Made by a program: the position numbers and the translations under genes
Shown here: positions 1 through 64,000 of the stretch, in pieces
Numbering within the stretch: the first letter of the stretch is position 1
Layout: each line of letters starts with the position of its first letter
Assembly (NCBI RefSeq): GCF_012273015.1
Contig: NZ_CP050954.1
Location: 1,612,001 to 1,676,000 of the forward strand
From: Hymenobacter sp. BT18
GTDB lineage: Bacteria; Bacteroidota; Bacteroidia; Cytophagales; Hymenobacteraceae
DNA length: 64,000 nucleotides
Reading direction: 5' to 3'
The notes under the pieces: model-generated
Told to the model about the DNA's origin: nothing
Database searches by the model: none
What the model saw: only the letters and a program-made list of their open reading frames with translations

Positions 1-477
1 CGAGTACTGTTTCAGGCCCGGGATGCCAAGTACGACCAGATAGCCTTTCTTATTCGCCTGCCCAATGAAATCGGTGAGGTTGGCCACCAGCTGGTCTTTG
101 GTCAGGCCCGGCAGGTCATTGGTGCCGAACTGGATGTAGATGATGTTGCGCGACACCGTGGGGTCGTAGCTCTGCTCCAGGATGTTGCGCCACCACTTCT
201 TCGTGCCAGCTGTGGTGTTGCCAGCATAAGAGAGCACCCGCACAGCCGAGTACGTCGAGGCGCTGACGCCCTGCAGGTAGGTGCTCAGGGGCAAGCCGTC
301 GTAGCTGGCCAGCGAGTCGCCATACCTGATGGTGTTCACTTTGCCCACACTGGCGGGCGTGACCGGCTGGACCGGCGCGTTCAGGTCGGTATAGACGCCT
401 TCTGCGCTGATACCGAAGATTCGGCCGCGCGTTTTGAACGCGCGGCCGAGTACAGCAACGGAAATTGCGTTAGCCAT
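1..477 (-). CDS. SGNH/GDSL-family hydrolase, partial (C-terminus cut by left edge)
   Basis: 159 codons are visible from the ATG at 477 to the window edge. Two SGNH blocks can be read: a GDSL-like block I (IRYGDSLASYDG, about residue 48) and a block III with the oxyanion Asn (QFGTNDLPG, about residue 120). This family removes acyl or acetyl groups from carbohydrates or lipids; the substrate cannot be told. The start overlaps the stop of the upstream gene (TAATG), so the two are probably translationally coupled. As the last visible gene of a surface/tail-like module it may be a glycan deacetylase on a phage tail or adhesin (inference). Codons 10-19 contain a very strong inverted repeat. The catalytic Asp-His near the C-terminus is outside the window. 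Confidence 0.8.
   Translation of the reverse strand, partial: MANAISVAVLGRAFKTRGRIFGISAEGVYTDLNAPVQPVTPASVGKVNTIRYGDSLASYDGLPLSTYLQGVSASTYSAVRVLSYAGNTTAGTKKWWRNILEQSYDPTVSRNIIYIQFGTNDLPGLTKDQLVANLTDFIGQANKKGYLVVLGIPGLKQYS
421..449. repeat. Perfect 13-bp inverted repeat inside the SGNH gene
   Basis: Arms at 421-433 and 437-449 are perfectly complementary with a 3-base spacer and are nearly all G/C. The hairpin lies about 30 bases inside the coding region, just after the overlapping start codon. It could slow ribosomes or attenuate transcription between the two genes; no T-run follows on either strand, so it is not a typical terminator. Confidence 0.75.
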
Positions 478-1304
478 TATTCCCAGATTGTGATAGAGTT
501 GCTGGAAATCGACGCAATGGAGCCGGAAGGGCCACCGGATTTGTACACCTCGAACGTTTTTACCGAGGTTGTATTCGGGTGAACTTCAAACAACACCTGC
601 CCTTGGACGGTGGAGGTAACCACTGCTGCAATTACCCCATCGACTACGAAGGTGTACTGGGCTCCTACATAGTTAGGATCCTGAGTGAACCGGATGCCTT
701 TTTTGAAAGAAACCACAGCCTTGGCGTACTGGCCATTGTTCGGGCTAATGGCCGTCGTGTACCAGAAGTTGCCCGAGCCTTTGGGCCAGGCGGTGCCGGG
801 GAACGTGATCAGCGGCGAGTTGTAGGCCAGGGTCGTAGGCGTACCGTTTTCCGAGGCTACAACTGGCACCCCGTATTTGCGGAAGTCCCAGCGCAAGATA
901 CCGTTGTGGCGCACAAAGCTCAGGACGACTTCATAGCCCGTAGCCAAGCCATTAATATCCCAGTCCACCGGCTTATTGCCTGGCACGGTGATGGTATAGC
1001 CGCCGGCTCCGGCAATGGTGACCACCAACCAGCCTATTTCGCCATCGTTGACGTTCTGCACATCGAGCGTCGTGTTGGAGTTAATCGTCCAGGAAGCCCG
1101 CCAGCCTTGCGAACGGTCCCAGACCGTCGTAGCGGCATGAGACAGCACGAGGCCGGTCGCACTTACCTCCGAAGGCTCGACGTACGTCGCTGCGGCAGTG
1201 AGCTTGGCGGCCTGCTGCGAGAGGTTGTTGCAATAGGCCGTTAGGCCTGGGTCGTTAATGGCTTTCGGCACATGGGTGAAAGCGGGAATAGCGGGAGCTG
1301 CCAT
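477..1304 (-). CDS. Hypothetical protein of the phage-like module, possible structural protein
   Basis: 275 residues, not recognised. There is no signal peptide or membrane segment. Residues 1-50 are helical and Ala-rich; the rest is rich in beta-prone Gly/Thr/Val/Asn stretches (for example IGWLVVTIAGAGGYTITVPG), which resembles phage tail, baseplate or adhesin proteins that carry a small N-terminal anchor and a beta-rich head. It lies 11 bases downstream of the Ig/FnIII gene and overlaps the SGNH start by one base, so all three are probably co-transcribed. A virion surface role is inference from context. Confidence 0.6.
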   Translation of the reverse strand: MAAPAIPAFTHVPKAINDPGLTAYCNNLSQQAAKLTAAATYVEPSEVSATGLVLSHAATTVWDRSQGWRASWTINSNTTLDVQNVNDGEIGWLVVTIAGAGGYTITVPGNKPVDWDINGLATGYEVVLSFVRHNGILRWDFRKYGVPVVASENGTPTTLAYNSPLITFPGTAWPKGSGNFWYTTAISPNNGQYAKAVVSFKKGIRFTQDPNYVGAQYTFVVDGVIAAVVTSTVQGQVLFEVHPNTTSVKTFEVYKSGGPSGSIASISSNSITIWE

Positions 1305-1315
1305 GATGAAAAGGA

Positions 1316-2911
1316 TTAGAAGATGTCGCGGAAATACTCGGTGAACAGGTCGCTGGTGTTGGTTGTGGCCGGCTTGGTGCGGGCGTCGGTCGTTGCATAT
1401 TCGCTATCCTGATAGCCGGCGGCCTGCGACTTCACCCGGTAGTAATAGCGCGTGTCGGCTGTCAGCCCGGCGTCTATGATGGTCGTTTCGGGGCCGGTGT
1501 AGGCTACCACAAACCCGGAGAAGTTGCTGTTGATGCTACGCTCCAGCACGTAGGTAACGCCTGACTCGGGCGCATTCAGGGGCAGCAGCCAGCTCATCTG
1601 GTTTTCTGTGCTGCTGATGCCCTGGCCGAAGAAGTCACTGGTCGCATCCAGCTTTGGCGTGCTGGTTGGGCGGGTAATGATAGCGGAGGCCGTGCCGCTG
1701 CCCACGGCGTTCTTAGCCGTTACCGTAAACTCGTACACCTTGCTGGGTGTGAGTCCGGTCACAGCGACGCTGGTATTGGTGTTTACCCCATCGGCAAACA
1801 ATGCCCAGGTCGCATCTCCCTGCAGGCGGTAGCGCACCTCATAGTCGGTGATGGGTGAGCCCCCATCTGCCGGCGGTGACCAAACCAGATCCATGGTGGT
1901 GGTCGTGGGCGTGGCAATAATGCCACTAACCTGCCCAGGCACCGTGTTGGCGCCCGTAACGGTGAAACTCACCGAGGCGCTCAGCTCCGAGGCCAGGCCC
2001 TCATTGTCGGTGGCTATGGCCGTGAGCTGGCGCGTGCCCGTCACAGAAGGGGTAATCACCACCGAGAAGTTCGGGCCGTTGCTGGCCACGCCGCGGCTCA
2101 CACCATCCAGGAAGAATTCCACGGTGGCCACCGTGCCATCGGGGTCGGTAGCAGTTGCGGAGAGCGTGATGCTGTTGCCCGCGGCCACGCTAGGGGCCGA
2201 AGTACTGAGCGCGGTTACCGAGGGCGCCAGGTTGGCGGCCGTCACCGTCACCTGCTGGCTGGCCGAGAGCGTGGCGTTGCCGGAGTTATCCGTGGCCCGG
2301 GCCTGCACGGCGAAAGTGCCGACTTCGGTGGGCGCCCATTCGACGATGTATGGGGCATTTACATCCGTACCTACGCTGGCGCCATTCACCAGCAGCTCCG
2401 TCGCATTTACCAAGCCATCGGAGTCCGTAGCCGTGATGGTGGCCGTGATGGTCTCCCCTACCCGGACGCTGGCGCTGCTCAGCACGAAGGAAACGGACGG
2501 GGCGCTGTTGGCAGCTGGAGTAGTTCCCCGGTTCTGCAGAAGCCAGATATTGTAGCTGTGCTGATCTGAAAAGGCCGGGTGCGAGCCGTATGTATTGGCC
2601 GCTATCAGGGTAAAGGCATTGCCCACTGGCTCCCAGTGCGCAAGCTGCGTGCCCCACTCGGGCAAGGTGGCGGCCGTCACACCATCGGCTTTCTTGCACT
2701 CGGCCAGGGCCCGGAGCTTGAGCAGGCGCCCCGACAAGCCCGGCGCCTGCTGCTCACTCACTTCCTTGGTCAGGAAACGCGGCTTGCCTTCGTAGCGGTT
2801 GTTGGGTGCCAGCAGCTCGGCCAGGCTGTGCGCCCGGTAATCTGCGTCGTGGTTTTCATCCACGCCCATGTTGCGCGGGCTGGTCCAGATAGGAGAACCT
2901 TGAACAGACAT
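1316..2911 (-). CDS. Multidomain Ig-like / fibronectin type III surface protein
   Basis: 531 residues. Residues 1-130 are a unique region with Trp/His-rich motifs. Two bacterial Ig-like (Big_9-type) domains follow, about 135-230 and 230-320, each with the TATDxDG pattern. A clear FnIII domain is at about 323-415 and a second FnIII-like unit at about 420-515, ending in a short tail. No signal peptide or T9SS C-terminal domain is seen, unlike the host's exported Ig proteins, which fits a phage tail-associated binding protein rather than a secreted host adhesin (inference). The neighbouring genes are spaced 3-11 bases, indicating one operon. The ligand is unknown. Confidence 0.75.
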   Translation of the reverse strand: MSVQGSPIWTSPRNMGVDENHDADYRAHSLAELLAPNNRYEGKPRFLTKEVSEQQAPGLSGRLLKLRALAECKKADGVTAATLPEWGTQLAHWEPVGNAFTLIAANTYGSHPAFSDQHSYNIWLLQNRGTTPAANSAPSVSFVLSSASVRVGETITATITATDSDGLVNATELLVNGASVGTDVNAPYIVEWAPTEVGTFAVQARATDNSGNATLSASQQVTVTAANLAPSVTALSTSAPSVAAGNSITLSATATDPDGTVATVEFFLDGVSRGVASNGPNFSVVITPSVTGTRQLTAIATDNEGLASELSASVSFTVTGANTVPGQVSGIIATPTTTTMDLVWSPPADGGSPITDYEVRYRLQGDATWALFADGVNTNTSVAVTGLTPSKVYEFTVTAKNAVGSGTASAIITRPTSTPKLDATSDFFGQGISSTENQMSWLLPLNAPESGVTYVLERSINSNFSGFVVAYTGPETTIIDAGLTADTRYYYRVKSQAAGYQDSEYATTDARTKPATTNTSDLFTEYFRDIF

Positions 2912-2914
2912 AAA

Positions 2915-3796
2915 TTAGGCTGTTTTCTTGACCGTCACGGTCAGTTTATAATTGGTAGCCGTGAAGTCGGCATTGTTCTGCCACAGGCCATAATCCTGGT
3001 CAGGATAAACCGCGAAAGGCAGCGTGCGGGCCTCTTCCGAGAAAGTGCCCAGGATCTGCCCGTTGTCCGGGTCTTTGATGCTGGTGATGGTAAAGCCCGC
3101 CGGCACGGCGATGCTCATGCGCTGGCCGGCGGCCGTGAAGGTCATCTCCACGTCGACGGTGCCGTTCAGCGCGGCCGCACGCGCCAGGCTACGGCTGGTG
3201 AAGGCGGAAACCGTCGCGGCATTGGCGCCGGCGGCAGCAGCGCCCCACATGAGCGGGAAGACATAGCTGGTGCTTACCTCCTTCTCGATATCCGGATCAT
3301 CGGCTTGGTCGGAATCGGCAAACCACACCTGCAGGGTATAAGTATCCGCCAACGTGCCCGTATCCTGGTAGCTGAAGGAGTTGGTTTCAGGGGCCTGCCA
3401 GGGCTGCCCGTTCTTCAGCAGCTGGCGCAGGCCCACCGGGTTGTCATTGACCGTAATCGCCCCGCTGATGGTGTAGCTGGCCTGCTTGCCTGCCTCGAAA
3501 GTGCTGGCGCCGCTGAAGCTGAGGCTGGCCACTGTGAGCTTGGTGCCATAGAACACGGCCTGGATCCACGCGCCCACGTCGTCGGTGTTGGGATTGAAAC
3601 CGATGCTGGTGTTATTGGTCTTGATAGGCGCTTTGATGGCCGCATTGATGGCGCTGCCCCCATCCGGATCCGGCAGGGAGTCGGCAACGTCCTGGGCAAA
3701 CTCCTGCATCGTCTCCTCGATGATGGCCAGGGTGTTATTGGGCTGAAACTTGAGCAGCCACTTCTGGGCCAACTGGGACGGGGTGAGCTTAGCCAT
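2915..3796 (-). CDS. Hypothetical protein, phage-like module
   Basis: 293 residues, not recognised. The N-terminus (LTPSQLAQKWLLKFQPNNTL) is helical and hydrophilic. The middle (about 95-200) is beta-rich with Ig-like spacing, and the C-terminal region (about 215-290) contains a short YPDQDYGLW motif and ends in a beta strand. There is no signal peptide. Its stop lies 3 bases before the start of the Ig/FnIII gene, and its start shares one base with the upstream stop. Probably a structural or attachment protein of the element; this rests on context only. Confidence 0.6.
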   Translation of the reverse strand: MAKLTPSQLAQKWLLKFQPNNTLAIIEETMQEFAQDVADSLPDPDGGSAINAAIKAPIKTNNTSIGFNPNTDDVGAWIQAVFYGTKLTVASLSFSGASTFEAGKQASYTISGAITVNDNPVGLRQLLKNGQPWQAPETNSFSYQDTGTLADTYTLQVWFADSDQADDPDIEKEVSTSYVFPLMWGAAAAGANAATVSAFTSRSLARAAALNGTVDVEMTFTAAGQRMSIAVPAGFTITSIKDPDNGQILGTFSEEARTLPFAVYPDQDYGLWQNNADFTATNYKLTVTVKKTA

Positions 3797-4470
3797 TACT
3801 GAATGGTGTAAATAAAGCGGAAACCAGAGTTGAGCACCAGCGTGCGGCCAGGAGGTACCAGGGCCAGCAACTTGCCCTTATTGTCGCGCAGCTCCACCGA
3901 GCCGCCGGTGCCCTGCTGCAGCTGCACGGCGTACTCAAGGCCACGGCCACTCACCGTCCAGGAGCCCAGGTAGGGACGCACGCGGCGCAGCGTCTCGCCT
4001 GAGAGCGTCCAGTCGTAGTTGTTGCGGTTAGGGAATTCAGCCCCGGTGTCGAGCACATCTTTCCAGCTAAGCGGCTGCTCGGGCGTGCCCACCAGCCAGA
4101 CGTAGCCGTTCCGGTCACGGTAGAGCACCACCAGCTTCTCCCCATCGAGCAGCTCCAGGCCTGCGGCCAGGCCCTCGGTGTTCCGGGCCAGCGTGCCGGT
4201 GAGCTGCTGCTTGAACTGCCCCTGGTGCCGGCCACCCTCCGTGGGCGTTTGCTTATGGCGCACGGTGTGGCGCACCGACACCAGCTGGTACCACACGGCG
4301 CCAGTAGCCATGGAGAGGGAGTTGGTAACCAGTAGTGGCCCCACGTCGCTGAGCTGCGTGAGCACGTTGCGGGCTGGCGTATACCACAAAGCCTCTATAC
4401 CACCGTGGTTGGCGGCTGGCTCCTGCGCCAAGTTGCGCGGCTCTAAAAAGAAGGGTAGGCTATCCGGCAT
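3796..4470 (-). CDS. Hypothetical protein, phage-like module
   Basis: 224 residues, not recognised. The ATG at 4470 (MPDSLPFF) is preferred over the one at 4494 because it reduces the overlap with the upstream gene to 11 bases. The C-terminal 60 residues are beta-rich with a PPGRTLVLNSGFRFIYTI end, reminiscent of a small jelly-roll or beta-sandwich. Residues about 55-145 contain many Trp/Tyr and charged residues. No signal peptide or membrane helix. It is the second gene of the minus-strand operon that starts at 5104. Confidence 0.6.
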   Translation of the reverse strand: MPDSLPFFLEPRNLAQEPAANHGGIEALWYTPARNVLTQLSDVGPLLVTNSLSMATGAVWYQLVSVRHTVRHKQTPTEGGRHQGQFKQQLTGTLARNTEGLAAGLELLDGEKLVVLYRDRNGYVWLVGTPEQPLSWKDVLDTGAEFPNRNNYDWTLSGETLRRVRPYLGSWTVSGRGLEYAVQLQQGTGGSVELRDNKGKLLALVPPGRTLVLNSGFRFIYTIQ

Positions 4471-5104
4471 GATGCTGTCGAATGAAGTCAACAAGCCCGC
4501 CGGCGTTCATCGTAAGTTCCTGACGCACAACGAGGTGCTGAGCAACGCGAGACAAATCAGCCGTTTTCTGGGACAAATCAGCCGTTTTGCGAGACAAATC
4601 AGCCGTTTTCTGGGACATTTTAACTACCGATTTCGGCTGTTTCGGGGCTCTTTTTTTCAACTCCTTCAGATGCACGTTGCGCTGGACCGCCTTGCGTAGG
4701 GTTTCGAACGGCACATCCTCTTCGCGCAGGTCGTAGGCGCCCATGAAGTCGAGGATGATCTGGCGAATAGTGATGCGGTTATTCAGGAACTGGCGCACCC
4801 ACAGGTATAGCTCTTCCTTCATCAGCTCGTCGACAAAGTCGTTGAACTGGAAGATGGTGTAGTTGGTCAGCTCCTTCAGGCCGTACTGGTGGGCCGGGAA
4901 GTTGCGCATGTCGATTTGAAGCACCTGGGTGCAATCTTCCCGACTACCAGCATGATGCAACTTGCCCTTGACCTGGCGGCGGAGCAGGTGATACATCATC
5001 TTCCCGAATCGATCTGAGTTGCTCAGCACATACTCGCCGGAACCCAGGTGGACGTTCAGATACTTCCGAACGTGCGGTTTTAGCGGAAAATCTAGATTCT
5101 TCAC
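4460..5104 (-). CDS. Hypothetical basic protein with a heptad repeat (KTADLSQ/R x3)
   Basis: 214 residues, family not recognised. The N-terminal 150 residues are mostly helical and basic with conserved-looking aromatic patches (for example YTIFQFNDFVDEL), suggesting a nucleic-acid-binding or scaffold role. Residues about 160-185 contain three copies of a 7-residue unit encoded by a 21-bp tandem repeat, likely a short coiled coil. It is the first gene of the second minus-strand operon of the element. The upstream region holds a copy of the palindrome also found at the divergent regulator promoter, so it may be controlled by the regulator at 13217 (inference). Confidence 0.6.
   Translation of the reverse strand: MKNLDFPLKPHVRKYLNVHLGSGEYVLSNSDRFGKMMYHLLRRQVKGKLHHAGSREDCTQVLQIDMRNFPAHQYGLKELTNYTIFQFNDFVDELMKEELYLWVRQFLNNRITIRQIILDFMGAYDLREEDVPFETLRKAVQRNVHLKELKKRAPKQPKSVVKMSQKTADLSRKTADLSQKTADLSRVAQHLVVRQELTMNAGGLVDFIRQHHAG
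4551..4613. repeat. 21-bp tandem repeat, three units, in frame
   Basis: Units at 4551-4571, 4572-4592 and 4593-4613 share 18 of 21 bases; the first and third are identical. A partial fourth unit (GACA) follows. Read on the minus strand each unit adds one heptad (K-T-A-D-L-S-Q/R), so copy-number change would keep the frame and lengthen or shorten a helix in heptad steps. Confidence 0.9.
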
Positions 5105-5267
5105 AGGCTGAGCGGCTTTAGGGAAGTAAACTTAGGGGAGTGGGCAGGCAGGGCAAAGGACGTCTGAGGCGGTGCCGGATCAGGCATCGAGCGGGTAAAG
5201 GTTATCGTCACAGGTCTGGGAAAACTGATATTTATAAGACTGGAACAATATAGCTATTCCAGTTGGC

Positions 5268-5287
5268 AGAATAGACACTTTTGTCCA
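5268..5287. promoter_or_regulatory. Operator-like palindrome, second copy in the element
   Basis: The plus strand reads TAGACA-CTTT-TGTCCA, an imperfect inverted repeat. Its reverse complement matches the palindrome at 13121-13142 over about 16 of 17 bases. It lies about 165 bases upstream of the start at 5104. A second inverted repeat (ACTGGAA / TTCCAGT, 11-base spacer) lies just to its left at about 5239-5263. Likely binding sites for the element's regulator (inference). Confidence 0.5.
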
Positions 5288-5449
5288 GTCAGCGGTTCAT
5301 TATCTTAATCCGGATTGGACTGCATAAAAAGGGGACACCTCATCGCATAATGATATCGGTGCGGGTAGAGCAGGCAGATAGTGCCCAAAATGGGGCGTGT
5401 GCGATGTAAGTGGTCGGCGTGTTTTGCGAATGGGCTGTTACCCCTCTAA

Positions 5450-5640
5450 AACGGGGGTTTCATTTTCCCACTTTCCACCTTTTTATAAATCAGCCATTTA
5501 GCTTTCCACACCCCCGAGGAAATACCGGGGAAACGGGGAAACACGAGGGGATTTCCACCGTTTTCAGCGGCTACGTTTCCCCCTCTTCAAACACGTTTCC
5601 CCTTCTTTCCACATTTTTCCCCGACTTTCCCACATCATTT
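5450..5640. other. Iteron-like repeats, candidate replication origin of the element
   Basis: GTTTCCCC occurs at least twice with shared ACGTTTCCCC context, and its inverted form is present as adjacent GGGGAAAC copies near 5530. TTTCCACA or close variants occur about four times (near 5470, 5502, 5598 and 5625). These words resemble the DnaA consensus TTWTNCACA only loosely. The adjacent AT-rich segment and primase-helicase gene strengthen the idea, but a pyrimidine-rich leader is an alternative. Confidence 0.35.
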
Positions 5641-5792
5641 ATAGACATATTCAAACAATACTGATTGATAGAGTATTTATTTACAATGTTTTAACAATTG
5701 AACTTATTGTATCTGGTGGAAAAGGAATTGTAAACCTGTTTCATATAGTCTCGCTGAAACGTGTTGTTTCTGTAAGTGCTCTAAGCAGGCAC

Positions 5793-5823
5793 AAAAAAAG
5801 GGCAGCCAGTGGCTGCCCTTTTT
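5793..5823 (-). terminator. Rho-independent terminator (bidirectional form)
   Basis: GGGCAGCC (5800-5807), a 3-base loop, and GGCTGCCC (5811-5818) are flanked by an A-run on the left and a T-run on the right. On the minus strand the A-run becomes a 7-base T-run, placing the stop 25 bases beyond the primase-helicase gene. Confidence 0.85.
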
Positions 5824-5847
5824 CAATCTTCCCATTTCCCAGAATCC

Positions 5848-8800
5848 TTAGAATGGCTGATCAATTCTGATCGTATCCATCTTCTCACTGAATGTCAGCG
5901 ACCAGGTGCGCTTCGGATGCTCTGTGTACCGCATCAGCTCCTTCACGAACTGGTCTCTGCTTATGTGCGGCTTCACGTTGCTATTGAACTGGCGCAGCAG
6001 CGTATCGATGTGCTGCACCTGGTCAACGGACTGGTCGTCGATAAACTTGCGCACCAGCTCCTCGCTATTGTCGCTGGTGAGCGGGGTGACCCTCATCATG
6101 CTGCGGCTAGGGTCGTCGGTACCGGACTGCGTGGCCAGGTCGACGCTGGTATCGAACTCAATACCCTGCTCCAGCATCATGTCGTAGTTGAATACCATGG
6201 CCGACGTGGAGTTCGGCACCTCGGAGAAGCGCACGCCCTTCTTCCGGTCTTCCAAGAAGAAGCGGTGCTTTTCGAGGTAGCCGCGCACGGTAGCGGCCGA
6301 AAGCGGCGTAATGCCCATGCGGGTAGCTGCGGCGAGGTACATCCCCTGTACCTGGCCCACGCGCAGGAATAGCTTGGTGATACCGTCGCCCTCCTTCTGA
6401 ATTTTGAAGTGGTGGCCGTCGCGCACCTCGCGGCCGATGATGGCCGTGAGCACCTGGAAGTACTGCTCCACGTCGTCGCTGGTAGCCTGAATCTGCGTCT
6501 GCAGCTGGATCCGATCCAGCAGGATGCTGCGGGCCTCCTCGTAGGTGAAGGGCATCTTAACGCCGGCGTCCTGTAGAATCTGGATAGGCGTCAGGATGGA
6601 GCTGGTGTTAAGCACGGCCCGGTCATCGGGAGCATGATCCATGCGGGCAGAAGCCAGGTCCCGGATTTCCCGGTTCACGGCTGGTTCCCGCCGGCGGTAC
6701 TCCTTCATCTGGTCGCGGTACTGAAGCATCTCGCAGGTGACCGACGTGGTGTAGCCATCCAGCTGCAGCTGGCGTAGCTCCGAGAAGGCTTCCCGGTCGC
6801 CACGCTGCTTTTCCTGCTCCGAGTACTCGCAGATAATGCAGCGCGAAAGCAGGGCCGGGTCTTTCGTGGGCAAGTCCTGGCCGCACAGGATGGCGCCCGA
6901 GCGAGGCTTGTAGTTCTTGGTCTCGTTGCCTCCAGTGGCCCGGCCTGTCATTTTACCCGAGCCATCGGCAATACCCTTCAGCATCCCGATAACGTGGGTG
7001 GGCAGGGTGTTTTTGTACTCGTTCAGCCAGATCAGACCGTTCTGCACGCTGGCCATGTAGCGCCGCACGCCGGTGGCGGTGCTGCCGCCCTCGATGTTGA
7101 TACCATCCTCCGGGAAGCGGCCAAACATGGCGGCTAACGACTCGGCTGCTTTGGATTTACCAGCACCCCTGGGGCCGAACTTATTCAGGATCGGGAAGTA
7201 GTTGCCGTTGGCCTTGAAAATGATGTCGCGGTATAGGCTGGCCAGGTAGAAGCAGATCATCACGATGCCGTTCTGGCCATAGGCTTTGATGATTAGCTTG
7301 CTCCAGTCCTCGAAGCTCAGGCCCTTCTTTTCGAAGTGCATGAAGAGCCGCTCATTCTCGTAATCGTCGTCGTCGTCATCGGTGAGCTTCAGCGTCGACG
7401 CAAAGGGCAGGTAATGGAAGGAGAGCAGATCCACCTCGCCGTCGTTGATCATCTTCTCGATGCCGGCGGCGCCGTACTCGTCGAGCAGGTGCTGGCCACT
7501 CTTCAGCACCACCTTGGCGCCGGCCAGCTCCACCTGACTTTCGGGATGCAGCTGCTTCAACTCCTCGATGCTGGCCACCGGCCGGCGCAGGGTCACGATG
7601 CCGTACATATCGGCCTTAATGAACTGGCCGCGGAAGAGCAGGCCGTTTGCCCAGGTAGTGAAGTCGCCCGTAGGGTTGTAGCCCATATAGCGCGGCTGGG
7701 TCGCCTCGGGCACGCCATGGAACTTCTGAATCTTGATTTTATTCAGGTGCTCCTCGTTGCCCTCAAAGATGAAGTTGCCCATGCGCGCCACCATCTTGCG
7801 GAAGGTGGCCACCGAGGTAAAGTCGTCGGTGCTGATAGCCGTCGTCCGGGCCTTGTAGAACATGTTGCGAAACTTGCACACGTACTTTGGCTCGTCCTGG
7901 CTGAGCACGAAGTAGAGCACGTCCATGGTGAAGGTGCAAATCCGGATCTGCTTGCCCTTACCCTCGTAGGTGTAGTAGCAGTCGTCCTTCTCGAAAAAGC
8001 CGAAATCGAAGTATTTGAGGCGTTCATTGTCCTCCATGCTGGCCAGCGCCTTCTTATCCAGCCCGTCCTGGCCGCGCTTCACCAGCTTGTACCCGCGCTT
8101 AAAATCGGGCCATACGCCGGCCACGTCGTCGTAGTACACGCCGCGCAGGGTATCGTCCTGAATCAGCTCCAGGGCCTCGCCCATGCGGCGAATAGCGGCA
8201 GCTTTATCGTGGCCACCGAGGGCCGCATCCCGTTCGCAGTCCGTCAGCAGTGGCCCGCGCAGGTAGTCTTTGGTGGTGCCCACCCACTTCTCGATGTCGG
8301 CCGGCGTGTGCAGCTTGCGCTTCAGCATGTCGTCCGGATCCAGGCCCTCGGCCGGCAGCAGCGCCTCCACCCGGAAGCCGCTGGCCAGCAGCAGCTTCGC
8401 GTTCTTGTGCAGGGCCTTCATGCCGGCGGGGTCGTTGTCCGGAATGATGACCACGCGGTCGGTGTACTGCTTCAGCAGCTTAATCTGGTTTTCGGTGAGG
8501 GCGGTGCCGCAGGGCGCCACGGTGTTCAGCAGCTCCTTCTGGTGGCATTGCACCACGTCGACGTTGCCTTCTACCAGGTAGGCGAATTTGGCCTTCCGGA
8601 TAGCGTCAGCGGCAATATGCAGGCCGTAGAGGTTGTCACCCTTCACCCATACCGTGTCGGGGCTGTTAACGTACTTTCCGGGCTTGTACGCCGCGTCGGC
8701 CGCGGGCTCCTTGATCAGCCGCCCAGTGAAGGCAACAACGCGCCCACGAGCATCGCAGATGGGGAACATCACCCGGTCTTGGAAGAAGTCGAAGTACTGC

Positions 8801-9378
8801 GCGCTGCGGCCCTCCTTCTCGACCTTGCGCACCAGGCCTGCGCGCTCCAGCACGTCGGCGTCGAAGCCGTTGCGGATGGCATCCTGGTAGAAAGCATCGC
8901 GACGGTCTTCGGCGTGGCCTAGCTGGAATAAGTCCCGAGCAGGCTGCTGAATCTTCCGGGTCTCGGCCCAGCGGTCGGGCATCTTGTTGCCAGCGTAGTA
9001 GGCGGCAGCGTAGGCCAGCGCGATGCGCACCGACTCACGCTCACGCTGCTTCTGCTCGGCTTCAGCCGCGGCCTCGGGCGTCTGCTCGATGTACTCCACC
9101 ACGACGGAGTGGTCGGAGGCAATTTCCTTCACCGCTTCGATGAAGGAGAGGTTCTTGAACTTCATCACGAAGCCAATGCCGTCGCCGGCAGCGCCGCAGC
9201 CGAAGCATTTAAAGATGTTTTTCGCTGGTGAAACAGAGAAGGAAGGCGTGCTTTCGTCGTGGAAGGGGCAGCACGCCTCGTGTTTGTGGCCGCGCGACTT
9301 CAGCTTGACGTAGCGTGAAACAACCGCTAAAACGTCAACCTGGCGTACCTGGTCTATGGTGGACTCTGAGAGGAGCAT
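5848..9378 (-). CDS. Primase-helicase (CHC2 zinc finger, Toprim, P-loop NTPase)
   Basis: 1176 residues. A CHC2-type zinc ribbon typical of DnaG primases is at residues 37-61 (C37, H40, C58, C61). The primase core with a Toprim subdomain follows: the acidic EGN at about 270 and DND at about 314 would bind catalytic metals. The middle (about 400-680) is unassigned and contains an acidic run near 667. A P-loop NTPase has Walker A GPRGAGKS at about 735-742 and a Walker B-like LIWLNEY about 45 residues later, as in phage/plasmid D5-like or DUF927-type helicases. The C-terminal 250 residues are probably a winged-helix DNA-binding region. Fused primase-helicases drive replication of phages and mobile elements. 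It appears to be the last gene of the early operon, followed by a terminator and the origin-like region. Confidence 0.85.
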   Translation of the reverse strand: MLLSESTIDQVRQVDVLAVVSRYVKLKSRGHKHEACCPFHDESTPSFSVSPAKNIFKCFGCGAAGDGIGFVMKFKNLSFIEAVKEIASDHSVVVEYIEQTPEAAAEAEQKQRERESVRIALAYAAAYYAGNKMPDRWAETRKIQQPARDLFQLGHAEDRRDAFYQDAIRNGFDADVLERAGLVRKVEKEGRSAQYFDFFQDRVMFPICDARGRVVAFTGRLIKEPAADAAYKPGKYVNSPDTVWVKGDNLYGLHIAADAIRKAKFAYLVEGNVDVVQCHQKELLNTVAPCGTALTENQIKLLKQYTDRVVIIPDNDPAGMKALHKNAKLLLASGFRVEALLPAEGLDPDDMLKRKLHTPADIEKWVGTTKDYLRGPLLTDCERDAALGGHDKAAAIRRMGEALELIQDDTLRGVYYDDVAGVWPDFKRGYKLVKRGQDGLDKKALASMEDNERLKYFDFGFFEKDDCYYTYEGKGKQIRICTFTMDVLYFVLSQDEPKYVCKFRNMFYKARTTAISTDDFTSVATFRKMVARMGNFIFEGNEEHLNKIKIQKFHGVPEATQPRYMGYNPTGDFTTWANGLLFRGQFIKADMYGIVTLRRPVASIEELKQLHPESQVELAGAKVVLKSGQHLLDEYGAAGIEKMINDGEVDLLSFHYLPFASTLKLTDDDDDDYENERLFMHFEKKGLSFEDWSKLIIKAYGQNGIVMICFYLASLYRDIIFKANGNYFPILNKFGPRGAGKSKAAESLAAMFGRFPEDGINIEGGSTATGVRRYMASVQNGLIWLNEYKNTLPTHVIGMLKGIADGSGKMTGRATGGNETKNYKPRSGAILCGQDLPTKDPALLSRCIICEYSEQEKQRGDREAFSELRQLQLDGYTTSVTCEMLQYRDQMKEYRRREPAVNREIRDLASARMDHAPDDRAVLNTSSILTPIQILQDAGVKMPFTYEEARSILLDRIQLQTQIQATSDDVEQYFQVLTAIIGREVRDGHHFKIQKEGDGITKLFLRVGQVQGMYLAAATRMGITPLSAATVRGYLEKHRFFLEDRKKGVRFSEVPNSTSAMVFNYDMMLEQGIEFDTSVDLATQSGTDDPSRSMMRVTPLTSDNSEELVRKFIDDQSVDQVQHIDTLLRQFNSNVKPHISRDQFVKELMRYTEHPKRTWSLTFSEKMDTIRIDQPF

Positions 9379-9423
9379 AGGGGAAAATCAGAAGGGAAGG
9401 CGGGATAGGAAGCAGGCGGGGGG

Positions 9424-9744
9424 CTATTCAGCGACTGGCTGGGAGAAGTCCAGCTGGCCCGTTGTGTAGCGGTATTCTTTGCCGTAGCGGCGGTTCTGGG
9501 TGTGCTGAGGGCGGTCGTAGTTCAGGTGGCAGCGCTGGCACAGGGCAGCCAGGTTGCCGAAGCGGTTATTGCGCCGGTCGCGGTCTAGGTGGGCCACCGT
9601 GAGAATGACCTTGGAGCCCGTAGCCGGATGCGGTTGGTGGTTCTCAGCTAAGCACCACTCGCAGCGGTTACCAGCCCGGTGGTACCTAATCAGGCGACTG
9701 ATCAGGCTCCACTTGGGGTGATAATTCTTGTAGTCGATGGGCAT
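9424..9744 (-). CDS. HNH endonuclease
   Basis: 106 residues, a compact HNH fold. A zinc-binding C28-x2-C31 pair and a C69-x2-C72-H73 pair frame the catalytic AHLDRDRRNN segment (H52 region, conserved Asn residues) followed by NLAALC. HNH proteins nick or cut DNA; in phages they often lie beside replication or packaging genes. The start shares one base with the stop of the ATPase gene upstream (TGATG). Whether it is a free-standing homing-type nuclease, a recombination enzyme or a packaging nuclease cannot be told. Confidence 0.85.
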   Translation of the reverse strand: MPIDYKNYHPKWSLISRLIRYHRAGNRCEWCLAENHQPHPATGSKVILTVAHLDRDRRNNRFGNLAALCQRCHLNYDRPQHTQNRRYGKEYRYTTGQLDFSQPVAE

Positions 9745-10772
9745 CAGATTGGCCCTCCATTTTCAGCAAAAGCTCCCATCGGCAACTTCCACTGGCCTTC
9801 TGGCAGAATGATGGGCTCGTACCATGTCTCCGATAGTGCGGCCCGGACGTCCTCGTCTTTCACCGGAAAGGGAGTGCCTTTGTCGGCCAGCGCAGTCAGG
9901 CTGATGTTGCGCTTGATGGTGCGGCCGAATCGCTCCTCGTAGTCTACCAGCCGCTGAAACCGGTCTGGGGCAATTAGACGCCAGGTGGCGAATTGATCGG
10001 CCCCGTTGAAAATGCAGCCAGCGCAGGAGCACCGAGACCAACCGAGGCGGTAGCTGGGGTGCGGGTTAATGCGCCACCGCTCCATAATGGCCCATACATC
10101 GGCCTCACTCCACTGATGAACCGGGCGCCAGCGGTCAATATGGCGGCGCAGGCCGGGGCTAGTGCGGGCGTCAGAGTCATCAACCTGGAACCGAGGATAG
10201 CGCGCACGGCCGGGGCTTTCCTGTGCACGCTCACCACAGAGGAATAGTGTGCGGGAATGATTGAAACGCTGCTGATTGCGCAGGGCTGTGCGGGCATTAT
10301 CAATCTTCAGGTAACCTGAGCACCACCTTACCGAGAGCGAGGCAGCAATTTGAGGGAAGGCCAGCCGGGTGCTTTCCTTGCCTCCAGTGCCACCCGTGGT
10401 AATAATCAGGACGGAGCCATCTGGCTGCGGGGCTTCGAAGCTAATGGGTGCTGTGCGACTATTTTCGCGCAGCATCTCCCCTTCGAAGCCTCCGTTTTTC
10501 CAGGTGTAGTACAAGGGTACACCCAGGGCGTGCGCGAATGCCAGGCAGTAGGCGTTGGTGCAGGGCCAGTCCATGAGCGTGGAGTCCAGCCCATCAACCT
10601 TGTGATGCCACAGCTCAATGCGGTTCAGATCAGCCCCGCATTCCAGCAGATGTAGCACGCAGGCAACACTATCCTTGCCACCGCTAAAGGCCACAATGAT
10701 GCGCTTATAGCCACCCAGGTAGACCGGGCACTGAGGCGTATCCAGGAAGTCAAGTTGGGTGATGAGGTTCAT
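9744..10772 (-). CDS. PAPS-reductase-like adenine nucleotide alpha-hydrolase
   Basis: 342 residues. The PP-loop SGGKDS is at residues 30-35, the signature of N-type ATP pyrophosphatases (PAPS/APS reductases, DndC/SspD, tRNA thiolation enzymes). Cys151 (WCSGYLK) and a C248-x-C250-x2-C253 cluster (RCSCAGC) could bind a 4Fe-4S cluster or zinc. A conserved GERAQES follows at about 180-186, as seen in the PAPS-reductase superfamily. Phages commonly carry such proteins; sulfate assimilation is unlikely here because no partner genes are present. A role in nucleic-acid modification, as for DndC, is possible but not shown. Its neighbours are an ASCH protein and an HNH nuclease, with one-base start/stop overlaps on both sides. 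Confidence 0.8.
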   Translation of the reverse strand: MNLITQLDFLDTPQCPVYLGGYKRIIVAFSGGKDSVACVLHLLECGADLNRIELWHHKVDGLDSTLMDWPCTNAYCLAFAHALGVPLYYTWKNGGFEGEMLRENSRTAPISFEAPQPDGSVLIITTGGTGGKESTRLAFPQIAASLSVRWCSGYLKIDNARTALRNQQRFNHSRTLFLCGERAQESPGRARYPRFQVDDSDARTSPGLRRHIDRWRPVHQWSEADVWAIMERWRINPHPSYRLGWSRCSCAGCIFNGADQFATWRLIAPDRFQRLVDYEERFGRTIKRNISLTALADKGTPFPVKDEDVRAALSETWYEPIILPEGQWKLPMGAFAENGGPI

Positions 10773-11164
10773 TAGTAGCGTAAATCAGTCCAGCAGATCA
10801 GCTGGCCGGTGAAAGGGAGGCCGTGGTTGTTGTCGAACCATTCTTGCAGTTCGTAGAAGTCGCCGAAACCATCACGTCGGGCCAGCTCCTGGCACTCTAG
10901 TGGCGTCAGCTCACGACCATCAAGGAGCATTACTGTCCGGTACTTCCACCCGCCCGGCCCCTGAAAGGCAATTCTCTTAATACCCACCTCCTGCACCACC
11001 TTAGCCGTGGCGTCCTCCCGAATCTTAGTCATGTCGTGCCGGCGCACGTTTCGGTAGAATTGGATGGGCCTTCCTACTTTCCATCGGTTGCCCTTGCGGA
11101 TGGTATGGGGCTTCGTCCCTTCTGCTACAGAAGAGACGAAGCGTTCTTGGAAGCCGAGAATCAT
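10772..11164 (-). CDS. ASCH-domain protein
   Basis: 130 residues. The N-terminal pattern (FQERFVSSVAEGTKPHTIRK) followed by GRPIQFY and a mixed alpha/beta body is typical of small ASCH proteins (YqfB-like), a PUA-related fold that binds RNA or acts on modified nucleosides. Some members hydrolyse N4-acetylcytidine; the activity here is unknown. It overlaps its upstream neighbour by four bases (ATGA) and the PP-loop gene by one base, so it is translated with them. The pairing with a PP-loop ATPase suggests a shared nucleotide-related job (inference). Confidence 0.75.
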   Translation of the reverse strand: MILGFQERFVSSVAEGTKPHTIRKGNRWKVGRPIQFYRNVRRHDMTKIREDATAKVVQEVGIKRIAFQGPGGWKYRTVMLLDGRELTPLECQELARRDGFGDFYELQEWFDNNHGLPFTGQLICWTDLRY

Positions 11165-11337
11165 TTATCGTTAGCCGTAGCAGCGCCGGCCTTCAAAGAG
11201 GCGCGTTGATTGTCAATTATTTCGAGCAGCGCCGGTACACAATCAGCTAAGTCAGCAACGTCTGTGAAGTCCAGGAATTGGTGTATTGCAATAGAGCGGG
11301 CCTTAGCCTCCATCTCATTCAATTCTTTGATATCCAT
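11161..11337 (-). CDS. Small hypothetical acidic protein
   Basis: 58 residues, mostly helical and acidic (MDIKELNEMEAKARS start). The ATG at 11337 is chosen because a longer reading from 11430 would begin inside the neighbouring gene with an unusual basic leader. Its stop overlaps the ASCH start in an ATGA. No recognised domain; typical of short early phage genes. Confidence 0.5.
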   Translation of the reverse strand: MDIKELNEMEAKARSIAIHQFLDFTDVADLADCVPALLEIIDNQRASLKAGAATANDK

Positions 11338-11348
11338 TTCAAGAAGGG

Positions 11349-11582
11349 CTAAAAAGTGGGCGCTACGCCTCGCAGCAGCAGCGTGATTCTGATAAGGCCC
11401 ACGGTGGGCCGGCCGCAAACGCCGGCCCATCCGGGGTAATTGGTACCGAGGCGCCGCTGCCGTTCATCATCCAGCTGGCAGATGTGGCGGAGCTGGCGAC
11501 CGAGCTTCTGAAGGTGCTCGGTGTCTTGGGTTTCAAATCCGAGCCGGATGTTGTCCCAGAGGTCGGTGGTGCTCTGGTTCAT
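11349..11582 (-). CDS. Small hypothetical protein
   Basis: 77 residues, not recognised. The N-terminal half is a charged helix (LWDNIRLGFETQDTEHLQKL); the C-terminal half is more hydrophobic and Arg-rich. It lies 3 bases downstream of the next gene in the same strand and belongs to the row of short overlapping genes of the element. Confidence 0.45.
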   Translation of the reverse strand: MNQSTTDLWDNIRLGFETQDTEHLQKLGRQLRHICQLDDERQRRLGTNYPGWAGVCGRPTVGLIRITLLLRGVAPTF

Positions 11583-11585
11583 GGC

Positions 11586-11801
11586 TCAATCTTCCACGGT
11601 CTTATCATTCTTCAGCAACTCCTTGATGCGCCGGTCACGGGCTGCTTTGCTGGGGAAATTGGATTCGAGCTGGTACCACTCGCGGCGCAGGCCCTGCTTG
11701 GCTTTGATGAAGTAGTTATACCCGAAGCCTTGCTGATTTTCACCAGCGCGAATAATGGTGAAGCCTGATTTCAGAAGCTTATGCTGATCGGATGTATGCA
11801 T
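11586..11801 (-). CDS. Small hypothetical protein
   Basis: 71 residues, basic, with a compact alpha/beta look (GFTIIRAGENQQGFGYNYFI followed by a basic helix rich in Lys/Arg). No known domain. It is spaced 2-3 bases from its neighbours and is part of the early operon. Confidence 0.5.
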   Translation of the reverse strand: MHTSDQHKLLKSGFTIIRAGENQQGFGYNYFIKAKQGLRREWYQLESNFPSKAARDRRIKELLKNDKTVED

Positions 11802-11803
11802 AG

Positions 11804-12019
11804 CTAAGTGGTTTTGACTTTAGCAGTCGGTGCAGGCGTTTCCCGGTCTTGGCTGGGGGCGAGCTTCTTGACGCAGGCCTGGCAGGTGAGCAGCACGGCC
11901 ATGCTCACGATGGTGAGCCACTGGCACCAATTCTCATTCCGCGTCCAGGTAGCGATAAAGCGCGTCTTCTCCTGGCGGTATTTGGCAATCTGGCGGTTGC
12001 GCGTTGGCTGCTTCCTCAT
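11804..12019 (-). CDS. Small single-pass membrane protein
   Basis: 71 residues. A very basic N-terminus (about 29 residues with 9 Lys/Arg) precedes one hydrophobic segment (WLTIVSMAVLLTCQACV, about residues 34-50) and a Pro/Lys tail. The topology suggests the basic end stays in the cytoplasm. It overlaps the upstream gene by four bases (ATGA). Small membrane proteins in this position in phages can be holins or superinfection-exclusion factors; nothing in the sequence decides this. Confidence 0.5.
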   Translation of the reverse strand: MRKQPTRNRQIAKYRQEKTRFIATWTRNENWCQWLTIVSMAVLLTCQACVKKLAPSQDRETPAPTAKVKTT

Positions 12020-12348
12020 GCTGCCTGCCCTCCTTTCGCGGCATCACGAGCCTCAATTTCCGCGAGGCGCCGCGCAACAATGGTTTCGGGCGTGATGATC
12101 GGCAGGATGTTCTCATCCTGCAGCTGCTGCTCAATTTCCGCCCACAACTGCGCTACTTCAGCCAGCCGAAGCTGTCCTAAGAGGGCGCGTTTTGAGTTGA
12201 GGGTTTCGCGCAGCTCCTGCTGGTCGCGCCGTATCTGAGCCATCTCCTCGGGAGTGGCGTGGTCGGTGACCAGCTCAATGCTGGCCAGCTCTCCCCGCAG
12301 GTGCTCTATGTCGCCTGCGAGGCGGATTTTTGGATCCTTCGTGCTCAT
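12016..12348 (-). CDS. Small coiled-coil protein
   Basis: 110 residues, almost entirely helical with heptad-like spacing (for example residues 14-60 and 65-100), acidic overall. No known domain. It is in the row of small genes between the regulator and the replication genes and overlaps the membrane-protein gene by four bases. Confidence 0.5.
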   Translation of the reverse strand: MSTKDPKIRLAGDIEHLRGELASIELVTDHATPEEMAQIRRDQQELRETLNSKRALLGQLRLAEVAQLWAEIEQQLQDENILPIITPETIVARRLAEIEARDAAKGGQAA

Positions 12349-12377
12349 TGATCGATTTGCAGTTGAAGGGTGAATGA

Positions 12378-12602
12378 TTAAAAAAGGCTCGGGGTGAGCA
12401 GGCTATTCATGTCCTGCTGCTTGGCTGCTATTTGCTGCTGCTTAGCGGTGATGGCATCTCGGTAGCGTTGGATGGTGGAGGGCCGCAGTCGGTTGGCAAT
12501 AGCATCCTCCAGCGTCGCCTCCACCACCTTCAGCTCCGTCTCCAGGGTGGCCTTATCTTCCCGGAGGGCCCGCATTTTCTCGGAAATGATGTCCGTACTC
12601 AT
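12378..12602 (-). CDS. Small coiled-coil protein
   Basis: 74 residues from the ATG at 12602, which forms an ATGA overlap with the stop of the upstream gene and is therefore preferred over the ATG at 12641. The sequence is one long amphipathic helix with Glu/Lys heptads and a Gln-rich stretch (AKQQQIAAKQQD). It resembles the neighbouring small helical proteins; function unknown. Confidence 0.5.
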   Translation of the reverse strand: MSTDIISEKMRALREDKATLETELKVVEATLEDAIANRLRPSTIQRYRDAITAKQQQIAAKQQDMNSLLTPSLF

Positions 12603-12796
12603 GCTGCTAGTGCTTGGAAGGATTGCAGGTGGCTGGTGCACGTCTCCAGCTCAGCCTCCAATTCTTGTTTGTGAAATCGGTAGTAGGTCTCGTGCCCTTG
12701 TTCGATGAGCGCTAGGTGCTGCTCTTCCAGCGCCGCGAGGCGGGCTCTTAGCCCTTCCTCCCACTGCTCCAGTTCGGATCGGAATAGCATCTTCAT
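12599..12796 (-). CDS. Small coiled-coil protein
   Basis: 65 residues from the ATG at 12796 (MKMLFRSELEQWEE), chosen because it overlaps the upstream stop as ATGA. Helical throughout with charged heptads. It may have arisen by duplication with the other small helical genes of this row, but the identity is too low to say by eye. Confidence 0.5.
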   Translation of the reverse strand: MKMLFRSELEQWEEGLRARLAALEEQHLALIEQGHETYYRFHKQELEAELETCTSHLQSFQALAA

Positions 12797-13047
12797 GCTG
12801 CTACCTCCTCGACTTCTTCCTGCAGCAATTGAATCGCTGCCTTCTGCTGGCCAGTCATCATCGACAGCCAATCCTTCAGCAGTTCTACCTCAAGCACCGA
12901 CATCTCCTTGCGGCTGTCGTTGTTCATGATCTGGATGAAGCGGTGCATCGTCATGCCCCCCAGCTTCTCCAGCAGCTCTTGGGTGGGCTTCATGGCGGAA
13001 ATGCCGTACTGGAGCAGAATTTCCCGAAGCCTGTTTTTGACTTTCAT
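12793..13047 (-). CDS. Hypothetical small protein, first gene of the element's early operon
   Basis: 84 residues, helical, basic N-terminus (MKVKNRLREILLQYGIS) and acidic C-terminus (LLQEEVEEVAA). The first half (ILLQYGISAMKPTQELLEKLG) has the look of a short DNA-binding or dimerisation helix pair, but no clear helix-turn-helix can be assigned. It is the promoter-proximal gene of the minus-strand operon facing the regulator at 13217, the place where phages often carry a second regulator (Cro/CII-like); that role is inference. Confidence 0.5.
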   Translation of the reverse strand: MKVKNRLREILLQYGISAMKPTQELLEKLGGMTMHRFIQIMNNDSRKEMSVLEVELLKDWLSMMTGQQKAAIQLLQEEVEEVAA

Positions 13048-13120
13048 AAAGAAATTGTTGGGTTGAAGGTGAATTACTGGCCTATCTTTTGTGAGATGGC
13101 CCGCTAACTCATACGAGATA

Positions 13121-13142
13121 ACTAGACAAAAGTGTCTAGTTA
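13121..13142. promoter_or_regulatory. Perfect 9-bp palindrome in the divergent promoter region (operator candidate)
   Basis: AACTAGACA-AAAG-TGTCTAGTT: two perfect 9-base arms with a 4-base spacer, midway between the divergent starts at 13047 and 13217. A near copy occurs at 5268-5287. A weaker inverted repeat (GCACA / TGTGC) lies at about 13199-13213, just before the regulator start. This is the expected place for autoregulation and control of the early operon by the regulator. Confidence 0.65.
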
Positions 13143-13216
13143 AACGGACAAAACAAAATTATATGGTCAAAACTGTACTGAATAGCAGACACATTACTGC
13201 ACATTTTTGTGCGGTT

Positions 13217-13567
13217 ATGCATAGAGGCGAAATCGTTAAGAAGGTGATTGACGAGAGCGGCTACACGGTCTCGTGGCTGGCAGGTAAAATCAACCGCGCT
13301 CGGTCTCAGCTATATGTGGACTTTCAGAACCCGCTGCTCTCCATCGACGTCATCCTGAGCATCGGCAAAGCCATCAAGCACGACTTCTCGAAGGAGTTTC
13401 GGGAAATACCCTTCAACCCCATCGCAGCACAGGAAAACGCCCCTGGCTACTCTACTGCGTACCAGCAGTGCCGCGACGAGCTGGTCGAGGCCCAGCGCAA
13501 GCTGATCCAGGCCATGAATGAGCTGGAAGAATACCGTAGAACATTTGGCTCCCTGCCTACTAGCTAA
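13217..13567 (+). CDS. Small helix-turn-helix-like regulator, probable repressor of the element
   Basis: 116 residues from the ATG at 13217 (MHRGEIVKKVIDESG); a longer reading from 13091 would run through the palindrome and is less likely. Residues 1-62 read like an Xre/phage-repressor HTH: a first helix (GEIVKKVIDESGY), a turn (TVSWLAGKINRARSQLY as HTH pair) and a stabilising helix (SIDVILSIGKAI). The C-terminal 50 residues form a coiled coil (RDELVEAQRKLIQAMNELEE), probably for dimerisation. It is the only plus-strand control gene in the element and faces the early operon across a palindrome. Confidence 0.6.
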   Translation: MHRGEIVKKVIDESGYTVSWLAGKINRARSQLYVDFQNPLLSIDVILSIGKAIKHDFSKEFREIPFNPIAAQENAPGYSTAYQQCRDELVEAQRKLIQAMNELEEYRRTFGSLPTS

Positions 13568-13803
13568 TGACCACAACCACTCCCACCACCTTCGCTGCGG
13601 CCCTCGCGGCCAACGCCCTGTACTTTGTCGACGAGGACGGGCATAAAGTAGAAGGAGCCGGCCACGAGTTACTCGCAGTCGGCTCCCCTGTGTGGGCCCA
13701 TGTAAAAAATGCTGGAGAGTGGTTCGTCGAGCCGCTGGCCCAGGTGCGCGACATCCTAGCGCCGCGTTATGCCCGCGTTTTTGAGGACTTCATTTCCCTG
13801 TAA
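13567..13803 (+). CDS. Hypothetical small protein after the regulator
   Basis: 78 residues, not recognised. Its ATG overlaps the regulator's stop by one base (TAATG), so the two are co-translated. The middle has a compact beta-rich part (YFVDEDGHKVEGAGHELLAV). A companion or antagonist of the regulator is possible. It is the last gene of the element before host sequence. Confidence 0.5.
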   Translation: MTTTTPTTFAAALAANALYFVDEDGHKVEGAGHELLAVGSPVWAHVKNAGEWFVEPLAQVRDILAPRYARVFEDFISL

Positions 13804-13865
13804 TTTCCCTAAGTGGGGCTAATAGGCTGATATTCAGTGTCGACAACACATCCTTATGCGACCAC

Positions 13866-13902
13866 AAAAAAGGCCTCTAGCATTGCGCTAGAGGCCTTTT
13901 TT
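13866..13902. terminator. Bidirectional rho-independent terminator
   Basis: A 10-base stem (13872-13881 with 13887-13896), 5-base loop, A-run on the left and T-run on the right. It ends the regulator operon on the plus strand and can also stop the acetyltransferase transcript coming from the right. Confidence 0.85.
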
Positions 13903-13917
13903 ATTTTCAGGCTCTGG

Positions 13918-14418
13918 TTATTCTACACCTACCGTGGTGCTGCGGCGCTCCAGCAGCGCCGTGTTGCGCCACACCCCACGCATCTGCCCAATTCGCTCCC
14001 GCTGCCCGATCAGCCGAAAGCCGGCGGCCTGGTGCAGGCGGATGCTGGGCTCGTTTTCCGGAAATATCCCTGCCTGCAGCGTCCAGATGCCGTTGTGTTC
14101 TGACTCTGTAACCAAGGCCTGCAGAAGCTGGCGGCCTACCCCTTTACCCTGAGCGGCGGTGGCAATATACACGCTCACTTCGGCCACGCCCGCATACACG
14201 CAACGGCCCGAAACCGGCGTTAGGGCCGCCCAGCCCAGCACCTCGTCCTCGGCGCCAAGGGCGACCAAACGGCTGTGCTGATGGTGAGCGGCGTCCCAGG
14301 CCTCCCAACTGGGGGCCTCCGTTTGAAAGGTGGCATTCCCAGTGGCAATGCCTTGCTCATAGATAGCGCGTACCGCGGGCCAGTGCGCGGCAGTGAGAGG
14401 AAGCAGACGAATATTCAT
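13918..14418 (-). CDS. GNAT N-acetyltransferase, phosphinothricin acetyltransferase-like
   Basis: 166 residues, full GNAT length. Motif A with the acetyl-CoA loop is AAQGKGVGRQLL (Q/RxxGxG/A type) at about 94-105, preceded by the EVSVYIA strand; the later GIFPENEPSIRLHQAAGF segment is typical of the PAT/YncA/MddA group, which acetylate phosphinothricin, methionine sulfone or similar amino-acid analogues. The exact substrate is unknown. It marks the first host-like gene after the element. The upstream neighbour on the same strand lies 8 bases away. Confidence 0.85.
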   Translation of the reverse strand: MNIRLLPLTAAHWPAVRAIYEQGIATGNATFQTEAPSWEAWDAAHHQHSRLVALGAEDEVLGWAALTPVSGRCVYAGVAEVSVYIATAAQGKGVGRQLLQALVTESEHNGIWTLQAGIFPENEPSIRLHQAAGFRLIGQRERIGQMRGVWRNTALLERRSTTVGVE

Positions 14419-14426
14419 AGCGAAAT

Positions 14427-15200
14427 TTAATAAGCCCGGCGCAACATATCGGCGTAGGCATTGGGTAACGAACTTTCCTCTACCGCCTGAGCTGCTTGCT
14501 CTACGTCGTAAGGGACGCGCACCAGCGTGCTGCGCAGGCCATCGGGCTGGCCGAGGTCGGTCGTCTCGTCGAGGTGAAGCAGCAGGTAAGCCGCCTGCGG
14601 ATTGCCATCCTTGGGTTTGCCTACCGAGCCGATGTTGAGGGCGTGGCGGTAGCGGGTCTTGCCTGCATGCTCGTAGGCCAGGGCCCGGTGAAAGGGCTTG
14701 TGCGTATGGCCAAAGAGAAGCACATCGGCACGGGCATCGGCCAGCACCCGCAGCAAGCTTTCCTCGGGCCGGTCTTCAAACAGGTATTCGTTGATGCGGC
14801 GCGGGGAGCCGTGCACCATCAGCAAACTTAGCGTGCAGGGTTCCTCGGCAAACTCCAGGCGCAGGTGCTTGGGCAGGTAGCGCAAGTAGCGGCGTTCGGC
14901 TTCGCCCACGGTGGCATTGGTGAAGGCTATGCTCTGGGCGCCCAGCTGCTGGTCTTCCTCCGTTTTGTAGGCGCACCCACATTCACCGCTCCCCAGTCCA
15001 ATTCCCTGGTCATAGTTGCCCGCTATGGTGGGAATGCCGCGCCGCCTGATTTCGGCAATTACTTCGTTGGGCCAGGGGGCGTAGCCCACCAAATCACCCA
15101 GACAGAAGATCATATCGGGTTGCCGCTGGTCGATATCGGCTAACACCGCTTGCAGGGCCGGCAGATTGCCGTGCACATCGGAGAAAAAAGCAATAGTCAT
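14427..15200 (-). CDS. Metallophosphoesterase, YfcE/MJ0936-like
   Basis: 257 residues from the ATG at 15200 (MTIAFFSDVHGN); the 49-residue extension upstream lies in the intergenic region and is rejected. Metal-binding motifs are in order: SDVHGN (7-12), GDLVGY, GNYD, HGSPR and GHTH. The family hydrolyses phosphodiesters or phosphoprotein/nucleotide substrates in the cytoplasm with two metal ions. An unusual Cys-containing insertion (GECGCAYK) follows the GNYD motif. It probably shares an operon with the GNAT gene. Confidence 0.85.
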   Translation of the reverse strand: MTIAFFSDVHGNLPALQAVLADIDQRQPDMIFCLGDLVGYAPWPNEVIAEIRRRGIPTIAGNYDQGIGLGSGECGCAYKTEEDQQLGAQSIAFTNATVGEAERRYLRYLPKHLRLEFAEEPCTLSLLMVHGSPRRINEYLFEDRPEESLLRVLADARADVLLFGHTHKPFHRALAYEHAGKTRYRHALNIGSVGKPKDGNPQAAYLLLHLDETTDLGQPDGLRSTLVRVPYDVEQAAQAVEESSLPNAYADMLRRAY

Positions 15201-15261
15201 GCTGCAGAAAAGTAGATGGTAGCCCAGGCTGGGGCCGGGTGAGCAGCCCCAACGCTTGATT

Positions 15262-15723
15262 TTAGCAGCAACCGCCCCCGGGCGAGCAGCCGGCGCCTTG
15301 CAGCTGGGGCAGGCTGAGCAGCTGATGGCTGGGAATACCGCAGGCATCCTGGGCCAGGCAGGCAGTTTGCTTGAGCGTCAGGACAAAATCCGTCCCATCG
15401 AAGTCGAGCCCAAACTTGCCGATGGTTTGCTGCTGGTATTCCACTTCAATGTCGAGGTCCTGCCGGCCCAGAATTTTCTCCGACAAGGCCAGAATGTGCA
15501 GGAATTTCTGAGGCGCCAGCCGGTGGTCGTAGTCACCGGCTTCCCAGAGCTGGAAGTTGGCTACCGTTTCCTGCCGCTCTACTCCGCCGCAGTCGATAAA
15601 ATGCTTGCTTACCAAGCCTACTTCCGTCACGTGGAAGTGGTCGGGCAGGTAGGTGCCATCCGGCAGGCGGAACCGTACGGCCTGCAGCCCGGCCAGGGAC
15701 GTTTTCATTTCTGAGATTTTCAT
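15262..15723 (-). CDS. DUF6428-like protein, ArsR-linked
   Basis: 153 residues from the ATG at 15723. Contains a DHFHVTEVGLVSKHFIDCGG segment with His and Cys residues, a later CLAQDACG pair, and a C-terminal CSPGGGCC tail. The cysteines and histidines suggest a thiol or metal role. It closely follows an ArsR gene (28-base gap) and is controlled with it. From memory, DUF6428 genes often accompany ArsR regulators in Bacteroidota; function is unknown. Confidence 0.65.
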   Translation of the reverse strand: MKISEMKTSLAGLQAVRFRLPDGTYLPDHFHVTEVGLVSKHFIDCGGVERQETVANFQLWEAGDYDHRLAPQKFLHILALSEKILGRQDLDIEVEYQQQTIGKFGLDFDGTDFVLTLKQTACLAQDACGIPSHQLLSLPQLQGAGCSPGGGCC

Positions 15724-15751
15724 GGTCAACGCATTTAAGGAGAAAAGGAAA

Positions 15752-16102
15752 CTAACAGGAACTCTTACCCGCAGGTCCGCAGCCAGGACTGGCCACCGCT
15801 GCCTGGAAAAACATGGCAAACTGCTGCTGGACCTGGCGCAGCAGTTCGTAGTTCAGACAGTAACACACCGTCAGGCCGTCAATTTCGCCCCGGATCAGGC
15901 CCAGGGCTTTCAGCTCCTGCAGGTGTTGCGACACGGTGGTGCGGCTCAGGGGCAGTTCGGCGGCTATGTCGCCGGAGATGCAGGTTTGCTTGGAAGCCAG
16001 CAGCTGCACAATGGCTATGCGGGCAGGATGCGCCAGTGCTTTGGCGGCCCGGGCCAAGTTCTGCTGCTGCGGGGTGAACTCGGAAGTTTTGGCGTAAGTC
16101 AT
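15752..16102 (-). CDS. ArsR-family winged-helix regulator
   Basis: 116 residues from the ATG at 16102 (MTYAKTSEF); the longer reading would pass through the operator. A winged helix spans about 15-90: [14 protein letters not shown], then the recognition region [20 protein letters not shown], then [18 protein letters not shown]. The typical ELCVCD metal box of ArsR is absent. Other cysteines are present (CYC near the wing, CGP and a terminal C), so the inducer could be a metalloid, metal or redox signal sensed at non-canonical sites (inference). It probably represses its own operon with DUF6428 through the palindrome at 16116-16141. Confidence 0.85.
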
Positions 16103-16115
16103 CGGCAGGAAGAAA

Positions 16116-16141
16116 ACTATGTCGTAAATATACGACATAGT
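16116..16141. promoter_or_regulatory. ArsR operator palindrome
   Basis: ACTATGTCGTA-AATA-TACGACATAGT: two perfect 11-base arms with a 4-base spacer, 14 bases upstream of the arsR-like start. This is the usual form and place of an autoregulatory ArsR/SmtB site. Confidence 0.85.
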
Positions 16142-16263
16142 ATGACGCATGTTTACGCCATAGCCAATTATTTTTTTCAAAGCCGATGACGTGCGCCTTA
16201 AACTAAGCAAGTGCCCACACTGGCAGCCCGCCTAGCGGGCCGCTCCATTAAAGGAGCAAAGGC

Positions 16264-16659
16264 TTACACGTCGCGCAGCCACGCCATGGCCAGCGCGGCC
16301 TGCTCAAACGGAAAAATAACGGGCCGCTCCAGGCCCAGCAGCTGCAACCGGGCCGAAAGCTCATTAAAGTACTCCGGCGGGGCTACCCAGGCTATGGCCT
16401 CTATCCCGGCTTCTGCCGCGCGCGGCAGAAACTCCTTTTCCACCCAAGCAGCTGCTCCCTGCCAGGGCGTGGTGAGCAGGGAATTATCGTTTAGCAGCTT
16501 ACGCAGTCCCAAGCGCTTGGCGTGGGTGAGCACGAAGTTGGCCCCGGTCACAACGGTTTTCTGGGTTTGCTCCCCCCGCCACTGGTTGTACAGCCAGCCG
16601 TTTTCCTCGTCGTAATAAATCGTGATGTACGGGGTTTGCTCCAGGGTCGGTAAGTTCAT
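16264..16659 (-). CDS. Hypothetical protein, STAS/SpoIIAA-like
   Basis: 131 residues from the ATG at 16659 (MNLPTLEQTPYITI). The layout, a strand-rich start (ITIYYDEENGWLYNQWRG), then helix GANFVLTHAKRLGLRKLLNDN, then LTTPWQGAAAWVEKEFLPRA, matches the STAS/SpoIIAA-like cytosolic proteins common in Bacteroidota. Such proteins bind nucleotides or partners in stress signalling, but no partner gene is adjacent. Assignment to the fold is moderate. Confidence 0.55.
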   Translation of the reverse strand: MNLPTLEQTPYITIYYDEENGWLYNQWRGEQTQKTVVTGANFVLTHAKRLGLRKLLNDNSLLTTPWQGAAAWVEKEFLPRAAEAGIEAIAWVAPPEYFNELSARLQLLGLERPVIFPFEQAALAMAWLRDV

Positions 16660-16753
16660 GCTATTCCCAACGGTGTTCTTACGCCCGGCAAGCCAGACAA
16701 TTTTAACCAACTGCTTTCGGGTCGGGCCAGTGGGCGGCACACGGCCCCGAGGC

Positions 16754-16777
16754 CTTCTACACTACCAAATGTAGAAG
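16754..16777. promoter_or_regulatory. Inverted repeat upstream of the ferredoxin reductase promoter
   Basis: CTTCTACA-CTACCAAA-TGTAGAAG: perfect 8-base arms with an 8-base spacer. It lies about 30-50 bases upstream of the TACCTTTG element at 16806, a good place for a regulator. Could also form an RNA hairpin for the minus-strand transcript. Confidence 0.5.
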
Positions 16778-16805
16778 AAATAGCACAATACAGCGCTGTA
16801 CCCTG

Positions 16806-16813
16806 TACCTTTG
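16806..16813 (+). promoter_or_regulatory. Bacteroidota-type -7 element TACCTTTG
   Basis: Matches the phylum consensus TAnnTTTG and lies 88 bases upstream of the ferredoxin reductase start. No clear -33 TTG is visible at the usual spacing. Confidence 0.5.
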
Positions 16814-16900
16814 CGGCCGTTTAATACGCCCTGCCAACGTTTTAGTAGGTTTGCGTGTTTAACGCCTGCGGAACTCCTCGCACTGCCAATTGCTGACTGT

Positions 16901-17914
16901 ATGAATTCCATTTCCACCGATATCTGCATCATCGGCGCCGGGCCGGTAGGACTATTTGCCGTGTTCGAAGCCGGATTGCTGAAACTGCGGTGCCACGTTG
17001 TCGACGCGCTGCCCCAGGTGGGTGGCCAGCTCTCGGAAATCTATCCGAAGAAGCCTATTTATGATATTCCGGGCTTCCCGGAAGTACTGGCCGGCGACCT
17101 GGTGCGCAACCTCATGCGCCAGATTGAGCCCTTCCACCCCACGTTTACCCTGGGCGAACGGGTGGAGCGCTACGCCAAGCTGGATGATGGCTCATTTCAG
17201 CTCTTCACCTCCGATGGCACCGAAATTTTGTGCAAGACCATCTGCATTGCCGGTGGCCTAGGCTCGTTTGAGCCGCGCAAGCCGGCCATTGAGGACCTCG
17301 AAAAGTTTGAAGGCGGCCGCGGCGTGCACTACATGGTGCGCGACCCAGAAACGTTCCGCGACCAGCGCCTTGTCATTGCCGGCGGCGGCGACTCGGCGCT
17401 TGACTGGACCATCTTCCTGGCCGAGGTAGCCAAGGAAGTAACGTTAGTCCACCGGGGAACCACGTTCCGCGGAGCCGCCGACTCGGCCGAGAAGGTGCAG
17501 AAGCTACACGAAGCCGGCAAGGTGCGCCTGGTGCTGAGCAGCAACGTGACGCACGTGCACGGTACCGATAAGCTGGAAGCCGTGACCATCACCGCCAACT
17601 CGGGAGCCACCGAATCTGTTGCCCTCGACCACTTCATTCCCCTGTTTGGCCTCACGCCGAAGCTCGGCCCTATTGGCGAGTGGGGACTCGACCTGGCCGA
17701 TGATGCCGTCAAAGTGAATACCTTGGACTACTCTACGTCTGAGCCCGGGGTGTTTGCCATTGGCGACATCAACACCTACCCCGGCAAGCTCAAGCTAATC
17801 CTGTGCGGTTTCCACGAAGCGGCGCTTATGGCGCAGGGCGCGTTCAAATACATCAATCCCGACAAAAAGTACGTACTCAAGTACACCACCGTGAACGGGG
17901 TACCTACGCTGTAG
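16901..17914 (+). CDS. Ferredoxin/flavodoxin--NADP+ reductase, thioredoxin-reductase-like type
   Basis: 337 residues from the ATG at 16901. FAD-binding IIGAGPVGLFA at residues 9-19, a second dinucleotide (NADPH) fold with IAGGGDSALDW at about 158-168, and the C-terminal FAIGDINTYPG FAD motif. The redox CxxC of thioredoxin reductases is missing, which marks the TrxR-like ferredoxin reductases (YumC type). It moves electrons between NADPH and ferredoxin in the cytoplasm. A 2Fe-2S ferredoxin gene lies 104 bases downstream on the same strand and is the likely partner. The leader carries a promoter element and an inverted repeat. Confidence 0.9.
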   Translation: MNSISTDICIIGAGPVGLFAVFEAGLLKLRCHVVDALPQVGGQLSEIYPKKPIYDIPGFPEVLAGDLVRNLMRQIEPFHPTFTLGERVERYAKLDDGSFQLFTSDGTEILCKTICIAGGLGSFEPRKPAIEDLEKFEGGRGVHYMVRDPETFRDQRLVIAGGGDSALDWTIFLAEVAKEVTLVHRGTTFRGAADSAEKVQKLHEAGKVRLVLSSNVTHVHGTDKLEAVTITANSGATESVALDHFIPLFGLTPKLGPIGEWGLDLADDAVKVNTLDYSTSEPGVFAIGDINTYPGKLKLILCGFHEAALMAQGAFKYINPDKKYVLKYTTVNGVPTL

Positions 17915-17935
17915 CAAGACCTGAGACTAGAAGAC

Positions 17936-18009
17936 ATGAGAAGTGAGATGGCCGACTTAGTGCAAAGCTGATACCTGTCTCACTTCTCATATCTTACTGT
18001 CTCACTTCC
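17936..18009. repeat. Inverted and direct repeats between reductase and ferredoxin genes
   Basis: A perfect 13-base inverted repeat (ATGAGAAGTGAGA at 17936-17948 with its complement at 17978-17990) surrounds a 29-base centre. In addition CTGTCTCACTTC occurs at 17975-17986 and again at 17998-18009 as a direct repeat. It may be a REP-like dispersed element or an mRNA-stability hairpin within the operon. Confidence 0.7.
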
Positions 18010-18018
18010 AAACCTAAT

Positions 18019-18345
18019 ATGACCGACGAAGTACGTGTGTATGTGGAAGAGGCGCCAAGTCAGCGCCGCGAAGTAATAGCCCCCACCGATATGGGCCTGA
18101 GCCTGATGGAAATCCTGAAAGCCGATGGCTATGATATTCAGGCCACGTGCGGCGGCATGGCCCTTTGCGGCACCTGCCACGTGGAGGTGCTGGCGGGCCC
18201 CGAGCTACCCGAGCCCAGCGACGATGAGCTGGCCATGCTGGAAAGCCTGCCCGTCATGACGCAGGGGAGCCGTCTTTCCTGCCAGATTCGGATCAACGAG
18301 CGGATGGACGGCCTCGTCGTGCGCCTGATGCCCCAAAACGCGTAA
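18019..18345 (+). CDS. 2Fe-2S ferredoxin, adrenodoxin/Isc type
   Basis: 108 residues. Cluster ligands fit C-x5-C-x2-C...C: ATCGGMALCGTCHVEVL (about residues 39-54) and the later LSCQI Cys near residue 92. The acidic segment after the third Cys (LPEPSDDELAMLE) is the usual interaction surface. It carries single electrons, most likely from the reductase encoded just upstream. The physiological acceptor is not shown here. Confidence 0.9.
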   Translation: MTDEVRVYVEEAPSQRREVIAPTDMGLSLMEILKADGYDIQATCGGMALCGTCHVEVLAGPELPEPSDDELAMLESLPVMTQGSRLSCQIRINERMDGLVVRLMPQNA

Positions 18346-18394
18346 TACGCTACCCGTTAGCTTGCCTCTGCTACCGGGTTGACTGAGAGGCATT

Positions 18395-18445
18395 AGCCCA
18401 TAAAAAAGACGCTATCCGTGCTGGGCAGCGTCTTTTTTATGGGCT
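18395..18445. terminator. Terminator after the ferredoxin gene
   Basis: Arms of 19 bases (18395-18413 with 18427-18445) pair perfectly around a 13-base loop; the stem contains an A-run and a T-run so it can work in both directions. Confidence 0.85.
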
Positions 18446-18490
18446 GAGAAGTGGGTAAGCGCAGCTTAGCCGGCCTTTACAACGGCAGCT

Positions 18491-18958
18491 CTAGCGACGC
18501 CGCCGCGCAGCAGTCTTTTTCTTGGTCACGCTTTTTTTGCGACTGGCCTTGCGGCTGGCCGCCGAACGGTGCCGGCTGCGGGTGTAGTGGCGACGGGGTG
18601 CGGCGGCAGCAGCGGGGGAAGCAGCCGTTTCGGCAGGTTTCTCGGTGGCCATGGCAGAGGCAGAGGCTTCCAGGGCCGGAGTGGTGGCCACGTGCTGGGC
18701 CGTAGTGCCGGCCGGTGCTACCGCGGCGGCTTCGGGCTTGGGCGCAGCAGGCTGCATCTTGCGGCGCACGGGCATCAGGAAGTCCCGCTCTACCCGCTCC
18801 TGGGCTGTTAGCTTTTCTTCACCCGGCAAGGCCGGGCGCACGGGTACGGCCACTTTTCCGGCCGTATCGGGGGTGGAAGAGGCCGGCTTTTTCTGGCCTT
18901 GAGCCAGCGCTCCGGCCCCACTCAGCAGCAGCCCTACACACAGTAATACGATACGCAT
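18491..18958 (-). CDS. Exported Ala/Pro-rich protein with a histone-like basic tail
   Basis: 155 residues. A signal peptide (MRIVLLCVGLLLSGAGALAQ, cleavage after about residue 19) precedes a Pro/Ala-rich low-complexity middle. The last 35 residues are strongly basic with repeated SRKASRKK and TKKKTAARRRR-like runs. No fold can be assigned. The tail could bind nucleic acid, polysaccharide or other polyanions outside the cytoplasm; it is also possible that the signal-like segment is a membrane anchor. Monocistronic, convergent with the ferredoxin operon. Confidence 0.6.
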   Translation of the reverse strand: MRIVLLCVGLLLSGAGALAQGQKKPASSTPDTAGKVAVPVRPALPGEEKLTAQERVERDFLMPVRRKMQPAAPKPEAAAVAPAGTTAQHVATTPALEASASAMATEKPAETAASPAAAAAPRRHYTRSRHRSAASRKASRKKSVTKKKTAARRRR

Positions 18959-19098
18959 CAGCTACTTTCTTCGGTTGATGGGAGGGCAAAAGTACCAGAT
19001 CCTGAACCGAATACCAAGCCACACCCCAATCCGCAGGCTGCAAAGGGCCTTTTCAGCCCTCTGCGCTGCGATATTGAAAGTAAAAATGCAATTTCCCT

Positions 19099-22000
19099 TT
19101 ACTTCCCTGAAAGCTCCCCAATCTGCACCCGCGTACCCGCCGAGTGCGTGGTAAACTCCGGCGCGTAGAGGCACTGCAGCTGCGAGAGGCCTCCCGAAAA
19201 ATCACCACTCTGGGCGGCGCGCAGGCGGTATTCGAAGGTGTGGGTGCCTTTGGGGAAGAAGCCGATGAAGAAGTTGGTGGCCGCGTCGCGGGGGCTTTCG
19301 TAGTAGCCCAGCCCACCCTGGTAGCGGTAGCCCGAGCTCTGGCTGATCAACTCCAGGCCGGCGGCCCGCTGGTCTTTCAAGTGCACGTATTCCAGGTCGC
19401 GGTCGGCGCGCAGCACGAGGCGCACCACCAGCACGTCGCCCACCCGTAGGGGTGCAGCGGCCGTAAGCCGTTCGAGCACCGGACCGCCAGTGGTGCGCTG
19501 CTCCCGAAACAGTTGGCGCTCCAAACTCAGGGCCGTAGTGGCGGGCGTGATTTTATCGAACTGCTCGAAGTACTGCCAGTAGAGCGCGCCCCAGGCCACC
19601 CCAGCATCGGTCTTCTGCACCGAAACCTTGCCCTGGGCTGGCTTCACCTCGGCCGCCGACCACGTGGTTTTGAAGTAGCCGGTGCCGGTTTGCTGGGCCG
19701 TGGGTTTTACCAGCTCCCCTCCTACCCGCACTTGCAGGGGCTGGGTGGGCTGCAGCCAGTCGGAGCCGCGCAGCATCAGGGCGTAGCAGGCGTCGGCGGT
19801 GGCGCGGGTGCTTTCCCAGTGCTGGGTTTGCTTTTGCTTGAGCAGCCAGAGCTTCATTTCATCCACGGCTTTCTGGTCGTCCTGCACTTCATCAAAGGCC
19901 TCAATGAGCGTGGCCTGGGTTTCGGTGGGAGCTTCGCGCCAGTAGTAGCCACCGCGCACTTCCTTCCAGTACATACCCAGCTCCGGCGAGTGCAGGGCAT
20001 TTTCGCGCAGCCCCGTGAGCACGTCGCGCACGGCACTGGGCGCCGCTTTCGTACGGTGCAAAGCCAAAGCCAGCTGGGCCTGGAGGTAGCGCGTCTGGGC
20101 AGGCCAATAAGTGACGGCTTGTTGCTGGTAGTAAGCCTGCGCTGGTTGCGCCGATTTTGCTACGGTCTGCTTGAGCCAAAAGCTACGGGCATACAGTGCC
20201 TGAATCTGAATGTCGCCTATGTGGTCTTTCTTCAGGTCTACTTTCGGCTGTTTGCGCAGCTCGGTATAGTCGCGCTGCAGCTGCTCGTCGAGGTAGCGCA
20301 GGGCGTTTTGCAGGATAGGGCGGGCCTGCTCGTCCTGGCTGGCATCGAAGGCGCCCAGCTTCTGCAGCTTGCCAAAACCCGCCACGATAAGCTGAGTGAT
20401 GTACCGGTCGTCGGGCATCTTCTCAAACCAGGGAAAGGCACCGTTGGGCTGCTGCATCTTGGCCAGCTTGAGGAGGGCGCGGGCAGTTTCGGCACGTAGG
20501 CGGGGCTCATCGAGCAGCTCGGCCAGGCGGCGCATCCGCTCGGTGTCGTTCTGAGCGTCGCGCACCCAGGGGGTTTCCTGCAGCAACAGGGCCTTTAGCT
20601 CCTGGTTTTGCTCCAGCTTGCTGGTGAGGGCCCTGGAATCAGCCGACCCGTCGCCGGCCTGGGCGGCGCGCTTCCACTCGGCCAGCACCGGCTGTAGCCT
20701 GGGGTTCTGCTGCAGAATACGGGCGGCCAGTAAGTTGGCGTAGAGGCGGCTGAATACCTGCTCGGAGCACTCGTAAGGGTACTCCATCAAGTAAGGCAGG
20801 GCCTGCACGGCGTACCAGGCGGGGTTGGGGGTCATTTCCAGCGTGAGCGAGTAGTTGCGCCGCGTGCCCGACGTGGTGCTCGTCAGCTTTTTCAGCTCAA
20901 ACTCCCGCGTAGCCGGGCCCACGATGGGCAGCGGCAGGCTTTCGGTGATGAGGATGCGGTTGGGCAGCACCGGCAGGGTGTTTTCCTCGCCGTCGGAAAC
21001 AGTTTGTAGTTGCTTGTTTCCGATTGCGCGTTTCTGGTCTTTGACTTCTTTGCGGGACTTTTTATCCGCTCTTCCTTCTTCCTTCTTCCTACTCAGCTCT
21101 GCAGAGGCCACTACGCGGTAGGTAATGGCTTCGAGGGGCACCTGACCTTCGGCAGTTTCAGGGATACGCAGGCTCCAGCTCACGGCCGTGCTTTGGTTAG
21201 CCGCCAGCTTAAACTGCTGTTGCGCCGCGCCTTGCAGCACCTTGCTTTCGATGGGCTGCTGGGTGCGGGCGTCGAAGAGGAAGAGCTGGGTAGTACCGCT
21301 CAGGGGCTGGGCCGTGAGGTTGCTGAGCTTGGCCGAGAAGCGCAACTGGTCGCCTTCCCGGAAAAAGCGCGGGGCGTTAGCCGTTACTTGCAGGGACTTT
21401 TGCGTCACCAGGTCGCGGCGAAGCAGGCCGGTGTGCAGCTGCTGGTCGTGGGCCAGGGCTAGCAGCTGCCAGCGCGTTACGGCTTCGGGCATCTGGAATT
21501 CCAGCACCGTTTCGCCCTGGGCGTTGGTGCGCAGCGCGGGCAGCCAGAAAGCCGTTTCCCGGAAGTTCTTACGCGCCTGCACGCCGGAGAGGTCGGGCTG
21601 AGCGGGCTTGGGCGATTGGGCGCTGCCGGGAGCGGCTGTTTCAACGGCCTCACTCATAACTTTGTCGGCACCAGCCTGAGCATCCATAGCCACCATCGGG
21701 GCTGGAGCTGCCATTGCCGCTTCGCCTCGGGCCATCGATTTACGTTGTACCGCTACTCCGGCAAAACGCCTGTTGACTGCATATACGATGTCATTCTTAC
21801 TTGAATATCCCCACAGATTTATTTCAGGATAAACCAATTCAACAATATCCACGCTGCCTTCCTGGTAGAAAAGCACATTAGATTCTTCCGTTCTAAATTG
21901 CCCGTTCCAGCCCAGTAAGGCCGGATGATATGGTTTCGGGAAATCCAGATCCGCAAAACCGTGCGGCCGGAAGGTATCCAGAGACTGGTCGTAGAGCGTG

Positions 22001-25000
22001 GCCAGCAGTTCGGCGTTGGCGGGCTTGCCGCCAGCGTTGTGGATGGTGACGCGCCAGGTTTCTTTCTGGCCGGGCTGGAGCTTGTCGCGGAAGGTGGCAA
22101 TGCTCAGGCGCAGTGGCGCGGGCGGCGTGGCCACCTGCACCACGGCGTTGTGCAGGTACAGGCGGTTGTCGCGCACCTGGGTGGTATGGACGTAGAGTTG
22201 CGTTTCACCTAAGGTGGCGGGCACGGGTACGCTTACCAGGCGCTGCTCGTTGGCATTCAGCGTCAGCCACTCGCGGCGCAGGGGCTGGCCGGCGGCTTCC
22301 ACTTCCACCAGCACCCGGGCGCCGGCTTCACTGCTGCCTACCAGGAACTGAGCCGTTTGGCCGGGGACCACGCTGTCCTGCAGGGCCACAAACCAATCGG
22401 GGGTGGGCACAGGCAGCTCGTTGGCCGAGGGAGTGTAGAGCGTGAAGCGCTGCTCGGTTTTAGTGGGTTGCTCGGCCGAGGTGGCGGTGGCTTCGAGCAG
22501 GTAGCGGCCAGTCTGCTGCTTGGCCAAGGCGGCGGCCAGCTCCGGCAGCAGGGGCGTGGTGTTGGTATCGAAATCCTGGGTAAAGACTTCCGTGCGGGCC
22601 CAGGTGCTGTCGTTGTCTTCGTGCCCATAGGCATCCAGCGGGAAGCGGCGCTTGAACTCCTCCCGGCTCAGAGCTTCGCGCTCGGGCCGCTCCCAGGCGC
22701 GGGGACGGAAGGCGCGGGCGGGCGGCGTGAGGCGGTAAAGGCGCAGCTGCCCCTTCGCAGGGCGGGCTTCACCGGTGGCGTTGGTGCTCAATAGCCGCAG
22801 GGCCGGCAACTTGTCACGGTTCAGGAGCTCGGGCACTTGCAACTGCAGCGTGAGGGCCGCGTTGCCTAGGCTGATGGTTTGCTGGCCAGTCCGGGTTTCG
22901 CCGGCAGCATCGGTTACGTCGGCCGACACTTCAAACACGTAGCCGGGGCCCCAGCCGCCGCGCTTGTTGGCACCTGCCTCGCTCTGCGCGGTAAAGTTGA
23001 TGGTAAATCCGCCCGCCGAATCGGTTTGGGTAGTGCCATTGCTGATTTCCACTTCCGACCGGCCACCGGGGCCCGGGTAACCCATCCGGCCGCCATAGGG
23101 GCGGTACAAGGGCCACACGGTGCGGCGCACCACGCGGTAGCGCACGGTAGCGCCATCAACGGGCTGCCCGGCGTAGGCCGTAGCCTGGCCGCGTACCGCT
23201 ACGGGCTGGCCCAGCACTGGCGTACCCTTCACCGGCTCAAACGTGACCTGGAAGGTGGGCCGCTTGTAGTCTTCCACCGCGAAGCCTATGCTGCCGTTAT
23301 CGGTCTGCAAACTCATTTCCCCGTTCAGCAAGCCCGTAGGCAGTACCACGGAGCCGTGAAAGGAGCCAAAATCAGAAGAGGTGAACGGCAGCGTCTGCAC
23401 GGTCTGACCATTTACGTCCACCAGCCGCACCGACACGGGCTGCCCGGTGAGCAGGCGGGATTTACCGGCTAGGGTTTCCGTCAGGATGCCTTTGAAATAG
23501 AGCGTCTGGCCGGGGCGGTAAATGGCGCGGTCAGTATACAGAAAGGTGCGGCGCTGGAGTTGCTCCTGGTCGGGAATATAACGCGGGCCGTAGTAACCGC
23601 CTTCCTCCATCAGCAGCGAGTCGACGCCTTTGGTCAGCAGCAGTGCCCGTAGCTGGGTATTCTCACCGGTAACCATTCCCATAGCTACCTGGGCCTGCCC
23701 CTCGGCATCAGTGGTGGTAATGTTACCCCGGCGCTGCTGGTAGTTGCGGCTGGGCTGGTCGTAATATTGAAAGAAGGGCAACACGCTGGCGCCGACCTGA
23801 GGCTGACCGCTCTGCCGGTGCAGCACCAGCACCTGCGGTCCAGGCTGCGTGGCGGAGTTGCGGCGCACCAAGCTCAGTTCACTTACGTGCAGCTCGCCAT
23901 AGGCAGTGGTAACGTTGTCGCGGGTTTTAACCGGGTTATCGGCAGCTGTGCTAAGCACAAGCAGGTAATGCCCCAGCGGCAGCGCCGGACCGGCTTGCTG
24001 CACGCTATGCGAGGTATAATCGACGGGGCCAGCAACTGGCAGCGCCCAAGCGGCGGCGGGCTTGGCGGCCAGCACCCGGGCGTAGCGCTCCTCCCAGGTA
24101 AGCGGCTTGCGGTAAGCCTGCTCCAGCTGGCGCAGGGCCTGGGCGCTGCTGACGCGGTAAGCCTTGGCGTACAACTGCGTGGCATTGCGCACTTGCAGCT
24201 TCAGCAGCCAGGGTTGGTTGGGTAGCACCACATCTTCCGAAGTGAAGGCTATGGCTACGGCCTCAATGCGCTGACGCAAGGCCCGGGCCCGCTGCGCCCC
24301 GCGAGATTTGGGGAAGCGCTTTTCGGCTACCAGGGCTATTTCTCTGGCTTTGGCAGGGTGCCGGGCTTCCAGGTTTTCGGCCTGCTCGGCCAGAAATTCC
24401 GTGCTGATGGGCAGGGCCTGGTACGTGTCGGCGGCGCGGGCCAGGGCCCGTTGGTACACCGAGTCTTTGCTGGCCAGCACGGAATGCTGCTGCACGAAGC
24501 GCAGGCGTTTTAAATCTACATCGGCCAGGGCAGCTGGGTTCTGCGCGTCCTGCAGCCGGAAAGCGGTGAGCTGCTGCAGCACCTGCAGGGCGTGAAACTG
24601 GCCGTTGAGCGAATCGGCTGTGGGCGCGGTGAGCTTGAGCTGGGCAAACTCCCTGGCTGGCGCGTATAGATTCGTTGCTTTCAGCTCGAACTGTACCGCG
24701 GGGTGCGTCACGTAGAACTCGTCGTTTTGCAGGCCCTCTACGGCGCGGTGGGCCAGCAGGTCGTAGAGCGTGGGGCGCAGGCTGCGGCCTTCGGCACTGC
24801 CACCCTGCACAGCATAACCTAACCGGGCTAACGGCAACTGCTGCTGGCGGATGGGCTCCTCCTGCACCGAGGCACGGTAGTGGCGCACCACGGCACTGCC
24901 GAGGCGGGCGGCATCCCAGGTGCGGATGTCCTGGGCGCTGGTATCGGCTGGAGGGGCATCTTCAGTAGCGCCACTGGTGCGGTCGTAGAGCTGGTAGCGG

Positions 25001-25371
25001 TGCTCCTGGTAGTAGGTAGCGTAGAGCTGGCCCAAAAGGCTGTGCAAGATGGGCCGGGCGGGGAACTGGGCGGTTTTGAGGTCGGCTTCCAGCAAGGCAA
25101 TGCCTTTTACATCAGACTCTTCCTCCTTAGCTTCCAGCAGGCGCAACTTGTAAAGCAGGGCACGCAGGTACTCGGGCGCGTCCTGACGCTGGCGGGCCGC
25201 GCGGTACAGCTCATCAACTATTTTGGCCGCCGACGCTGTCTGGTTTTTTTTCAGCAGGGCATCTACCTGCTGCCATTTTTTAGGGTCGGGGCCGGCAGGT
25301 GGCGTAGGGGCCGAGGAGCCAGTGGAGAACAGCATAAGCAAGACAAAGCAGGCAAGCAGAACAGGACGCAT
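19099..25371 (-). CDS. Alpha-2-macroglobulin family protein (very large)
   Basis: 2090 residues from the ATG at 25371, which begins a signal peptide (MRPVLLACFVLLMLFSTGSS); the 30-residue upstream extension is rejected. Order of parts: TPR-like helical N-terminus (30-400), macroglobulin domains including MG2-type TDRAIYRPGQTLYFKG (about 620), Ig-like MG domains, the A2M region FQMPEAVTRWQLLA, a thioester-type C1535-S-E-Q motif (CxEQ), an alpha-toroid (complement TED-like) and a C-terminal macroglobulin/receptor-like domain. Bacterial A2Ms trap proteases in the periplasm or at the surface. No penicillin-binding protein 1C gene is adjacent, unlike the classical pbpC pairing. A short Lys/Glu-rich insertion (around 20990-21100) and a local low-GC stretch (21730-21960) interrupt the otherwise even composition. 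Confidence 0.9.
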   Translation of the reverse strand: MRPVLLACFVLLMLFSTGSSAPTPPAGPDPKKWQQVDALLKKNQTASAAKIVDELYRAARQRQDAPEYLRALLYKLRLLEAKEEESDVKGIALLEADLKTAQFPARPILHSLLGQLYATYYQEHRYQLYDRTSGATEDAPPADTSAQDIRTWDAARLGSAVVRHYRASVQEEPIRQQQLPLARLGYAVQGGSAEGRSLRPTLYDLLAHRAVEGLQNDEFYVTHPAVQFELKATNLYAPAREFAQLKLTAPTADSLNGQFHALQVLQQLTAFRLQDAQNPAALADVDLKRLRFVQQHSVLASKDSVYQRALARAADTYQALPISTEFLAEQAENLEARHPAKAREIALVAEKRFPKSRGAQRARALRQRIEAVAIAFTSEDVVLPNQPWLLKLQVRNATQLYAKAYRVSSAQALRQLEQAYRKPLTWEERYARVLAAKPAAAWALPVAGPVDYTSHSVQQAGPALPLGHYLLVLSTAADNPVKTRDNVTTAYGELHVSELSLVRRNSATQPGPQVLVLHRQSGQPQVGASVLPFFQYYDQPSRNYQQRRGNITTTDAEGQAQVAMGMVTGENTQLRALLLTKGVDSLLMEEGGYYGPRYIPDQEQLQRRTFLYTDRAIYRPGQTLYFKGILTETLAGKSRLLTGQPVSVRLVDVNGQTVQTLPFTSSDFGSFHGSVVLPTGLLNGEMSLQTDNGSIGFAVEDYKRPTFQVTFEPVKGTPVLGQPVAVRGQATAYAGQPVDGATVRYRVVRRTVWPLYRPYGGRMGYPGPGGRSEVEISNGTTQTDSAGGFTINFTAQSEAGANKRGGWGPGYVFEVSADVTDAAGETRTGQQTISLGNAALTLQLQVPELLNRDKLPALRLLSTNATGEARPAKGQLRLYRLTPPARAFRPRAWERPEREALSREEFKRRFPLDAYGHEDNDSTWARTEVFTQDFDTNTTPLLPELAAALAKQQTGRYLLEATATSAEQPTKTEQRFTLYTPSANELPVPTPDWFVALQDSVVPGQTAQFLVGSSEAGARVLVEVEAAGQPLRREWLTLNANEQRLVSVPVPATLGETQLYVHTTQVRDNRLYLHNAVVQVATPPAPLRLSIATFRDKLQPGQKETWRVTIHNAGGKPANAELLATLYDQSLDTFRPHGFADLDFPKPYHPALLGWNGQFRTEESNVLFYQEGSVDIVELVYPEINLWGYSSKNDIVYAVNRRFAGVAVQRKSMARGEAAMAAPAPMVAMDAQAGADKVMSEAVETAAPGSAQSPKPAQPDLSGVQARKNFRETAFWLPALRTNAQGETVLEFQMPEAVTRWQLLALAHDQQLHTGLLRRDLVTQKSLQVTANAPRFFREGDQLRFSAKLSNLTAQPLSGTTQLFLFDARTQQPIESKVLQGAAQQQFKLAANQSTAVSWSLRIPETAEGQVPLEAITYRVVASAELSRKKEEGRADKKSRKEVKDQKRAIGNKQLQTVSDGEENTLPVLPNRILITESLPLPIVGPATREFELKKLTSTTSGTRRNYSLTLEMTPNPAWYAVQALPYLMEYPYECSEQVFSRLYANLLAARILQQNPRLQPVLAEWKRAAQAGDGSADSRALTSKLEQNQELKALLLQETPWVRDAQNDTERMRRLAELLDEPRLRAETARALLKLAKMQQPNGAFPWFEKMPDDRYITQLIVAGFGKLQKLGAFDASQDEQARPILQNALRYLDEQLQRDYTELRKQPKVDLKKDHIGDIQIQALYARSFWLKQTVAKSAQPAQAYYQQQAVTYWPAQTRYLQAQLALALHRTKAAPSAVRDVLTGLRENALHSPELGMYWKEVRGGYYWREAPTETQATLIEAFDEVQDDQKAVDEMKLWLLKQKQTQHWESTRATADACYALMLRGSDWLQPTQPLQVRVGGELVKPTAQQTGTGYFKTTWSAAEVKPAQGKVSVQKTDAGVAWGALYWQYFEQFDKITPATTALSLERQLFREQRTTGGPVLERLTAAAPLRVGDVLVVRLVLRADRDLEYVHLKDQRAAGLELISQSSGYRYQGGLGYYESPRDAATNFFIGFFPKGTHTFEYRLRAAQSGDFSGGLSQLQCLYAPEFTTHSAGTRVQIGELSGK

Positions 25372-25486
25372 AAGCCAGTAACGCGGGACGCATATGGTTG
25401 AGTACTGGCATAGATGCACGGATCCGGCCAAAAGCACATGCACGAAGAAAAAAATGCACAAAAAAGTAATCTGACCGCTCCACGCC

Positions 25487-25538
25487 GAATAGCAAAACGC
25501 CCGCTCCCTGAAGTGAGGAAGTGGGCGTTTTGCTATTC
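25487..25538. terminator. Terminator-like hairpin between A2M and DinB genes
   Basis: GAATAGCAAAACGCCC (25487-25502) pairs with GGGCGTTTTGCTATTC (25523-25538) around a 20-base loop. It ends the DinB-like transcript on the minus strand; the T content within the stem is moderate. Confidence 0.6.
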
Positions 25539-25550
25539 AGTTTCGAAGCG

Positions 25551-26162
25551 CTACTCAGTTTCGAAGGTGGCGGGCTTAGTGGAACCAGCGGCGGGTTTGT
25601 TGTCCAGCACTTGCTCCGCCTGCAGTAGATGGCGCTCCAAGTGCAGCACCAAGGCCTCCAGCTGATCGGTGAGGCGCAGACGCAACAGGGGAATAACGGG
25701 GTTGGGAATACGCACCCGGTTGGCATTCACCTCTCGGGCTACGGCAATAATGCGCAGCAGCTCATCGAGCTGGCGACCAAAAACTTCTACGACCGTGCGT
25801 GGCAGACGGGACCCGCTCGGGGCGTACTGCTGAGGTGCTTTCAAGGGCTTCTCACTGGCTGGTGTGCGCATAGCGTCCACCAGCTTACGGCCGAAATAAC
25901 CATGCTTCACTAGCTCGGCGGGGCGGCTACCCTGCTGCCGGGCCAGGCGCACGCGGCGCATCATATCCGGCAGGTAGTGCCCCCCCATAATATTGAGGTG
26001 TTCCAGGCACTGACCTACGCTCCACTTGCCGGGTCCGGGCCGGCGGTTTAGCTCCTGCACATCCAGCGGCCGAAAGCGCGCATTGGTTATTTCCTGCGCC
26101 TGGCGGACGCTTTGTTCCAGCTGGTCGAGGAATTCGGTGGTGCGGGTGGGCGAGGCAGACAT
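25551..26162 (-). CDS. DinB-like protein
   Basis: 203 residues from the ATG at 26162. Four-helix DinB-type layout with the conserved PGPGKWSVGQCLEHLNIMGG at about residues 37-56, which supplies one metal-ligand His, and a later helical half. The superfamily includes thiol-dependent S-transferases and damage-inducible proteins; specific substrate unknown. The final 18 bases including the stop are tandemly duplicated just beyond the gene (about 25533-25565), so the last codons are followed by a second copy of the same end. Confidence 0.7.
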   Translation of the reverse strand: MSASPTRTTEFLDQLEQSVRQAQEITNARFRPLDVQELNRRPGPGKWSVGQCLEHLNIMGGHYLPDMMRRVRLARQQGSRPAELVKHGYFGRKLVDAMRTPASEKPLKAPQQYAPSGSRLPRTVVEVFGRQLDELLRIIAVAREVNANRVRIPNPVIPLLRLRLTDQLEALVLHLERHLLQAEQVLDNKPAAGSTKPATFETE

Positions 26163-26449
26163 AATAACAGACCAATAGCAGTGGCAGCGGGCCAAGGTAC
26201 GCGAAGCGGCGCGTTTAGCCAACCTTTTCGGCCGCGTGGCTGTCAGTGGCCGCCTCTACCAGCGGCTTCGCCCCCCGCAATACGCATTCGATTTGCCGGT
26301 ATATACGGCTACGGCATGGTAGCGGACCACTTTTATGCGTACTTGCCAGGCACCTAACCCCCACGTAGAGCTCAACGTTAAAATCAGATACCCTACGGCT
26401 GCTTACCACCGCTGCCAGGCCCCGATAACCAGCCTACTCTCCTTGCTTT

Positions 26450-26815
26450 ATGCCTACCTCCCCCCCGCCCGATGCATTAATTCCCGACTGGAGCCTTCTG
26501 GAAGAACTGGCGGGCAGCAACACAGGATTCATCCGGCGGATACTCGAAACCTTCCTGCAACAGGCCCCTGCGCACTACCAGGCTTTCCGGGCCGCCGCCC
26601 GGGCCGCCGATTTTCCGCAGCTGGCCCGCGAAGCGCACAGACTGCGCGGACAGTTGGCTTATTTTGGCCTGGCAAACCTTGTCAGCCAACTGGAACAGCT
26701 GGAAGCCGCCGCCAAAACCGCAGACCCCGGGGCGTTGCCTGCAACCGAGCACATTGCCCACCAGCTGCTGCTGGTCTTGCCCCTGGTAGAGGCACGCTGC
26801 CAACGACTACCTTAA
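26450..26815 (+). CDS. Hpt-domain phosphotransfer protein
   Basis: 121 residues forming a single Hpt domain: four-helix bundle with AHRLRGQLAYFGL at about residues 62-74, matching HxLKG, so the His in this motif is the phospho-acceptor. There is no kinase domain. Hpt proteins pass phosphate between hybrid kinases and response regulators. It lies 76 bases upstream of a LytTR regulator, but the LytTR output domain and position alone do not prove they are partners; a hybrid kinase would be encoded elsewhere. Confidence 0.75.
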   Translation: MPTSPPPDALIPDWSLLEELAGSNTGFIRRILETFLQQAPAHYQAFRAAARAADFPQLAREAHRLRGQLAYFGLANLVSQLEQLEAAAKTADPGALPATEHIAHQLLLVLPLVEARCQRLP

Positions 26816-26891
26816 ATCCGGAAGTCCCGCTCACCCCGTACCTTGCAGCCTCTCTTCAGTTCTGCCCCGTATGCCCTCTTCCCCCGCTCCC

Positions 26892-27590
26892 ATGCGCTGC
26901 CTTATCGTCGACGACGACCCGTTAGCGGTACAGATTGTTGGCAACTGCATCACCAATACACCCTTCCTGACGGCCGTGGGCCATTACCATAGTGCTGTAG
27001 AGGCGGCCGAGCACCTGCGCACTTCCCCCGTCGATTTGCTTTTTCTGGACGTGGAGATGCCGCTGATGTCGGGCTTAGAGCTGCTGGGCACTTTTCCCAA
27101 TCCTCCCCTGGTGGTACTCATCACCTCCAGTAAGGAGTATGCCGTGGCCGCCTTCGAGTTTTCAGTGGTCGATTACCTGGTGAAGCCCATCAGCTATGCC
27201 CGGTTTCTGAAGGCCGCGCAAAAAGCCCTCGACCAGTTTTCCAGCACTGGCACTGAGGCCGAACCAGCCCCCGACTCGGCGGATTTCACCTTTGTGAAGG
27301 TAGATAACAAGCTGGTGAAAGTGCTGTTTGATGAAGTCCGCTACGTGGAGGCCCTGGGCGACTACGTGCACATCGTCACGGGCCAGAGTAAGCTCATTGT
27401 GTACAGCACCATGCGGGCCGTGGAGGAGAAGTTTCCGCCGGCTTTGTTTGTGCGCGTGCACCGCTCGTTCATCGTGGGGCTGAAGTGGATTCAGGCCATT
27501 GAAGACAATGCCATTATCATCGACCAAAAGTCCATTCCCATTGGGCAGACATACCTGCGGGATGTAACGCAGCGCTTGAATAAGTTCTAG
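26892..27590 (+). CDS. LytTR response regulator
   Basis: 232 residues from ATG 26892 (MRCLIVDDDP; an ATG 21 bases upstream is also possible). Receiver domain with acidic pocket DDD, phospho-Asp in LLFLDVEMPLMSG, and the Lys in VKPI; then a LytTR DNA-binding domain from about residue 125, with YVEALGDYVHI and FVRVHRSFIVGLKWI motifs. It binds DNA to control target promoters. The neighbour upstream is an Hpt gene, suggesting a phosphorelay; no kinase is adjacent. Confidence 0.9.
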   Translation: MRCLIVDDDPLAVQIVGNCITNTPFLTAVGHYHSAVEAAEHLRTSPVDLLFLDVEMPLMSGLELLGTFPNPPLVVLITSSKEYAVAAFEFSVVDYLVKPISYARFLKAAQKALDQFSSTGTEAEPAPDSADFTFVKVDNKLVKVLFDEVRYVEALGDYVHIVTGQSKLIVYSTMRAVEEKFPPALFVRVHRSFIVGLKWIQAIEDNAIIIDQKSIPIGQTYLRDVTQRLNKF

Positions 27591-27613
27591 GCCAGGTTGT
27601 TTGGGGGCGGCTT

Positions 27614-29113
27614 TTAGCTCTGTTCTGGCTGCATCAGCTGCAGAGCCAGCTGCCACATGTTCTCGTAGGGAATGATTTCGGTACCGGCAAAGGCCTCACC
27701 AGGCATGGGCGTCTGCGCCAGCTTAGCGAGTAGCGGCTGCCCTTTACGCCGACACACCACCACATCGAAGTTTTCTGTGACCGTGAGCTGCAGCAACCGG
27801 AAAAACAGCCGGCTGCGCAGGGCCGCCGCCTCCCGCAGGTGGGTACCGGCATATTTGCGCAAGCCTTCGAGGCGGGAAAGCAGTTCCTCCAGGTTGCGCT
27901 GCTTGAGGTAGTACATGAACTGCAGAATGAGAATGGCCACGTTCAGGCCCTGCTTATCGCGGCTGTATTCGGGAAGCACGTGCATCAGCTGGGCAAAATG
28001 CAGGTTGCGCACCGGTAGGTTTTCCGGCGCCACAAAGTTCAGGTAAGCGCGGTATAGCTCCCACCGCTGCTGGGCAGCCGTGCGCAGCTTGCTAAAAAAC
28101 GGATTGTCGAGGGCCATCTTTAGCAGCTCGGCGGCCTTGCGGTACTCGCCGGCATGCATAGCCAGCAGCAGGTAGTGCTCCATGAACACAAACCAGTTGC
28201 CCGACGACCGGTGGAAGGCACTGAGATACTGCGCCGCCAGGCGGAGCCCTTCCTGCAAGCGCCGCGCCTGCAAGTGAGCAAACACGCTGTAGAACATATT
28301 GTAGCGCCGGTCAAAGCGCTTGGCGTTCAGCTTACCCGCTTCCCAAAGCGTTTCCGATTCACTGGTCGTCCGGATGATGCCTTCGTAGTCCCCAATCAAC
28401 TCCTGCTGCATCAGACGCAGCTTGTACAGATGGTCGTACACCCGAAAGGTGGCAGCTCGCTGGTACAAAGCCTCCGTTTGCTGCACAAACTCCGGCAGCT
28501 TGGTGAGCAGTTGCTGCCGGATACGTACCTGGTCGGAGAGCATCATCTTGGCTTCCCAGAAAATGCGGCTGGCTTCCTGCTCAATCTGCAGGAGGTTTTC
28601 AGCCTGCGCCAGCTGCTTTATAACCCGTCGGTAATGGCCTACCTGCCGCTGTTCAGCATATATCTGGCGCAAGCCCAGCAGGCTAGTTACCTCATGCTGG
28701 GTGAATTCGCCTTCGGAGGCCAGCCGCTGGCACCGGCGGTACAACTTCTCCGATACTACATACTCCCCTTCTCGCAGTAGCACCCCGGCCTGGTAAAGTA
28801 AATCCAGGCACTCCTGTTCATAGCGGCGGTATACCGGGTGGCGGGCATCGGTGTAATCCAGAAAAAATAAGTGACTAAATAGCTTGAGCTGCACCCGCGA
28901 CTTGAGCTTGCGCAGCGCGGTCTGGCTAACAGCGCTGGTACTGCCGTAAAGCTCCCGGGCTGCCTGCAGCGTGGTTATATTGTCGCGGGTCTGCAACAAC
29001 TGTAACAACTGCAGCTCTTTACTCTGACCTGGTTTCTGGGTAAAATCCAGTAACGGTGTTACTTTTAAGCGCCGATTGGTAACAATGCGGGCAATAGACG
29101 TCAATTCCTTCAT
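27614..29113 (-). CDS. TPR-like helical protein, possible peptide-responsive regulator
   Basis: 499 residues, family not recognised by name. Residues about 30-85 look like a winged-helix or HTH (LQLLQLLQTRDNITTLQAAR then ALRKLKSRVQLKLF). The rest is a long helical array with TPR-like spacing, for example LLGLRQIYAEQRQVGHYRRV at about 146 and EHYLLLAMHAGEYRKAAELL at about 318. No signal peptide, so cytoplasmic. It diverges from the 60-residue peptide gene at 29454, which precedes an oligopeptide transporter. In Gram-positive bacteria TPR proteins of the RRNPP group bind re-imported peptides; a similar role here is inference from layout and fold. Homologous families could also be ordinary TPR scaffold proteins. 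Confidence 0.55.
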   Translation of the reverse strand: MKELTSIARIVTNRRLKVTPLLDFTQKPGQSKELQLLQLLQTRDNITTLQAARELYGSTSAVSQTALRKLKSRVQLKLFSHLFFLDYTDARHPVYRRYEQECLDLLYQAGVLLREGEYVVSEKLYRRCQRLASEGEFTQHEVTSLLGLRQIYAEQRQVGHYRRVIKQLAQAENLLQIEQEASRIFWEAKMMLSDQVRIRQQLLTKLPEFVQQTEALYQRAATFRVYDHLYKLRLMQQELIGDYEGIIRTTSESETLWEAGKLNAKRFDRRYNMFYSVFAHLQARRLQEGLRLAAQYLSAFHRSSGNWFVFMEHYLLLAMHAGEYRKAAELLKMALDNPFFSKLRTAAQQRWELYRAYLNFVAPENLPVRNLHFAQLMHVLPEYSRDKQGLNVAILILQFMYYLKQRNLEELLSRLEGLRKYAGTHLREAAALRSRLFFRLLQLTVTENFDVVVCRRKGQPLLAKLAQTPMPGEAFAGTEIIPYENMWQLALQLMQPEQS

Positions 29114-29453
29114 CCAACTTCTCTGCCTAAGTACGTTTCCAGTTTCAGTGAGGCGTGCATGCCTGCCAGAATGGGCCGTTAATGTCTAAGAGAAACGCGC
29201 TACATGCTACCTAAACTCCCCGGTTTTTTGACCTCCGGATGTCACAAACCTAGCATGAATTTCACAAAGATTCACATTTTACATCGAGTATTATTAGGCT
29301 TAAATCAATTAAACCAGATTTGCCTAGCAAAAGAATGCAATTTCTATGAATCAAAGTTATAGTCCTCAATTATAGGTTTTCTTCCTTTACTGACGTATTT
29401 TTTTAGAGGAAATTCGGATCAAATCTTCAATCACTCTCAAAACTGCGTCCGAC
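29114..29453. other. Divergent intergenic region, AT-rich
   Basis: 340 bases separate the divergent TPR-like gene and the peptide gene. It is clearly lower in GC than its surroundings. On the minus strand TAGGTTTG (29252-29245) matches TAnnTTTG about 130 bases before the TPR-like start. On the plus strand TAGGTTTT (29373-29380) is a near match about 75 bases before the peptide start. No strong palindrome was found. Confidence 0.5.
29245..29252 (-). promoter_or_regulatory. -7 element TAGGTTTG for the TPR-like gene (candidate)
   Basis: Full match to the Bacteroidota -7 consensus on the minus strand, giving a leader of about 125 bases before the start at 29113. The upstream TTTG is closer than usual, so spacing is not ideal. 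Confidence 0.35.
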
Positions 29454-29636
29454 ATGTTAGAACTTATTGCCCTCGCTCTGTTGCAGCTAGCTACCTTCTT
29501 CACGAATCCTAGTGCAACCACTACGGCGCCTAAGCCAACTAACACGCTCAATACCGGTGGAGGTAGCTGGGGCGAAGGTCAAGCAACTGAAACCGGTGGT
29601 GGCAGTTGGGGTGAAGGCCAGGTGAAAAAGCCATAA
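29454..29636 (+). CDS. Small peptide with duplicated TGGGSWGEGQ motif
   Basis: 60 residues. A hydrophobic N-terminus (about 1-16, MLELIALALLQLATFF) without an obvious basic start is followed by a Thr/Pro/Ala linker and two C-terminal repeats of period 13, T-G-G-G-S-W-G-E-G-Q at residues 34-43 and 47-56, ending KKP. The two repeats differ at six of ten codons, all synonymous, strong evidence that the peptide sequence itself is under selection and the gene is real. No lipobox or known RiPP leader was recognised. It is 74 bases upstream of a peptide-binding lipoprotein gene and divergent from a TPR-like gene. A secreted signal peptide precursor, RiPP precursor or small surface protein are the options; the first fits the neighbours best (inference). 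Confidence 0.75.
   Translation: MLELIALALLQLATFFTNPSATTTAPKPTNTLNTGGGSWGEGQATETGGGSWGEGQVKKP
29553..29621 (+). repeat. Two-copy coding repeat of the small peptide
   Basis: Copies at 29553-29582 and 29592-29621 encode the same ten residues, with six third-position changes and no amino-acid change. Confidence 0.9.
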
Positions 29637-29710
29637 TCCTGGCACTGCGCCTGCGCCATTCCAAATCTTGGGTATCTTGCCCGCAGCCGGCTAAATCCGG
29701 CCCCATCGGC

Positions 29711-31426
29711 ATGTTCGGATTATGGTTTCGCACGGCGTTGCTTCTTGTGCTGTTGGCGTCCTGCCAGGCACCGTCCCCTCCTACGGCCCAGGTACGCATT
29801 CGTTGGGCGCGCGACCCGGAGTCGCTGCATCCGCACACGCTGGCGAATGCCATGGCCCTTCAGGCCGTTAACCTCACGTATCAAAGCCTGCTGGCAGTTG
29901 ATGCTGTACACCAGCGGTTTGTTCCTTTATTAGCCGACTCATTGCCCGCTGTGCGGCGCAACGAGTCGGCTTCTTTTTTCACCTACCGGATTCGTTCGTC
30001 CGCTACCTGGGATGATGGGCAGCCCATTCTGGCCAGCGACGTAGCCTTTACGCTCCGAGCTATGCGCTGCCCCGGCCTGCCCAATGAGCGCATGCAGGCG
30101 CAGTACGGGTTTATCCAGGATATTTACATTTCCCCGAAGGATGCGCGCCGCTTCACCCTGGTATGTGCCCCCTACGCCCCGGACTACGTAACGCTGTCGG
30201 GCGACTTTGCTATTCTGCCGGAACACCTGCTCGACTCAGGCCGTATTCTGCGCCGCATTCCGCTGGCCCGCCTGGATTCGGCGGCGACCCGCCAGCCCGC
30301 AGTAGCGGCCGTAATTGGCCGCCTTGCCGCAGCAGGCCTCGAACGCTCCCCCGGCCGGTACGGTAGCGGCCCCTACCGACTGGTTGACTGGAAGCCAGGC
30401 CAGCAGCTGACACTGGAGCGCAAGCGCGCTTGGTGGGCCGATCCACTGCAGCGCACGGTTCCTCAACTGTTAGCCCGCCCGCAGCGCATCAGCTTTCAGA
30501 TTATTCCGGACCAGACGACGGCGCTGCTCGCCCTCCGTCGTAATGAGGTAGATGTTTACGCAGGAATTCCACCAGCCGATTTTGCGCGGCTTCAGTACTC
30601 CGCCTCTGATACAGCCCGCCTGGGCCTCTACACCCCCGATTCTTACGAAATGATTGTGGCGGGCTACAACACCCGGAAGCCTACCTTCAGTAACGCCCTT
30701 GTTCGCCAGGCCATCAGCCATCTTATCAACGTGCCCGGCATCCTCAAGGGCGCCGTGCACAACCTGGGCTATGCCAGTGTAGGCATGATCAGCCCACATC
30801 AACTCCTTTTCTATAACGATAGTCTGCAGGCCGATACTTTTGACCCCGCCGCTGCAACAGCCCTGTTACGCCGAGCGGGCTGGCGCCAAACGGCCGACGG
30901 CAAGTGGCAGAACCCCGCGTACGCAGTATCCCCCCTGGCTTTCACCATCAGCTACCGGGCCGGAAACGCTGCGTATGAGTTCATTGCCCTGCAGCTTCGG
31001 ACCGCGGCCGCCCGCATTGGTATTACAGTGCAGCTACAGCCTGTAGAAAGCTCCCTGCTTACGCAGCAACTGCAGACCGGAAACTTCGATTTGTACCTGC
31101 GCTCAATCGTTGGCAACCCGTTTGCCCACAACTTCATCCCTCTGCTGCACTCCCGTAGTACCGGCGAAGCGGGCGGCAATTACACTGGTTTTGGCTCTCC
31201 CGCTACTGATCGGCTACTGGAGCGACTGGCGGCGGCCGAGGATACGGCCACCAAGCGCACATTGCTCCGCCACTTTCAACGCATCATTCAACGGGAACGG
31301 CCTCTGCGGGTGTTGTACTTCACTCGCAACCCCATTGCCATAACCAAGCGCTTTACCAACCTGGGGCTATCGAGCCTGTCGCCGGGGTATGAGGTAACGG
31401 GGTTTGTGGAGCAACCAAGGCCCTAG
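29711..31426 (+). CDS. Peptide/oligopeptide ABC transporter substrate-binding lipoprotein (SBP family 5)
   Basis: 571 residues. Lipoprotein signal with lipobox LLASC (Cys about residue 18). The SBP_bac_5 fold is recognisable: RIRWARDPESLHPHTLANA, then YRIRSSATWDDGQPILASDVAFT, and a central YGSGPYRLVDWKPGQQLTLE, typical of OppA/DppA. It would capture peptides in the periplasm and hand them to the permeases encoded 3 bases downstream. The peptide gene lies 74 bases upstream and is probably co-transcribed. Whether it binds that peptide is untested. Confidence 0.9.
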   Translation: MFGLWFRTALLLVLLASCQAPSPPTAQVRIRWARDPESLHPHTLANAMALQAVNLTYQSLLAVDAVHQRFVPLLADSLPAVRRNESASFFTYRIRSSATWDDGQPILASDVAFTLRAMRCPGLPNERMQAQYGFIQDIYISPKDARRFTLVCAPYAPDYVTLSGDFAILPEHLLDSGRILRRIPLARLDSAATRQPAVAAVIGRLAAAGLERSPGRYGSGPYRLVDWKPGQQLTLERKRAWWADPLQRTVPQLLARPQRISFQIIPDQTTALLALRRNEVDVYAGIPPADFARLQYSASDTARLGLYTPDSYEMIVAGYNTRKPTFSNALVRQAISHLINVPGILKGAVHNLGYASVGMISPHQLLFYNDSLQADTFDPAAATALLRRAGWRQTADGKWQNPAYAVSPLAFTISYRAGNAAYEFIALQLRTAAARIGITVQLQPVESSLLTQQLQTGNFDLYLRSIVGNPFAHNFIPLLHSRSTGEAGGNYTGFGSPATDRLLERLAAAEDTATKRTLLRHFQRIIQRERPLRVLYFTRNPIAITKRFTNLGLSSLSPGYEVTGFVEQPRP

Positions 31427-31429
31427 CCC

Positions 31430-32506
31430 ATGGCAAGGAGGATTTTGTATGGGGTGCTCAGGCCCTTGTTCTGGCTTTGGCTGCTGGTCTCGGTTATCTT
31501 CCTGCTAACTCGGCTGGCCGCGCCCACCCCAACAGAGCAACTGGGACACCCTACTACAGCTTCGGTAGCCTCCCCGGAAAAGCTCCGGGCGGCCCAATGG
31601 GCCCTGCGTCACCGGCTGGGGCTGGACCTGCCCTTGTTTTACTATTCTGTGCAGCCCCACCCGCGCTATGGCAGTTGGATTCCCTCGGCCCAGTGGCATG
31701 GTAGTGGTAACCAGTACCACCAGTGGCTACGACAGCTGGCAGCCGGCAGCTTGGGCAACTCCTACCGCGACGGCCGCCCGGTGACTACAGTGCTGCTGGA
31801 TACAGTACCCAATACCTTATTGCTCACCTTGCCGGCTGCCATTGGCACGATTGGTTTTTCCTTATGGGCGGGGCTTTGCCTGACGGGCCGTCGCTGGTGG
31901 CAGCGCTGGGTGTTGGGTTTGTGCGTAGGCCTAGATGCAGTTCCGCTTTTTCTAGTGGCCACCACGCTGGTGCTGGTACTTGCCAATCCTGATGCGCTTA
32001 ACCTCTTTCCTGCCTACGGAGCACCTGAGGCCTTATTTGAGACGCCCGGGCTCTGGACCAGAGCCACTCACTATATGTATTACTTCTTCCTTCCTATTAG
32101 TAGTCTGTTGGTGGTGACGGTGCCCGGATTTATCCTGCAGCTCACGGCGGCCCTGAATCGGGAGGTAACCATGCAGTACACTATCACCGCTCGTGCCAAA
32201 GGCCTAAGCAGTGAGCAGGTATTGCGGCAACATCTGCTCCGTAACGCCCTGCTGCCGTTTATCACTTTGCTTACCGACCTGCTTCCGGCCCTGCTGGCCG
32301 GGGCCGTAGTAGTAGAGGTCATTTTTGCGCTACCAGGCATGGGACGGTTGTTGGCAGAGGCCGCTGCCACCCGCGACCATCCCATACTGTTGGGTGGTGT
32401 GCTGCTCATAGCCATGGCCCGGCTGCTCTCTTATTGGTTGGCCGATGGACTCTATGGTTGGGCCGACCCCCGATTACGCAGCACCAGCACGCCCGCTCAT
32501 GCCTAA
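31430..32506 (+). CDS. Peptide ABC transporter permease, OppB/DppB type
   Basis: 358 residues with about six membrane segments, first at about 10-28, later ones at about 123-350. The EAA-like cytoplasmic loop ITARAKGLSSEQVLRQHLLR (about 248) with the RNALLP end is the contact site for the ATPase. It starts 3 bases after the binding-protein gene. A long periplasmic loop follows the first membrane segment, normal for OppB. No ATPase genes (OppD/OppF) follow in this operon, so ATP-binding subunits must be encoded elsewhere. Confidence 0.9.
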   Translation: MARRILYGVLRPLFWLWLLVSVIFLLTRLAAPTPTEQLGHPTTASVASPEKLRAAQWALRHRLGLDLPLFYYSVQPHPRYGSWIPSAQWHGSGNQYHQWLRQLAAGSLGNSYRDGRPVTTVLLDTVPNTLLLTLPAAIGTIGFSLWAGLCLTGRRWWQRWVLGLCVGLDAVPLFLVATTLVLVLANPDALNLFPAYGAPEALFETPGLWTRATHYMYYFFLPISSLLVVTVPGFILQLTAALNREVTMQYTITARAKGLSSEQVLRQHLLRNALLPFITLLTDLLPALLAGAVVVEVIFALPGMGRLLAEAAATRDHPILLGGVLLIAMARLLSYWLADGLYGWADPRLRSTSTPAHA

Positions 32507-33503
32507 ACAACCTTGGTATTGGTGGGTAGCCCTGGGTTGGTTGGGAATACTTCTCCTACTCTCACTGAGCGCCCCATTCTTTCCACTCCCCTATCAACCG
32601 GGGCAAACGGATGTTTACGCTATTATCAGTCCACCCGGGGCATCACCCGGGCACGAGTTGGGTACCGATGCTCTCGGCCGTGACGTACTGACCGAGCTGC
32701 TCTTTGGCGCCCGCACCCTCCTGCAAGTGAGCCTGCCCGCTACCTTGTTGCTCACGGTAGTGGCAACGCTACTTGGAACGAGTGCGGGCTATTGGGGCAA
32801 CAACCGGTGGTACTTGCCGCGGGCTACGGGCGTAGCAGCCCTGTACGGGCTTGTCATTTGCCTACTATATCTGCCCTTGACCGGCCAAGAGGAAAAAGTT
32901 GTGCTGCCGTGGGGGCTCTGGCTGCTGCTGATGCCGTTACTGAAGCTTCTGGTGGGAAAAACGCGTTGGGGGCAAGTCAGGAAGCCGGCCCCACTCGACA
33001 CTTGGATACTTACCTTGGCGGCTTTGCTCAGCTCGGTTCCCAGGCTTATTCTGCTGGTGGGCCTAGCGGCGGTGCTGCCTTTGTCCCCGGTTTCGGCAGT
33101 GCTGGTGCTGGGCCTTCTGTTCTGGCCCGGCATGATGCGGCTGATACGGGCCGAAATGCGCCGCATACGCGCCTTGCCCTATATTGAGGCCGCGCAGGCT
33201 CTGGGGCTTACAGAGCCGCAAATCCTGGTTCGGCACGCAGCTCCAGCCCTGAAAGGCCTAGTCCTCTCTTCTTTTCTGCTTTATCTGGCCCTGGTTATTG
33301 CGCTGGAAACTACGCTGTCGTTTTTGGGTATTGGCCTACCAGCTGAGCACGCCAGCTGGGGCCACTTGCTGGCCGCTGCCCGCCTGGCGCCGGAAGCATG
33401 GTGGGTAGTGCTTTTCCCAGGCGGGTGCCTGCTGCTCACACTTCTCAGCATCCGCGTGTTGGCTGGCAGTCAAAAAAATAAGGCCGGTAGCCACTTAAAA
33501 TAA
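32499..33503 (+). CDS. Peptide ABC transporter permease, OppC/DppC type
   Basis: 334 residues from ATG 32499 (MPKQPWYW), overlapping the OppB-like stop by 8 bases; the upstream in-frame ATG at 32445 would overlap far more. About six membrane segments and the loop YIEAAQALGLTEPQILVRHA (EAA signature EAAxxxG...HxxP), and GTDALGRDVLTELLFGARTL, typical of the family. With the OppB-like protein it forms the membrane channel for peptides. It is the last gene of the operon. Confidence 0.9.
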   Translation: MPKQPWYWWVALGWLGILLLLSLSAPFFPLPYQPGQTDVYAIISPPGASPGHELGTDALGRDVLTELLFGARTLLQVSLPATLLLTVVATLLGTSAGYWGNNRWYLPRATGVAALYGLVICLLYLPLTGQEEKVVLPWGLWLLLMPLLKLLVGKTRWGQVRKPAPLDTWILTLAALLSSVPRLILLVGLAAVLPLSPVSAVLVLGLLFWPGMMRLIRAEMRRIRALPYIEAAQALGLTEPQILVRHAAPALKGLVLSSFLLYLALVIALETTLSFLGIGLPAEHASWGHLLAAARLAPEAWWVVLFPGGCLLLTLLSIRVLAGSQKNKAGSHLK

Positions 33504-33684
33504 TTGACCGAACGTCACAAAACGGCTGATTTGATCCAACAAAACACGCAGCAAACCTCTTATTGGCAGCACTTAAAGCATAGTCCAAAGCCGTTTTCAC
33601 GGTATAATCTTATGCTTATCTATGTCACAAATACAGCCAATACTTCCTTTCCAACTCTTTAACGCACCCCTATACTTGCATAGT

Positions 33685-33960
33685 AATTCGGCAGTAACCA
33701 ATTGCTACCCACACATTCTTCTTGGCTTTTGCGGCCTTGCTCTTTCAGCTGCTGAAGCAGTAGGCCTCAAAAAAGAAGAATAACCCCGGCGGTAGCAAAG
33801 CCCCCTCGAAACGCGAGGCGGCCGGTTTCCAGCCGATATCCGCTGCCCCCTCCTGGCAGTGGATGAAAGATGAAGTTTAACGGGTGGGTTTTTATAAACT
33901 ACCCGATTATTGTTGCAATAGGTGTGTAGAAAAACCGTTGGCTATGCCTGCGGTTTTTTT
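33685..33960 (+). ncRNA. Candidate structured non-coding RNA
   Basis: Paired segments in order: GCTACC 33704-33709 with GGTAGC 33791-33796; ATTCTTCTT 33715-33723 with AAGAAGAAT 33773-33781; GGCCT 33733-33737 with AGGCC 33762-33766; TTCAG 33744-33748 with CTGAA 33752-33756; CCTCG 33804-33808 with CGAGG 33814-33818; CCGCTGCC 33840-33847 with GGCAGTGG 33855-33862; CGGGTGG 33881-33887 with CTACCCG 33899-33905; then a terminator. A TATACTTG element at 33671-33678 could be the -7 site. Not recognised as RNase P, tmRNA, SRP or 6S RNA. Could be a regulatory RNA or the 3' UTR of the peptide-transporter operon. Confidence 0.45.
33930..33960 (+). terminator. Terminator ending the candidate RNA / Opp operon
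   Basis: AAAAACCG (33930-33937) pairs with CGGTTTTT (33951-33958) and a T-run continues to 33960. Confidence 0.7.
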
Positions 33961-34049
33961 GCGTTTAGCCCAACCGCAAAACGCTAACGCCGCTCCTCAC
34001 TTTATAGTGAACGAGCGGCGTTGACGCTTGGCAGGCCGGAAAGAAGGGA

Positions 34050-36098
34050 TTATTTTTCCAACACCTTAAATTCGGTGCGGCGGTTTTGCTGCCGTCCTTC
34101 TTTGGTGGTGTTGGAAGCCACTGGCTGGGTAAGCCCGTAGCCCGCGAAGGTGAGGCGACCTTTGTCGATGCCCTTGGTGATAAGGTAATCGACCACCACC
34201 CGGGCGCGGTTTTCGGAGAGCTTCTGGTTGTAGGCTGGGTTGCCCACATTGTCGGTGTGGCCGGAAATTTCGATGCGCAGCTTGGGCGTTTCGTTGAGCA
34301 GGGCAACCAGGCGCTCCAGCTCGGCGGTGCTCTCCTTACGCAGCGTCGATTTGTCGGTGTCGAAGAAGATGTTGTTCAGCACCACCTTCACGCCCACGTT
34401 CAGCTTCTTGAGGGCTACATCCTTCACCACTTCCGAATAAGCAGCGCCGGCCGGCAAATCAAAGTTTTCGGAGTGAAACAGGTAGCCTTCCTGCCGCACC
34501 ACAATCCCGTAGTTGATGCCTGACGGCAAGGATACCAGGTAGCGGCCCGACTGTGAGTTGGAGCGGAACGAGGCAATGGTCTGACTTTTCTGGTTGTCTA
34601 CCACGTCGATGGTGGCTTCCAGCGGCTGCTTGCTTTCGGCGTCGGTAACTACCCCTTTTAGGATAGTTACCTGAGTGGTTGCTACAGGTACGGCGGCGGC
34701 CAGCACGGTTTCTTTTACGGGAGCTACGCGCGAGGCCAGCAGCTGGTCTTCGTTGCTGAGTACGGGCGGCTTTTCGGGCCCCAGGAAGGTAATCTGGTAA
34801 ATATCCTTGCTACCCTGTCCATCGTCGCGGTAGGAAGAGTAGTAGCCGTGGCGGCCCGAGGCGGAAATCACGAAGAAAACGTCATCGTCGGGTGTGTTGA
34901 TGGGCCAGCCCAGGTTTTCGGGCTTGCTCCACTTGCCATTTTCGTATACCGATTTAAAGATGTCGTAGCCGCCCATGGAGTTGTGACCCTCCGAGGAGAA
35001 GTACATGGTTTTACCATCGGGGTGCATGAACACGCCTTCCTCTCCGTAGGGCGTATTGATGACCGGACCCAGGTTTACGGCCTTGCCTTTACCTTCCAGC
35101 TCTATCTTATAAATGTCGCGGCTGCCAAGGCCGCCCTCGGGCTGGTCGCTCACGTAGTACAGCATGCGCCCGTCGGGCGAGTAGGAAGCCGACGATTCGT
35201 GGGCGTTGGTGTTCACGCGCTTGCCCAGCGTCTGGGGCTTGCTCCACTTGTTGCCGCGCAGGTCGCACTCGTTCAGGTCGCCGCCGTTGTTTTCTACGTA
35301 GATCAACATGCGCTGCCCATCCGGGGCCAAGCCTACGGTGGCATCGTGGCCTTCCGTATTTACCGGATCGGCCAATGCCTTGGCCGGCCCCCATTCTTTA
35401 CCGTTCCGCGTAGCCTGGTAGATATCCTCGAAAAACCCACCCGACTCTGGGTCGGTTTGCCCACCCGTGGAGTTGTCGCGCCTGGAGGTGAAGAGAATAA
35501 CCGACTCGTCGGCGGAAATAACCGGTCCGTAATCCGGAAATGGGGAGTTCACGCCGGGCCCGACGTTATCAATGAATACGCGGGTTGGCTTTTTCATCAG
35601 GGCTAAGCCCGACTCGCACTCGGTGATATGCTTGCGAATTTCCTGTTGCTGGGCCAGGGCATTTTTAGCGCCGGCAGGCGGGGTAGCCTTCTTATACTCG
35701 GCAATGGCTTCCTGCCAGCGGGCATTCAGGTGCAGCCCGCGGCCGAGCAGGTAATGCATCCGCGGATCTACCTGCTCATCCAGCTCGAAGGCTTTCTGCA
35801 GATACGTCAGGCTACGCGGCCGAAACCCGGAGTTCAGGTAGCAGTCCCCGATTTTAAGGTTGAGTTGGGCATTATTGGGGTTGAACTTCTGGGCTTCGAG
35901 GTAGTAAGGCAGCGCCCGTTCGTACTTGGGCGGATCGGCGAAATACCACTCGTCCCCGGTCTTAATAGCCTTCTGAGCCGCTTTCAGGCCCTCCTTATCG
36001 TTGCCGAATCGGTCTTTGCTAAACTCCACGCTTTGGGCCGAAGCCGAAACCGCCAGCAGCAGCGTCAGGGCCAGCGCGGCCAGTCGAGTAAACTTCAT
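34050..36098 (-). CDS. porE: OmpA-family protein with TPR and PD40 repeats (PorE-like)
   Basis: 682 residues from ATG 36098 (MKFTRLAALALTLLLAVSASA signal peptide). Order: helical TPR region (about 40-140), WD40/PD40 beta-propeller repeats (about 190-490, with blocks like YSPDGRMLYYVSDQ and HPDGKTMYFSSEGH), a carboxypeptidase-regulatory-like beta domain (about 505-570), and an OmpA peptidoglycan-binding domain at the C-terminus (ISGHTDNVGNPAYN, NRARVVVDYL). This is the TPR-PD40-CRD-OmpA architecture of PorE, which links the type IX secretion machinery to peptidoglycan. The symbol rests on architecture, and paralogues exist in Bacteroidota, so it is tentative. It starts 13 bases after the TPR gene. 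Confidence 0.7.
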   Translation of the reverse strand: MKFTRLAALALTLLLAVSASAQSVEFSKDRFGNDKEGLKAAQKAIKTGDEWYFADPPKYERALPYYLEAQKFNPNNAQLNLKIGDCYLNSGFRPRSLTYLQKAFELDEQVDPRMHYLLGRGLHLNARWQEAIAEYKKATPPAGAKNALAQQQEIRKHITECESGLALMKKPTRVFIDNVGPGVNSPFPDYGPVISADESVILFTSRRDNSTGGQTDPESGGFFEDIYQATRNGKEWGPAKALADPVNTEGHDATVGLAPDGQRMLIYVENNGGDLNECDLRGNKWSKPQTLGKRVNTNAHESSASYSPDGRMLYYVSDQPEGGLGSRDIYKIELEGKGKAVNLGPVINTPYGEEGVFMHPDGKTMYFSSEGHNSMGGYDIFKSVYENGKWSKPENLGWPINTPDDDVFFVISASGRHGYYSSYRDDGQGSKDIYQITFLGPEKPPVLSNEDQLLASRVAPVKETVLAAAVPVATTQVTILKGVVTDAESKQPLEATIDVVDNQKSQTIASFRSNSQSGRYLVSLPSGINYGIVVRQEGYLFHSENFDLPAGAAYSEVVKDVALKKLNVGVKVVLNNIFFDTDKSTLRKESTAELERLVALLNETPKLRIEISGHTDNVGNPAYNQKLSENRARVVVDYLITKGIDKGRLTFAGYGLTQPVASNTTKEGRQQNRRTEFKVLEK

Positions 36099-36111
36099 TG
36101 CGTTTTTCACC

Positions 36112-37176
36112 TTAGTCGCAGGCAGCATTAGCGTAGGCAGATCCATTTTCCAGTCCCAGCTCGGCGGCTTTGCGCCAGTCCTGGCACGCACCATCGGCGT
36201 CGCGGAGCATTTCGCGGGCGTGGCCGCGGTTGAGGTAAGCCTCGGCATACTGGGCATTCAGGCGAATGGCCTGGCTAGCATCGTCGGCGGCTTTTTTGTA
36301 CTCCTCCAGTTTTAGGTGGGCGGCCGCGCGGTTGTTGTAGGCAAAGGCGTAGCCGGCGTTCAGGGTAATAGCCTGCGAGAAATCAGCCACTGCTCCTTTG
36401 TAATCCCCGGCATCAAACCGGGCGCTGCCGCGGTTGTTGAACGCTACGGGGTTGTCCGTCACCTTATTCAGATAGGCCGAGAAGTCGGCTAGGGCGCCTT
36501 TCAGGTCGCCGGCCCGGCGCTTGGCACTGGCCCGGTTCAGCAGGGCCGGCAGTAGTTCCGGCTGCAGCTTCAGGGCCTGGTCGTAGTCCTGCACGGCGGC
36601 GGCGTAGTTGCCCAACTGACGCTGAGCACTGCCCCGGTCGTGGTAGGCATAGGCGTAGGCAGGGTCGGCTTTCACGGCGGCGGAGAAATCGGCTAAGGCC
36701 TCTTTGAAGTTGCCTTTCTCGAACCGCAGGTCGCCGCGGTAGTACCAGGCAGGGGCATAGTCGGCTTTCAGCTCCGTAGCTTTGGTATAGTCCTGCTCAG
36801 CGGCATCGGCCTGGCTCAGGGCCTGCCGGGCCTGGCCCCGGCCAAAGTACGCCGTAAAGCTTTCGGGCTCCAGCTTAATGGCCTGATCGTAGTCCTGCAC
36901 GGCCTGGTCGTACTCCTTCAGCTCGTAGCGGGTAGCGGCCCGGTTGTAGAAGGCCTTGGAAAAGTCGGGACGGGTAGCCAGGGCCCGGTCAAAGTCCTGG
37001 ATAGCGGCCCGGTAGCTTTTCTGGTTGAACTTGGCAATGCCGCTGTTGTAGAGCTTTTCGGCCAACTGCGCCGGGGGCAGCGTAGTGGCCCGCACGGTAT
37101 CTACCTGCGCCTGCACGGGCCGTGCCAGCACACCCGCCAGCATTAGGGCCGCCGTAACGGTAAACGTTGTTTTCAT
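36112..37176 (-). CDS. Exported TPR-repeat protein
   Basis: 354 residues from ATG 37176 with signal peptide (MKTTFTVTAALMLAGVLARPVQAQ). About nine canonical TPR units fill residues 35-345, each with the AxxxYxxA..LxP spacing (for example AIQDFDRALATRPDF, AVQDYDQALKLQPEL). TPRs serve as protein-binding scaffolds. It is followed 13 bases later by the PorE-like gene, so it could serve the same cell-envelope machinery; this is inference. The last residues (CQDWRKAAELG) have the Cys seen in Sel1/TPR lipoprotein-like sets but no lipobox. Confidence 0.85.
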   Translation of the reverse strand: MKTTFTVTAALMLAGVLARPVQAQVDTVRATTLPPAQLAEKLYNSGIAKFNQKSYRAAIQDFDRALATRPDFSKAFYNRAATRYELKEYDQAVQDYDQAIKLEPESFTAYFGRGQARQALSQADAAEQDYTKATELKADYAPAWYYRGDLRFEKGNFKEALADFSAAVKADPAYAYAYHDRGSAQRQLGNYAAAVQDYDQALKLQPELLPALLNRASAKRRAGDLKGALADFSAYLNKVTDNPVAFNNRGSARFDAGDYKGAVADFSQAITLNAGYAFAYNNRAAAHLKLEEYKKAADDASQAIRLNAQYAEAYLNRGHAREMLRDADGACQDWRKAAELGLENGSAYANAACD

Positions 37177-37440
37177 ACTTCGGTGGAGGAATGGCCCAGG
37201 TGGTGCCACCCGGTATAAATGTACTTTGCTTTCCGAATACTCCCAACCCAATCAGGATTCTTTCCCAACAATTGAAATTTAGCAAGCCAAGCGGCCACCA
37301 CATGGGCGGGCGTGGCCTTTTAGCTGGTTTCAGCCATCCGCTGAAACCTTTCGAGTGGGCTGGCACTTATTGTTTGCGTAATTTTACTGGCCGATCTTTT
37401 CAGCTTCTGCTTTTCTTCTTTTTTGCATTTCCCTACAAGT

Positions 37441-37863
37441 ATGGCAACGTACCCCGAATACATGGTGGCTCCCATCCGGCAAGACCTGGTGGAAGCCGGT
37501 TTTGAACAATTGATGACGCCCGAGGAAGTGGACGAAGCCTTGCTGCCCACTACCGGCACGGTACTGGTTGCCGTGAACTCGGTTTGCGGCTGCGCGGCGG
37601 CCAAAGCCCGCCCCGCCCTCAAGCTGGCCCTGGCCAGCACCGACAAAAAGCCCGCAAAGCTGGTAACCGTGTTTGCCGGAATGGAAACCGAGGCCGTGGC
37701 CAAGGCACGTGAGCACATGCTCCCCTACCCTCCTTCCTCGCCCAGCATTGCGCTGTTCAAAGACGGCGAGCTGGTGCACATGATTGAGCGTTACCACATC
37801 GAAGGCAACGACATGATGCGCATCGTGGACAACCTGCAGGGCGCCTTCGCGGAGTACTGCTAA
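37441..37863 (+). CDS. Bacilliredoxin (BrxA/BrxB family)
   Basis: 140 residues from ATG 37441 (MATYPEYM); the earlier in-frame ATG adds six residues with no support. The active-site motif VCGCAAAKARP (Cys54/Cys56 region) is the CGC of the YphP/YqiW family. These thioredoxin-fold proteins remove bacillithiol or similar thiols from oxidised proteins in the cytoplasm. A terminator follows. Confidence 0.85.
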   Translation: MATYPEYMVAPIRQDLVEAGFEQLMTPEEVDEALLPTTGTVLVAVNSVCGCAAAKARPALKLALASTDKKPAKLVTVFAGMETEAVAKAREHMLPYPPSSPSIALFKDGELVHMIERYHIEGNDMMRIVDNLQGAFAEYC

Positions 37864-37889
37864 GCAAGCCCAGGCTTCCCAAAGAGCCG

Positions 37890-37926
37890 AAAACGCCGCT
37901 GGCTATTTGCCGGCGGCGTTTTTATG
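37890..37926 (+). terminator. Terminator after the bacilliredoxin gene
   Basis: A hairpin AAAACGCCGC..GCGGCGTTTT with one G-T pair and a 7-base loop ends in a T-run. Confidence 0.75.
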
Positions 37927-37954
37927 TTTACTGCCCTCACGCTGCCTTCTTGCT

Positions 37955-38674
37955 ATGCACCCTCACATCGAACCCCTGGCCTGGGACACGAAATTCCTCG
38001 GCATGGCCGTTGGCCGCCTGCACGGCAGCGCCATCGGCGCAGCAACGTTGCGTGCAGCAATCCACGAAGCCCGAGGTGCAGGATGGGCGCTACTCTACTG
38101 GTCTGTAGCCGCCACCGATGCCGTTTCCCAGGCCGCAGCCCAGGACAGCCAGCTACCTATTGCCGACCACCGGGTAACATATACCTTGGCAGTGCCCCCA
38201 GCCGGAGCCGACAGCTTACCCGCGCAGGTTGCCCCTACCACTGTTCTATCCGCACCGCTGCTGGCTCTGGCCTTCCAGAGCGGCCATTTTTCCCGCTTTC
38301 GTACTGACCACCGCTTTGCCCCAGAGGTTTTTGAGCGGCTTTATACCCACTGGATCCGCCAATCGGTGCGCGGGGAGCTGGCCCGGGAAGTGCTGGTTTT
38401 CCGTGCGTCGCCCACGGCACCCGAGGTGGGCCTGCTTACGCTGCGCCCCGAGGCCGATGCGGTAACCATTGGCTTACTGGCGGTGGATGAGCGGGCCCGC
38501 AAACAGGGAATTGGGGGGGCGCTGCTCCAGGTAGCCCAACAGCGGGTACGGGCCTGGGGCTTCCAGCGCCTGACGGCCGTTACCCAGCGCAACAACCTGG
38601 CTGCATGTCAGTTCTACGAAAACGCCGGATTCCAGCCTAGCCAGGAAGAGTACCTGTACCATCTTTGGCTCTAA
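37955..38674 (+). CDS. GNAT acetyltransferase, WecD-like
   Basis: 239 residues from ATG 37955 (MHPHIEPLAWDTKFLG). Two-part structure as in WecD/RffC (dTDP-fucosamine acetyltransferase): an N-terminal half with the LxWDTxFxG start pattern, and a C-terminal GNAT core with ARKQGIGGALLQVAQQR (Q/RxxGxG) and NNLAACQFYENAGF. It probably acetylates an amino sugar nucleotide for surface polysaccharide; no cluster of such genes is adjacent. Confidence 0.75.
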   Translation: MHPHIEPLAWDTKFLGMAVGRLHGSAIGAATLRAAIHEARGAGWALLYWSVAATDAVSQAAAQDSQLPIADHRVTYTLAVPPAGADSLPAQVAPTTVLSAPLLALAFQSGHFSRFRTDHRFAPEVFERLYTHWIRQSVRGELAREVLVFRASPTAPEVGLLTLRPEADAVTIGLLAVDERARKQGIGGALLQVAQQRVRAWGFQRLTAVTQRNNLAACQFYENAGFQPSQEEYLYHLWL

Positions 38675-38712
38675 GCCAAAAGCCTTATCGTGTTTCGCTC
38701 AAAAGACAAACA

Positions 38713-38738
38713 GCCCGGATACCAGGTGGTATTCGGGC
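38713..38738. terminator. Hairpin between convergent genes
   Basis: GCCCGGATACC (38713-38723) pairs with GGTATTCGGGC (38728-38738), with a 4-base loop. There is no clear T-run, so it is either a weak terminator or a 3'-end stability hairpin for one of the convergent mRNAs. Confidence 0.5.
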
Positions 38739-38760
38739 CGCTTGCGGTAAAACAGGGAGG

Positions 38761-40962
38761 CTAGTTGGCTACCTCGCTCAGGAACTTGATGCGCATCAGG
38801 CGCAGGTCTTCTTCCGTGTATTCATCATCACCGAGCTCCTTCAGAGCCACGGCAATGTTATCGGTGCTGGCCGACATGAAGTAATCGTAGATTTCTCCCT
38901 GCCGCTCCTCATCCAGTACGGAGTCGATATAATAGTCGAGGTTGAGCTTGGTGCCGGCGTAGCAGATATGCTCAATTTCCTCCATCAGCTCCCGCATGTC
39001 GATGCCCTTGGAGGAAGCAATTTCCTCCAGGTCCATCTTCTTGTCGATCTGCTGGATGATGTAAATCTTGATTTTCGACTTGTTGACAGCTGATTTTACC
39101 ACCACGTCGGCGGCCGTCATAATGTCGTTTTCTTCGACGTACTTTTTGATCAGGTCCAGGAACGGGCCACCGAATTTCTGGGCCTTGCCCTGTCCTACAC
39201 CCGATACGTGGGCTAGGTCTTCCATCTTCACGGGGAAGGTGGTAGCCATTTCCTTGAGTGAAGGGTCCTGGAACAGCACATAGGGCGGCAGGCCTTTCTG
39301 ATGTGCTAGCTTTTTGCGCAAAGCCTTCAGCATGTCGAAGAGGGCGGCATCATGGCCGGCGGCCTGCTGAACTTCTTCCTGCTCGGCCTGCTCCTGCATT
39401 TCCTCCTCGTAGTTATGATCCTTCGAGAGCTTGAAGCTGTAAGGAGCCACCAGAAATTCTTCGCCTTTGGGGCAGATGCGCACCACACCGAAGTTCTCAA
39501 TGTCCTTGCCGAGCAAGCCCGCAATCATGCACTGGCGCAGCACCGAGTGCCAAAAGGCCACATCGTGGTCGTTTCCGGCCCCGTAAATCGGTAGCTTGTT
39601 GTGGCCGTAGCTTTCGATGTGGGGGTTGGTCAGGCCCGTGAGTACGCTGGTCAGGTGCTCGATGCCAAAGCGCTGCTCGGTTTGCACCACGGCCTGCAGG
39701 GCCAGCTTCACAAATTCCTTGCCCTCGAACTTCTCGCGTGGGTGCCGGCAGTTGTCGCAAAAGCCGCAGTCCTTCTCAAACGTTTCGCCGAAGTAGTGCA
39801 GCAGCTGCTTGCGGCGGCAAACCGCGGAATCGGCATAGTTAGCCATTTCCTGCAGCAGCAGCTTGCTGTTGTCGCGCTCCGTCACGGGCTTGTCCTTGTT
39901 GAACTTCTCCAGCTTCACGATGTCGTCGTAGCTGTAGAACATCAGGCAGTCCCCTTCCAGACCGTCGCGGCCGCCACGACCGGTTTCCTGGTAGTAGCCC
40001 TCAATGCTTTTGGGCGTGTCGTAGTGAATCACGAAGCGCACGTCAGGCTTATCGATGCCCATGCCAAAGGCGATAGTAGCCACCACTACATCGCAGTCCT
40101 CATTCAGGAAAGCATCCTGGTTAGCCATGCGCACCTGCGGGTCGAGGCCGGCGTGGTAGGGCAGAGCGCGCACGTCGTTCACGCGCAGCAGCTCGGCTAT
40201 TTCCTCTACTTTCTTGCGGGAAAGACAGTATACAATGCCGGCCTGCCCTTTGCGCTGCTTCACGTACTGAATCAGCTGCTTTTTGGTCTGGTGCTTAGGC
40301 CGTACTTCGTAGTAGAGGTTGGTTCGGTTGAAGGAGGTCTTAAACACGGAGGCCTCGTCCATCTGCAGGTTTTTCTGGATGTCCAGCTGCACTTTAGGCG
40401 TGGCCGTGGCCGTAAGGGCTATGATAGGCACATCTACGCCGAGCCCGTCGATGATGCTGCGGATTTTGCGGTACTCAGGCCGGAAGTCGTGCCCCCACTC
40501 CGAGATGCAGTGCGCCTCATCGATGGCGACAAAAGAGATAGTAGCCTTCTGTAGAAACTCAATGGTTTCGTCTTTGGTCAGACTCTCGGGCGCTACGTAC
40601 AGCAGCCGCACATCTCCGCTGATAACGTCCCGCTTCACCTTGTTCATCTCCGTCTTCGACAAGGTCGAGTTCAGGAACGCCGCGTTCACGCCAAAGGCGT
40701 TGAGCTGGTCTACCTGGTTTTTCATCAGGGCAATCAGCGGCGAAATCACAATGGCCGTGCCAGGCAGCACCAGCGCAGGCAGCTGATAGCAAAGGCTCTT
40801 GCCGGCACCGGTAGGCATAATCACGAAGGTGTTGTGGCCCTCAATGACGTTCTGGATAATGGCTTCCTGGGTACCGCGAAACTGGCCGTACCCGAAAACT
40901 TCCTTTAACTTGCCCTTCAGATCAGCAGCCGGCTGAGCGGCGGCTTGTTTAACGGCTGGCAT
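38761..40962 (-). CDS. recQ: ATP-dependent DNA helicase RecQ
   Basis: 733 residues from ATG 40962 ([10 protein letters not shown]). Helicase motifs in order: Walker A MPTGAGKS (49-56), DEAH (about 152), [10 protein letters not shown] motif VI (about 330), the zinc ligands of the RQC domain ([12 protein letters not shown] then CGFCDNC), and an HRDC-type C-terminal helical domain (about 555-620), with an extra C-terminal extension of about 110 residues. RecQ unwinds recombination intermediates in repair. A second, shorter upstream start (41007) is not needed. Confidence 0.95.
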
Positions 40963-41122
40963 GGACTTCCTCACTTCTCGGTTGGGGGATGCAGATGAGA
41001 CTAACAACGAGGTTGTTTTCTCAATCTAGACAATTTTACGGTAGGGAGAAAGAGGATGAAGAATTAAGACAAACGCCGCTGTTTTCTGGCCCCTTCCCTC
41101 GCTACTTGATATCAAATTTAGA

Positions 41123-42100
41123 TTGAAACCGCACAACGATACCAACTCCCTGGCAAAAAAAGTGCTTCTCGAAGAAGCCGATGCCATCCGTGGTGTAGCC
41201 GCTGCCCTCGACCAGCGCCCCGATTTCGCCAACTGCGTAGCCGCCATCCTCGCCCTGCAGGGACGCGTGGTGGTGACGGGCATTGGCAAAAGCGCCCACA
41301 TTGCCAGCAAAATAGTGGCTACGCTGAACTCTACGGGCACTCCGGCCCTGTTTATGCACGCCGCCGACGCTATTCACGGCGACCTGGGCATGATCCTGCC
41401 CGAGGACTTTGTGATCTGCATCAGCAAGAGCGGCGACACGCCCGAAATAAAAGTGTTGGTGCCTCTGCTCAAGCGCAAAGGCACTGCCCTGGCCGCCTTG
41501 GTCAGCAATGCCGACTCCTACCTGGGCAAGCAGGCCGACTACGTGCTGCACGCCCCGGTAGAGCGCGAGGCCTGCCCGCACAACCTGGCCCCAACCACGT
41601 CTACCACCGCTGCGCTGGCCCTAGGCGACGCGCTGGCCGTGTGTTTGCTCGAAAGCCGCGACTTTACTTCCCAGGACTTTGCCCGCTTGCACCCGGGCGG
41701 TACGCTGGGCAAAAAGCTTTACCTGAAAGTGGGCGACCTGAGCCGCAACAACGAAAAGCCCCGTGTGAGCCTCGACGCGCCCCTCAAGGAAATCATCCTC
41801 GAAATATCGGGTAAGCGACTGGGGGCCACCGCTGTGCTCGACCCCGGAACCGACGCGTTGTGCGGCATCATCACCGACGGCGACCTGCGCCGCATGCTCA
41901 CCAACTTCGCGCACCTCGACGACGTGCGGGCTCAGGATATTATGACCCAAGCGCCCGTAACGGTGGAAACCGACGATTTTGCAGCTGAGGCGCTTACGCG
42001 GATGCAGTTGCGCAATATTACCCAGCTGGTAGTGCTGGAGCATGGTCGGTTCAGCGGCTTTATTCACCTGCACGATTTGCTGCGCGAGGGATTGGTATAA
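41123..42100 (+). CDS. kdsD: Arabinose-5-phosphate isomerase (KdsD/KpsF family)
   Basis: 325 residues with a SIS domain (GRVVVTGIGKSAHIASKI, about 47-64; ISKSGDTPEI) and two C-terminal CBS domains (about 200-325). Family members convert ribulose-5-phosphate to arabinose-5-phosphate, the first step of Kdo synthesis for lipopolysaccharide. The start is a TTG at 41123; no ATG in frame upstream. The next gene, 93 bases away, makes GDP-mannose or a related activated sugar, so both feed surface polysaccharide. Confidence 0.85.
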   Translation: MKPHNDTNSLAKKVLLEEADAIRGVAAALDQRPDFANCVAAILALQGRVVVTGIGKSAHIASKIVATLNSTGTPALFMHAADAIHGDLGMILPEDFVICISKSGDTPEIKVLVPLLKRKGTALAALVSNADSYLGKQADYVLHAPVEREACPHNLAPTTSTTAALALGDALAVCLLESRDFTSQDFARLHPGGTLGKKLYLKVGDLSRNNEKPRVSLDAPLKEIILEISGKRLGATAVLDPGTDALCGIITDGDLRRMLTNFAHLDDVRAQDIMTQAPVTVETDDFAAEALTRMQLRNITQLVVLEHGRFSGFIHLHDLLREGLV

Positions 42101-42193
42101 GCTGCTATCCGGCCTCAGCGGACGCCGGAAAACCGTACCTTTCCCGGCACTTCGTTTTCCCACCCGGCGCGGGTTCCTGCGTCGTCAGCTTCT

Positions 42194-43279
42194 ATGAACC
42201 CACACACCTACCTCGTCGTTATGGCGGGCGGCATTGGCAGCCGCTTCTGGCCGTTCAGCCGCACCCAGCATCCCAAGCAGTTTCACGATGTGCTGGGCGT
42301 AGGCCGCTCCATGCTCCAACTCACTATCGACCGTTTTCGGGGCATTTGCCCCGTGGAGAACATTCTGGTAGTCACCAACCGCGACTATACTTCCCTGGTG
42401 CAGCAGCACCTGCCGGAGTTGGCCGCCGACCAGATTCTGGGCGAGCCTATCGGCCGCAATACGGCGCCTTGCATTGCCTACGCCAGCTACCGCATTGCCC
42501 AGCGCGACCCGAACGCCGTCATCATCGTAACCCCGGCCGACCATGCGGTCTTCCACGAAGACGTGTTTCAGCGGGTTATCCGCCAAGCGGCTGAAGCAGC
42601 GCGGGAGCATAACATTCTTATTACGCTTGGAATTCAGCCCTCCCGCGCCGACACGGGCTACGGGTATATTCAGTTCCTGGACGAAGATGCTTCGTCGCTT
42701 GGTCCGCTGAAGAAGGTGAAAACCTTCACGGAAAAGCCCAATCCGGAGCTGGCGCAGATGTTTCTCGACAGCGGGGACTTTCTCTGGAACTCGGGTCTTT
42801 TTGTGTGGCGGGCCGAGGTGATTCTGCACGCGTTCCATCAGTACCTCAGCGACATTGCCGAAGTATTTGATGAAGGCCAAGACGTGCTGGGCACCCCGCA
42901 GGAGGAGGAGTTCATTGCTCAGGCTTATACCCGCTGCCGCAACATCAGCATCGACTACGGGGTGATGGAGAAGGCCGATAACGTGTACGTGCTGCCCGCC
43001 GACTTTGGCTGGAGCGACCTGGGCACCTGGGACTCCCTGCACCGCATGGGCCACCACGACGCGGAAAACAACGTGGTGGACGGCAACGCCCTCCTCTACG
43101 ATACCAAGGAGTGCGTTATCAAAACGCCCTCCGAACGGCTGGTGGTGGTGCAGGGTCTCGAAGGCTACATCGTGGCCGAGTACGACAATGTGCTGCTCAT
43201 CTGCAAGCGCACGGAAGAGCAGCGCGTAAAAGACTTTGTGGCCGATGTAAAATCGAAAAAGGGAACGGGGTATAACTAG
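42194..43279 (+). CDS. Mannose-1-phosphate guanylyltransferase
   Basis: 361 residues. Nucleotidyltransferase signature MAGGIGSRFWPFSRTQHPKQ at residues 10-29, followed by the GxTAPC-type block (IGRNTAPCIAYAS), PADHAVF and FTEKP. It lacks the C-terminal phosphomannose isomerase domain of bifunctional ManC/AlgA, so it is the single-domain form. It makes GDP-mannose from mannose-1-phosphate and GTP in the cytoplasm. A TACCTTTC element lies about 55 bases upstream. Followed by a strong terminator. Confidence 0.9.
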   Translation: MNPHTYLVVMAGGIGSRFWPFSRTQHPKQFHDVLGVGRSMLQLTIDRFRGICPVENILVVTNRDYTSLVQQHLPELAADQILGEPIGRNTAPCIAYASYRIAQRDPNAVIIVTPADHAVFHEDVFQRVIRQAAEAAREHNILITLGIQPSRADTGYGYIQFLDEDASSLGPLKKVKTFTEKPNPELAQMFLDSGDFLWNSGLFVWRAEVILHAFHQYLSDIAEVFDEGQDVLGTPQEEEFIAQAYTRCRNISIDYGVMEKADNVYVLPADFGWSDLGTWDSLHRMGHHDAENNVVDGNALLYDTKECVIKTPSERLVVVQGLEGYIVAEYDNVLLICKRTEEQRVKDFVADVKSKKGTGYN

Positions 43280-43302
43280 CCATTTCCCTGCCGGCAACAA
43301 AG

Positions 43303-43343
43303 AAAAAAGAAGCCCGCTACACCAGGTAGCGGGCTTCTTTTTT
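43303..43343. terminator. Terminator between convergent genes
   Basis: An 18-base stem (43303-43320 with 43326-43343) with a 5-base loop; A-run and T-run ends make it bidirectional. Confidence 0.9.
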
Positions 43344-43368
43344 ACGAGCTATTCAGCACTGAAGGACG

Positions 43369-44037
43369 TCAGAAGGAAATAATAGCATTTACACGCACAG
43401 CCGGGGCTTGCTGAGTAGTGCGCGTAGTGTATTGCTGCGACGTGCCCAGGTTGCGGTCCGAGTTGTTGACGGTGTTGGGCGCCCGCAATACATCGTAGTA
43501 CACTTCCGGATTAAGAGAAAACTGCTTCCACGTGCGCACCTTAAAGCCAATGCCAGTGCTGTTGCCGAATCCGTTGGATTTCACCGTCACGTCCGTGTCT
43601 TGGCAGCCGCAAAGGCCGCCGGTGTAGTTGCCTTCAGAAACAAATCTGCGGTAGTAAAAGTCGCTGAATACGTACAGCCACGGGGCCTTGGCAATGGGAG
43701 CATACTGCACGCCAAGGCGCAGGCGCAGGTCACGGGCAGTAGAGCTACCTACGGGGCAGTCGTTGCAGTTATTTACTTCCTGGGTTTTGTCCGAGCCAGT
43801 GGTGTAGCTAATGCCCGAACGCAATCCGAGACGCCCCAGGTTATAACGAAAAACGGCTCCGGAGGCCCACTGCGCCTTATTGTTGAGTTGGCTGCTCGCG
43901 TAGTTGTACGTCTGCTTGGCGAAAGGTGAATAATTCAGCAGTTCGACCCCGGCTTCGAAGCGCCGTGGCTGGTCCTGGGCACTGGCCGCGAAGCTTAGGG
44001 CAGTAAGCAACGCGAAGGGCAACGTAAATTTTAGCAT
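43369..44037 (-). CDS. Outer-membrane beta-barrel-like protein, hypothetical
   Basis: 222 residues, signal peptide (MLKFTLPFALLTALSFAASA). Alternating beta-type strands with aromatic ends (for example PWLYVFSDFYYRRF) and a final Phe (AVRVNAIISF) are typical of an eight- to ten-strand outer-membrane barrel (OMP_b-brl type). Two close Cys pairs (NNCNDCP, GLCGCQD) may form disulfides in outer loops. Function unknown. The palindrome TAGTTTAC-T-GTAAACTA sits 21 bases upstream of the start. Confidence 0.65.
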   Translation of the reverse strand: MLKFTLPFALLTALSFAASAQDQPRRFEAGVELLNYSPFAKQTYNYASSQLNNKAQWASGAVFRYNLGRLGLRSGISYTTGSDKTQEVNNCNDCPVGSSTARDLRLRLGVQYAPIAKAPWLYVFSDFYYRRFVSEGNYTGGLCGCQDTDVTVKSNGFGNSTGIGFKVRTWKQFSLNPEVYYDVLRAPNTVNNSDRNLGTSQQYTTRTTQQAPAVRVNAIISF

Positions 44038-44057
44038 AGATACATAAGCCTACAGGG

Positions 44058-44074
44058 TAGTTTACTGTAAACTA
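44058..44074. promoter_or_regulatory. Palindrome upstream of the beta-barrel gene
   Basis: TAGTTTAC-T-GTAAACTA, perfect 8-base arms with a single centre base. It lies about 21 bases upstream of the start at 44037, a likely operator. Confidence 0.55.
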
Positions 44075-44088
44075 TGCAGAGGAGCCGG

Positions 44089-44104
44089 ACTTGCGGCCGC
44101 AAGT
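44089..44104. repeat. Perfect 16-bp palindrome
   Basis: ACTTGCGGCCGCAAGT is its own reverse complement (no spacer). It lies between the barrel-gene operator and the RlmB terminator. It might be a regulator site or part of a cruciform; NotI site in the centre. Confidence 0.6.
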
Positions 44105-44168
44105 TGCAGTCCGCTTAAAAAACAACAGCCATGTCCGGCATTTCCTCAACCAGCCCGCTAAAAAGCAG

Positions 44169-44200
44169 CAAGCCCGCGGAAAGCGTTTTCCGCGGGCTTG
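44169..44200 (-). terminator. Terminator for the rRNA methyltransferase gene
   Basis: CAAGCCCGCGGAAA pairs with TTTCCGCGGGCTTG around a 4-base loop, just beyond the stop at 44220. Confidence 0.8.
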
Positions 44201-44219
44201 TTAAAACATATTGGCCGAA

Positions 44220-45236
44220 CTATTGGCCACTTTTCAAACGCTGACGGAGCACTTCGTAGAGCATAATGCCGCTGGCTACCGACACGTTGAGGGAGCTGAT
44301 TTGGCCCGCCATGGGAATGCGCAGCTTGTGGTCGGCCAGCTTGAGGTACTCGGGGCTGATGCCGTCTTCCTCACTGCCCATAAGCACGGCCAGCGGCCCG
44401 CTCATATCCACCGTTTGCGCTTCGAGGCTGGCATCGGCCTTTTCGGTGCAGGCCACCACCTGCACACCCGATTCGCGCAGGAAGGTGAGCGTTTCCTTCA
44501 GGTTGGGCTCCCGGCACACCGGAATCAGGTTGAGGGCGCCGGCGGAGGTTTTCAGTGCGTCGCCGTTGATTTGGGCGGCTCCGCGGCTGGGCACCACAAT
44601 GGCGTGTACGCCCATACACTCGGCATTGCGGGCAATAGAGCCGAAGTTGCGCACATCGGTGATGCGGTCCAGCACGAGCAGCAGCGGTGTTTTGCCCTCC
44701 TCATACAAGCCCGCCAGGATGCTATCCAGCGGCTGGTACTCAATGGGCGACACGAAGGCTACGGCGCCCTGGTGGTTTTTGCGCGTCAGGTCGTTGAGCT
44801 TCTCCAGCGGCACCAGGGACACGGGCACGTTGGCCTCCTTGGCTAGCTCCGTAATTTCCTGGGTGATACTGTTTTTGGTACCGCGCAGCAGATAGATTTT
44901 CTCCAGCGTGCGGTGAGCGTGCAAGGCCTCCAGAATAGGCCGCAGCCCAAATAGCATATCGATGCCGCGGTCGGCGGCCGGGCGGTGCGGGTAGCGGGGC
45001 TTATACTCTCCCCGGCCTTCCCCTCTATTGTCGCTGCGGCTATTGTCCCGGCTTTCACCCCGGTTATCATTCCGGTCATCGAAACGACCTTCGGCACGGC
45101 GGTTGTCGGGGCGGGGCACCGGGCGGTTATCGGCGTCGTAAAAAGGGCGGCTCTTCGGCTGGCGAGGACGGTCGTTGCGGTTTTCCATAGCTCCACGGCG
45201 GCGGTTCTGCGGCAAAGGCCGGGCGCCCCGATTCAT
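44220..45236 (-). CDS. rlmB: 23S rRNA 2'-O-methyltransferase RlmB-like, with long disordered N-terminus
   Basis: 338 residues from ATG 45236 (MNRGARPLPQ), or 322 from ATG 45188 (MENRNDRP). The SPOUT core starts at about residue 93: DMLFGLRPILEALHAHR, an RNA-binding substrate domain, then the knot motifs NFGSIARNAE, GSEEDGISP and LNVSVASGIMLYEVLRQ. It probably methylates a guanosine in domain V of 23S rRNA. The first 90 residues are low-complexity and Arg/Asn/Asp/Gly-rich, not part of E. coli RlmB. A TACCTTTG element lies at 45258-45251; as it is close to the first start, the second start gives a more normal leader. Confidence 0.85.
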   Translation of the reverse strand: MNRGARPLPQNRRRGAMENRNDRPRQPKSRPFYDADNRPVPRPDNRRAEGRFDDRNDNRGESRDNSRSDNRGEGRGEYKPRYPHRPAADRGIDMLFGLRPILEALHAHRTLEKIYLLRGTKNSITQEITELAKEANVPVSLVPLEKLNDLTRKNHQGAVAFVSPIEYQPLDSILAGLYEEGKTPLLLVLDRITDVRNFGSIARNAECMGVHAIVVPSRGAAQINGDALKTSAGALNLIPVCREPNLKETLTFLRESGVQVVACTEKADASLEAQTVDMSGPLAVLMGSEEDGISPEYLKLADHKLRIPMAGQISSLNVSVASGIMLYEVLRQRLKSGQ

Positions 45237-45250
45237 GTTAAAGTAGAAGG

Positions 45251-45258
45251 CAAAGGTA
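45251..45258 (-). promoter_or_regulatory. -7 element TACCTTTG upstream of rlmB
   Basis: Full match to TAnnTTTG on the minus strand. It is 15 bases from the start at 45236 and 63 from the one at 45188, which helps choose between the two starts. Confidence 0.45.
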
Positions 45259-45402
45259 CGGCGTTTACCCGGTAACCTTTTGCAGGCTGGGTCCACTGGC
45301 CCCAGAAAGCTGGTCAGCCAGTAAAACTGGATGTTGCCCAAACGCCACCGGCCCCGCTTTGCAAGGCAAAACGGGGCCGGTGAGAAACAAGGGTTTTAAA
45401 AT

Positions 45403-48396
45403 TTACTGCTGGGCTGGCATGTACTGCTGCATGAGGCCAAATGCCTTGGCTGCCCGCGTCTGGTCACCCACCCCATCGGCAGCCCGCGCCACACTCTGCA
45501 GGGTAATCAGGTTCTGCTGAATATCCTGGTCGTGCAGAGCCGGGTTGTGGGCCGTGTAATACGCCAACGCCAGCTGGGCGCGGTTCGTGAGCAAGTCCAT
45601 AATCTGGTTGGCCCGCACCGTTTCGCCACCTTTTACCAGAGCAGGCACCAGTTGGGGCGTGTAAAAGTCGTAGGGAATGGCTGCATCAGGTATTCGGGTG
45701 AGGCACTGCACGGCTACCTCCTTGGCTTTAGCTACGTTGCCGGCCGCCAGGTAGCTATTGGCTAGGCGCGCAAACTTATCGTGGTAGTTCGCCGGGAAGC
45801 GCTGGCTGTTTTCATCGTAGTATACCGCTGGGTTATCCAGGTTGCGGTACGCAAACTTTTTCAGCAGGATGTTCTCCATCTGCTCCTTCACGATGTAGCC
45901 GTCGTCGCCGCTGCGGGGGTTGTAGTTCGGGTCGCGGGCGGGCAGAATACGGTAGGCCATGCCCTCCAGCTGGAAGTACGGCTCCAGGCCCATGTAGTCC
46001 TGGGAGTTGACAGTAGTACCAAAGTATACCGGGCGCTGCCAGTTGTTGGAAGCCAGAATATCCAGGATAGCCAGGTTTTTCTTTTCAATGGCGCCCTTGC
46101 CCATATTCCACTCCATGCGGTCCACAAGTTGACTGCGCCGCTCCGGAGCAATGATGCCCATTTTCTGCACCGCGGCCGTATCGATGGGCAGGAAGAATTT
46201 GCTGGTGGGGAACGAAAGCAGCATGGGGCCGCCTTCGCCGTAGCTAACCTGCAGCAAGGGGCTGTTTTGCTTTACCAGCGAAATAAACTCCCGCAGGTTT
46301 ACTTCCTTCACCGCCGGATTTTCCACGTACGGCAGGTAGTCGTTGGTACCTTCTACGTACTGGGAGTGCTCCAAGGAAATCGGCAGCGGGGCCGACTTAT
46401 ACGACTGCCGCTTCATCTGGTCGATGTACCAGTCGGTGTTCATGTAGCTGAGCACGGCCACACGTACGTCGGTGCGGTAGCCTTCCACTTCCTGGGCATA
46501 CCAGAGCGGGAAGGTGTCATTGTCGCCGTTGGTAAACAGAATGGCGTTCGGCGCGCAGCTGTCGAGCATGTTCTTGGCCGAATCGACGGAGATGTAGCGG
46601 TTGGACCGGTTATGGTCGTCCCAGCCCTGCGCCACCATGATGCCGGGAATCAGCAAGCCTACCAGCGTAGCTACGCCAGCCCGCAGCCCATCGGCCTTGA
46701 GGATGGTGCGCAGACCCTCGGCCAGGGCCATTACGCCCAGCCCAATCCAGATAGAGAAAGCAAAGAAGGCGCCCGTGAAGGTGTAATCCCGCTCGCGGGG
46801 CTCGATGGGTGGCTGGTTGAGATAAAACACAATGGCCAGGCCCGTGAACACAAACAGCAGGCCCACGATAAAGGCATTTTTGCCGTCGCGCCGGGTGTGG
46901 AAGAACAAGCCAACTAGGCCCAGGATGAGCGGCAGCGCAAGGAAGTTGTTGTAGGCGTTGCTCTCGGCCACGCGTTCGGGCAGGCCATTCTTGCTGCTGA
47001 ACGGCGTGACTACGCCGGCCTGCTGCATGTCGCCCTTGCGGCCGACAAAGTTCCACAGGAAATAACGCCAGAACATGTGCCCAAACTGGTAGCGCACCAT
47101 AAACGACAGGTTCTGGCCCATCGTCGGCTTCACATCCTCGCGGATATCTACCCACTTTTTGTACTGGTACAGGTGCTCGGGCGAGGCGCTGTAGAGGCGC
47201 GGCAGCAGCATCTTGTCCTCGGGCGCATACTCGTACTCCGTGCGCGGAGCGGCCTCGGCATACTGGTCGCCCTTGCGCACGTAGCGCTTAGCTCCTTCCT
47301 TCGACGCTATGGGCCGGGCATTAAATTGGGGCCCGTAGAGCAGGGGCCGGTCGCCGTACTGCTCGCGCTTAAGGTAGCTCACAAACGAGAGTACATCCTC
47401 GGGGTTGTTCTCGTTGATGGTGGGGTGGTAGGAGCTACGGATGGGGACAATCAGGTAGGAAGAGTACCCAATCAGAATAAACACAAACGACAGCAGCGCC
47501 GTGTTCAGCAGGCGGTTGCCGGTGCGGGCCGCGTAGCGGAAGCCCAGCCAGATGAGGGTGAGAAACAGCAGCAGGAAAATGATGATGCCCCAGTTAAACG
47601 GCAGCCCTACGCTATTGACGAAGAACACTTCAAACCCACCAGCCAGGGAAGGCAGGCCGGGGATAATACCTACCAGAATAACACCCACAATTACGCTGCT
47701 GATAACCAGCGTGAGGAAGCTACCCAACAGCGTGGGGGTGGCGTTTTTGCGGAAGTAGTAAATAAAGCCCAGGGCCGGAATAGCCAGCAGGTTGAGTAAG
47801 TGTACCCCAATCGACAGGCCAATGGCGTAGGCAATCAGAATCAGCCATTTGTCGGAATCGGGCTCATCGGCGCGGTTTTCCCACTTCAGCATCAGCCAAA
47901 CTACTACGGCCGTGCACACCGCCGACATAGCATATACCTCGGCCTCTACGGCGTTGAACCAGAACGAGTCGGAAAAGGCAAACGCCAGCGCCCCGACTAC
48001 GCCGCTGCCCAGAATCTGGATGGTTTGCCCGCTGGTGGGCTCCACAGCCCGGCCATCGGCTAGGCGAGCCTGGCCCACGACTATTTTCTTGGCCAGCATG
48101 GTGATAATCCAGAACAGGAACAGCACCGTGAAGGAAGAGCTAAGCGCCGACAGAGCGTTGATCAGGATGGGCACTTTGGTGGCATCGCCAAACGAAAGCA
48201 AGGACAACAGGCGGCCCAGCAGCAGGAACGTGGGAGCCCCCGGAGGGTGCGGTACCAGGAGTTTGTAAGAGCAGGCTATAAATTCGCCGCAGTCCCAGTA
48301 GCTGGCGGTAGGCTCTAGCGTGAGCAGATAGGTGAGGGTGGCCACGGCAAACACCAGCCAGCCCACCAAGTTATTCAGGCTTTTGTAACGACGCAT
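45403..48396 (-). CDS. DUF2723 multi-pass membrane protein, probable glycosyltransferase-like
   Basis: 997 residues. Residues 1-560 hold about ten to twelve membrane segments. The N-terminal loop TASYWDCGEFIACSYKL with acidic residues resembles the catalytic EL1 of GT-C glycosyltransferases (PMT/Oligosaccharyltransferase type). A large exported domain (about 560-850) follows, and the C-terminal 130 residues look helical, TPR-like. DUF2723 is found throughout Bacteroidota and likely transfers sugars to protein or lipid on the outside of the inner membrane; the donor is unknown. Monocistronic. Confidence 0.8.
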   Translation of the reverse strand: MRRYKSLNNLVGWLVFAVATLTYLLTLEPTASYWDCGEFIACSYKLLVPHPPGAPTFLLLGRLLSLLSFGDATKVPILINALSALSSSFTVLFLFWIITMLAKKIVVGQARLADGRAVEPTSGQTIQILGSGVVGALAFAFSDSFWFNAVEAEVYAMSAVCTAVVVWLMLKWENRADEPDSDKWLILIAYAIGLSIGVHLLNLLAIPALGFIYYFRKNATPTLLGSFLTLVISSVIVGVILVGIIPGLPSLAGGFEVFFVNSVGLPFNWGIIIFLLLFLTLIWLGFRYAARTGNRLLNTALLSFVFILIGYSSYLIVPIRSSYHPTINENNPEDVLSFVSYLKREQYGDRPLLYGPQFNARPIASKEGAKRYVRKGDQYAEAAPRTEYEYAPEDKMLLPRLYSASPEHLYQYKKWVDIREDVKPTMGQNLSFMVRYQFGHMFWRYFLWNFVGRKGDMQQAGVVTPFSSKNGLPERVAESNAYNNFLALPLILGLVGLFFHTRRDGKNAFIVGLLFVFTGLAIVFYLNQPPIEPRERDYTFTGAFFAFSIWIGLGVMALAEGLRTILKADGLRAGVATLVGLLIPGIMVAQGWDDHNRSNRYISVDSAKNMLDSCAPNAILFTNGDNDTFPLWYAQEVEGYRTDVRVAVLSYMNTDWYIDQMKRQSYKSAPLPISLEHSQYVEGTNDYLPYVENPAVKEVNLREFISLVKQNSPLLQVSYGEGGPMLLSFPTSKFFLPIDTAAVQKMGIIAPERRSQLVDRMEWNMGKGAIEKKNLAILDILASNNWQRPVYFGTTVNSQDYMGLEPYFQLEGMAYRILPARDPNYNPRSGDDGYIVKEQMENILLKKFAYRNLDNPAVYYDENSQRFPANYHDKFARLANSYLAAGNVAKAKEVAVQCLTRIPDAAIPYDFYTPQLVPALVKGGETVRANQIMDLLTNRAQLALAYYTAHNPALHDQDIQQNLITLQSVARAADGVGDQTRAAKAFGLMQQYMPAQQ

Positions 48397-48541
48397 TCCT
48401 TACTTGTTCAGAGAAGAGCCAAAAGTAGGCAATAAATCCGGCCGCGCCGCACCCGTGGCGGGCAGCCAGCCGCGGTACAGATGCAAAAAAAGCAGCCGGG
48501 GTTGCCGGCTGCTTTCAGGAAATAAAGTATCAGGCAAGGCC

Positions 48542-49156
48542 TCAGTTCTGCAGTATCAGCCGCTTTGAGCCGACTACCTTATCGTTCTGCAGGATGCTGC
48601 ACATGTACATGCCCGCGGGCAGATCGGAGAGGTTAAGCGGCTGGCCGGCGGCGGTAAGGTCGGCCCGGAGCGGTACTACCCGCACCTCCCGGCCAATAAT
48701 GTTGGTGATGCGCAACTTGTAGTCCTGACCTTGCTTCTGGTCCAGGGTGAGCAACACCATACCCCGCGAAGGGTTGGGGTACAGCTGCAGGGAAGCTGCA
48801 GCGGGCTGGGTGCGCGCAACCGGCGTGATGGTGTTGACCGTGATGCTGCCGAACATACCCGCGCCCGGCCCGCCGTGGAACGTGCAGTGGTAACCGTAAA
48901 CGCCAGCGGTGGGAAAACTCAATGTTTTCGTACGCGCATTGGTGTTCATCGCAAACTGCTCAAACGCCCCGTTGTCGGAAGCCGTGGGGTGCGTGCCCGA
49001 TTCCCACTGAAACGTCACCTCGTCGCCGGGGTTGATGGTGAGAAACTGAGGCGAATAGGCGAAATCCTTCACAATGACGGTAAAGGAAGCGGCCGCCGCC
49101 ACGAGCTGCTGCCCCAGCAAGAGGGCGACCAGGCATACACGCGTAAAGAGTTTCAT
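48542..49156 (-). CDS. Cupredoxin-like secreted protein with T9SS C-terminal domain
   Basis: 204 residues from ATG 49156. Signal peptide, then a plastocyanin-like domain with copper ligands His (SGTHPT, about residue 56) and YHCTFHGGPGAGM (Cys, His, Met, about 90-102), the classical type I copper pattern. A type A T9SS C-terminal sorting domain follows (YPNPSRGMVLLTLD, about residue 124, to the end). The protein is probably exported to the surface and released or anchored by the type IX system. Role in electron transfer or copper binding is inferred from the fold. Confidence 0.85.
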   Translation of the reverse strand: MKLFTRVCLVALLLGQQLVAAAASFTVIVKDFAYSPQFLTINPGDEVTFQWESGTHPTASDNGAFEQFAMNTNARTKTLSFPTAGVYGYHCTFHGGPGAGMFGSITVNTITPVARTQPAAASLQLYPNPSRGMVLLTLDQKQGQDYKLRITNIIGREVRVVPLRADLTAAGQPLNLSDLPAGMYMCSILQNDKVVGSKRLILQN

Positions 49157-49298
49157 AGCTAGGGGAAAAAGAGTGAAAGAGAACATCGGCTGCTGCTAAG
49201 ACAAGCACCGTGCCTGTTTTGCGAGTGGCCGCTACGTCTTTCTACTCGGCTAGAGCGGGCCAAAGGTTGCCTGTCTACCGCAAAATTCTCTGGGCACG

Positions 49299-50060
49299 TC
49301 AGCAGTAGCGGATTTCCTGCAGCCCAAACGTGTGCAATTCACCATTAATTTCTACGGCCAGCTTGCCGTCGGGCTCCACGCCTACTATCTGGCCCAGAAC
49401 GCGGCGGCCCCGCACCTCGTAGGCTTGTAGCTCGCGGTAGCGGTAGAGCACCCGCAGGTATTGCTGCCGCTGCGTGGCAACATTGCCGGCCCGCAGCTGC
49501 AGGTAGCGCCGCTCCAGCGCTTCCAGCAGCCGCTCCACCAAGGCCGGCAGGGCATAGCTGCGCCCCGTCAGCACACTCAGGGAGGTAGCGGTGGGCACGG
49601 CAAACTGCGTTTGATTGATATTTATTCCGATGCCAACGATGCTGGATTGAATTCCGGCGCTATTTAAGGTGTTCTCAATAAGAATTCCACCCAGTTTTTG
49701 GTTATGGTAATACAAGTCGTTAGGCCATTTCAGCCGCAGAGCCGGTCCGTCACTCAGCAGGGCAGCTGCCCAATCGTACACGCCGAGTGCAACGGCCATA
49801 CTGAGCTGAAACTGATCGGCGGCGGGTAGGAACGTGGGCTTCCAGACAACGGAAAGCGTCAGATTTTCCCCGGGGGCGGCTTCCCATTCGTTGCCGCGCT
49901 GGCCCCGGCCGGCGGTCTGTTTGTCGGTCAGCACTACGCAGCCTTCCGTGGCGCGGCTTTTGAGAAGCAAATTGTGCGCCTCCGTGTTTGTAGAGGCACA
50001 TTCGGTCAGCCAAATCACTTGCTGACCCGTGAAGAGGGTTTTGGGGTGTAGTGCCTCCAC
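49299..50060 (-). CDS. birA: Biotin--[acetyl-CoA-carboxylase] ligase (BirA catalytic type)
   Basis: 253 residues from a GTG at 50060 (VEALHPKTLF); a longer reading would run across rsfS on the other strand and is rejected. Motifs: STNTEAHNLL (residues about 24-33), AGRGQRGNEW (biotin-binding GRGRxG), LKWPNDLYY and GILIEN. Ends with a small C-terminal SH3-like domain. There is no N-terminal HTH, so it is the monofunctional ligase that does not act as a repressor. It attaches biotin to the carboxylase carrier protein. Divergent from rsfS with 42 bases between starts, where TAGGTTTG (minus) lies. Confidence 0.9.
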   Translation of the reverse strand: MEALHPKTLFTGQQVIWLTECASTNTEAHNLLLKSRATEGCVVLTDKQTAGRGQRGNEWEAAPGENLTLSVVWKPTFLPAADQFQLSMAVALGVYDWAAALLSDGPALRLKWPNDLYYHNQKLGGILIENTLNSAGIQSSIVGIGININQTQFAVPTATSLSVLTGRSYALPALVERLLEALERRYLQLRAGNVATQRQQYLRVLYRYRELQAYEVRGRRVLGQIVGVEPDGKLAVEINGELHTFGLQEIRYC

Positions 50061-50086
50061 CTGATTTTCGTACTTTGTGATATTCA

Positions 50087-50094
50087 AACCTAAT
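50087..50094 (-). promoter_or_regulatory. -7 element TAGGTTTG for birA
   Basis: On the minus strand TAGGTTTG in the short birA-rsfS gap matches TAnnTTTG, about 27 bases before the GTG start. On the plus strand the same gap contains TACTTTG, a near match that would serve rsfS. Confidence 0.45.
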
Positions 50095-50102
50095 AATACC
50101 CC

Positions 50103-50489
50103 ATGAAAAGTACGCTGGTTCGGCAGGATTCGGACAGATTGGCAGATGTTGTAGTACGCGGCATGCAGGAAAAAAAGGCTTCCGACATTGTAGTGCTCGA
50201 CCTGAAAGAACTTAAAAATGCCGTAGCAGATTATTTTGTTATCTGCTCGGCTTCCTCCGATACGCAGATTGAAGCCATTGCCCGCTCCATCGAAGAAGAG
50301 GTAGAGAAACTCACCGGCCAGAACCCCTGGCAAACGGAAGGCCGTACCAACCGCGAGTGGGTGCTGCTGGACTATGTGGACGTTGTTGTGCACGTTTTCC
50401 TGCGTGACCGGCGCCAGTTCTACGCGCTGGAAGAGCTTTGGGGTGATGCCGAAATCACCTACGTGGAGGAAGAAACAGCCGCCCGGTAA
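50103..50489 (+). CDS. rsfS: Ribosome silencing factor RsfS
   Basis: 128 residues, full length for the family. The nucleotidyltransferase-like fold reads DIVVLDLKELKNAVADYFVIC, a SSDTQIEAIARS helix and DYVDVVVHVF near the end. RsfS binds ribosomal protein L14 and blocks subunit joining in stationary phase or starvation. It is followed 92 bases later by ftsH in the same direction. Confidence 0.9.
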   Translation: MKSTLVRQDSDRLADVVVRGMQEKKASDIVVLDLKELKNAVADYFVICSASSDTQIEAIARSIEEEVEKLTGQNPWQTEGRTNREWVLLDYVDVVVHVFLRDRRQFYALEELWGDAEITYVEEETAAR

Positions 50490-50581
50490 GGTAAACGGCC
50501 GGCTGATACGTCTGCCGCCCAAGAAAGGCGGGTACTGCCGAGTACCTCCAGATTTTTTGTCTTAGACTACGCTTTGTATTC

Positions 50582-52696
50582 ATGTCTGATAAGACCCCGC
50601 AAAAAAAGAAAAAACCCATGCTGCCTACCCCGTCGCCTAAGCCGGGCATGCAGCTGTGGATGCTGCTTGGCCTGGTCGTGTTCGTGCTGGGAATGGTGTA
50701 CTTCACCCGCAGCAACGCCACCCTCGACACCACTCAGCAAAAGTTTGAAACCTGGCTGGCGCAGGGCGATGTAAGCCGCGTGACGCTGGTAAACGACCGT
50801 ACGGTAGAGGTAATGCTCAAGCCCTCGGCGCTGCGCAAGCCCGAGCACGCCGAGAAGCTGGGCCGTCGGGGAATGCTGGCCCTGGAAGCCGGTCCCCAGT
50901 ACGCCTTCCGCGTGATTGACGGCAAAACCTTTAAGGAAGACTACGATAAGCTTCAGGCCCAGATTCCGCGCGAGCAGCAAGTCGGGCTGGAAGTAGACAC
51001 ACGTCAGGGCTATGGTGAGTTTATCAGCACCTGGGGCTTCATGATTCTGCTGATGGTGGGCTTCTGGTTCCTGATGCGCCGCATGAGCGGTGGCGGCGGG
51101 CCCGGCGGTCAGATCTTCAACATCGGCAAGTCGCGCGCGGCCCTGTTTGAAGGGGGCGACAAAGTTAAAATCACCTTTAAAGATGTAGCTGGGCTGGAAG
51201 AAGCCAAGGAGGAAATCCAGGAAATCGTGGAGTTCCTGAAAAACCCTTCCAAGTTCACCATCCTCGGCGGTAAAATCCCCAAAGGCGCCCTGCTGGTAGG
51301 CCCTCCCGGCACGGGCAAGACCCTGCTGGCCAAGGCAGTAGCTGGCGAAGCCGACGTACCCTTCTTCTCACTCTCGGGCTCCGACTTCGTGGAAATGTTC
51401 GTGGGCGTGGGGGCAGCGCGGGTACGTGACCTGTTCAAGCAAGCCAAAGCCAAGGCGCCCTGCATTATCTTCATCGACGAAATCGACGCCATTGGCCGCA
51501 GCCGCAGCCGGGGTAACGTACCCGGCGGCAACGACGAGCGGGAAAACACCCTGAACTCGCTGCTGGTAGAAATGGACGGCTTTGGCACCGACTCTGGCGT
51601 TATCATCCTGGCCGCTACCAACCGCCCCGATACCCTCGACTCGGCCCTGCTCCGTCCCGGCCGCTTCGACCGGCAGATCAGCATTGACAAACCCGACATC
51701 AACGGGCGCACCGAGATTTTCCAGGTGCACCTCAAGCCCATTACCCTGGGCCCCGATGTGGAAGCTAAGAAGCTGGCTGCCATGACGCCGGGTTTTGCCG
51801 GGGCTGAAATTGCCAACGTCTGCAACGAAGCCGCCCTTATTGCCGCCCGCCGCGACAAGAAGATGGTGACCATGCAGGACTTCACCGATGCCGTGGACCG
51901 CGTTATTGGGGGCTTGGAAAAGAAAAACAAGATTATCAGCCCCGACGAAAAGCGCATTGTGGCCTACCACGAAGCCGGCCACGCTATTGCTGGCTGGTTC
52001 CTGGAGCACGCCGATCCGCTGGTAAAGGTGAGCATTGTGCCCCGGGGCGTAGCAGCGCTGGGCTACGCGCAGTACTTGCCGCGGGAGCAGTTCCTCTACA
52101 ACACCGAGCAGCTTACCGATGAAATGTGCATGACGCTGGGTGGCCGCGCGGCCGAGGAGCTGGTCTTCGGTAAGATTTCCACGGGCGCCTTGTCTGATCT
52201 GGAGCGCATCACCAAAATGGCGTACAGCATCGTGACGATGTACGGCATGAACAGCAAGCTGGGCAATATCTCCTTCTATGATTCTAAGGGGCAGAACGAG
52301 TATGGCTTCTCGAAGCCGTATTCGGAAGCTACCTCGCAGATGATTGACGAAGAAGTACGCACCATTATCTCCGACGCCTACGTCCGGACCAAGGAACTGC
52401 TGACGGAGCGTCGGCACGAACTGGAGGTGGTAGCCAAAGAGCTGCTGGAAAAGGAGGTGCTGCTGCAGGATGATCTGGAACGACTAGTGGGCAAGCGTCC
52501 CTATGGCGGCCAGACCAGCTACCAGGCGCATATGGCCGGCACCGACCGGAGCGAAACCCTCAGCGAGTTGAAAAACGAACACCCGGTGGCCCTGGGCAAC
52601 GACTTACCCGAGCTGAACCTGCCAGGAGTTGACGATAAACCCGAGCAGTCTAATGGCTCGGGCATCGCCAGCGGCTCGGCAGCTACACCCGTGTAA
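50582..52696 (+). CDS. ftsH: ATP-dependent zinc metalloprotease FtsH
   Basis: 704 residues. A first membrane segment at about 20-40 and a second at about 140-160 enclose a periplasmic domain. The AAA domain has Walker A GPPGTGKT at about 240-247, Walker [10 protein letters not shown], and the SRH segment. The zinc site H463-E-A-G-H467 and the later Asp of [10 protein letters not shown] complete the protease. FtsH removes misfolded membrane proteins and some cytoplasmic regulators. A TACGCTTTG sequence just before the start resembles a promoter but is off consensus. The C-terminus is a low-complexity tail. Confidence 0.97.
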
Positions 52697-52711
52697 GCAG
52701 CCATTTTGCCG

Positions 52712-52747
52712 AAAAAAGCCAGCCTGATTTAGCAGGCTGGCTTTTTT
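52712..52747 (+). terminator. Terminator after ftsH
   Basis: AAAAAAGCCAGCCT pairs with AGGCTGGCTTTTTT around an 8-base loop; strong T-run at 52742-52747. Confidence 0.9.
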
Positions 52748-52827
52748 GTGCTTTGCCTGGCCGATATGCTCCTCCAGTATGCTCGCAGCTTCGCCCGGCT
52801 CATACCATGCTTCTGTCGGGCATCATC

Positions 52828-52835
52828 TATCTTTG
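52828..52835 (+). promoter_or_regulatory. -7 element TATCTTTG for the LUD operon
   Basis: Full match to TAnnTTTG, 8 bases before the ATG at 52844; this implies a very short leader or a start a little further downstream. Confidence 0.45.
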
Positions 52836-52843
52836 AGCAACGT

Positions 52844-53497
52844 ATGCCGGACTCTTCTCGCGACTTAATCCTGCGGCGCATCCGCACTGCTTTGCAAAAG
52901 CCGGCCCCCCAGCCGGCTGCTCCCGATTTTAGTGCCCCGCTTCACCCAGTGCCCGCCGACGACTTGGCCATTGCCTTTGCCGAGAGCTTCCGGCGGGTGG
53001 GCGGCGCCTTCTATTATTGCGAGTCAATAGAGCATTTCTACAACCAGCTATTCCTTTACAAGAAAGAGCATAAGCTGGAGTATCTGTACGTATGGGAGCC
53101 TGAGTTGAAGAAGCTCCTGCACGCCGGTGACATCGTTTTTCAGGGAGACGAGGCCGGCTTTATTGCGCATGCGGCGGCTAGCCTCACCACCTGCGAGGCT
53201 CTGGTAGCCCGCACGGGCAGCGTATTAGTCAGTAGCGCCACGGGCAGTGGGCGCCGGCTTAGTATTTACCCCGAACGGCATCTCGTGCTGGCCCGCACGT
53301 CGCAAGTGGTAGCCGATATTGCCGACGCCCTGCAGGTGCTACAGTCGCCTATGGGCGACAAGCTACCCTCCATGTTTTCCCTGACCACCGGCCCCAGCCG
53401 CACGGCCGACATCGAAAAAACCCTGGTTCTGGGCGCCCACGGCCCGCGGGCCATAGCCCTGTTTTTGCTGGATGACACTCCCTCCCCGTCTGCCTGA
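52844..53497 (+). CDS. LUD-domain protein (LutC/YkgG family)
   Basis: 217 residues from ATG 52844 (MPDSSRDLILRRIR). The LutC-type layout is visible: ESFRRVGGAFYYCES, EALVARTGSVLVSSATGSGR, LVLARTSQVVADIADAL. LutC is part of the lactate utilisation complex LutABC, but no lutA or lutB is present here, and in Bacteroidota lone LUD proteins are common next to housekeeping genes, so its role is unclear. It overlaps the LpxH-like gene by 26 bases. Confidence 0.75.
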   Translation: MPDSSRDLILRRIRTALQKPAPQPAAPDFSAPLHPVPADDLAIAFAESFRRVGGAFYYCESIEHFYNQLFLYKKEHKLEYLYVWEPELKKLLHAGDIVFQGDEAGFIAHAAASLTTCEALVARTGSVLVSSATGSGRRLSIYPERHLVLARTSQVVADIADALQVLQSPMGDKLPSMFSLTTGPSRTADIEKTLVLGAHGPRAIALFLLDDTPSPSA

Positions 53498-54254
53498 CCT
53501 GGCCCTTACGCCGGGGCGTCGGGTGTACTTTGCTTCCGACTTTCACTTGGGTGCCCCCACGGCTGCCCACTCCCTGGAGCGGGAGCGGAAAATTGTGCGC
53601 TGGCTCGACCAAGCCGCCCAGGATGCCGCGGCTATCTACCTGCTCGGGGATATTTTCGACTTCTGGTTTGAATACCGGCACGCCATTCCGCGGGGCTTCA
53701 TCCGCCTGCAAGGCAAGCTGGCCGAACTCACGGACGCCGGTTTGCCCCTCACCTTCTTTACCGGCAACCACGATATGTGGATGTTCGACTACTTTACGCA
53801 GGAGCTGGGCATTCCCATTTTGCGGCAGCCGGTAAGCCAGCTGATTGGGCAGCGGGAATTTCACATTGGCCACGGCGACGGCCTCGGTCCCGGCGACCAT
53901 ACCTATAAAGTGCTTAAGCGTCTTTTTGCTTCCCCCGTAGCCCAATGGCTGTTTGCGCGCCTGCACCCCAACCTGGGCATTGGCATAGCCAACCGCTGGA
54001 GCAAGCACAGCCGTCTGCAGAACGGGGCGGCCGATGAGCAGTATTTTGGGGAAGATGAATGGCTGCTTGTCTATTGTAGGGAGCTGGAAAAGCGCCACCA
54101 CCACGACTACTATATTTTTGGGCACCGCCACCTGCCCCTGGATGTGGAGGTGCTGTCCCAGAGCCGGTACCTGAACCTCGGCGAGTGGGTCAATTATTGC
54201 TCGTATGCCGTATATGATGGGAACGACTTGGCTTTGCAGTATTTCGAACGGTAG
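53472..54254 (+). CDS. lpxH: UDP-2,3-diacylglucosamine diphosphatase, LpxH-like
   Basis: 260 residues. Calcineurin-like motifs in order: SDFHLGA (about 21), LGDIFDFWFE (about 57), GNHDMW (about 98), HGDGLGPGDH (about 136) and GHRHLPLD (about 217). LpxH hydrolyses UDP-2,3-diacylglucosamine to lipid X in lipid A synthesis at the inner membrane face. The motif spacing fits the family. It overlaps the LUD gene, indicating co-transcription. Confidence 0.85.
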   Translation: MTLPPRLPDLALTPGRRVYFASDFHLGAPTAAHSLERERKIVRWLDQAAQDAAAIYLLGDIFDFWFEYRHAIPRGFIRLQGKLAELTDAGLPLTFFTGNHDMWMFDYFTQELGIPILRQPVSQLIGQREFHIGHGDGLGPGDHTYKVLKRLFASPVAQWLFARLHPNLGIGIANRWSKHSRLQNGAADEQYFGEDEWLLVYCRELEKRHHHDYYIFGHRHLPLDVEVLSQSRYLNLGEWVNYCSYAVYDGNDLALQYFER

Positions 54255-54270
54255 GTCCGTCGGCAACCGG

Positions 54271-55188
54271 GTGGCGCAACGCCATTCCAGCGTTGCGCGG
54301 GCAGCAGCCTGGGCAGCTTTCCTGTTCGTTGCGCTGCTTGGCACCGGGCTGCGGGCCAAGGCGCAGCCTACCGTTCCGGCGGCCGCCTCAGTTGCCCCGG
54401 CCGCACGCGTAGCCGCACCCGCTTCCCCGGTTGCTGCGCCAGCGGCTCCCTGGTCGTTGGTGCGCACCATTGCCCTGCCCAACCCCGGGGCCGCGTCCCT
54501 CGACCGGCGGGGTACGCTCTACGTGGCCGACGCCCAAAATAACCTGCATCAATACACTCCCGACGGGCAGCCGCTCACCACGTACTCGGCCCCGCTGCCG
54601 GGCCACGTAGCCCAGCTGGAAGCCTGGAACCTGACCAAGCTGCTGGCCTTTTACGACGACCGGCAGGAAGTGCTGCTCCTGGACCGTTTCCTGGCCCCGC
54701 TTACCCAGGTCCGCCTGGCCGACTACCTGGATGGGCTGATCCGGGTGGCTACGCTGGCTCCCGACGACAAATTGTGGCTGCTCAACGAATCGGACCTGAC
54801 GCTGCGCCAGTTTGACTCCGGGGCGCAACGGCTAGTGGCCAGCACCCCGCTCGATCTGCTGGTAGGCCGCTCCCGCCCCGATTTCCGCTTTCTGCGTCAG
54901 TACCAAAACAACCTGTATCTGGTTGACTATAGCAGCGGCATCTACGTGTTCGACAACCTGGGCACGTACCGCAAAAAGCTGCCTTTTGCGGGACTAAACC
55001 AGGTTGGCTTCCGGGGCGACGAGCTGTATTTCCTGCGCGACGGGGCACTGCATTTCTTCCACCTCTACACGCTCACGGAGCGCACAGTGGCCTTGCCCGC
55101 CGAGGCCGGGGCCAGCCGCCTGATTCTGCTGGGTGAGCAGTACGCCTACTTATTTACGGCCGCCGGTATTGCGGTGTACCAGCTTTAA
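54271..55188 (+). CDS. Exported beta-propeller-like hypothetical protein
   Basis: 305 residues from the GTG at 54271; ATGs upstream lie inside the LpxH-like gene. A signal peptide is present (AAWAAFLFVALLGTGLRAKAQ) followed by an Ala/Pro linker. The remainder is made of beta-strand blocks with YVADAQNNLHQYTPDGQ-like and NLYLVDYSSGIYVFDNLG-like NHL/WD-type repeats. Conserved in Bacteroidota next to lpxH-like genes as far as I recall, function unknown. The C-terminus is complete and lacks a T9SS domain. Confidence 0.6.
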   Translation: MAQRHSSVARAAAWAAFLFVALLGTGLRAKAQPTVPAAASVAPAARVAAPASPVAAPAAPWSLVRTIALPNPGAASLDRRGTLYVADAQNNLHQYTPDGQPLTTYSAPLPGHVAQLEAWNLTKLLAFYDDRQEVLLLDRFLAPLTQVRLADYLDGLIRVATLAPDDKLWLLNESDLTLRQFDSGAQRLVASTPLDLLVGRSRPDFRFLRQYQNNLYLVDYSSGIYVFDNLGTYRKKLPFAGLNQVGFRGDELYFLRDGALHFFHLYTLTERTVALPAEAGASRLILLGEQYAYLFTAAGIAVYQL

Positions 55189-55260
55189 CAGCCACTTTTC
55201 CCGCCATTGCCAAGAAGACGCGGCCACTGATTTCCGCCCCAGCTGCCCCGAAAAAGTATA

Positions 55261-55286
55261 GGCCCGTCCACCCGACGGGCCTTTTT
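55261..55286 (+). terminator. Terminator after the beta-propeller-like gene
   Basis: GGCCCGTC pairs with GACGGGCC around a 5-base loop and is followed by TTTTT. Confidence 0.85.
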
Positions 55287-55401
55287 CGTCCCTGAGTCCA
55301 TCCTGTGGCCTGCTGCAAGGTCTGCCCCTTGCAGGCTGGTTTCCGTATCTTGAGCTCCTCTCTACCCACAGCCTTTCTCACCACCCCTTTCAACTCGCAT
55401 A

Positions 55402-58017
55402 ATGCGCGTTCTTTTCCTGAGTTTTGCTTCCCTCGCACTTTTCGTGGTTCCCCGGTTGGGCTTAGCGCAAAAGTCAACCAGCACCAGCCGCTTGGCTCCC
55501 CCCCTCCTGCGGGCCAGCGCTGCCTCAGCGCGGGAGGTGCGCGTGCAGGTCACCAGTGGTCCCGACTTCCGGCGCTGGCTGCAACAACAAATGCCAAATG
55601 CCCACGCAGTAGCCAGTATAAACCAGCCCGCGCTGCTTACCGTGAGCAATCTGCCGGCGGCCGGCCTGCGGAAGCTAGCTGCCTGCCCTTGGGTACGTTT
55701 CGTGGATCAGCCCAACCGGCGCGCCCACGAGGAAACCAGCGTTGCCTCTGCCGACCTCACCCTGAACACGCTAGCGGCCGTCTGGCACGCATTTCCGGAC
55801 CTTACGGGGGATGGGCTTACGGTTTCGGTAAAGGAGCAGGCTTTCGACACCACCGACCTTGATCTGCGGGGCCGGGCAGTGCCCTTTTCTCTGGATGGAC
55901 GCAACATTACGTCCCACGCTACCGAAATGGCCACCTTCATTGCCGGGGCCGGGAACACGGGGCCGCTGGGCCGGGGCACGGCCTCCCACGCCCGCATCGC
56001 ATCTTCCGATTTTGCCAACCTGCTACCCGACGATGCGGCCGTTTTGCAGGCGCAAGGGGTATCGGTGCAAAATCATTCCTATGGCGTAGCTATTGAAAAT
56101 TATTATGGCGTAGAAGCCGTAGCTTACGACGAGCAGGCCCAGCAGCTGCCGTCGTTGCTGCACGTATTTTCCTCGGGCAACAGCGGCGACCAAACCAGCC
56201 CCGAGGGTCCCTACGCCGGCTTAGCGGGCGTAGCCAATCTTACCGGCCAGCTCAAGCAGTCGAAGAACACCCTCAGCGTGGGCGCTACCAATGCCATCAA
56301 AGAGCTTACGCCCCGTAGTTCACGCGGGCCAGCTTACGATGGGCGCCTGAAACCCGAGCTGGTAGCCTACGGCGCCGGCGGCTCGTCCGATGCTGCGGCC
56401 CTGGTATCGGGGGCGGCCCTGCTGGTTCAGGACGCTTACCGCGCCCAGCACGCGGGTGCGCTGCCGTCCTCAGCCCTGGTAAAGGCCGCTTTGCTGAATG
56501 CCACCGACGATATAGGTTCGGCCGGGCCTGATTTTGCCACGGGCTTTGGCGAACTGGATGCGCTGGGGGCCGTGCAAACCATAGCCGAGCGGCGCCTTTT
56601 GGAAGGCAGCGTAGCCAACCTCACACAGCGCACTTTTACCTTGACGGTGCCCGCGGGTGCCCAGGAGCTGAAACTTACCCTTGCCTGGAACGACCCCGCC
56701 GCAGCCGCTAATGCCAGCCAGGCTTTGGTGAATGACTTAGACATCGAGCTGGTAGCGGTGGGCTCGGGCCAGCGGTGGCGCCCCTGGGTGCTCAGCACCA
56801 CGCCCCGCCTCGATTCTCTGGCGCTACCGGCCCGGCGTGGGGCCGACCACCTGAATAATGTAGAGCAAATTACCGTGGCTGTGCCGGCACCGGGCCAGTA
56901 CCAAGTCGTAGTGAAAGGATATGCAGTAACCAGCGGCAGCCAGCCCTTTTACGTGGCCTACGAAACTACAGCCCAGGGCCTACATTGGACATGGCCGGTA
57001 GCAGGCAGCGTAGTGGAAGCCGTTCAGCCCAACTATGTGCGCTGGCAATGGCTTGGGCCTGCGGCTATGGCTACGCTGCAGTTTCGGTTTGCAAATGATA
57101 CCCAATGGCAAACCGTGGCTACCAACGTGCCCGTGCAGGCCGGCTATTACGCCTGGGCACCACCCGACACCGCCGCCACCGTGCAGCTCCGGCTTCAGCT
57201 GAATGGCACTGGGGGCGAGGAGTCCGCGTCGTTTATCATTAGCCCCGACCCTAAGCTGCGCACCGTATACTACTGTTCGCCGCAGGCCTTGCTGGCCTGG
57301 CGTGCCGTACCGGGCGCCGAGCAGTACCAGCTCTACACCTTACGCGGCCGCTACCTGGAGCCCCTGCGCACCACCTCCGATACCACCCTGCGCATAGCCG
57401 ACAACGAGGGCGCTGCTCCTTACTACGCGGTAGCGCCATTGGTGCAGGGGCAGCCGGGCTACCGCAGCCTTACCCTCAACTATCAGCAAGGAACCAGCTG
57501 CTACATTGTGAGCTTTCTACCCCGGCAGGTAGTAGATGCCACGCTCCGATTTGATGTGCAGCTGGCCAGCACCTATCAGTTGGTATCCGCTACGCTGGAG
57601 CGGCAGGACGCCACCGGCTACGTAGCCCTGCAAACTGTTAGTCCGGTTACGGCTACCTCCCTGCAATTTGCCGATGCGGCGCCAACCCAGGGTAGCAGTC
57701 TTTACCGAATCCGCTTGGTTACCGCTACCGGCGCCACCTTCTACAGCCAGGCTGAGCGCGTGTATTATCTGCCGGACCAGGACGTAGCCGTTTTCCCCAA
57801 CCCCATTCAGTCCGGCCAGGCTCTTCGGGTAGCGGTGACCGGGGCCCCTGTTCTGCAGCTTCGGCTGTTCGACAACCTGGGCCGCATGCGCCGGGAGCTG
57901 ACGACCGATGGCGTCATCAATGAGCTGGGCACGCAGGGCCTGAAACCGGGCAGCTACCTGCTACGCGTTGAGGCCAACGACGGCCGCCGGTGGACGCGCC
58001 ACGTCATGGTGTATTAG
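55402..58017 (+). CDS. Subtilisin-like (S8) protease with T9SS C-terminal domain, divergent active site
   Basis: 871 residues with signal peptide (MRVLFLSFASLALFVVPRLG) and an inhibitor-like propeptide region (about 40-105). The catalytic segments are present but divergent: the Asp block reads VSVKE145QAFDTTD, with Glu where the catalytic Asp is expected (D149 is an alternative); His172 lies in SHATEMATF rather than HGTH; the oxyanion Asn260 is in SSGNSG; the Ser block is GGSS329DAAAL, lacking the Pro of GTSMAAP. It may be a weakened protease or a specialised one. Jelly-roll (P-domain-like) and Ig-like segments follow, and a type A T9SS C-terminal sorting domain (PNPIQSGQALRVAV, from about 795 to the end). 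Confidence 0.85.
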   Translation: MRVLFLSFASLALFVVPRLGLAQKSTSTSRLAPPLLRASAASAREVRVQVTSGPDFRRWLQQQMPNAHAVASINQPALLTVSNLPAAGLRKLAACPWVRFVDQPNRRAHEETSVASADLTLNTLAAVWHAFPDLTGDGLTVSVKEQAFDTTDLDLRGRAVPFSLDGRNITSHATEMATFIAGAGNTGPLGRGTASHARIASSDFANLLPDDAAVLQAQGVSVQNHSYGVAIENYYGVEAVAYDEQAQQLPSLLHVFSSGNSGDQTSPEGPYAGLAGVANLTGQLKQSKNTLSVGATNAIKELTPRSSRGPAYDGRLKPELVAYGAGGSSDAAALVSGAALLVQDAYRAQHAGALPSSALVKAALLNATDDIGSAGPDFATGFGELDALGAVQTIAERRLLEGSVANLTQRTFTLTVPAGAQELKLTLAWNDPAAAANASQALVNDLDIELVAVGSGQRWRPWVLSTTPRLDSLALPARRGADHLNNVEQITVAVPAPGQYQVVVKGYAVTSGSQPFYVAYETTAQGLHWTWPVAGSVVEAVQPNYVRWQWLGPAAMATLQFRFANDTQWQTVATNVPVQAGYYAWAPPDTAATVQLRLQLNGTGGEESASFIISPDPKLRTVYYCSPQALLAWRAVPGAEQYQLYTLRGRYLEPLRTTSDTTLRIADNEGAAPYYAVAPLVQGQPGYRSLTLNYQQGTSCYIVSFLPRQVVDATLRFDVQLASTYQLVSATLERQDATGYVALQTVSPVTATSLQFADAAPTQGSSLYRIRLVTATGATFYSQAERVYYLPDQDVAVFPNPIQSGQALRVAVTGAPVLQLRLFDNLGRMRRELTTDGVINELGTQGLKPGSYLLRVEANDGRRWTRHVMVY

Positions 58018-58117
58018 GCCGTGCCGGGGTGGCCGCTCATCGGGCGCCAACGGCATGGGCTACGGAAAAGTACATGGCAAGTACCCTAATGGTCGTGGCC
58101 CTGCTCTGCCGTGGGCC

Positions 58118-58843
58118 TCAGGCCTCGCGAATGAGCCGGTACAGCTGCTCACGGTAGGTGTCGCTGACGGGAATTTCCTTGTCGTGCAGGTAAATCGTGT
58201 TGCCATCAACCATGCGAATCTTGTCGAGCGACACAATAAAAGACTTGTGCACCCGCAGAAACGGCGGTTGGGGCAAGGTTTCGGCCAATTCCCGCAAGGT
58301 TTGGTAGGTGACGATGCGCTGCCCGGGCAGGTGGATAGACACGTAATTGCTCAAGCCTTCGATGTAGAGGATATCGGCGTAGTTCACCCGCAGAAACTTA
58401 TTCTTGCTCTCCCCCTTCACAAACATATGGCCGGCAGACGCCGCTACAGGGGCTACCGCTGGGGCTGGCGCAGGCAAGAGCTGAGACAGGGGCCCCTGCG
58501 CTAGCACTTTCTGGGCGGCTTTCACAAACCGCTCGAAGGAAATAGGCTTTAGTAAGTAGTCCACCACATCGTTTTCGTAGCCTTCAAGCGCGTACTCGGG
58601 ATAGGCCGTCGTCAGCACCACTTTGCAGCGGTTGCCAGCCAGCTTAAGAAATTGCAGGCCGGTGAGCTTGGGCATCTGAATATCGAGAAATACCAGATCA
58701 ACCTGTCCCTGCTGCACCAGCGTCAGGGCCTCAATGGGGTTGGTGGTGGTACCCACCAGCCTGAGAAAGGGTAGTTGACCGATGTAATCGGCCAGGATAG
58801 CCAAAGCGGGGGCTTCATCATCAACGGCAAGGCAGCGAATCAT
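58118..58843 (-). CDS. LytTR response regulator
   Basis: 241 residues from ATG 58843. Receiver: acidic DDE, phospho-Asp in LVFLDIQMPKLTG, Lys in LLKPISFER. LytTR domain in the C-terminal half (YIEGLSNYVSIHL, RVHKSFIVSLDKI). The partner sensor kinase lies 92 bases upstream. Targets are unknown; the divergent outer-membrane receptor at 60222 is a candidate (inference). Confidence 0.92.
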   Translation of the reverse strand: MIRCLAVDDEAPALAILADYIGQLPFLRLVGTTTNPIEALTLVQQGQVDLVFLDIQMPKLTGLQFLKLAGNRCKVVLTTAYPEYALEGYENDVVDYLLKPISFERFVKAAQKVLAQGPLSQLLPAPAPAVAPVAASAGHMFVKGESKNKFLRVNYADILYIEGLSNYVSIHLPGQRIVTYQTLRELAETLPQPPFLRVHKSFIVSLDKIRMVDGNTIYLHDKEIPVSDTYREQLYRLIREA

Positions 58844-58935
58844 AGGCGGGCAGGGAAAGTCGCGTGACGTCTTCTCGGGGCGGGGAATGGAACTGACCGG
58901 TGGCAAGAATCAGCCGTAAAGATGCTGGACTTATC

Positions 58936-59979
58936 TTACCCGGGCCCGTCCCCACTTGCCAGGCGCAGGGATGCGGTGTAGCGGTCCTCGGTGGCAGCCA
59001 AGTCCAGCCCGTGTCGGCCCGGGTAGAGCAGTTCCAGCCGCCGCCGCAGGTTGGGCAGGCCAATGCCGGTGGTATGGTCTTTATGGTTGCCGCTACGCTG
59101 ATTGTCGACTTGAAACTGCACCTGCCCGCCCCCGATACGCAGGTGAATGTGCACGGGCGTGTTGGGGTCGTCCAGTACCCCGTGCTTGATGGCATTTTCC
59201 ACGAGGGGAATAAGCAGCAATGGGGCTACGCGGCAACCGGCGGGCTCACCCGTTACGCTCAGGTGCACGTGGAAGTGGTTGGGAAAACGCAGCCGGTACA
59301 AATCCAGGTAATTGTGCAGGTACTCGATTTCCTGTTCTAATCTAACCTGACCATCGGGGCTTTCGTGCAGCATGTAGCGCATCAGCTCCGAGAGCTTCAG
59401 AATAGCCTCGGCCACGGGCTTGGCCACGGGGTAGGCCAGGCTGAAAAGCATGTTGAGCGTGTTGTAGAGGAAGTGCGGATTAATCTGAGTTTTGAGGAAG
59501 GCCACTTCCGCAGCCCGCTTTTCTTCGCGCAGCTGACGGTTTTCCTGCTCGCGCCGAAAAGCAGCCTGTGCGGCCCATATGGCCGCGCTGATGACAATTA
59601 CCGGGCTGGCAAAGTACACGTTATCAATAATATAATACCCGGCCCTGTAAGCAAATGCACCTTCCAGGCCGTAGTTGCGAAACCCCAGCAGGGCCGGAAA
59701 GAGTACCTCCTCCAGCGTGGCCCGCATACCAATAAAAAGCGCCACTACTCCCCCCAAAGCGGCTACCAGCCGGCCCGTGTGGCCCGCCCGCAGAAACCGG
59801 GGGTACACCACCAGGTAGCATAAGTAGAACTCCACTACCCGGATGAAAACAAAGGAGGCCGTGAGCCAGAGGCCGCTCCGTAGTGGGGACCCAGCGCGCT
59901 CCAGCAATTTGCCGACTACTTCGTAGCTGGAGTAAGCCAGCCAGCCAAGTATGTGCCAGCGGAGAGCATAGCTTTTCAT
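58936..59979 (-). CDS. LytS-type sensor histidine kinase
   Basis: 347 residues from ATG 59979. About four membrane segments fill residues 1-140. The His_kinase motif INPHFLYNTLNMLFSLAY (about 180-197) carries the phospho-His; an ATP-binding HATPase region follows with LIPLVENAIKHG (N box) and GIGLPNLRRRL (G box). It signals to the LytTR regulator just downstream. No large sensory domain is present outside the membrane, as in other Bacteroidota LytS proteins. Confidence 0.92.
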   Translation of the reverse strand: MKSYALRWHILGWLAYSSYEVVGKLLERAGSPLRSGLWLTASFVFIRVVEFYLCYLVVYPRFLRAGHTGRLVAALGGVVALFIGMRATLEEVLFPALLGFRNYGLEGAFAYRAGYYIIDNVYFASPVIVISAAIWAAQAAFRREQENRQLREEKRAAEVAFLKTQINPHFLYNTLNMLFSLAYPVAKPVAEAILKLSELMRYMLHESPDGQVRLEQEIEYLHNYLDLYRLRFPNHFHVHLSVTGEPAGCRVAPLLLIPLVENAIKHGVLDDPNTPVHIHLRIGGGQVQFQVDNQRSGNHKDHTTGIGLPNLRRRLELLYPGRHGLDLAATEDRYTASLRLASGDGPG

Positions 59980-60134
59980 GGTAGGGTGAGAATAGCGAGG
60001 TGAAGGCAGCAAGCCGTACTGCCGGGGTTACTGGGTTAAAACTAGCGCCTTCTTCGAGGGCCCGCCCCTTTTTTATGCGAATGACCGATTTTGGAATGCC
60101 AAGGCGAAAAAACATCCTCGGCAGGCGCTGGCAG

Positions 60135-60179
60135 CTGATTTTGGGGCGTTGAAATAATGTTTTTTACCCTGAAAATCAG
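60135..60179. promoter_or_regulatory. Inverted repeat upstream of the outer-membrane receptor gene
   Basis: CTGATTTT (60135-60142) and AAAATCAG (60172-60179) frame a 29-base centre; the motif GATTTTGG also occurs near 60090. LytTR proteins bind paired short direct or inverted repeats, so this could be the operator of the neighbouring regulator (inference). Confidence 0.35.
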
Positions 60180-60221
60180 GCGAAGCACCTTCGGCCATCC
60201 TTCAGCCAACGCCTGTCTTCG

Positions 60222-62636
60222 ATGCCTTCTTTTGCCCGCTACCGCCGCATTTGCCTACTCCTGTTCCTGACCTTGCTACTTGCGCAGCAGGCTGCCGCCC
60301 AGTCCACCGTTGCGGGTACTGTGCTGGATACCGCGGGCCAGCCCCTGCCCTTTGCGACGACCGTGCTGCTACGGCTGCCCGATTCCACCCTCATCAATTC
60401 CCAGCCTACCACGGAGCAGGGCAGCTACGCGTTCAGTGGAGTGAAGCCAGGAAGCTACTGCGTGCAGGCGCTGCTGCTGGGCTACACCCGCCGCCGCGTT
60501 GCTTTCCTGGTTGATAAACCAGTGGTTGCGGTGCCCCCGCTGCGCCTGGCTTCCGCCGCTACGGCTCTCGGTGAGGTAGCCGTAACCGGTACTCCCCCTT
60601 TGCTGGAGCAGCATGCCGACCGCACCGTGGTGAACGTGGCCCGTCTGAATACGGCCGGCGAAACGGCCCTTGAACTACTCAAGAAAGCGCCCGGCGTGAC
60701 CCTCGACAAAGATGATAACGTGCTCTACCGGGGCAGCGGCGGGGTTACCGTGCTCCTCGACGGCAAACTCACGTACCTGAGTGGGGCAGCCCTGAGCTCT
60801 TATTTGAAGTCCCTGCCTGCCTCCGCCATCAGCCAGATTGAGCTGATGCCCAACCCGCCCGCCTCGCTGGATGCCGCCGGTACGGCCGGCGTGCTCAACA
60901 TTAAACTGCGCCGCAGCCAGCTCGCCGGCCTGAGTGGTACCTCCACGGTGGGGGCCGGCTATGGCCGGTACGAAAAAACCTGGGGCGGCACCAACCTAAG
61001 CTACAACGCGGGCAAGACGCGCCTGTTTGTCCGTCTCGATGGGGGCCGCTACAATTCCTTTAACTACTTGACGATGCGGCGCACCATCCGGGACAGCCTC
61101 TTTCACCAACAAAACCGATGGCGCCCGCTCACCTACACGGGCACTTTTGCAGCCGGAGCCGACGTAGCCCTGACGCCCCGGCAGAGCCTGGGCCTACAGC
61201 TGCGTGGCAGCACCGACCAGACCACTGCCCTGAGCACCAGCACCTCGGTAGCTACGGACCTGGCAGGGACACCTGGGAGCCGCCGACAGATGACCAACCC
61301 CAAACAAAGTACGCTCTCCAATCAGGCCCTGAACGTGTCTTACCGCTTTGCCTTCGATAGTACCGGCCGGGAGCTGAGCGCGGACGCGGACTACGTGCGC
61401 TACGCTAGCGCCAACGACCAACGCTTCAATAACATGATCCTTACCACGGGCAGCGGGCAGTGGAGCCCGGCCGAGCAGCTGCGCAGTGCCGCCGCCTCGG
61501 AGACTACCATTCGGGCCGCCAAAATCGACTATACGCATCCCGTGGCCGGTACCAAGTGGCGGGCCGAAACGGGTGCGAAAACCAGTTGGGTAACCTCCCG
61601 TAGCGCCATCGGGTTTGAGCAACTCCAGGACGGCAGCTGGCAGCCCGATGCTCTGCGCACCAATCAGTTTCGGTACGATGAGCACATCAGCGCCGGTTAT
61701 TTCAGTCTCAACACCAGCTACCGTCGCCTGGAGCTGAAAGCAGGTCTGCGCGGAGAACTCACCCAAACCAGTGGCTACTCGGCTACTACCACCCAACGGG
61801 TGCGCCGCCGTTACTTTCAACTGTTTCCCAGCGCCTTCGCCAGCTACCAAATTGGCGCCCACGACCAGGTGAGTGCCTCTGTGAGTCGGCGCATCAGCCG
61901 CCCCAACTATCAAAGCCTGAACCCTTTCCTGAATTATACCGACTTCTACACAGCCCAGCGCGGCAACCCTTTTCTGGCGCCCTCCCTCTCACAGTCGCTG
62001 GCCCTCAACTATCTGCATAAGAACTTCCAGCTACTGAGCCTGAGCTATTTGCACGAAACCAACTCCGTCAATCAGGTGGTAACCCAAGATGATAATACCA
62101 ATGTTTCGACCAGCACTCCCCAGAACCTGGCGCAAACTACTACCCTAACTCTCAGCTCGGGCGGCCACACCGCTATTACCCAATGGTGGGGAGCAGATAA
62201 CGAGCTGAGTGGCAGCTATAGCCGGGTGAGCACGCCGGTGGAAGGCCGCCCCCTGCGCCTGGCTCGCTATAGCTGGGCCCTAAGCTCCACGCACACGTTC
62301 AGCCTCCCCCGCAGCTACAAACTCACGGTGAGCGGCGACTACAACTCCCCTGCCGTGATGGGGCTGTTTTATACACGGGCCAATGGTCAGCTCAGTCTGG
62401 CCCTGAAAAAGCAGTTTCGGGCGGAGCGCGGCACGCTCAGCCTCCGCGCCAGCGACATACTCAATACCAGTCGTTTTCGCAGCACGTTGCGCTATAACAA
62501 CGTAAACCAGACCTGGAACAACCAGTGGGAAAGCCGCCGCTTGTCCTTGGTGTGGACCTGTAAAATCGGGAGTGGCAAAACCCAAACCCGCCATGCCGCT
62601 GCCTCGGCCGACGAGGAAGGCCGGGTAGGCCACTAG
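60222..62636 (+). CDS. Outer-membrane beta-barrel protein with CarboxypepD_reg-like domain
   Basis: 804 residues. Signal peptide (about residues 1-27), a carboxypeptidase-regulatory-like beta domain (about 30-110, VAGTVLDTAGQPLPFATTVL), a plug-like segment (VNVARLNTAGETALELLKKA, LDAAGTAGVLNIKLRR) and a barrel of the OMP_b-brl_3 type to the C-terminus. It resembles SusC/TonB-dependent receptors but is shorter and lacks a clear TonB box, so energised uptake is uncertain. The divergent LytS/LytTR genes suggest regulated expression. Substrate unknown. Confidence 0.85.
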   Translation: MPSFARYRRICLLLFLTLLLAQQAAAQSTVAGTVLDTAGQPLPFATTVLLRLPDSTLINSQPTTEQGSYAFSGVKPGSYCVQALLLGYTRRRVAFLVDKPVVAVPPLRLASAATALGEVAVTGTPPLLEQHADRTVVNVARLNTAGETALELLKKAPGVTLDKDDNVLYRGSGGVTVLLDGKLTYLSGAALSSYLKSLPASAISQIELMPNPPASLDAAGTAGVLNIKLRRSQLAGLSGTSTVGAGYGRYEKTWGGTNLSYNAGKTRLFVRLDGGRYNSFNYLTMRRTIRDSLFHQQNRWRPLTYTGTFAAGADVALTPRQSLGLQLRGSTDQTTALSTSTSVATDLAGTPGSRRQMTNPKQSTLSNQALNVSYRFAFDSTGRELSADADYVRYASANDQRFNNMILTTGSGQWSPAEQLRSAAASETTIRAAKIDYTHPVAGTKWRAETGAKTSWVTSRSAIGFEQLQDGSWQPDALRTNQFRYDEHISAGYFSLNTSYRRLELKAGLRGELTQTSGYSATTTQRVRRRYFQLFPSAFASYQIGAHDQVSASVSRRISRPNYQSLNPFLNYTDFYTAQRGNPFLAPSLSQSLALNYLHKNFQLLSLSYLHETNSVNQVVTQDDNTNVSTSTPQNLAQTTTLTLSSGGHTAITQWWGADNELSGSYSRVSTPVEGRPLRLARYSWALSSTHTFSLPRSYKLTVSGDYNSPAVMGLFYTRANGQLSLALKKQFRAERGTLSLRASDILNTSRFRSTLRYNNVNQTWNNQWESRRLSLVWTCKIGSGKTQTRHAAASADEEGRVGH

Positions 62637-62679
62637 CGTCTCCTGCACCATACGGCCCGGCAAAAGCAGGCGCCCGCCC

Positions 62680-64000
62680 TTAGTGCGCAATAGTTACGTA
62701 GCCCTTATACTGGCGCTGGTTGGTGTAGCGGATCAGGTAGAAGTACACCCCAGCCGGCAGGCCTCCCCCATCCCAGCGGAAGCTGCGGCTGCCCGATTCG
62801 TACACCGGCTTGCCCCAGCGGTTGAAGATCTGAATACCGGCAAAGCGCTGGGCGCAGTAGTCGGGCGGCAGGGTCGGCAGCTCAAAGAAGTCGTTACGGC
62901 CGTCCTGGTTGGGAGTGAAGATGTTCGGGGGCGTAAACGCCGTTTCGTCGGGGTTGGCCACGGCAAAGCGCACGGTCTGCTCCCGGGGCTGGGGGCGGCA
63001 GGCGCCTTCCTGCAGGGCAAACACCACGGCGTACTCCCTTCCCAGCGGCAGGGTGCAGGCCGGCGTCCAGCGGAAACTGCCCGTGGCCTGTCCCCCGGCG
63101 GAGCGGGCCGTAAACTGCATGCCGGCGGCCGCCAGGTCGAAGCCTACGCCCCGGGCCGTGAGTGTGAGCGGGTTGCCCTCCGCATCCTGGCCCGTCACGG
63201 GTGCTTCCAGAGTGCTACCCGGCAGCAGGGTAATCGGTGCGGCCGCCGTAAACAGCGTAGAAGCCAGCGCCGGGGGCGTATTGGGGTCGTCTATCTGCAG
63301 GGTCACCACTTGTTCGTCCGTGCCCGGCACACCGCAGGGCAGGTCGGTGGCCGTGAAGGTAAAGGCGTAGCTGGTCTGGCCCGGCGCGGGGCAGGGCACC
63401 TGCCAGCGAAAGTGGCCGCCCAACCGCTGCGCGCCCGGCTCCAGCGTAAGCTGTGCCCCCACCGCGGCGGCGTCGAAGCCATTGCCCACCATGCCCAGCT
63501 CCAGCGGTTGGTTTTCCGGGTCGGTAGCCAGCAAGTCGAACGCCACTACCTCCCCTACCCGAACGCGCACGGGGGCTATGGTACTGGCCGTGGTCGTTAG
63601 CACCGGGGGCTCATTGCGGCGCTCTATCTGAATGGGAATCGTCAGGCTCGTTGCCTGGGTGCTGTCGCAGGCGCGCGAGGAAGCCGTGAAGGTGAATGTG
63701 TAGAGCGACTGGTCGATGGATGGGCAAGGCACCAGCCAGGTAAAGACCCCGTCACTGGTGCCCGGGCCGGTTTCCTGCGTGAGCGTGGCCCCCACGGCTA
63801 CGGGCGAAAACCCCTGGCCGGTCATCGTGAGCGTCACGGCGTCCTGGTCGGCATCGGTACCGGCCAGGGTAAAGCGCAGTACCTGGTCGGGGCGTACCAC
63901 CAGCGGGCGGGTGGCCCCGGCCGTGGTGGTGAGTTGGGGTGGGACATTCGTGTCGTCAATTTCCACCACGACCACCAGCGTGTCGGCCTGCACCCGGTCG
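62680..64000 (-). CDS. Gliding-motility-type multidomain surface protein, partial (N-terminus cut by right edge)
   Basis: 440 codons are visible and the reading frame stays open to the window edge; there is no true start in the window (the apparent start at 63993 is a GTG inside the frame). Four Ig/cadherin-like repeats of about 100 residues, each with DxDxxxLT or DxExNPLTL patterns, then the conserved T9SS type B (gliding motility) C-terminal domain: FTPPNIFTPNQDGRNDFFELP, FNRWGKPVYES, and a final LIRYTNQRQYKGYVTIAH. Such proteins are large surface adhesins exported by the type IX system. Convergent with the receptor gene, 43 bases apart. Confidence 0.9.
   Translation of the reverse strand, partial: DRVQADTLVVVVEIDDTNVPPQLTTTAGATRPLVVRPDQVLRFTLAGTDADQDAVTLTMTGQGFSPVAVGATLTQETGPGTSDGVFTWLVPCPSIDQSLYTFTFTASSRACDSTQATSLTIPIQIERRNEPPVLTTTASTIAPVRVRVGEVVAFDLLATDPENQPLELGMVGNGFDAAAVGAQLTLEPGAQRLGGHFRWQVPCPAPGQTSYAFTFTATDLPCGVPGTDEQVVTLQIDDPNTPPALASTLFTAAAPITLLPGSTLEAPVTGQDAEGNPLTLTARGVGFDLAAAGMQFTARSAGGQATGSFRWTPACTLPLGREYAVVFALQEGACRPQPREQTVRFAVANPDETAFTPPNIFTPNQDGRNDFFELPTLPPDYCAQRFAGIQIFNRWGKPVYESGSRSFRWDGGGLPAGVYFYLIRYTNQRQYKGYVTIAH

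Follow-up and report, generated by a model that had tools for sequence, protein, structure and literature searches.

In the RRNPP (RRNPPA) systems of Bacillota (Rap-Phr, NprR-NprX, PlcR-PapR, PrgX and Rgg-SHP), a small precursor gene is located beside the gene of a TPR-superhelix receptor, and the peptide is taken up by Opp-type import. Rap lacks an N-terminal helix-turn-helix DNA-binding domain. In arbitrium of Bacillus phages, the receptor AimR and the small peptide AimP are encoded beside an integrase gene. RRNPP precursors combine basic N-terminal residues with a long hydrophobic region; SHP-type precursors, which are exported by PptAB, form an exception to the basic leader within the family according to the accessible parts of two sources (PMC10075063; PMC9765709). 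In the available text of the respective papers, precursors with up to six pheromone copies are described (PMC9765709) and up to eight copies are mentioned (PMC11343458), the Phr precursor of phi105 has two (PMC11343458), and a length rule of 250-500 aa is given for the receptors (PMC10075063).

As far as their accessible text goes, these papers and reviews discuss peptide signalling through intracellular receptors as belonging to Bacillota or Gram-positive bacteria (PMC10075063; PMC9765709; PMC11343458), the single mention of Bacteroidetes in the accessible text of the RRNPP_detector paper being as a gut phylum (PMC10075063). The available portions of four reviews describe no Bacteroidota system of this kind (PMC9611604; PMC10931677; PMC9179481; PMC13271334). 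A full-text search of the open-access literature, which does not cover bioRxiv, also returned no Bacteroidota counterpart, in line with a sequence-only reading of the DNA studied here, which knew of no established equivalent in this phylum.

The window, a 64,000-nt stretch of Hymenobacter sp. BT18 DNA, is chromosomal and belongs to a 4.69-Mb single-contig genome. At 27614-33503, a TPR-like gene is divergent from a small peptide gene, which is followed by oppA, oppB and oppC. ORFs and translations place each gene where the sequence-only reading had put it, and Pfam matches bear out the peptide-binding protein and the two Opp-type permeases that it had named. The analysis confirms the observation and puts it on firmer ground than the sequence alone could give. 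The features are as follows (window coordinates, with the basis in brackets):

26871-27590, plus strand: LytTR response regulator, a neighbour not counted as a core part (synteny)
27614-29113, minus strand: TPR-like all-helical protein of 499 aa, proposed intracellular peptide receptor and regulator (ORF, AF2 model, genome distribution)
29114-29453, no strand: divergent intergenic promoter region of 340 nt, 39% G+C (GTCAC box and TTCCTTTAC box)
29454-29636, plus strand: peptide precursor of 60 aa, with a hydrophobic N-terminus MLELIALALLQLA without K/R, a linker and two copies of TGGGSWGEGQ (ORF)
29553-29582, plus strand: repeat unit 1, TGGGSWGEGQ, proposed signal (sequence, codon comparison)
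29592-29621, plus strand: repeat unit 2, TGGGSWGEGQ, proposed signal (sequence, codon comparison)
29711-31426, plus strand: OppA-type substrate-binding lipoprotein, SBP_bac_5 at E 3.8e-56, LASC lipobox by eye (Pfam)
31430-32506, plus strand: OppB-type permease, BPD_transp_1 at E 2.7e-24 (Pfam)
about 32499-33503, plus strand: OppC-type permease, BPD_transp_1 at E 1.3e-19 (Pfam)

The listed oppC ORF begins at 32445, and an ATG at 32499 overlaps the end of oppB. The LytTR gene adjoins 48 of 81 long loci and none of 20 long loci from other genera.

Similar to RRNPP, the locus has a small precursor gene beside the gene of a TPR-superhelix protein, and Opp-type import is a common element, although only the genes are seen here and transport is inferred. 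The receptor rule (250-500 aa with TPR-type helices) is met by the 499-aa protein and its all-helical AF2 model, and the precursor adjoins the receptor gene in 118 of 118 counted loci, but at only 8 of 15 extra copies. Sequence homology to the receptors (phmmer and profile search of PDB sequences) and a leader with basic residues (K/R in residues 2-12 in 6 of 117 precursors, which have a hydrophobic stretch) were tested and not met, and the system is therefore not filed as an RRNPP member. It differs further in belonging to a Gram-negative phylum, in having the opp genes within the locus, and in that most precursors of the genus are multi-copy (68 of 89), with up to 20 units. The tandem Phr precursors of phi3T and phi105 likewise hold several copies each and belong to receptors of the same fold class, whereas here the unit number reaches 20 and the protein is kept while the codons diverge.

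We consider it quite probable that the locus is a peptide-pheromone circuit of quorum-sensing type in Bacteroidota that works like RRNPP. Computation supports this through the linkage of the genes, the make-up of the precursor, the selection acting on each copy, the co-variation of the peptide with the TPR protein and a promoter module. The RRNPP-like logic proposed in the sequence-only reading thus gains support from gene co-occurrence and from the fold ranks of Rap and NprR, and function as a system remains an inference because a DNA-binding domain is not established and peptide binding is beyond computation. Export, processing, import, binding, DNA binding, the direction of regulation and the output are all inferred. 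The small gene would encode a precursor from which the Gly/Trp units would be cut out as signal peptides, which would build up outside the inner membrane. A dedicated OppABC importer, driven by an Opp-type ATPase encoded elsewhere, may return the peptides, and the cytoplasmic TPR superhelix protein would bind them after re-import. With or without peptide, this protein may alter transcription at promoters carrying GTYAC 22 bp upstream of CCTTT, the putative targets being, as feedback, the operon of the peptide and opp genes and, beyond it, a limited number of other genes.

Conservation and linkage of the locus

Of 120 genus genomes, 112 encode an orthologue of the TPR protein; at family level the count is 196 of 204, with all six genera represented. 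Among named relatives, the closest one found is Hymenobacter guriensis, whose TPR protein is 88% identical. The gene order TPR, peptide, oppA, oppB, oppC is common to the loci read in the six genera. The survey of co-occurrence called for by the sequence-only reading came out in favour of linked genes: the peptide is present in all 118 distinct loci, and all 112 TPR-positive genus genomes, but none of the eight TPR-negative ones, match oppA strongly (E 3e-91 or better). Seven of the latter have a weak match (E 2e-12 or worse), which is of paralogue level and seen in many other genomes too, and one has none. These eight genomes possibly form one clade and one of them is 82% complete, so that few events could explain the co-absence of oppA. 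In one genome (G082), both genes are broken, the TPR gene by an internal stop and oppA by an interruption, as expected of coupled genes, barring assembly errors.

The loci used for counts come from 90 of the 112 TPR-positive genus genomes; four further genomes (G007, G082, G096 and G099) were seen only in a survey of extra copies, and 18 were not read. Among 15 extra or second TPR copies or loci, a peptide ORF is present at eight and was not found at seven, one of which is cut by a contig end. The peptide-less copies may be orphan receptors or have another role.

Both oppB and oppC are present in 80 of 81 long loci, the exception (L100) being two TPR copies around one oppA. Inspection by eye revealed no ATPase gene among the ORFs neighbouring the locus, and PF08352 has two matches elsewhere in the window's genome, about 1.1 kb apart in 727-aa open frames, which are probably one protein; a shared Opp-type ATPase is therefore inferred. 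Opp importers are common in general.

Repeat units and their co-variation with the TPR protein

In every one of the 118 distinct loci, the peptide ORF is located 263-441 nt away from the TPR start, a recurrence that excludes a chance ORF. The 118 loci correspond to 121 records, among which L001 and L002 repeat the window and L032 and L004 are the same contig. A fixed rule is passed by 119 of the 121 records, and two (L056 and L058) were added on inspection. Counts of units, codons, leaders, G+C and promoters refer to 117 loci, with L001, L002, L004 and L032 excluded; leaving out both L004 and L032 drops one real locus, with a peptide as in L003.

Across the 117 loci, precursors with one Gly/Trp unit (43) are outnumbered by those with at least two (72), and the maximum is 20 units (L079). 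Two precursors score no unit by the counting rule but still show a GGSTTW or GGTTTW stretch. Within the genus, 68 of 89 precursors are multi-copy; the sister group g6 has 4 such precursors among 8, and none of the 20 from the four remaining genera is of this type.

Mean unit identity is 98% within a gene and 59% between genes. Codon differences among the units of one gene, taken over all multi-copy genes, amount to 4211 synonymous versus 605 non-synonymous; synonymous differences prevail in 67 of 72 genes, the reverse holds in none, and five show no difference. Comparison of adjacent units gives 905 synonymous versus 95 non-synonymous differences for the core and 310 versus 259 for the linkers. 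The window's own two repeats differ at five core codons, all synonymously. Unit pairs within one gene are not independent, and the direction is the same throughout. The synonymous excess in the unit cores indicates that every copy is held to the same peptide. Recent copying alone does not account for the sameness of the units, and units that diverge in codons and keep their protein sequence are what one expects of a multi-copy pheromone precursor. The leader is also conserved, with Gln 11 in 107 and Leu 9 in 104 of the 117 precursors; because it is almost without basic residues, Sec export is not evident.

Co-variation was computed for 111 of the 117 loci, the others having a short or interrupted OppA stretch. 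Unit distance correlates with TPR distance (r 0.67) and with OppA distance (0.62). In partial Mantel analysis, the peptide-TPR correlation given OppA is 0.35 (p 0.001, permutation) and the peptide-OppA correlation given TPR is 0.05. Co-variation of the peptide with the TPR protein beyond OppA fits a receptor and its ligand, although unequal rates of the two proteins could contribute. Segment-wise analysis of TPR-peptide co-variation gave no hot spot.

Species-specific units in multi-copy precursors would also suit a bacteriocin-like product, that is, a secreted antimicrobial or surface peptide for which OppABC and the TPR protein serve uptake, immunity or expression control. This reading seems unlikely to us, since eight peptides searched against NCBIfam at E up to 1, RiPP and bacteriocin models included, gave no match, and neither a modifying enzyme nor a dedicated exporter was seen in the neighbouring ORFs, not all of which are annotated. 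The peptide moreover co-varies with the TPR protein rather than with OppA, and its phage counterparts, in the stretches read, have no opp gene beside them.

Fold and wider relatives of the TPR protein

The TPR protein has no match above cut-off in Pfam or NCBIfam; Pfam TPR_12 was found in 6 of 25 members (best E 0.0003). Against PDB sequences, in which the Rap and NprR structures are represented, phmmer with the window protein returned no row, and a profile search returned three unrelated rows (best E 0.019). The AF2 model, built from a five-sequence alignment (pLDDT 73, pTM 0.63), is helical throughout, and its confident part is a C-terminal superhelix at about residues 200-460. In VIA-align against 959 chains, Rap of pLS20, Rap of phi3T, a Rap with CSF, and NprR fill the top seven rows (Z 16.6-17.2; Rap of phi3T 17.0). 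The unrelated TPR protein LGN (Z 16.1) is nearly tied with NprR, and Rap of phi105 (15.8) and AimR (13.9-14.4) score lower. Foldseek ranked Rap of pLS20 second (E 0.013), below a CCR4-NOT subunit, with no match at E 0.001 or less, and a BFVD fold search also gave none at that threshold. With Rap and NprR ranking first and other TPR proteins close behind, a fold class is shown, not homology.

The helix-turn-helix-like N-terminus described in the sequence-only reading finds only faint support. Residues 32-83 are predicted as three helices, and the window N-terminus gives a weak LysR-type lead (HTH_1 at E 0.055; with the first 90 residues E 0.014, 15.8 bits versus a cut-off of 26.6). Among 22 members, the N-terminal Pfam matches are all weak, with HTH_1 in one (E 0.014) and HTH_24 in one (E 0.018), and the NACHT-type helical domain NNH6 scores above the HTH models (best E 0.0026, 4 of 22 members). 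The N-terminal domain, modelled alone with low confidence (pLDDT 57), has 29 fold matches (E 3.8 to 9.7). Most of these are bromodomains; there are also two OmpR-type DNA-binding domains (rmsd about 3), which were not counted as evidence. A further search of PDB sequences gave nothing useful. The check by predicted structure thus sustains the helical superhelix, with Rap and NprR ranked first, and leaves a DNA-binding domain not established.

A profile search (E 1e-10) reaching beyond the family picked up relatives in 22 of 395 genomes at phylum level and in 114 of 390 at order level, the latter count including the family's own members. Beside some outer relatives lies a divergent small ORF that has a similar leader and a different C-terminus, for example DEDGW or IDR(R/T/L)ED; other relatives adjoin unrelated genes, one of them an apparent type I polyketide synthase. 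A strict peptide screen passed 9 of 43 outer loci versus 19 of 800 random places. The three phage loci included in it failed (0 of 3) because of its His ban and hydrophobicity threshold. A relaxed screen, designed after these misses had been seen, passed all three phage loci, 8 of 19 loci at phylum level and 6 of 21 at order level, where 15 failed, versus 58 of 1200 random places. Among its passes, that of L125 looks like a chance ORF, and the ORF passing at L122 is not the 43-aa peptide of this locus. The outer relatives with other neighbours and no peptide found indicate that the TPR family extends beyond the peptide system.

These relatives, and the commonness of Opp importers, lend something to the notion that a nutritional oligopeptide importer simply lies beside an unrelated small gene, with the TPR protein as an ordinary regulator of peptide uptake. 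We regard this as quite unlikely, because the co-occurrence, the synteny, the selection on each unit and the peptide-TPR co-variation would be left unexplained.

Three IMG/VR contigs (L121, L122 and L161) carry a receptor relative, 35-37% identical to the window TPR protein, and a divergent peptide beside an integrase gene. The peptides end in DGGSGEWVER, NGGSGTWHEKL or NGGTGAWSEKL. Integrase, repressor-type and excisionase-type genes surround the receptor in L121 and L122, L121 also having an O-like replication gene, and L161 has the adjoining integrase and an endolysin gene. Head protease, terminase and portal genes are present on the contig of L121, and head protease and tape measure genes on that of L122; the HK97 capsid model had no match in two phage contigs. 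A temperate life is inferred from the integrases, and the hosts are probably Bacteroidota, which is also an inference. Neither the L121 receptor nor the window receptor has a match among INPHARED phages, and no opp gene was identified in the phage stretches read, which are shorter than the whole contigs.

Arbitrium occupies a genomic place in phage that resembles that of these three receptor-peptide pairs. The three contigs meet the arbitrium pattern of a receptor and a peptide by the lysogeny genes of a temperate phage, with repressor-type and excisionase-type genes also adjoining in two of them; the window itself is chromosomal. The receptors here differ from arbitrium in their length of about 500 aa and in having no INPHARED match. 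The phage copies may tune lysogeny in an arbitrium-like manner.

A peptide that binds nickel or another metal and is imported with it by a Nik/Opp-like importer, the TPR protein regulating uptake, is very improbable, for although the top NCBIfam row for the OppA binding protein is a nickel model (88 bits versus a cut-off of 393) and many units end in Asp/Glu-Gly-His, many others have no His or Cys, such as QGGGGWGGD (L022) and GGTGNWDTRD (L052), the recurring residues are Gly and Trp rather than metal ligands, and the phage stretches read have no opp gene.

Whether the pheromone circuit extends to a phylum-wide, independently evolved class of intracellular peptide pheromones in Gram-negative Bacteroidota, with hydrophobic-leader tandem-copy precursors divergent from a TPR receptor and arbitrium-like lysogeny communication in temperate phages, is in our judgement evenly balanced. 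If true, a major Gram-negative phylum would have its own pheromone language, with words readable from the repeats and directly testable as synthetic peptides, and similar communication may exist in phages outside Bacillus-like hosts.

Promoter module of the divergent intergenic region

Relatives share a module, GTYAC-N17-CCTTT-N24/25-TTTGT, in the divergent intergenic region. Over the 117 loci, 132 instances have GTYAC at precisely 22 bp upstream of CCTTT, and TTTGT follows CCTTT at 29 bp in 132 instances and at 30 bp in 35. The GTYAC-CCTTT pair (box at 14-30 bp) is located near the peptide in 70 of 117 loci, farther upstream in 67 and at both places in 42, and the same counts in 200 mononucleotide shuffles reach at most 3, 6 and 0. 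The -33/-7 promoter is the promoter type of Bacteroidota. As the spacing of CCTTT and TTTGT resembles it, GTYAC would stand where activators sit. Binding of the module by the TPR protein itself is an inference, and another regulator could bind it instead.

Across the genus, 80 of 120 genomes contain the exact module, with 142 matches in total versus three for a backward control pattern. The exact module is absent from the window's own genome, the boxes at the window locus being degenerate, and examination of nine phage and outer loci did not reveal the module there. None of the eight TPR-less genomes has a match, which is weak evidence because most matches sit at the locus that these genomes lack.

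Sorted by hand from their positions, 43 of the 142 sites, in 35 genomes, lie off the locus. For several of them no gene is evident. Nine lie 4.7-5.3 kb away, behind oppC, and a small protein of 70-86 aa follows this site in all eight long loci that have one. The small protein is absent from the window and occurs in 39 of 81 long loci, other genera included. Other genes that recur behind off-locus sites encode secreted proteins carrying a carboxypeptidase-regulatory-like domain, a TPR protein of 687 aa whose histidine-kinase-like domains score below cut-off, and a protein of 81 aa with no family assignment.

Proposed receptor and peptide genes on phage contigs, and a TPR copy on a plasmid

The TPR-like receptor and the peptide are encoded together on three IMG/VR phage contigs, where they adjoin an integrase gene:

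L121, 2345-4143, receptor and peptide
L122, 2554-4059 and upstream, receptor and peptide
L161, 7678-9503, receptor and peptide

No opp gene was found in the stretches of these contigs that were read, and the arrangement is similar to that of arbitrium, the AimR-AimP peptide system of Bacillus phages. A TPR copy is also present on a plasmid of Hymenobacter sp. BRD128:

NZ_CP053909.1 (locus L147), 62156-63670, TPR copy

A peptide was looked for beside this copy and not found; it is possibly an orphan receptor.

Small protein downstream of oppC

A protein of 70-86 aa, to which no Pfam family could be assigned, follows oppC in 39 of the 81 long loci. The GTYAC-CCTTT-TTTGT promoter module lies upstream of it in eight loci (L067, L075, L079, L080, L084, L085, L087, and L089).

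Variation among relatives

Genomes of the genus group g5 contain two to four TPR paralogues in tandem at the locus (L152, from genome G168, L153, L055, and L057-L060). In an order-level relative with a 9-Mb genome (L125), the TPR relative is divergent from a gene that appears to encode a type I polyketide synthase. Small ORFs of four distant members of the phylum (L205, L207, L210, and L217) carry the hydrophobic leader of the peptide precursors and share the C-terminal ending IDR(R/T/L)ED or FDRYED.
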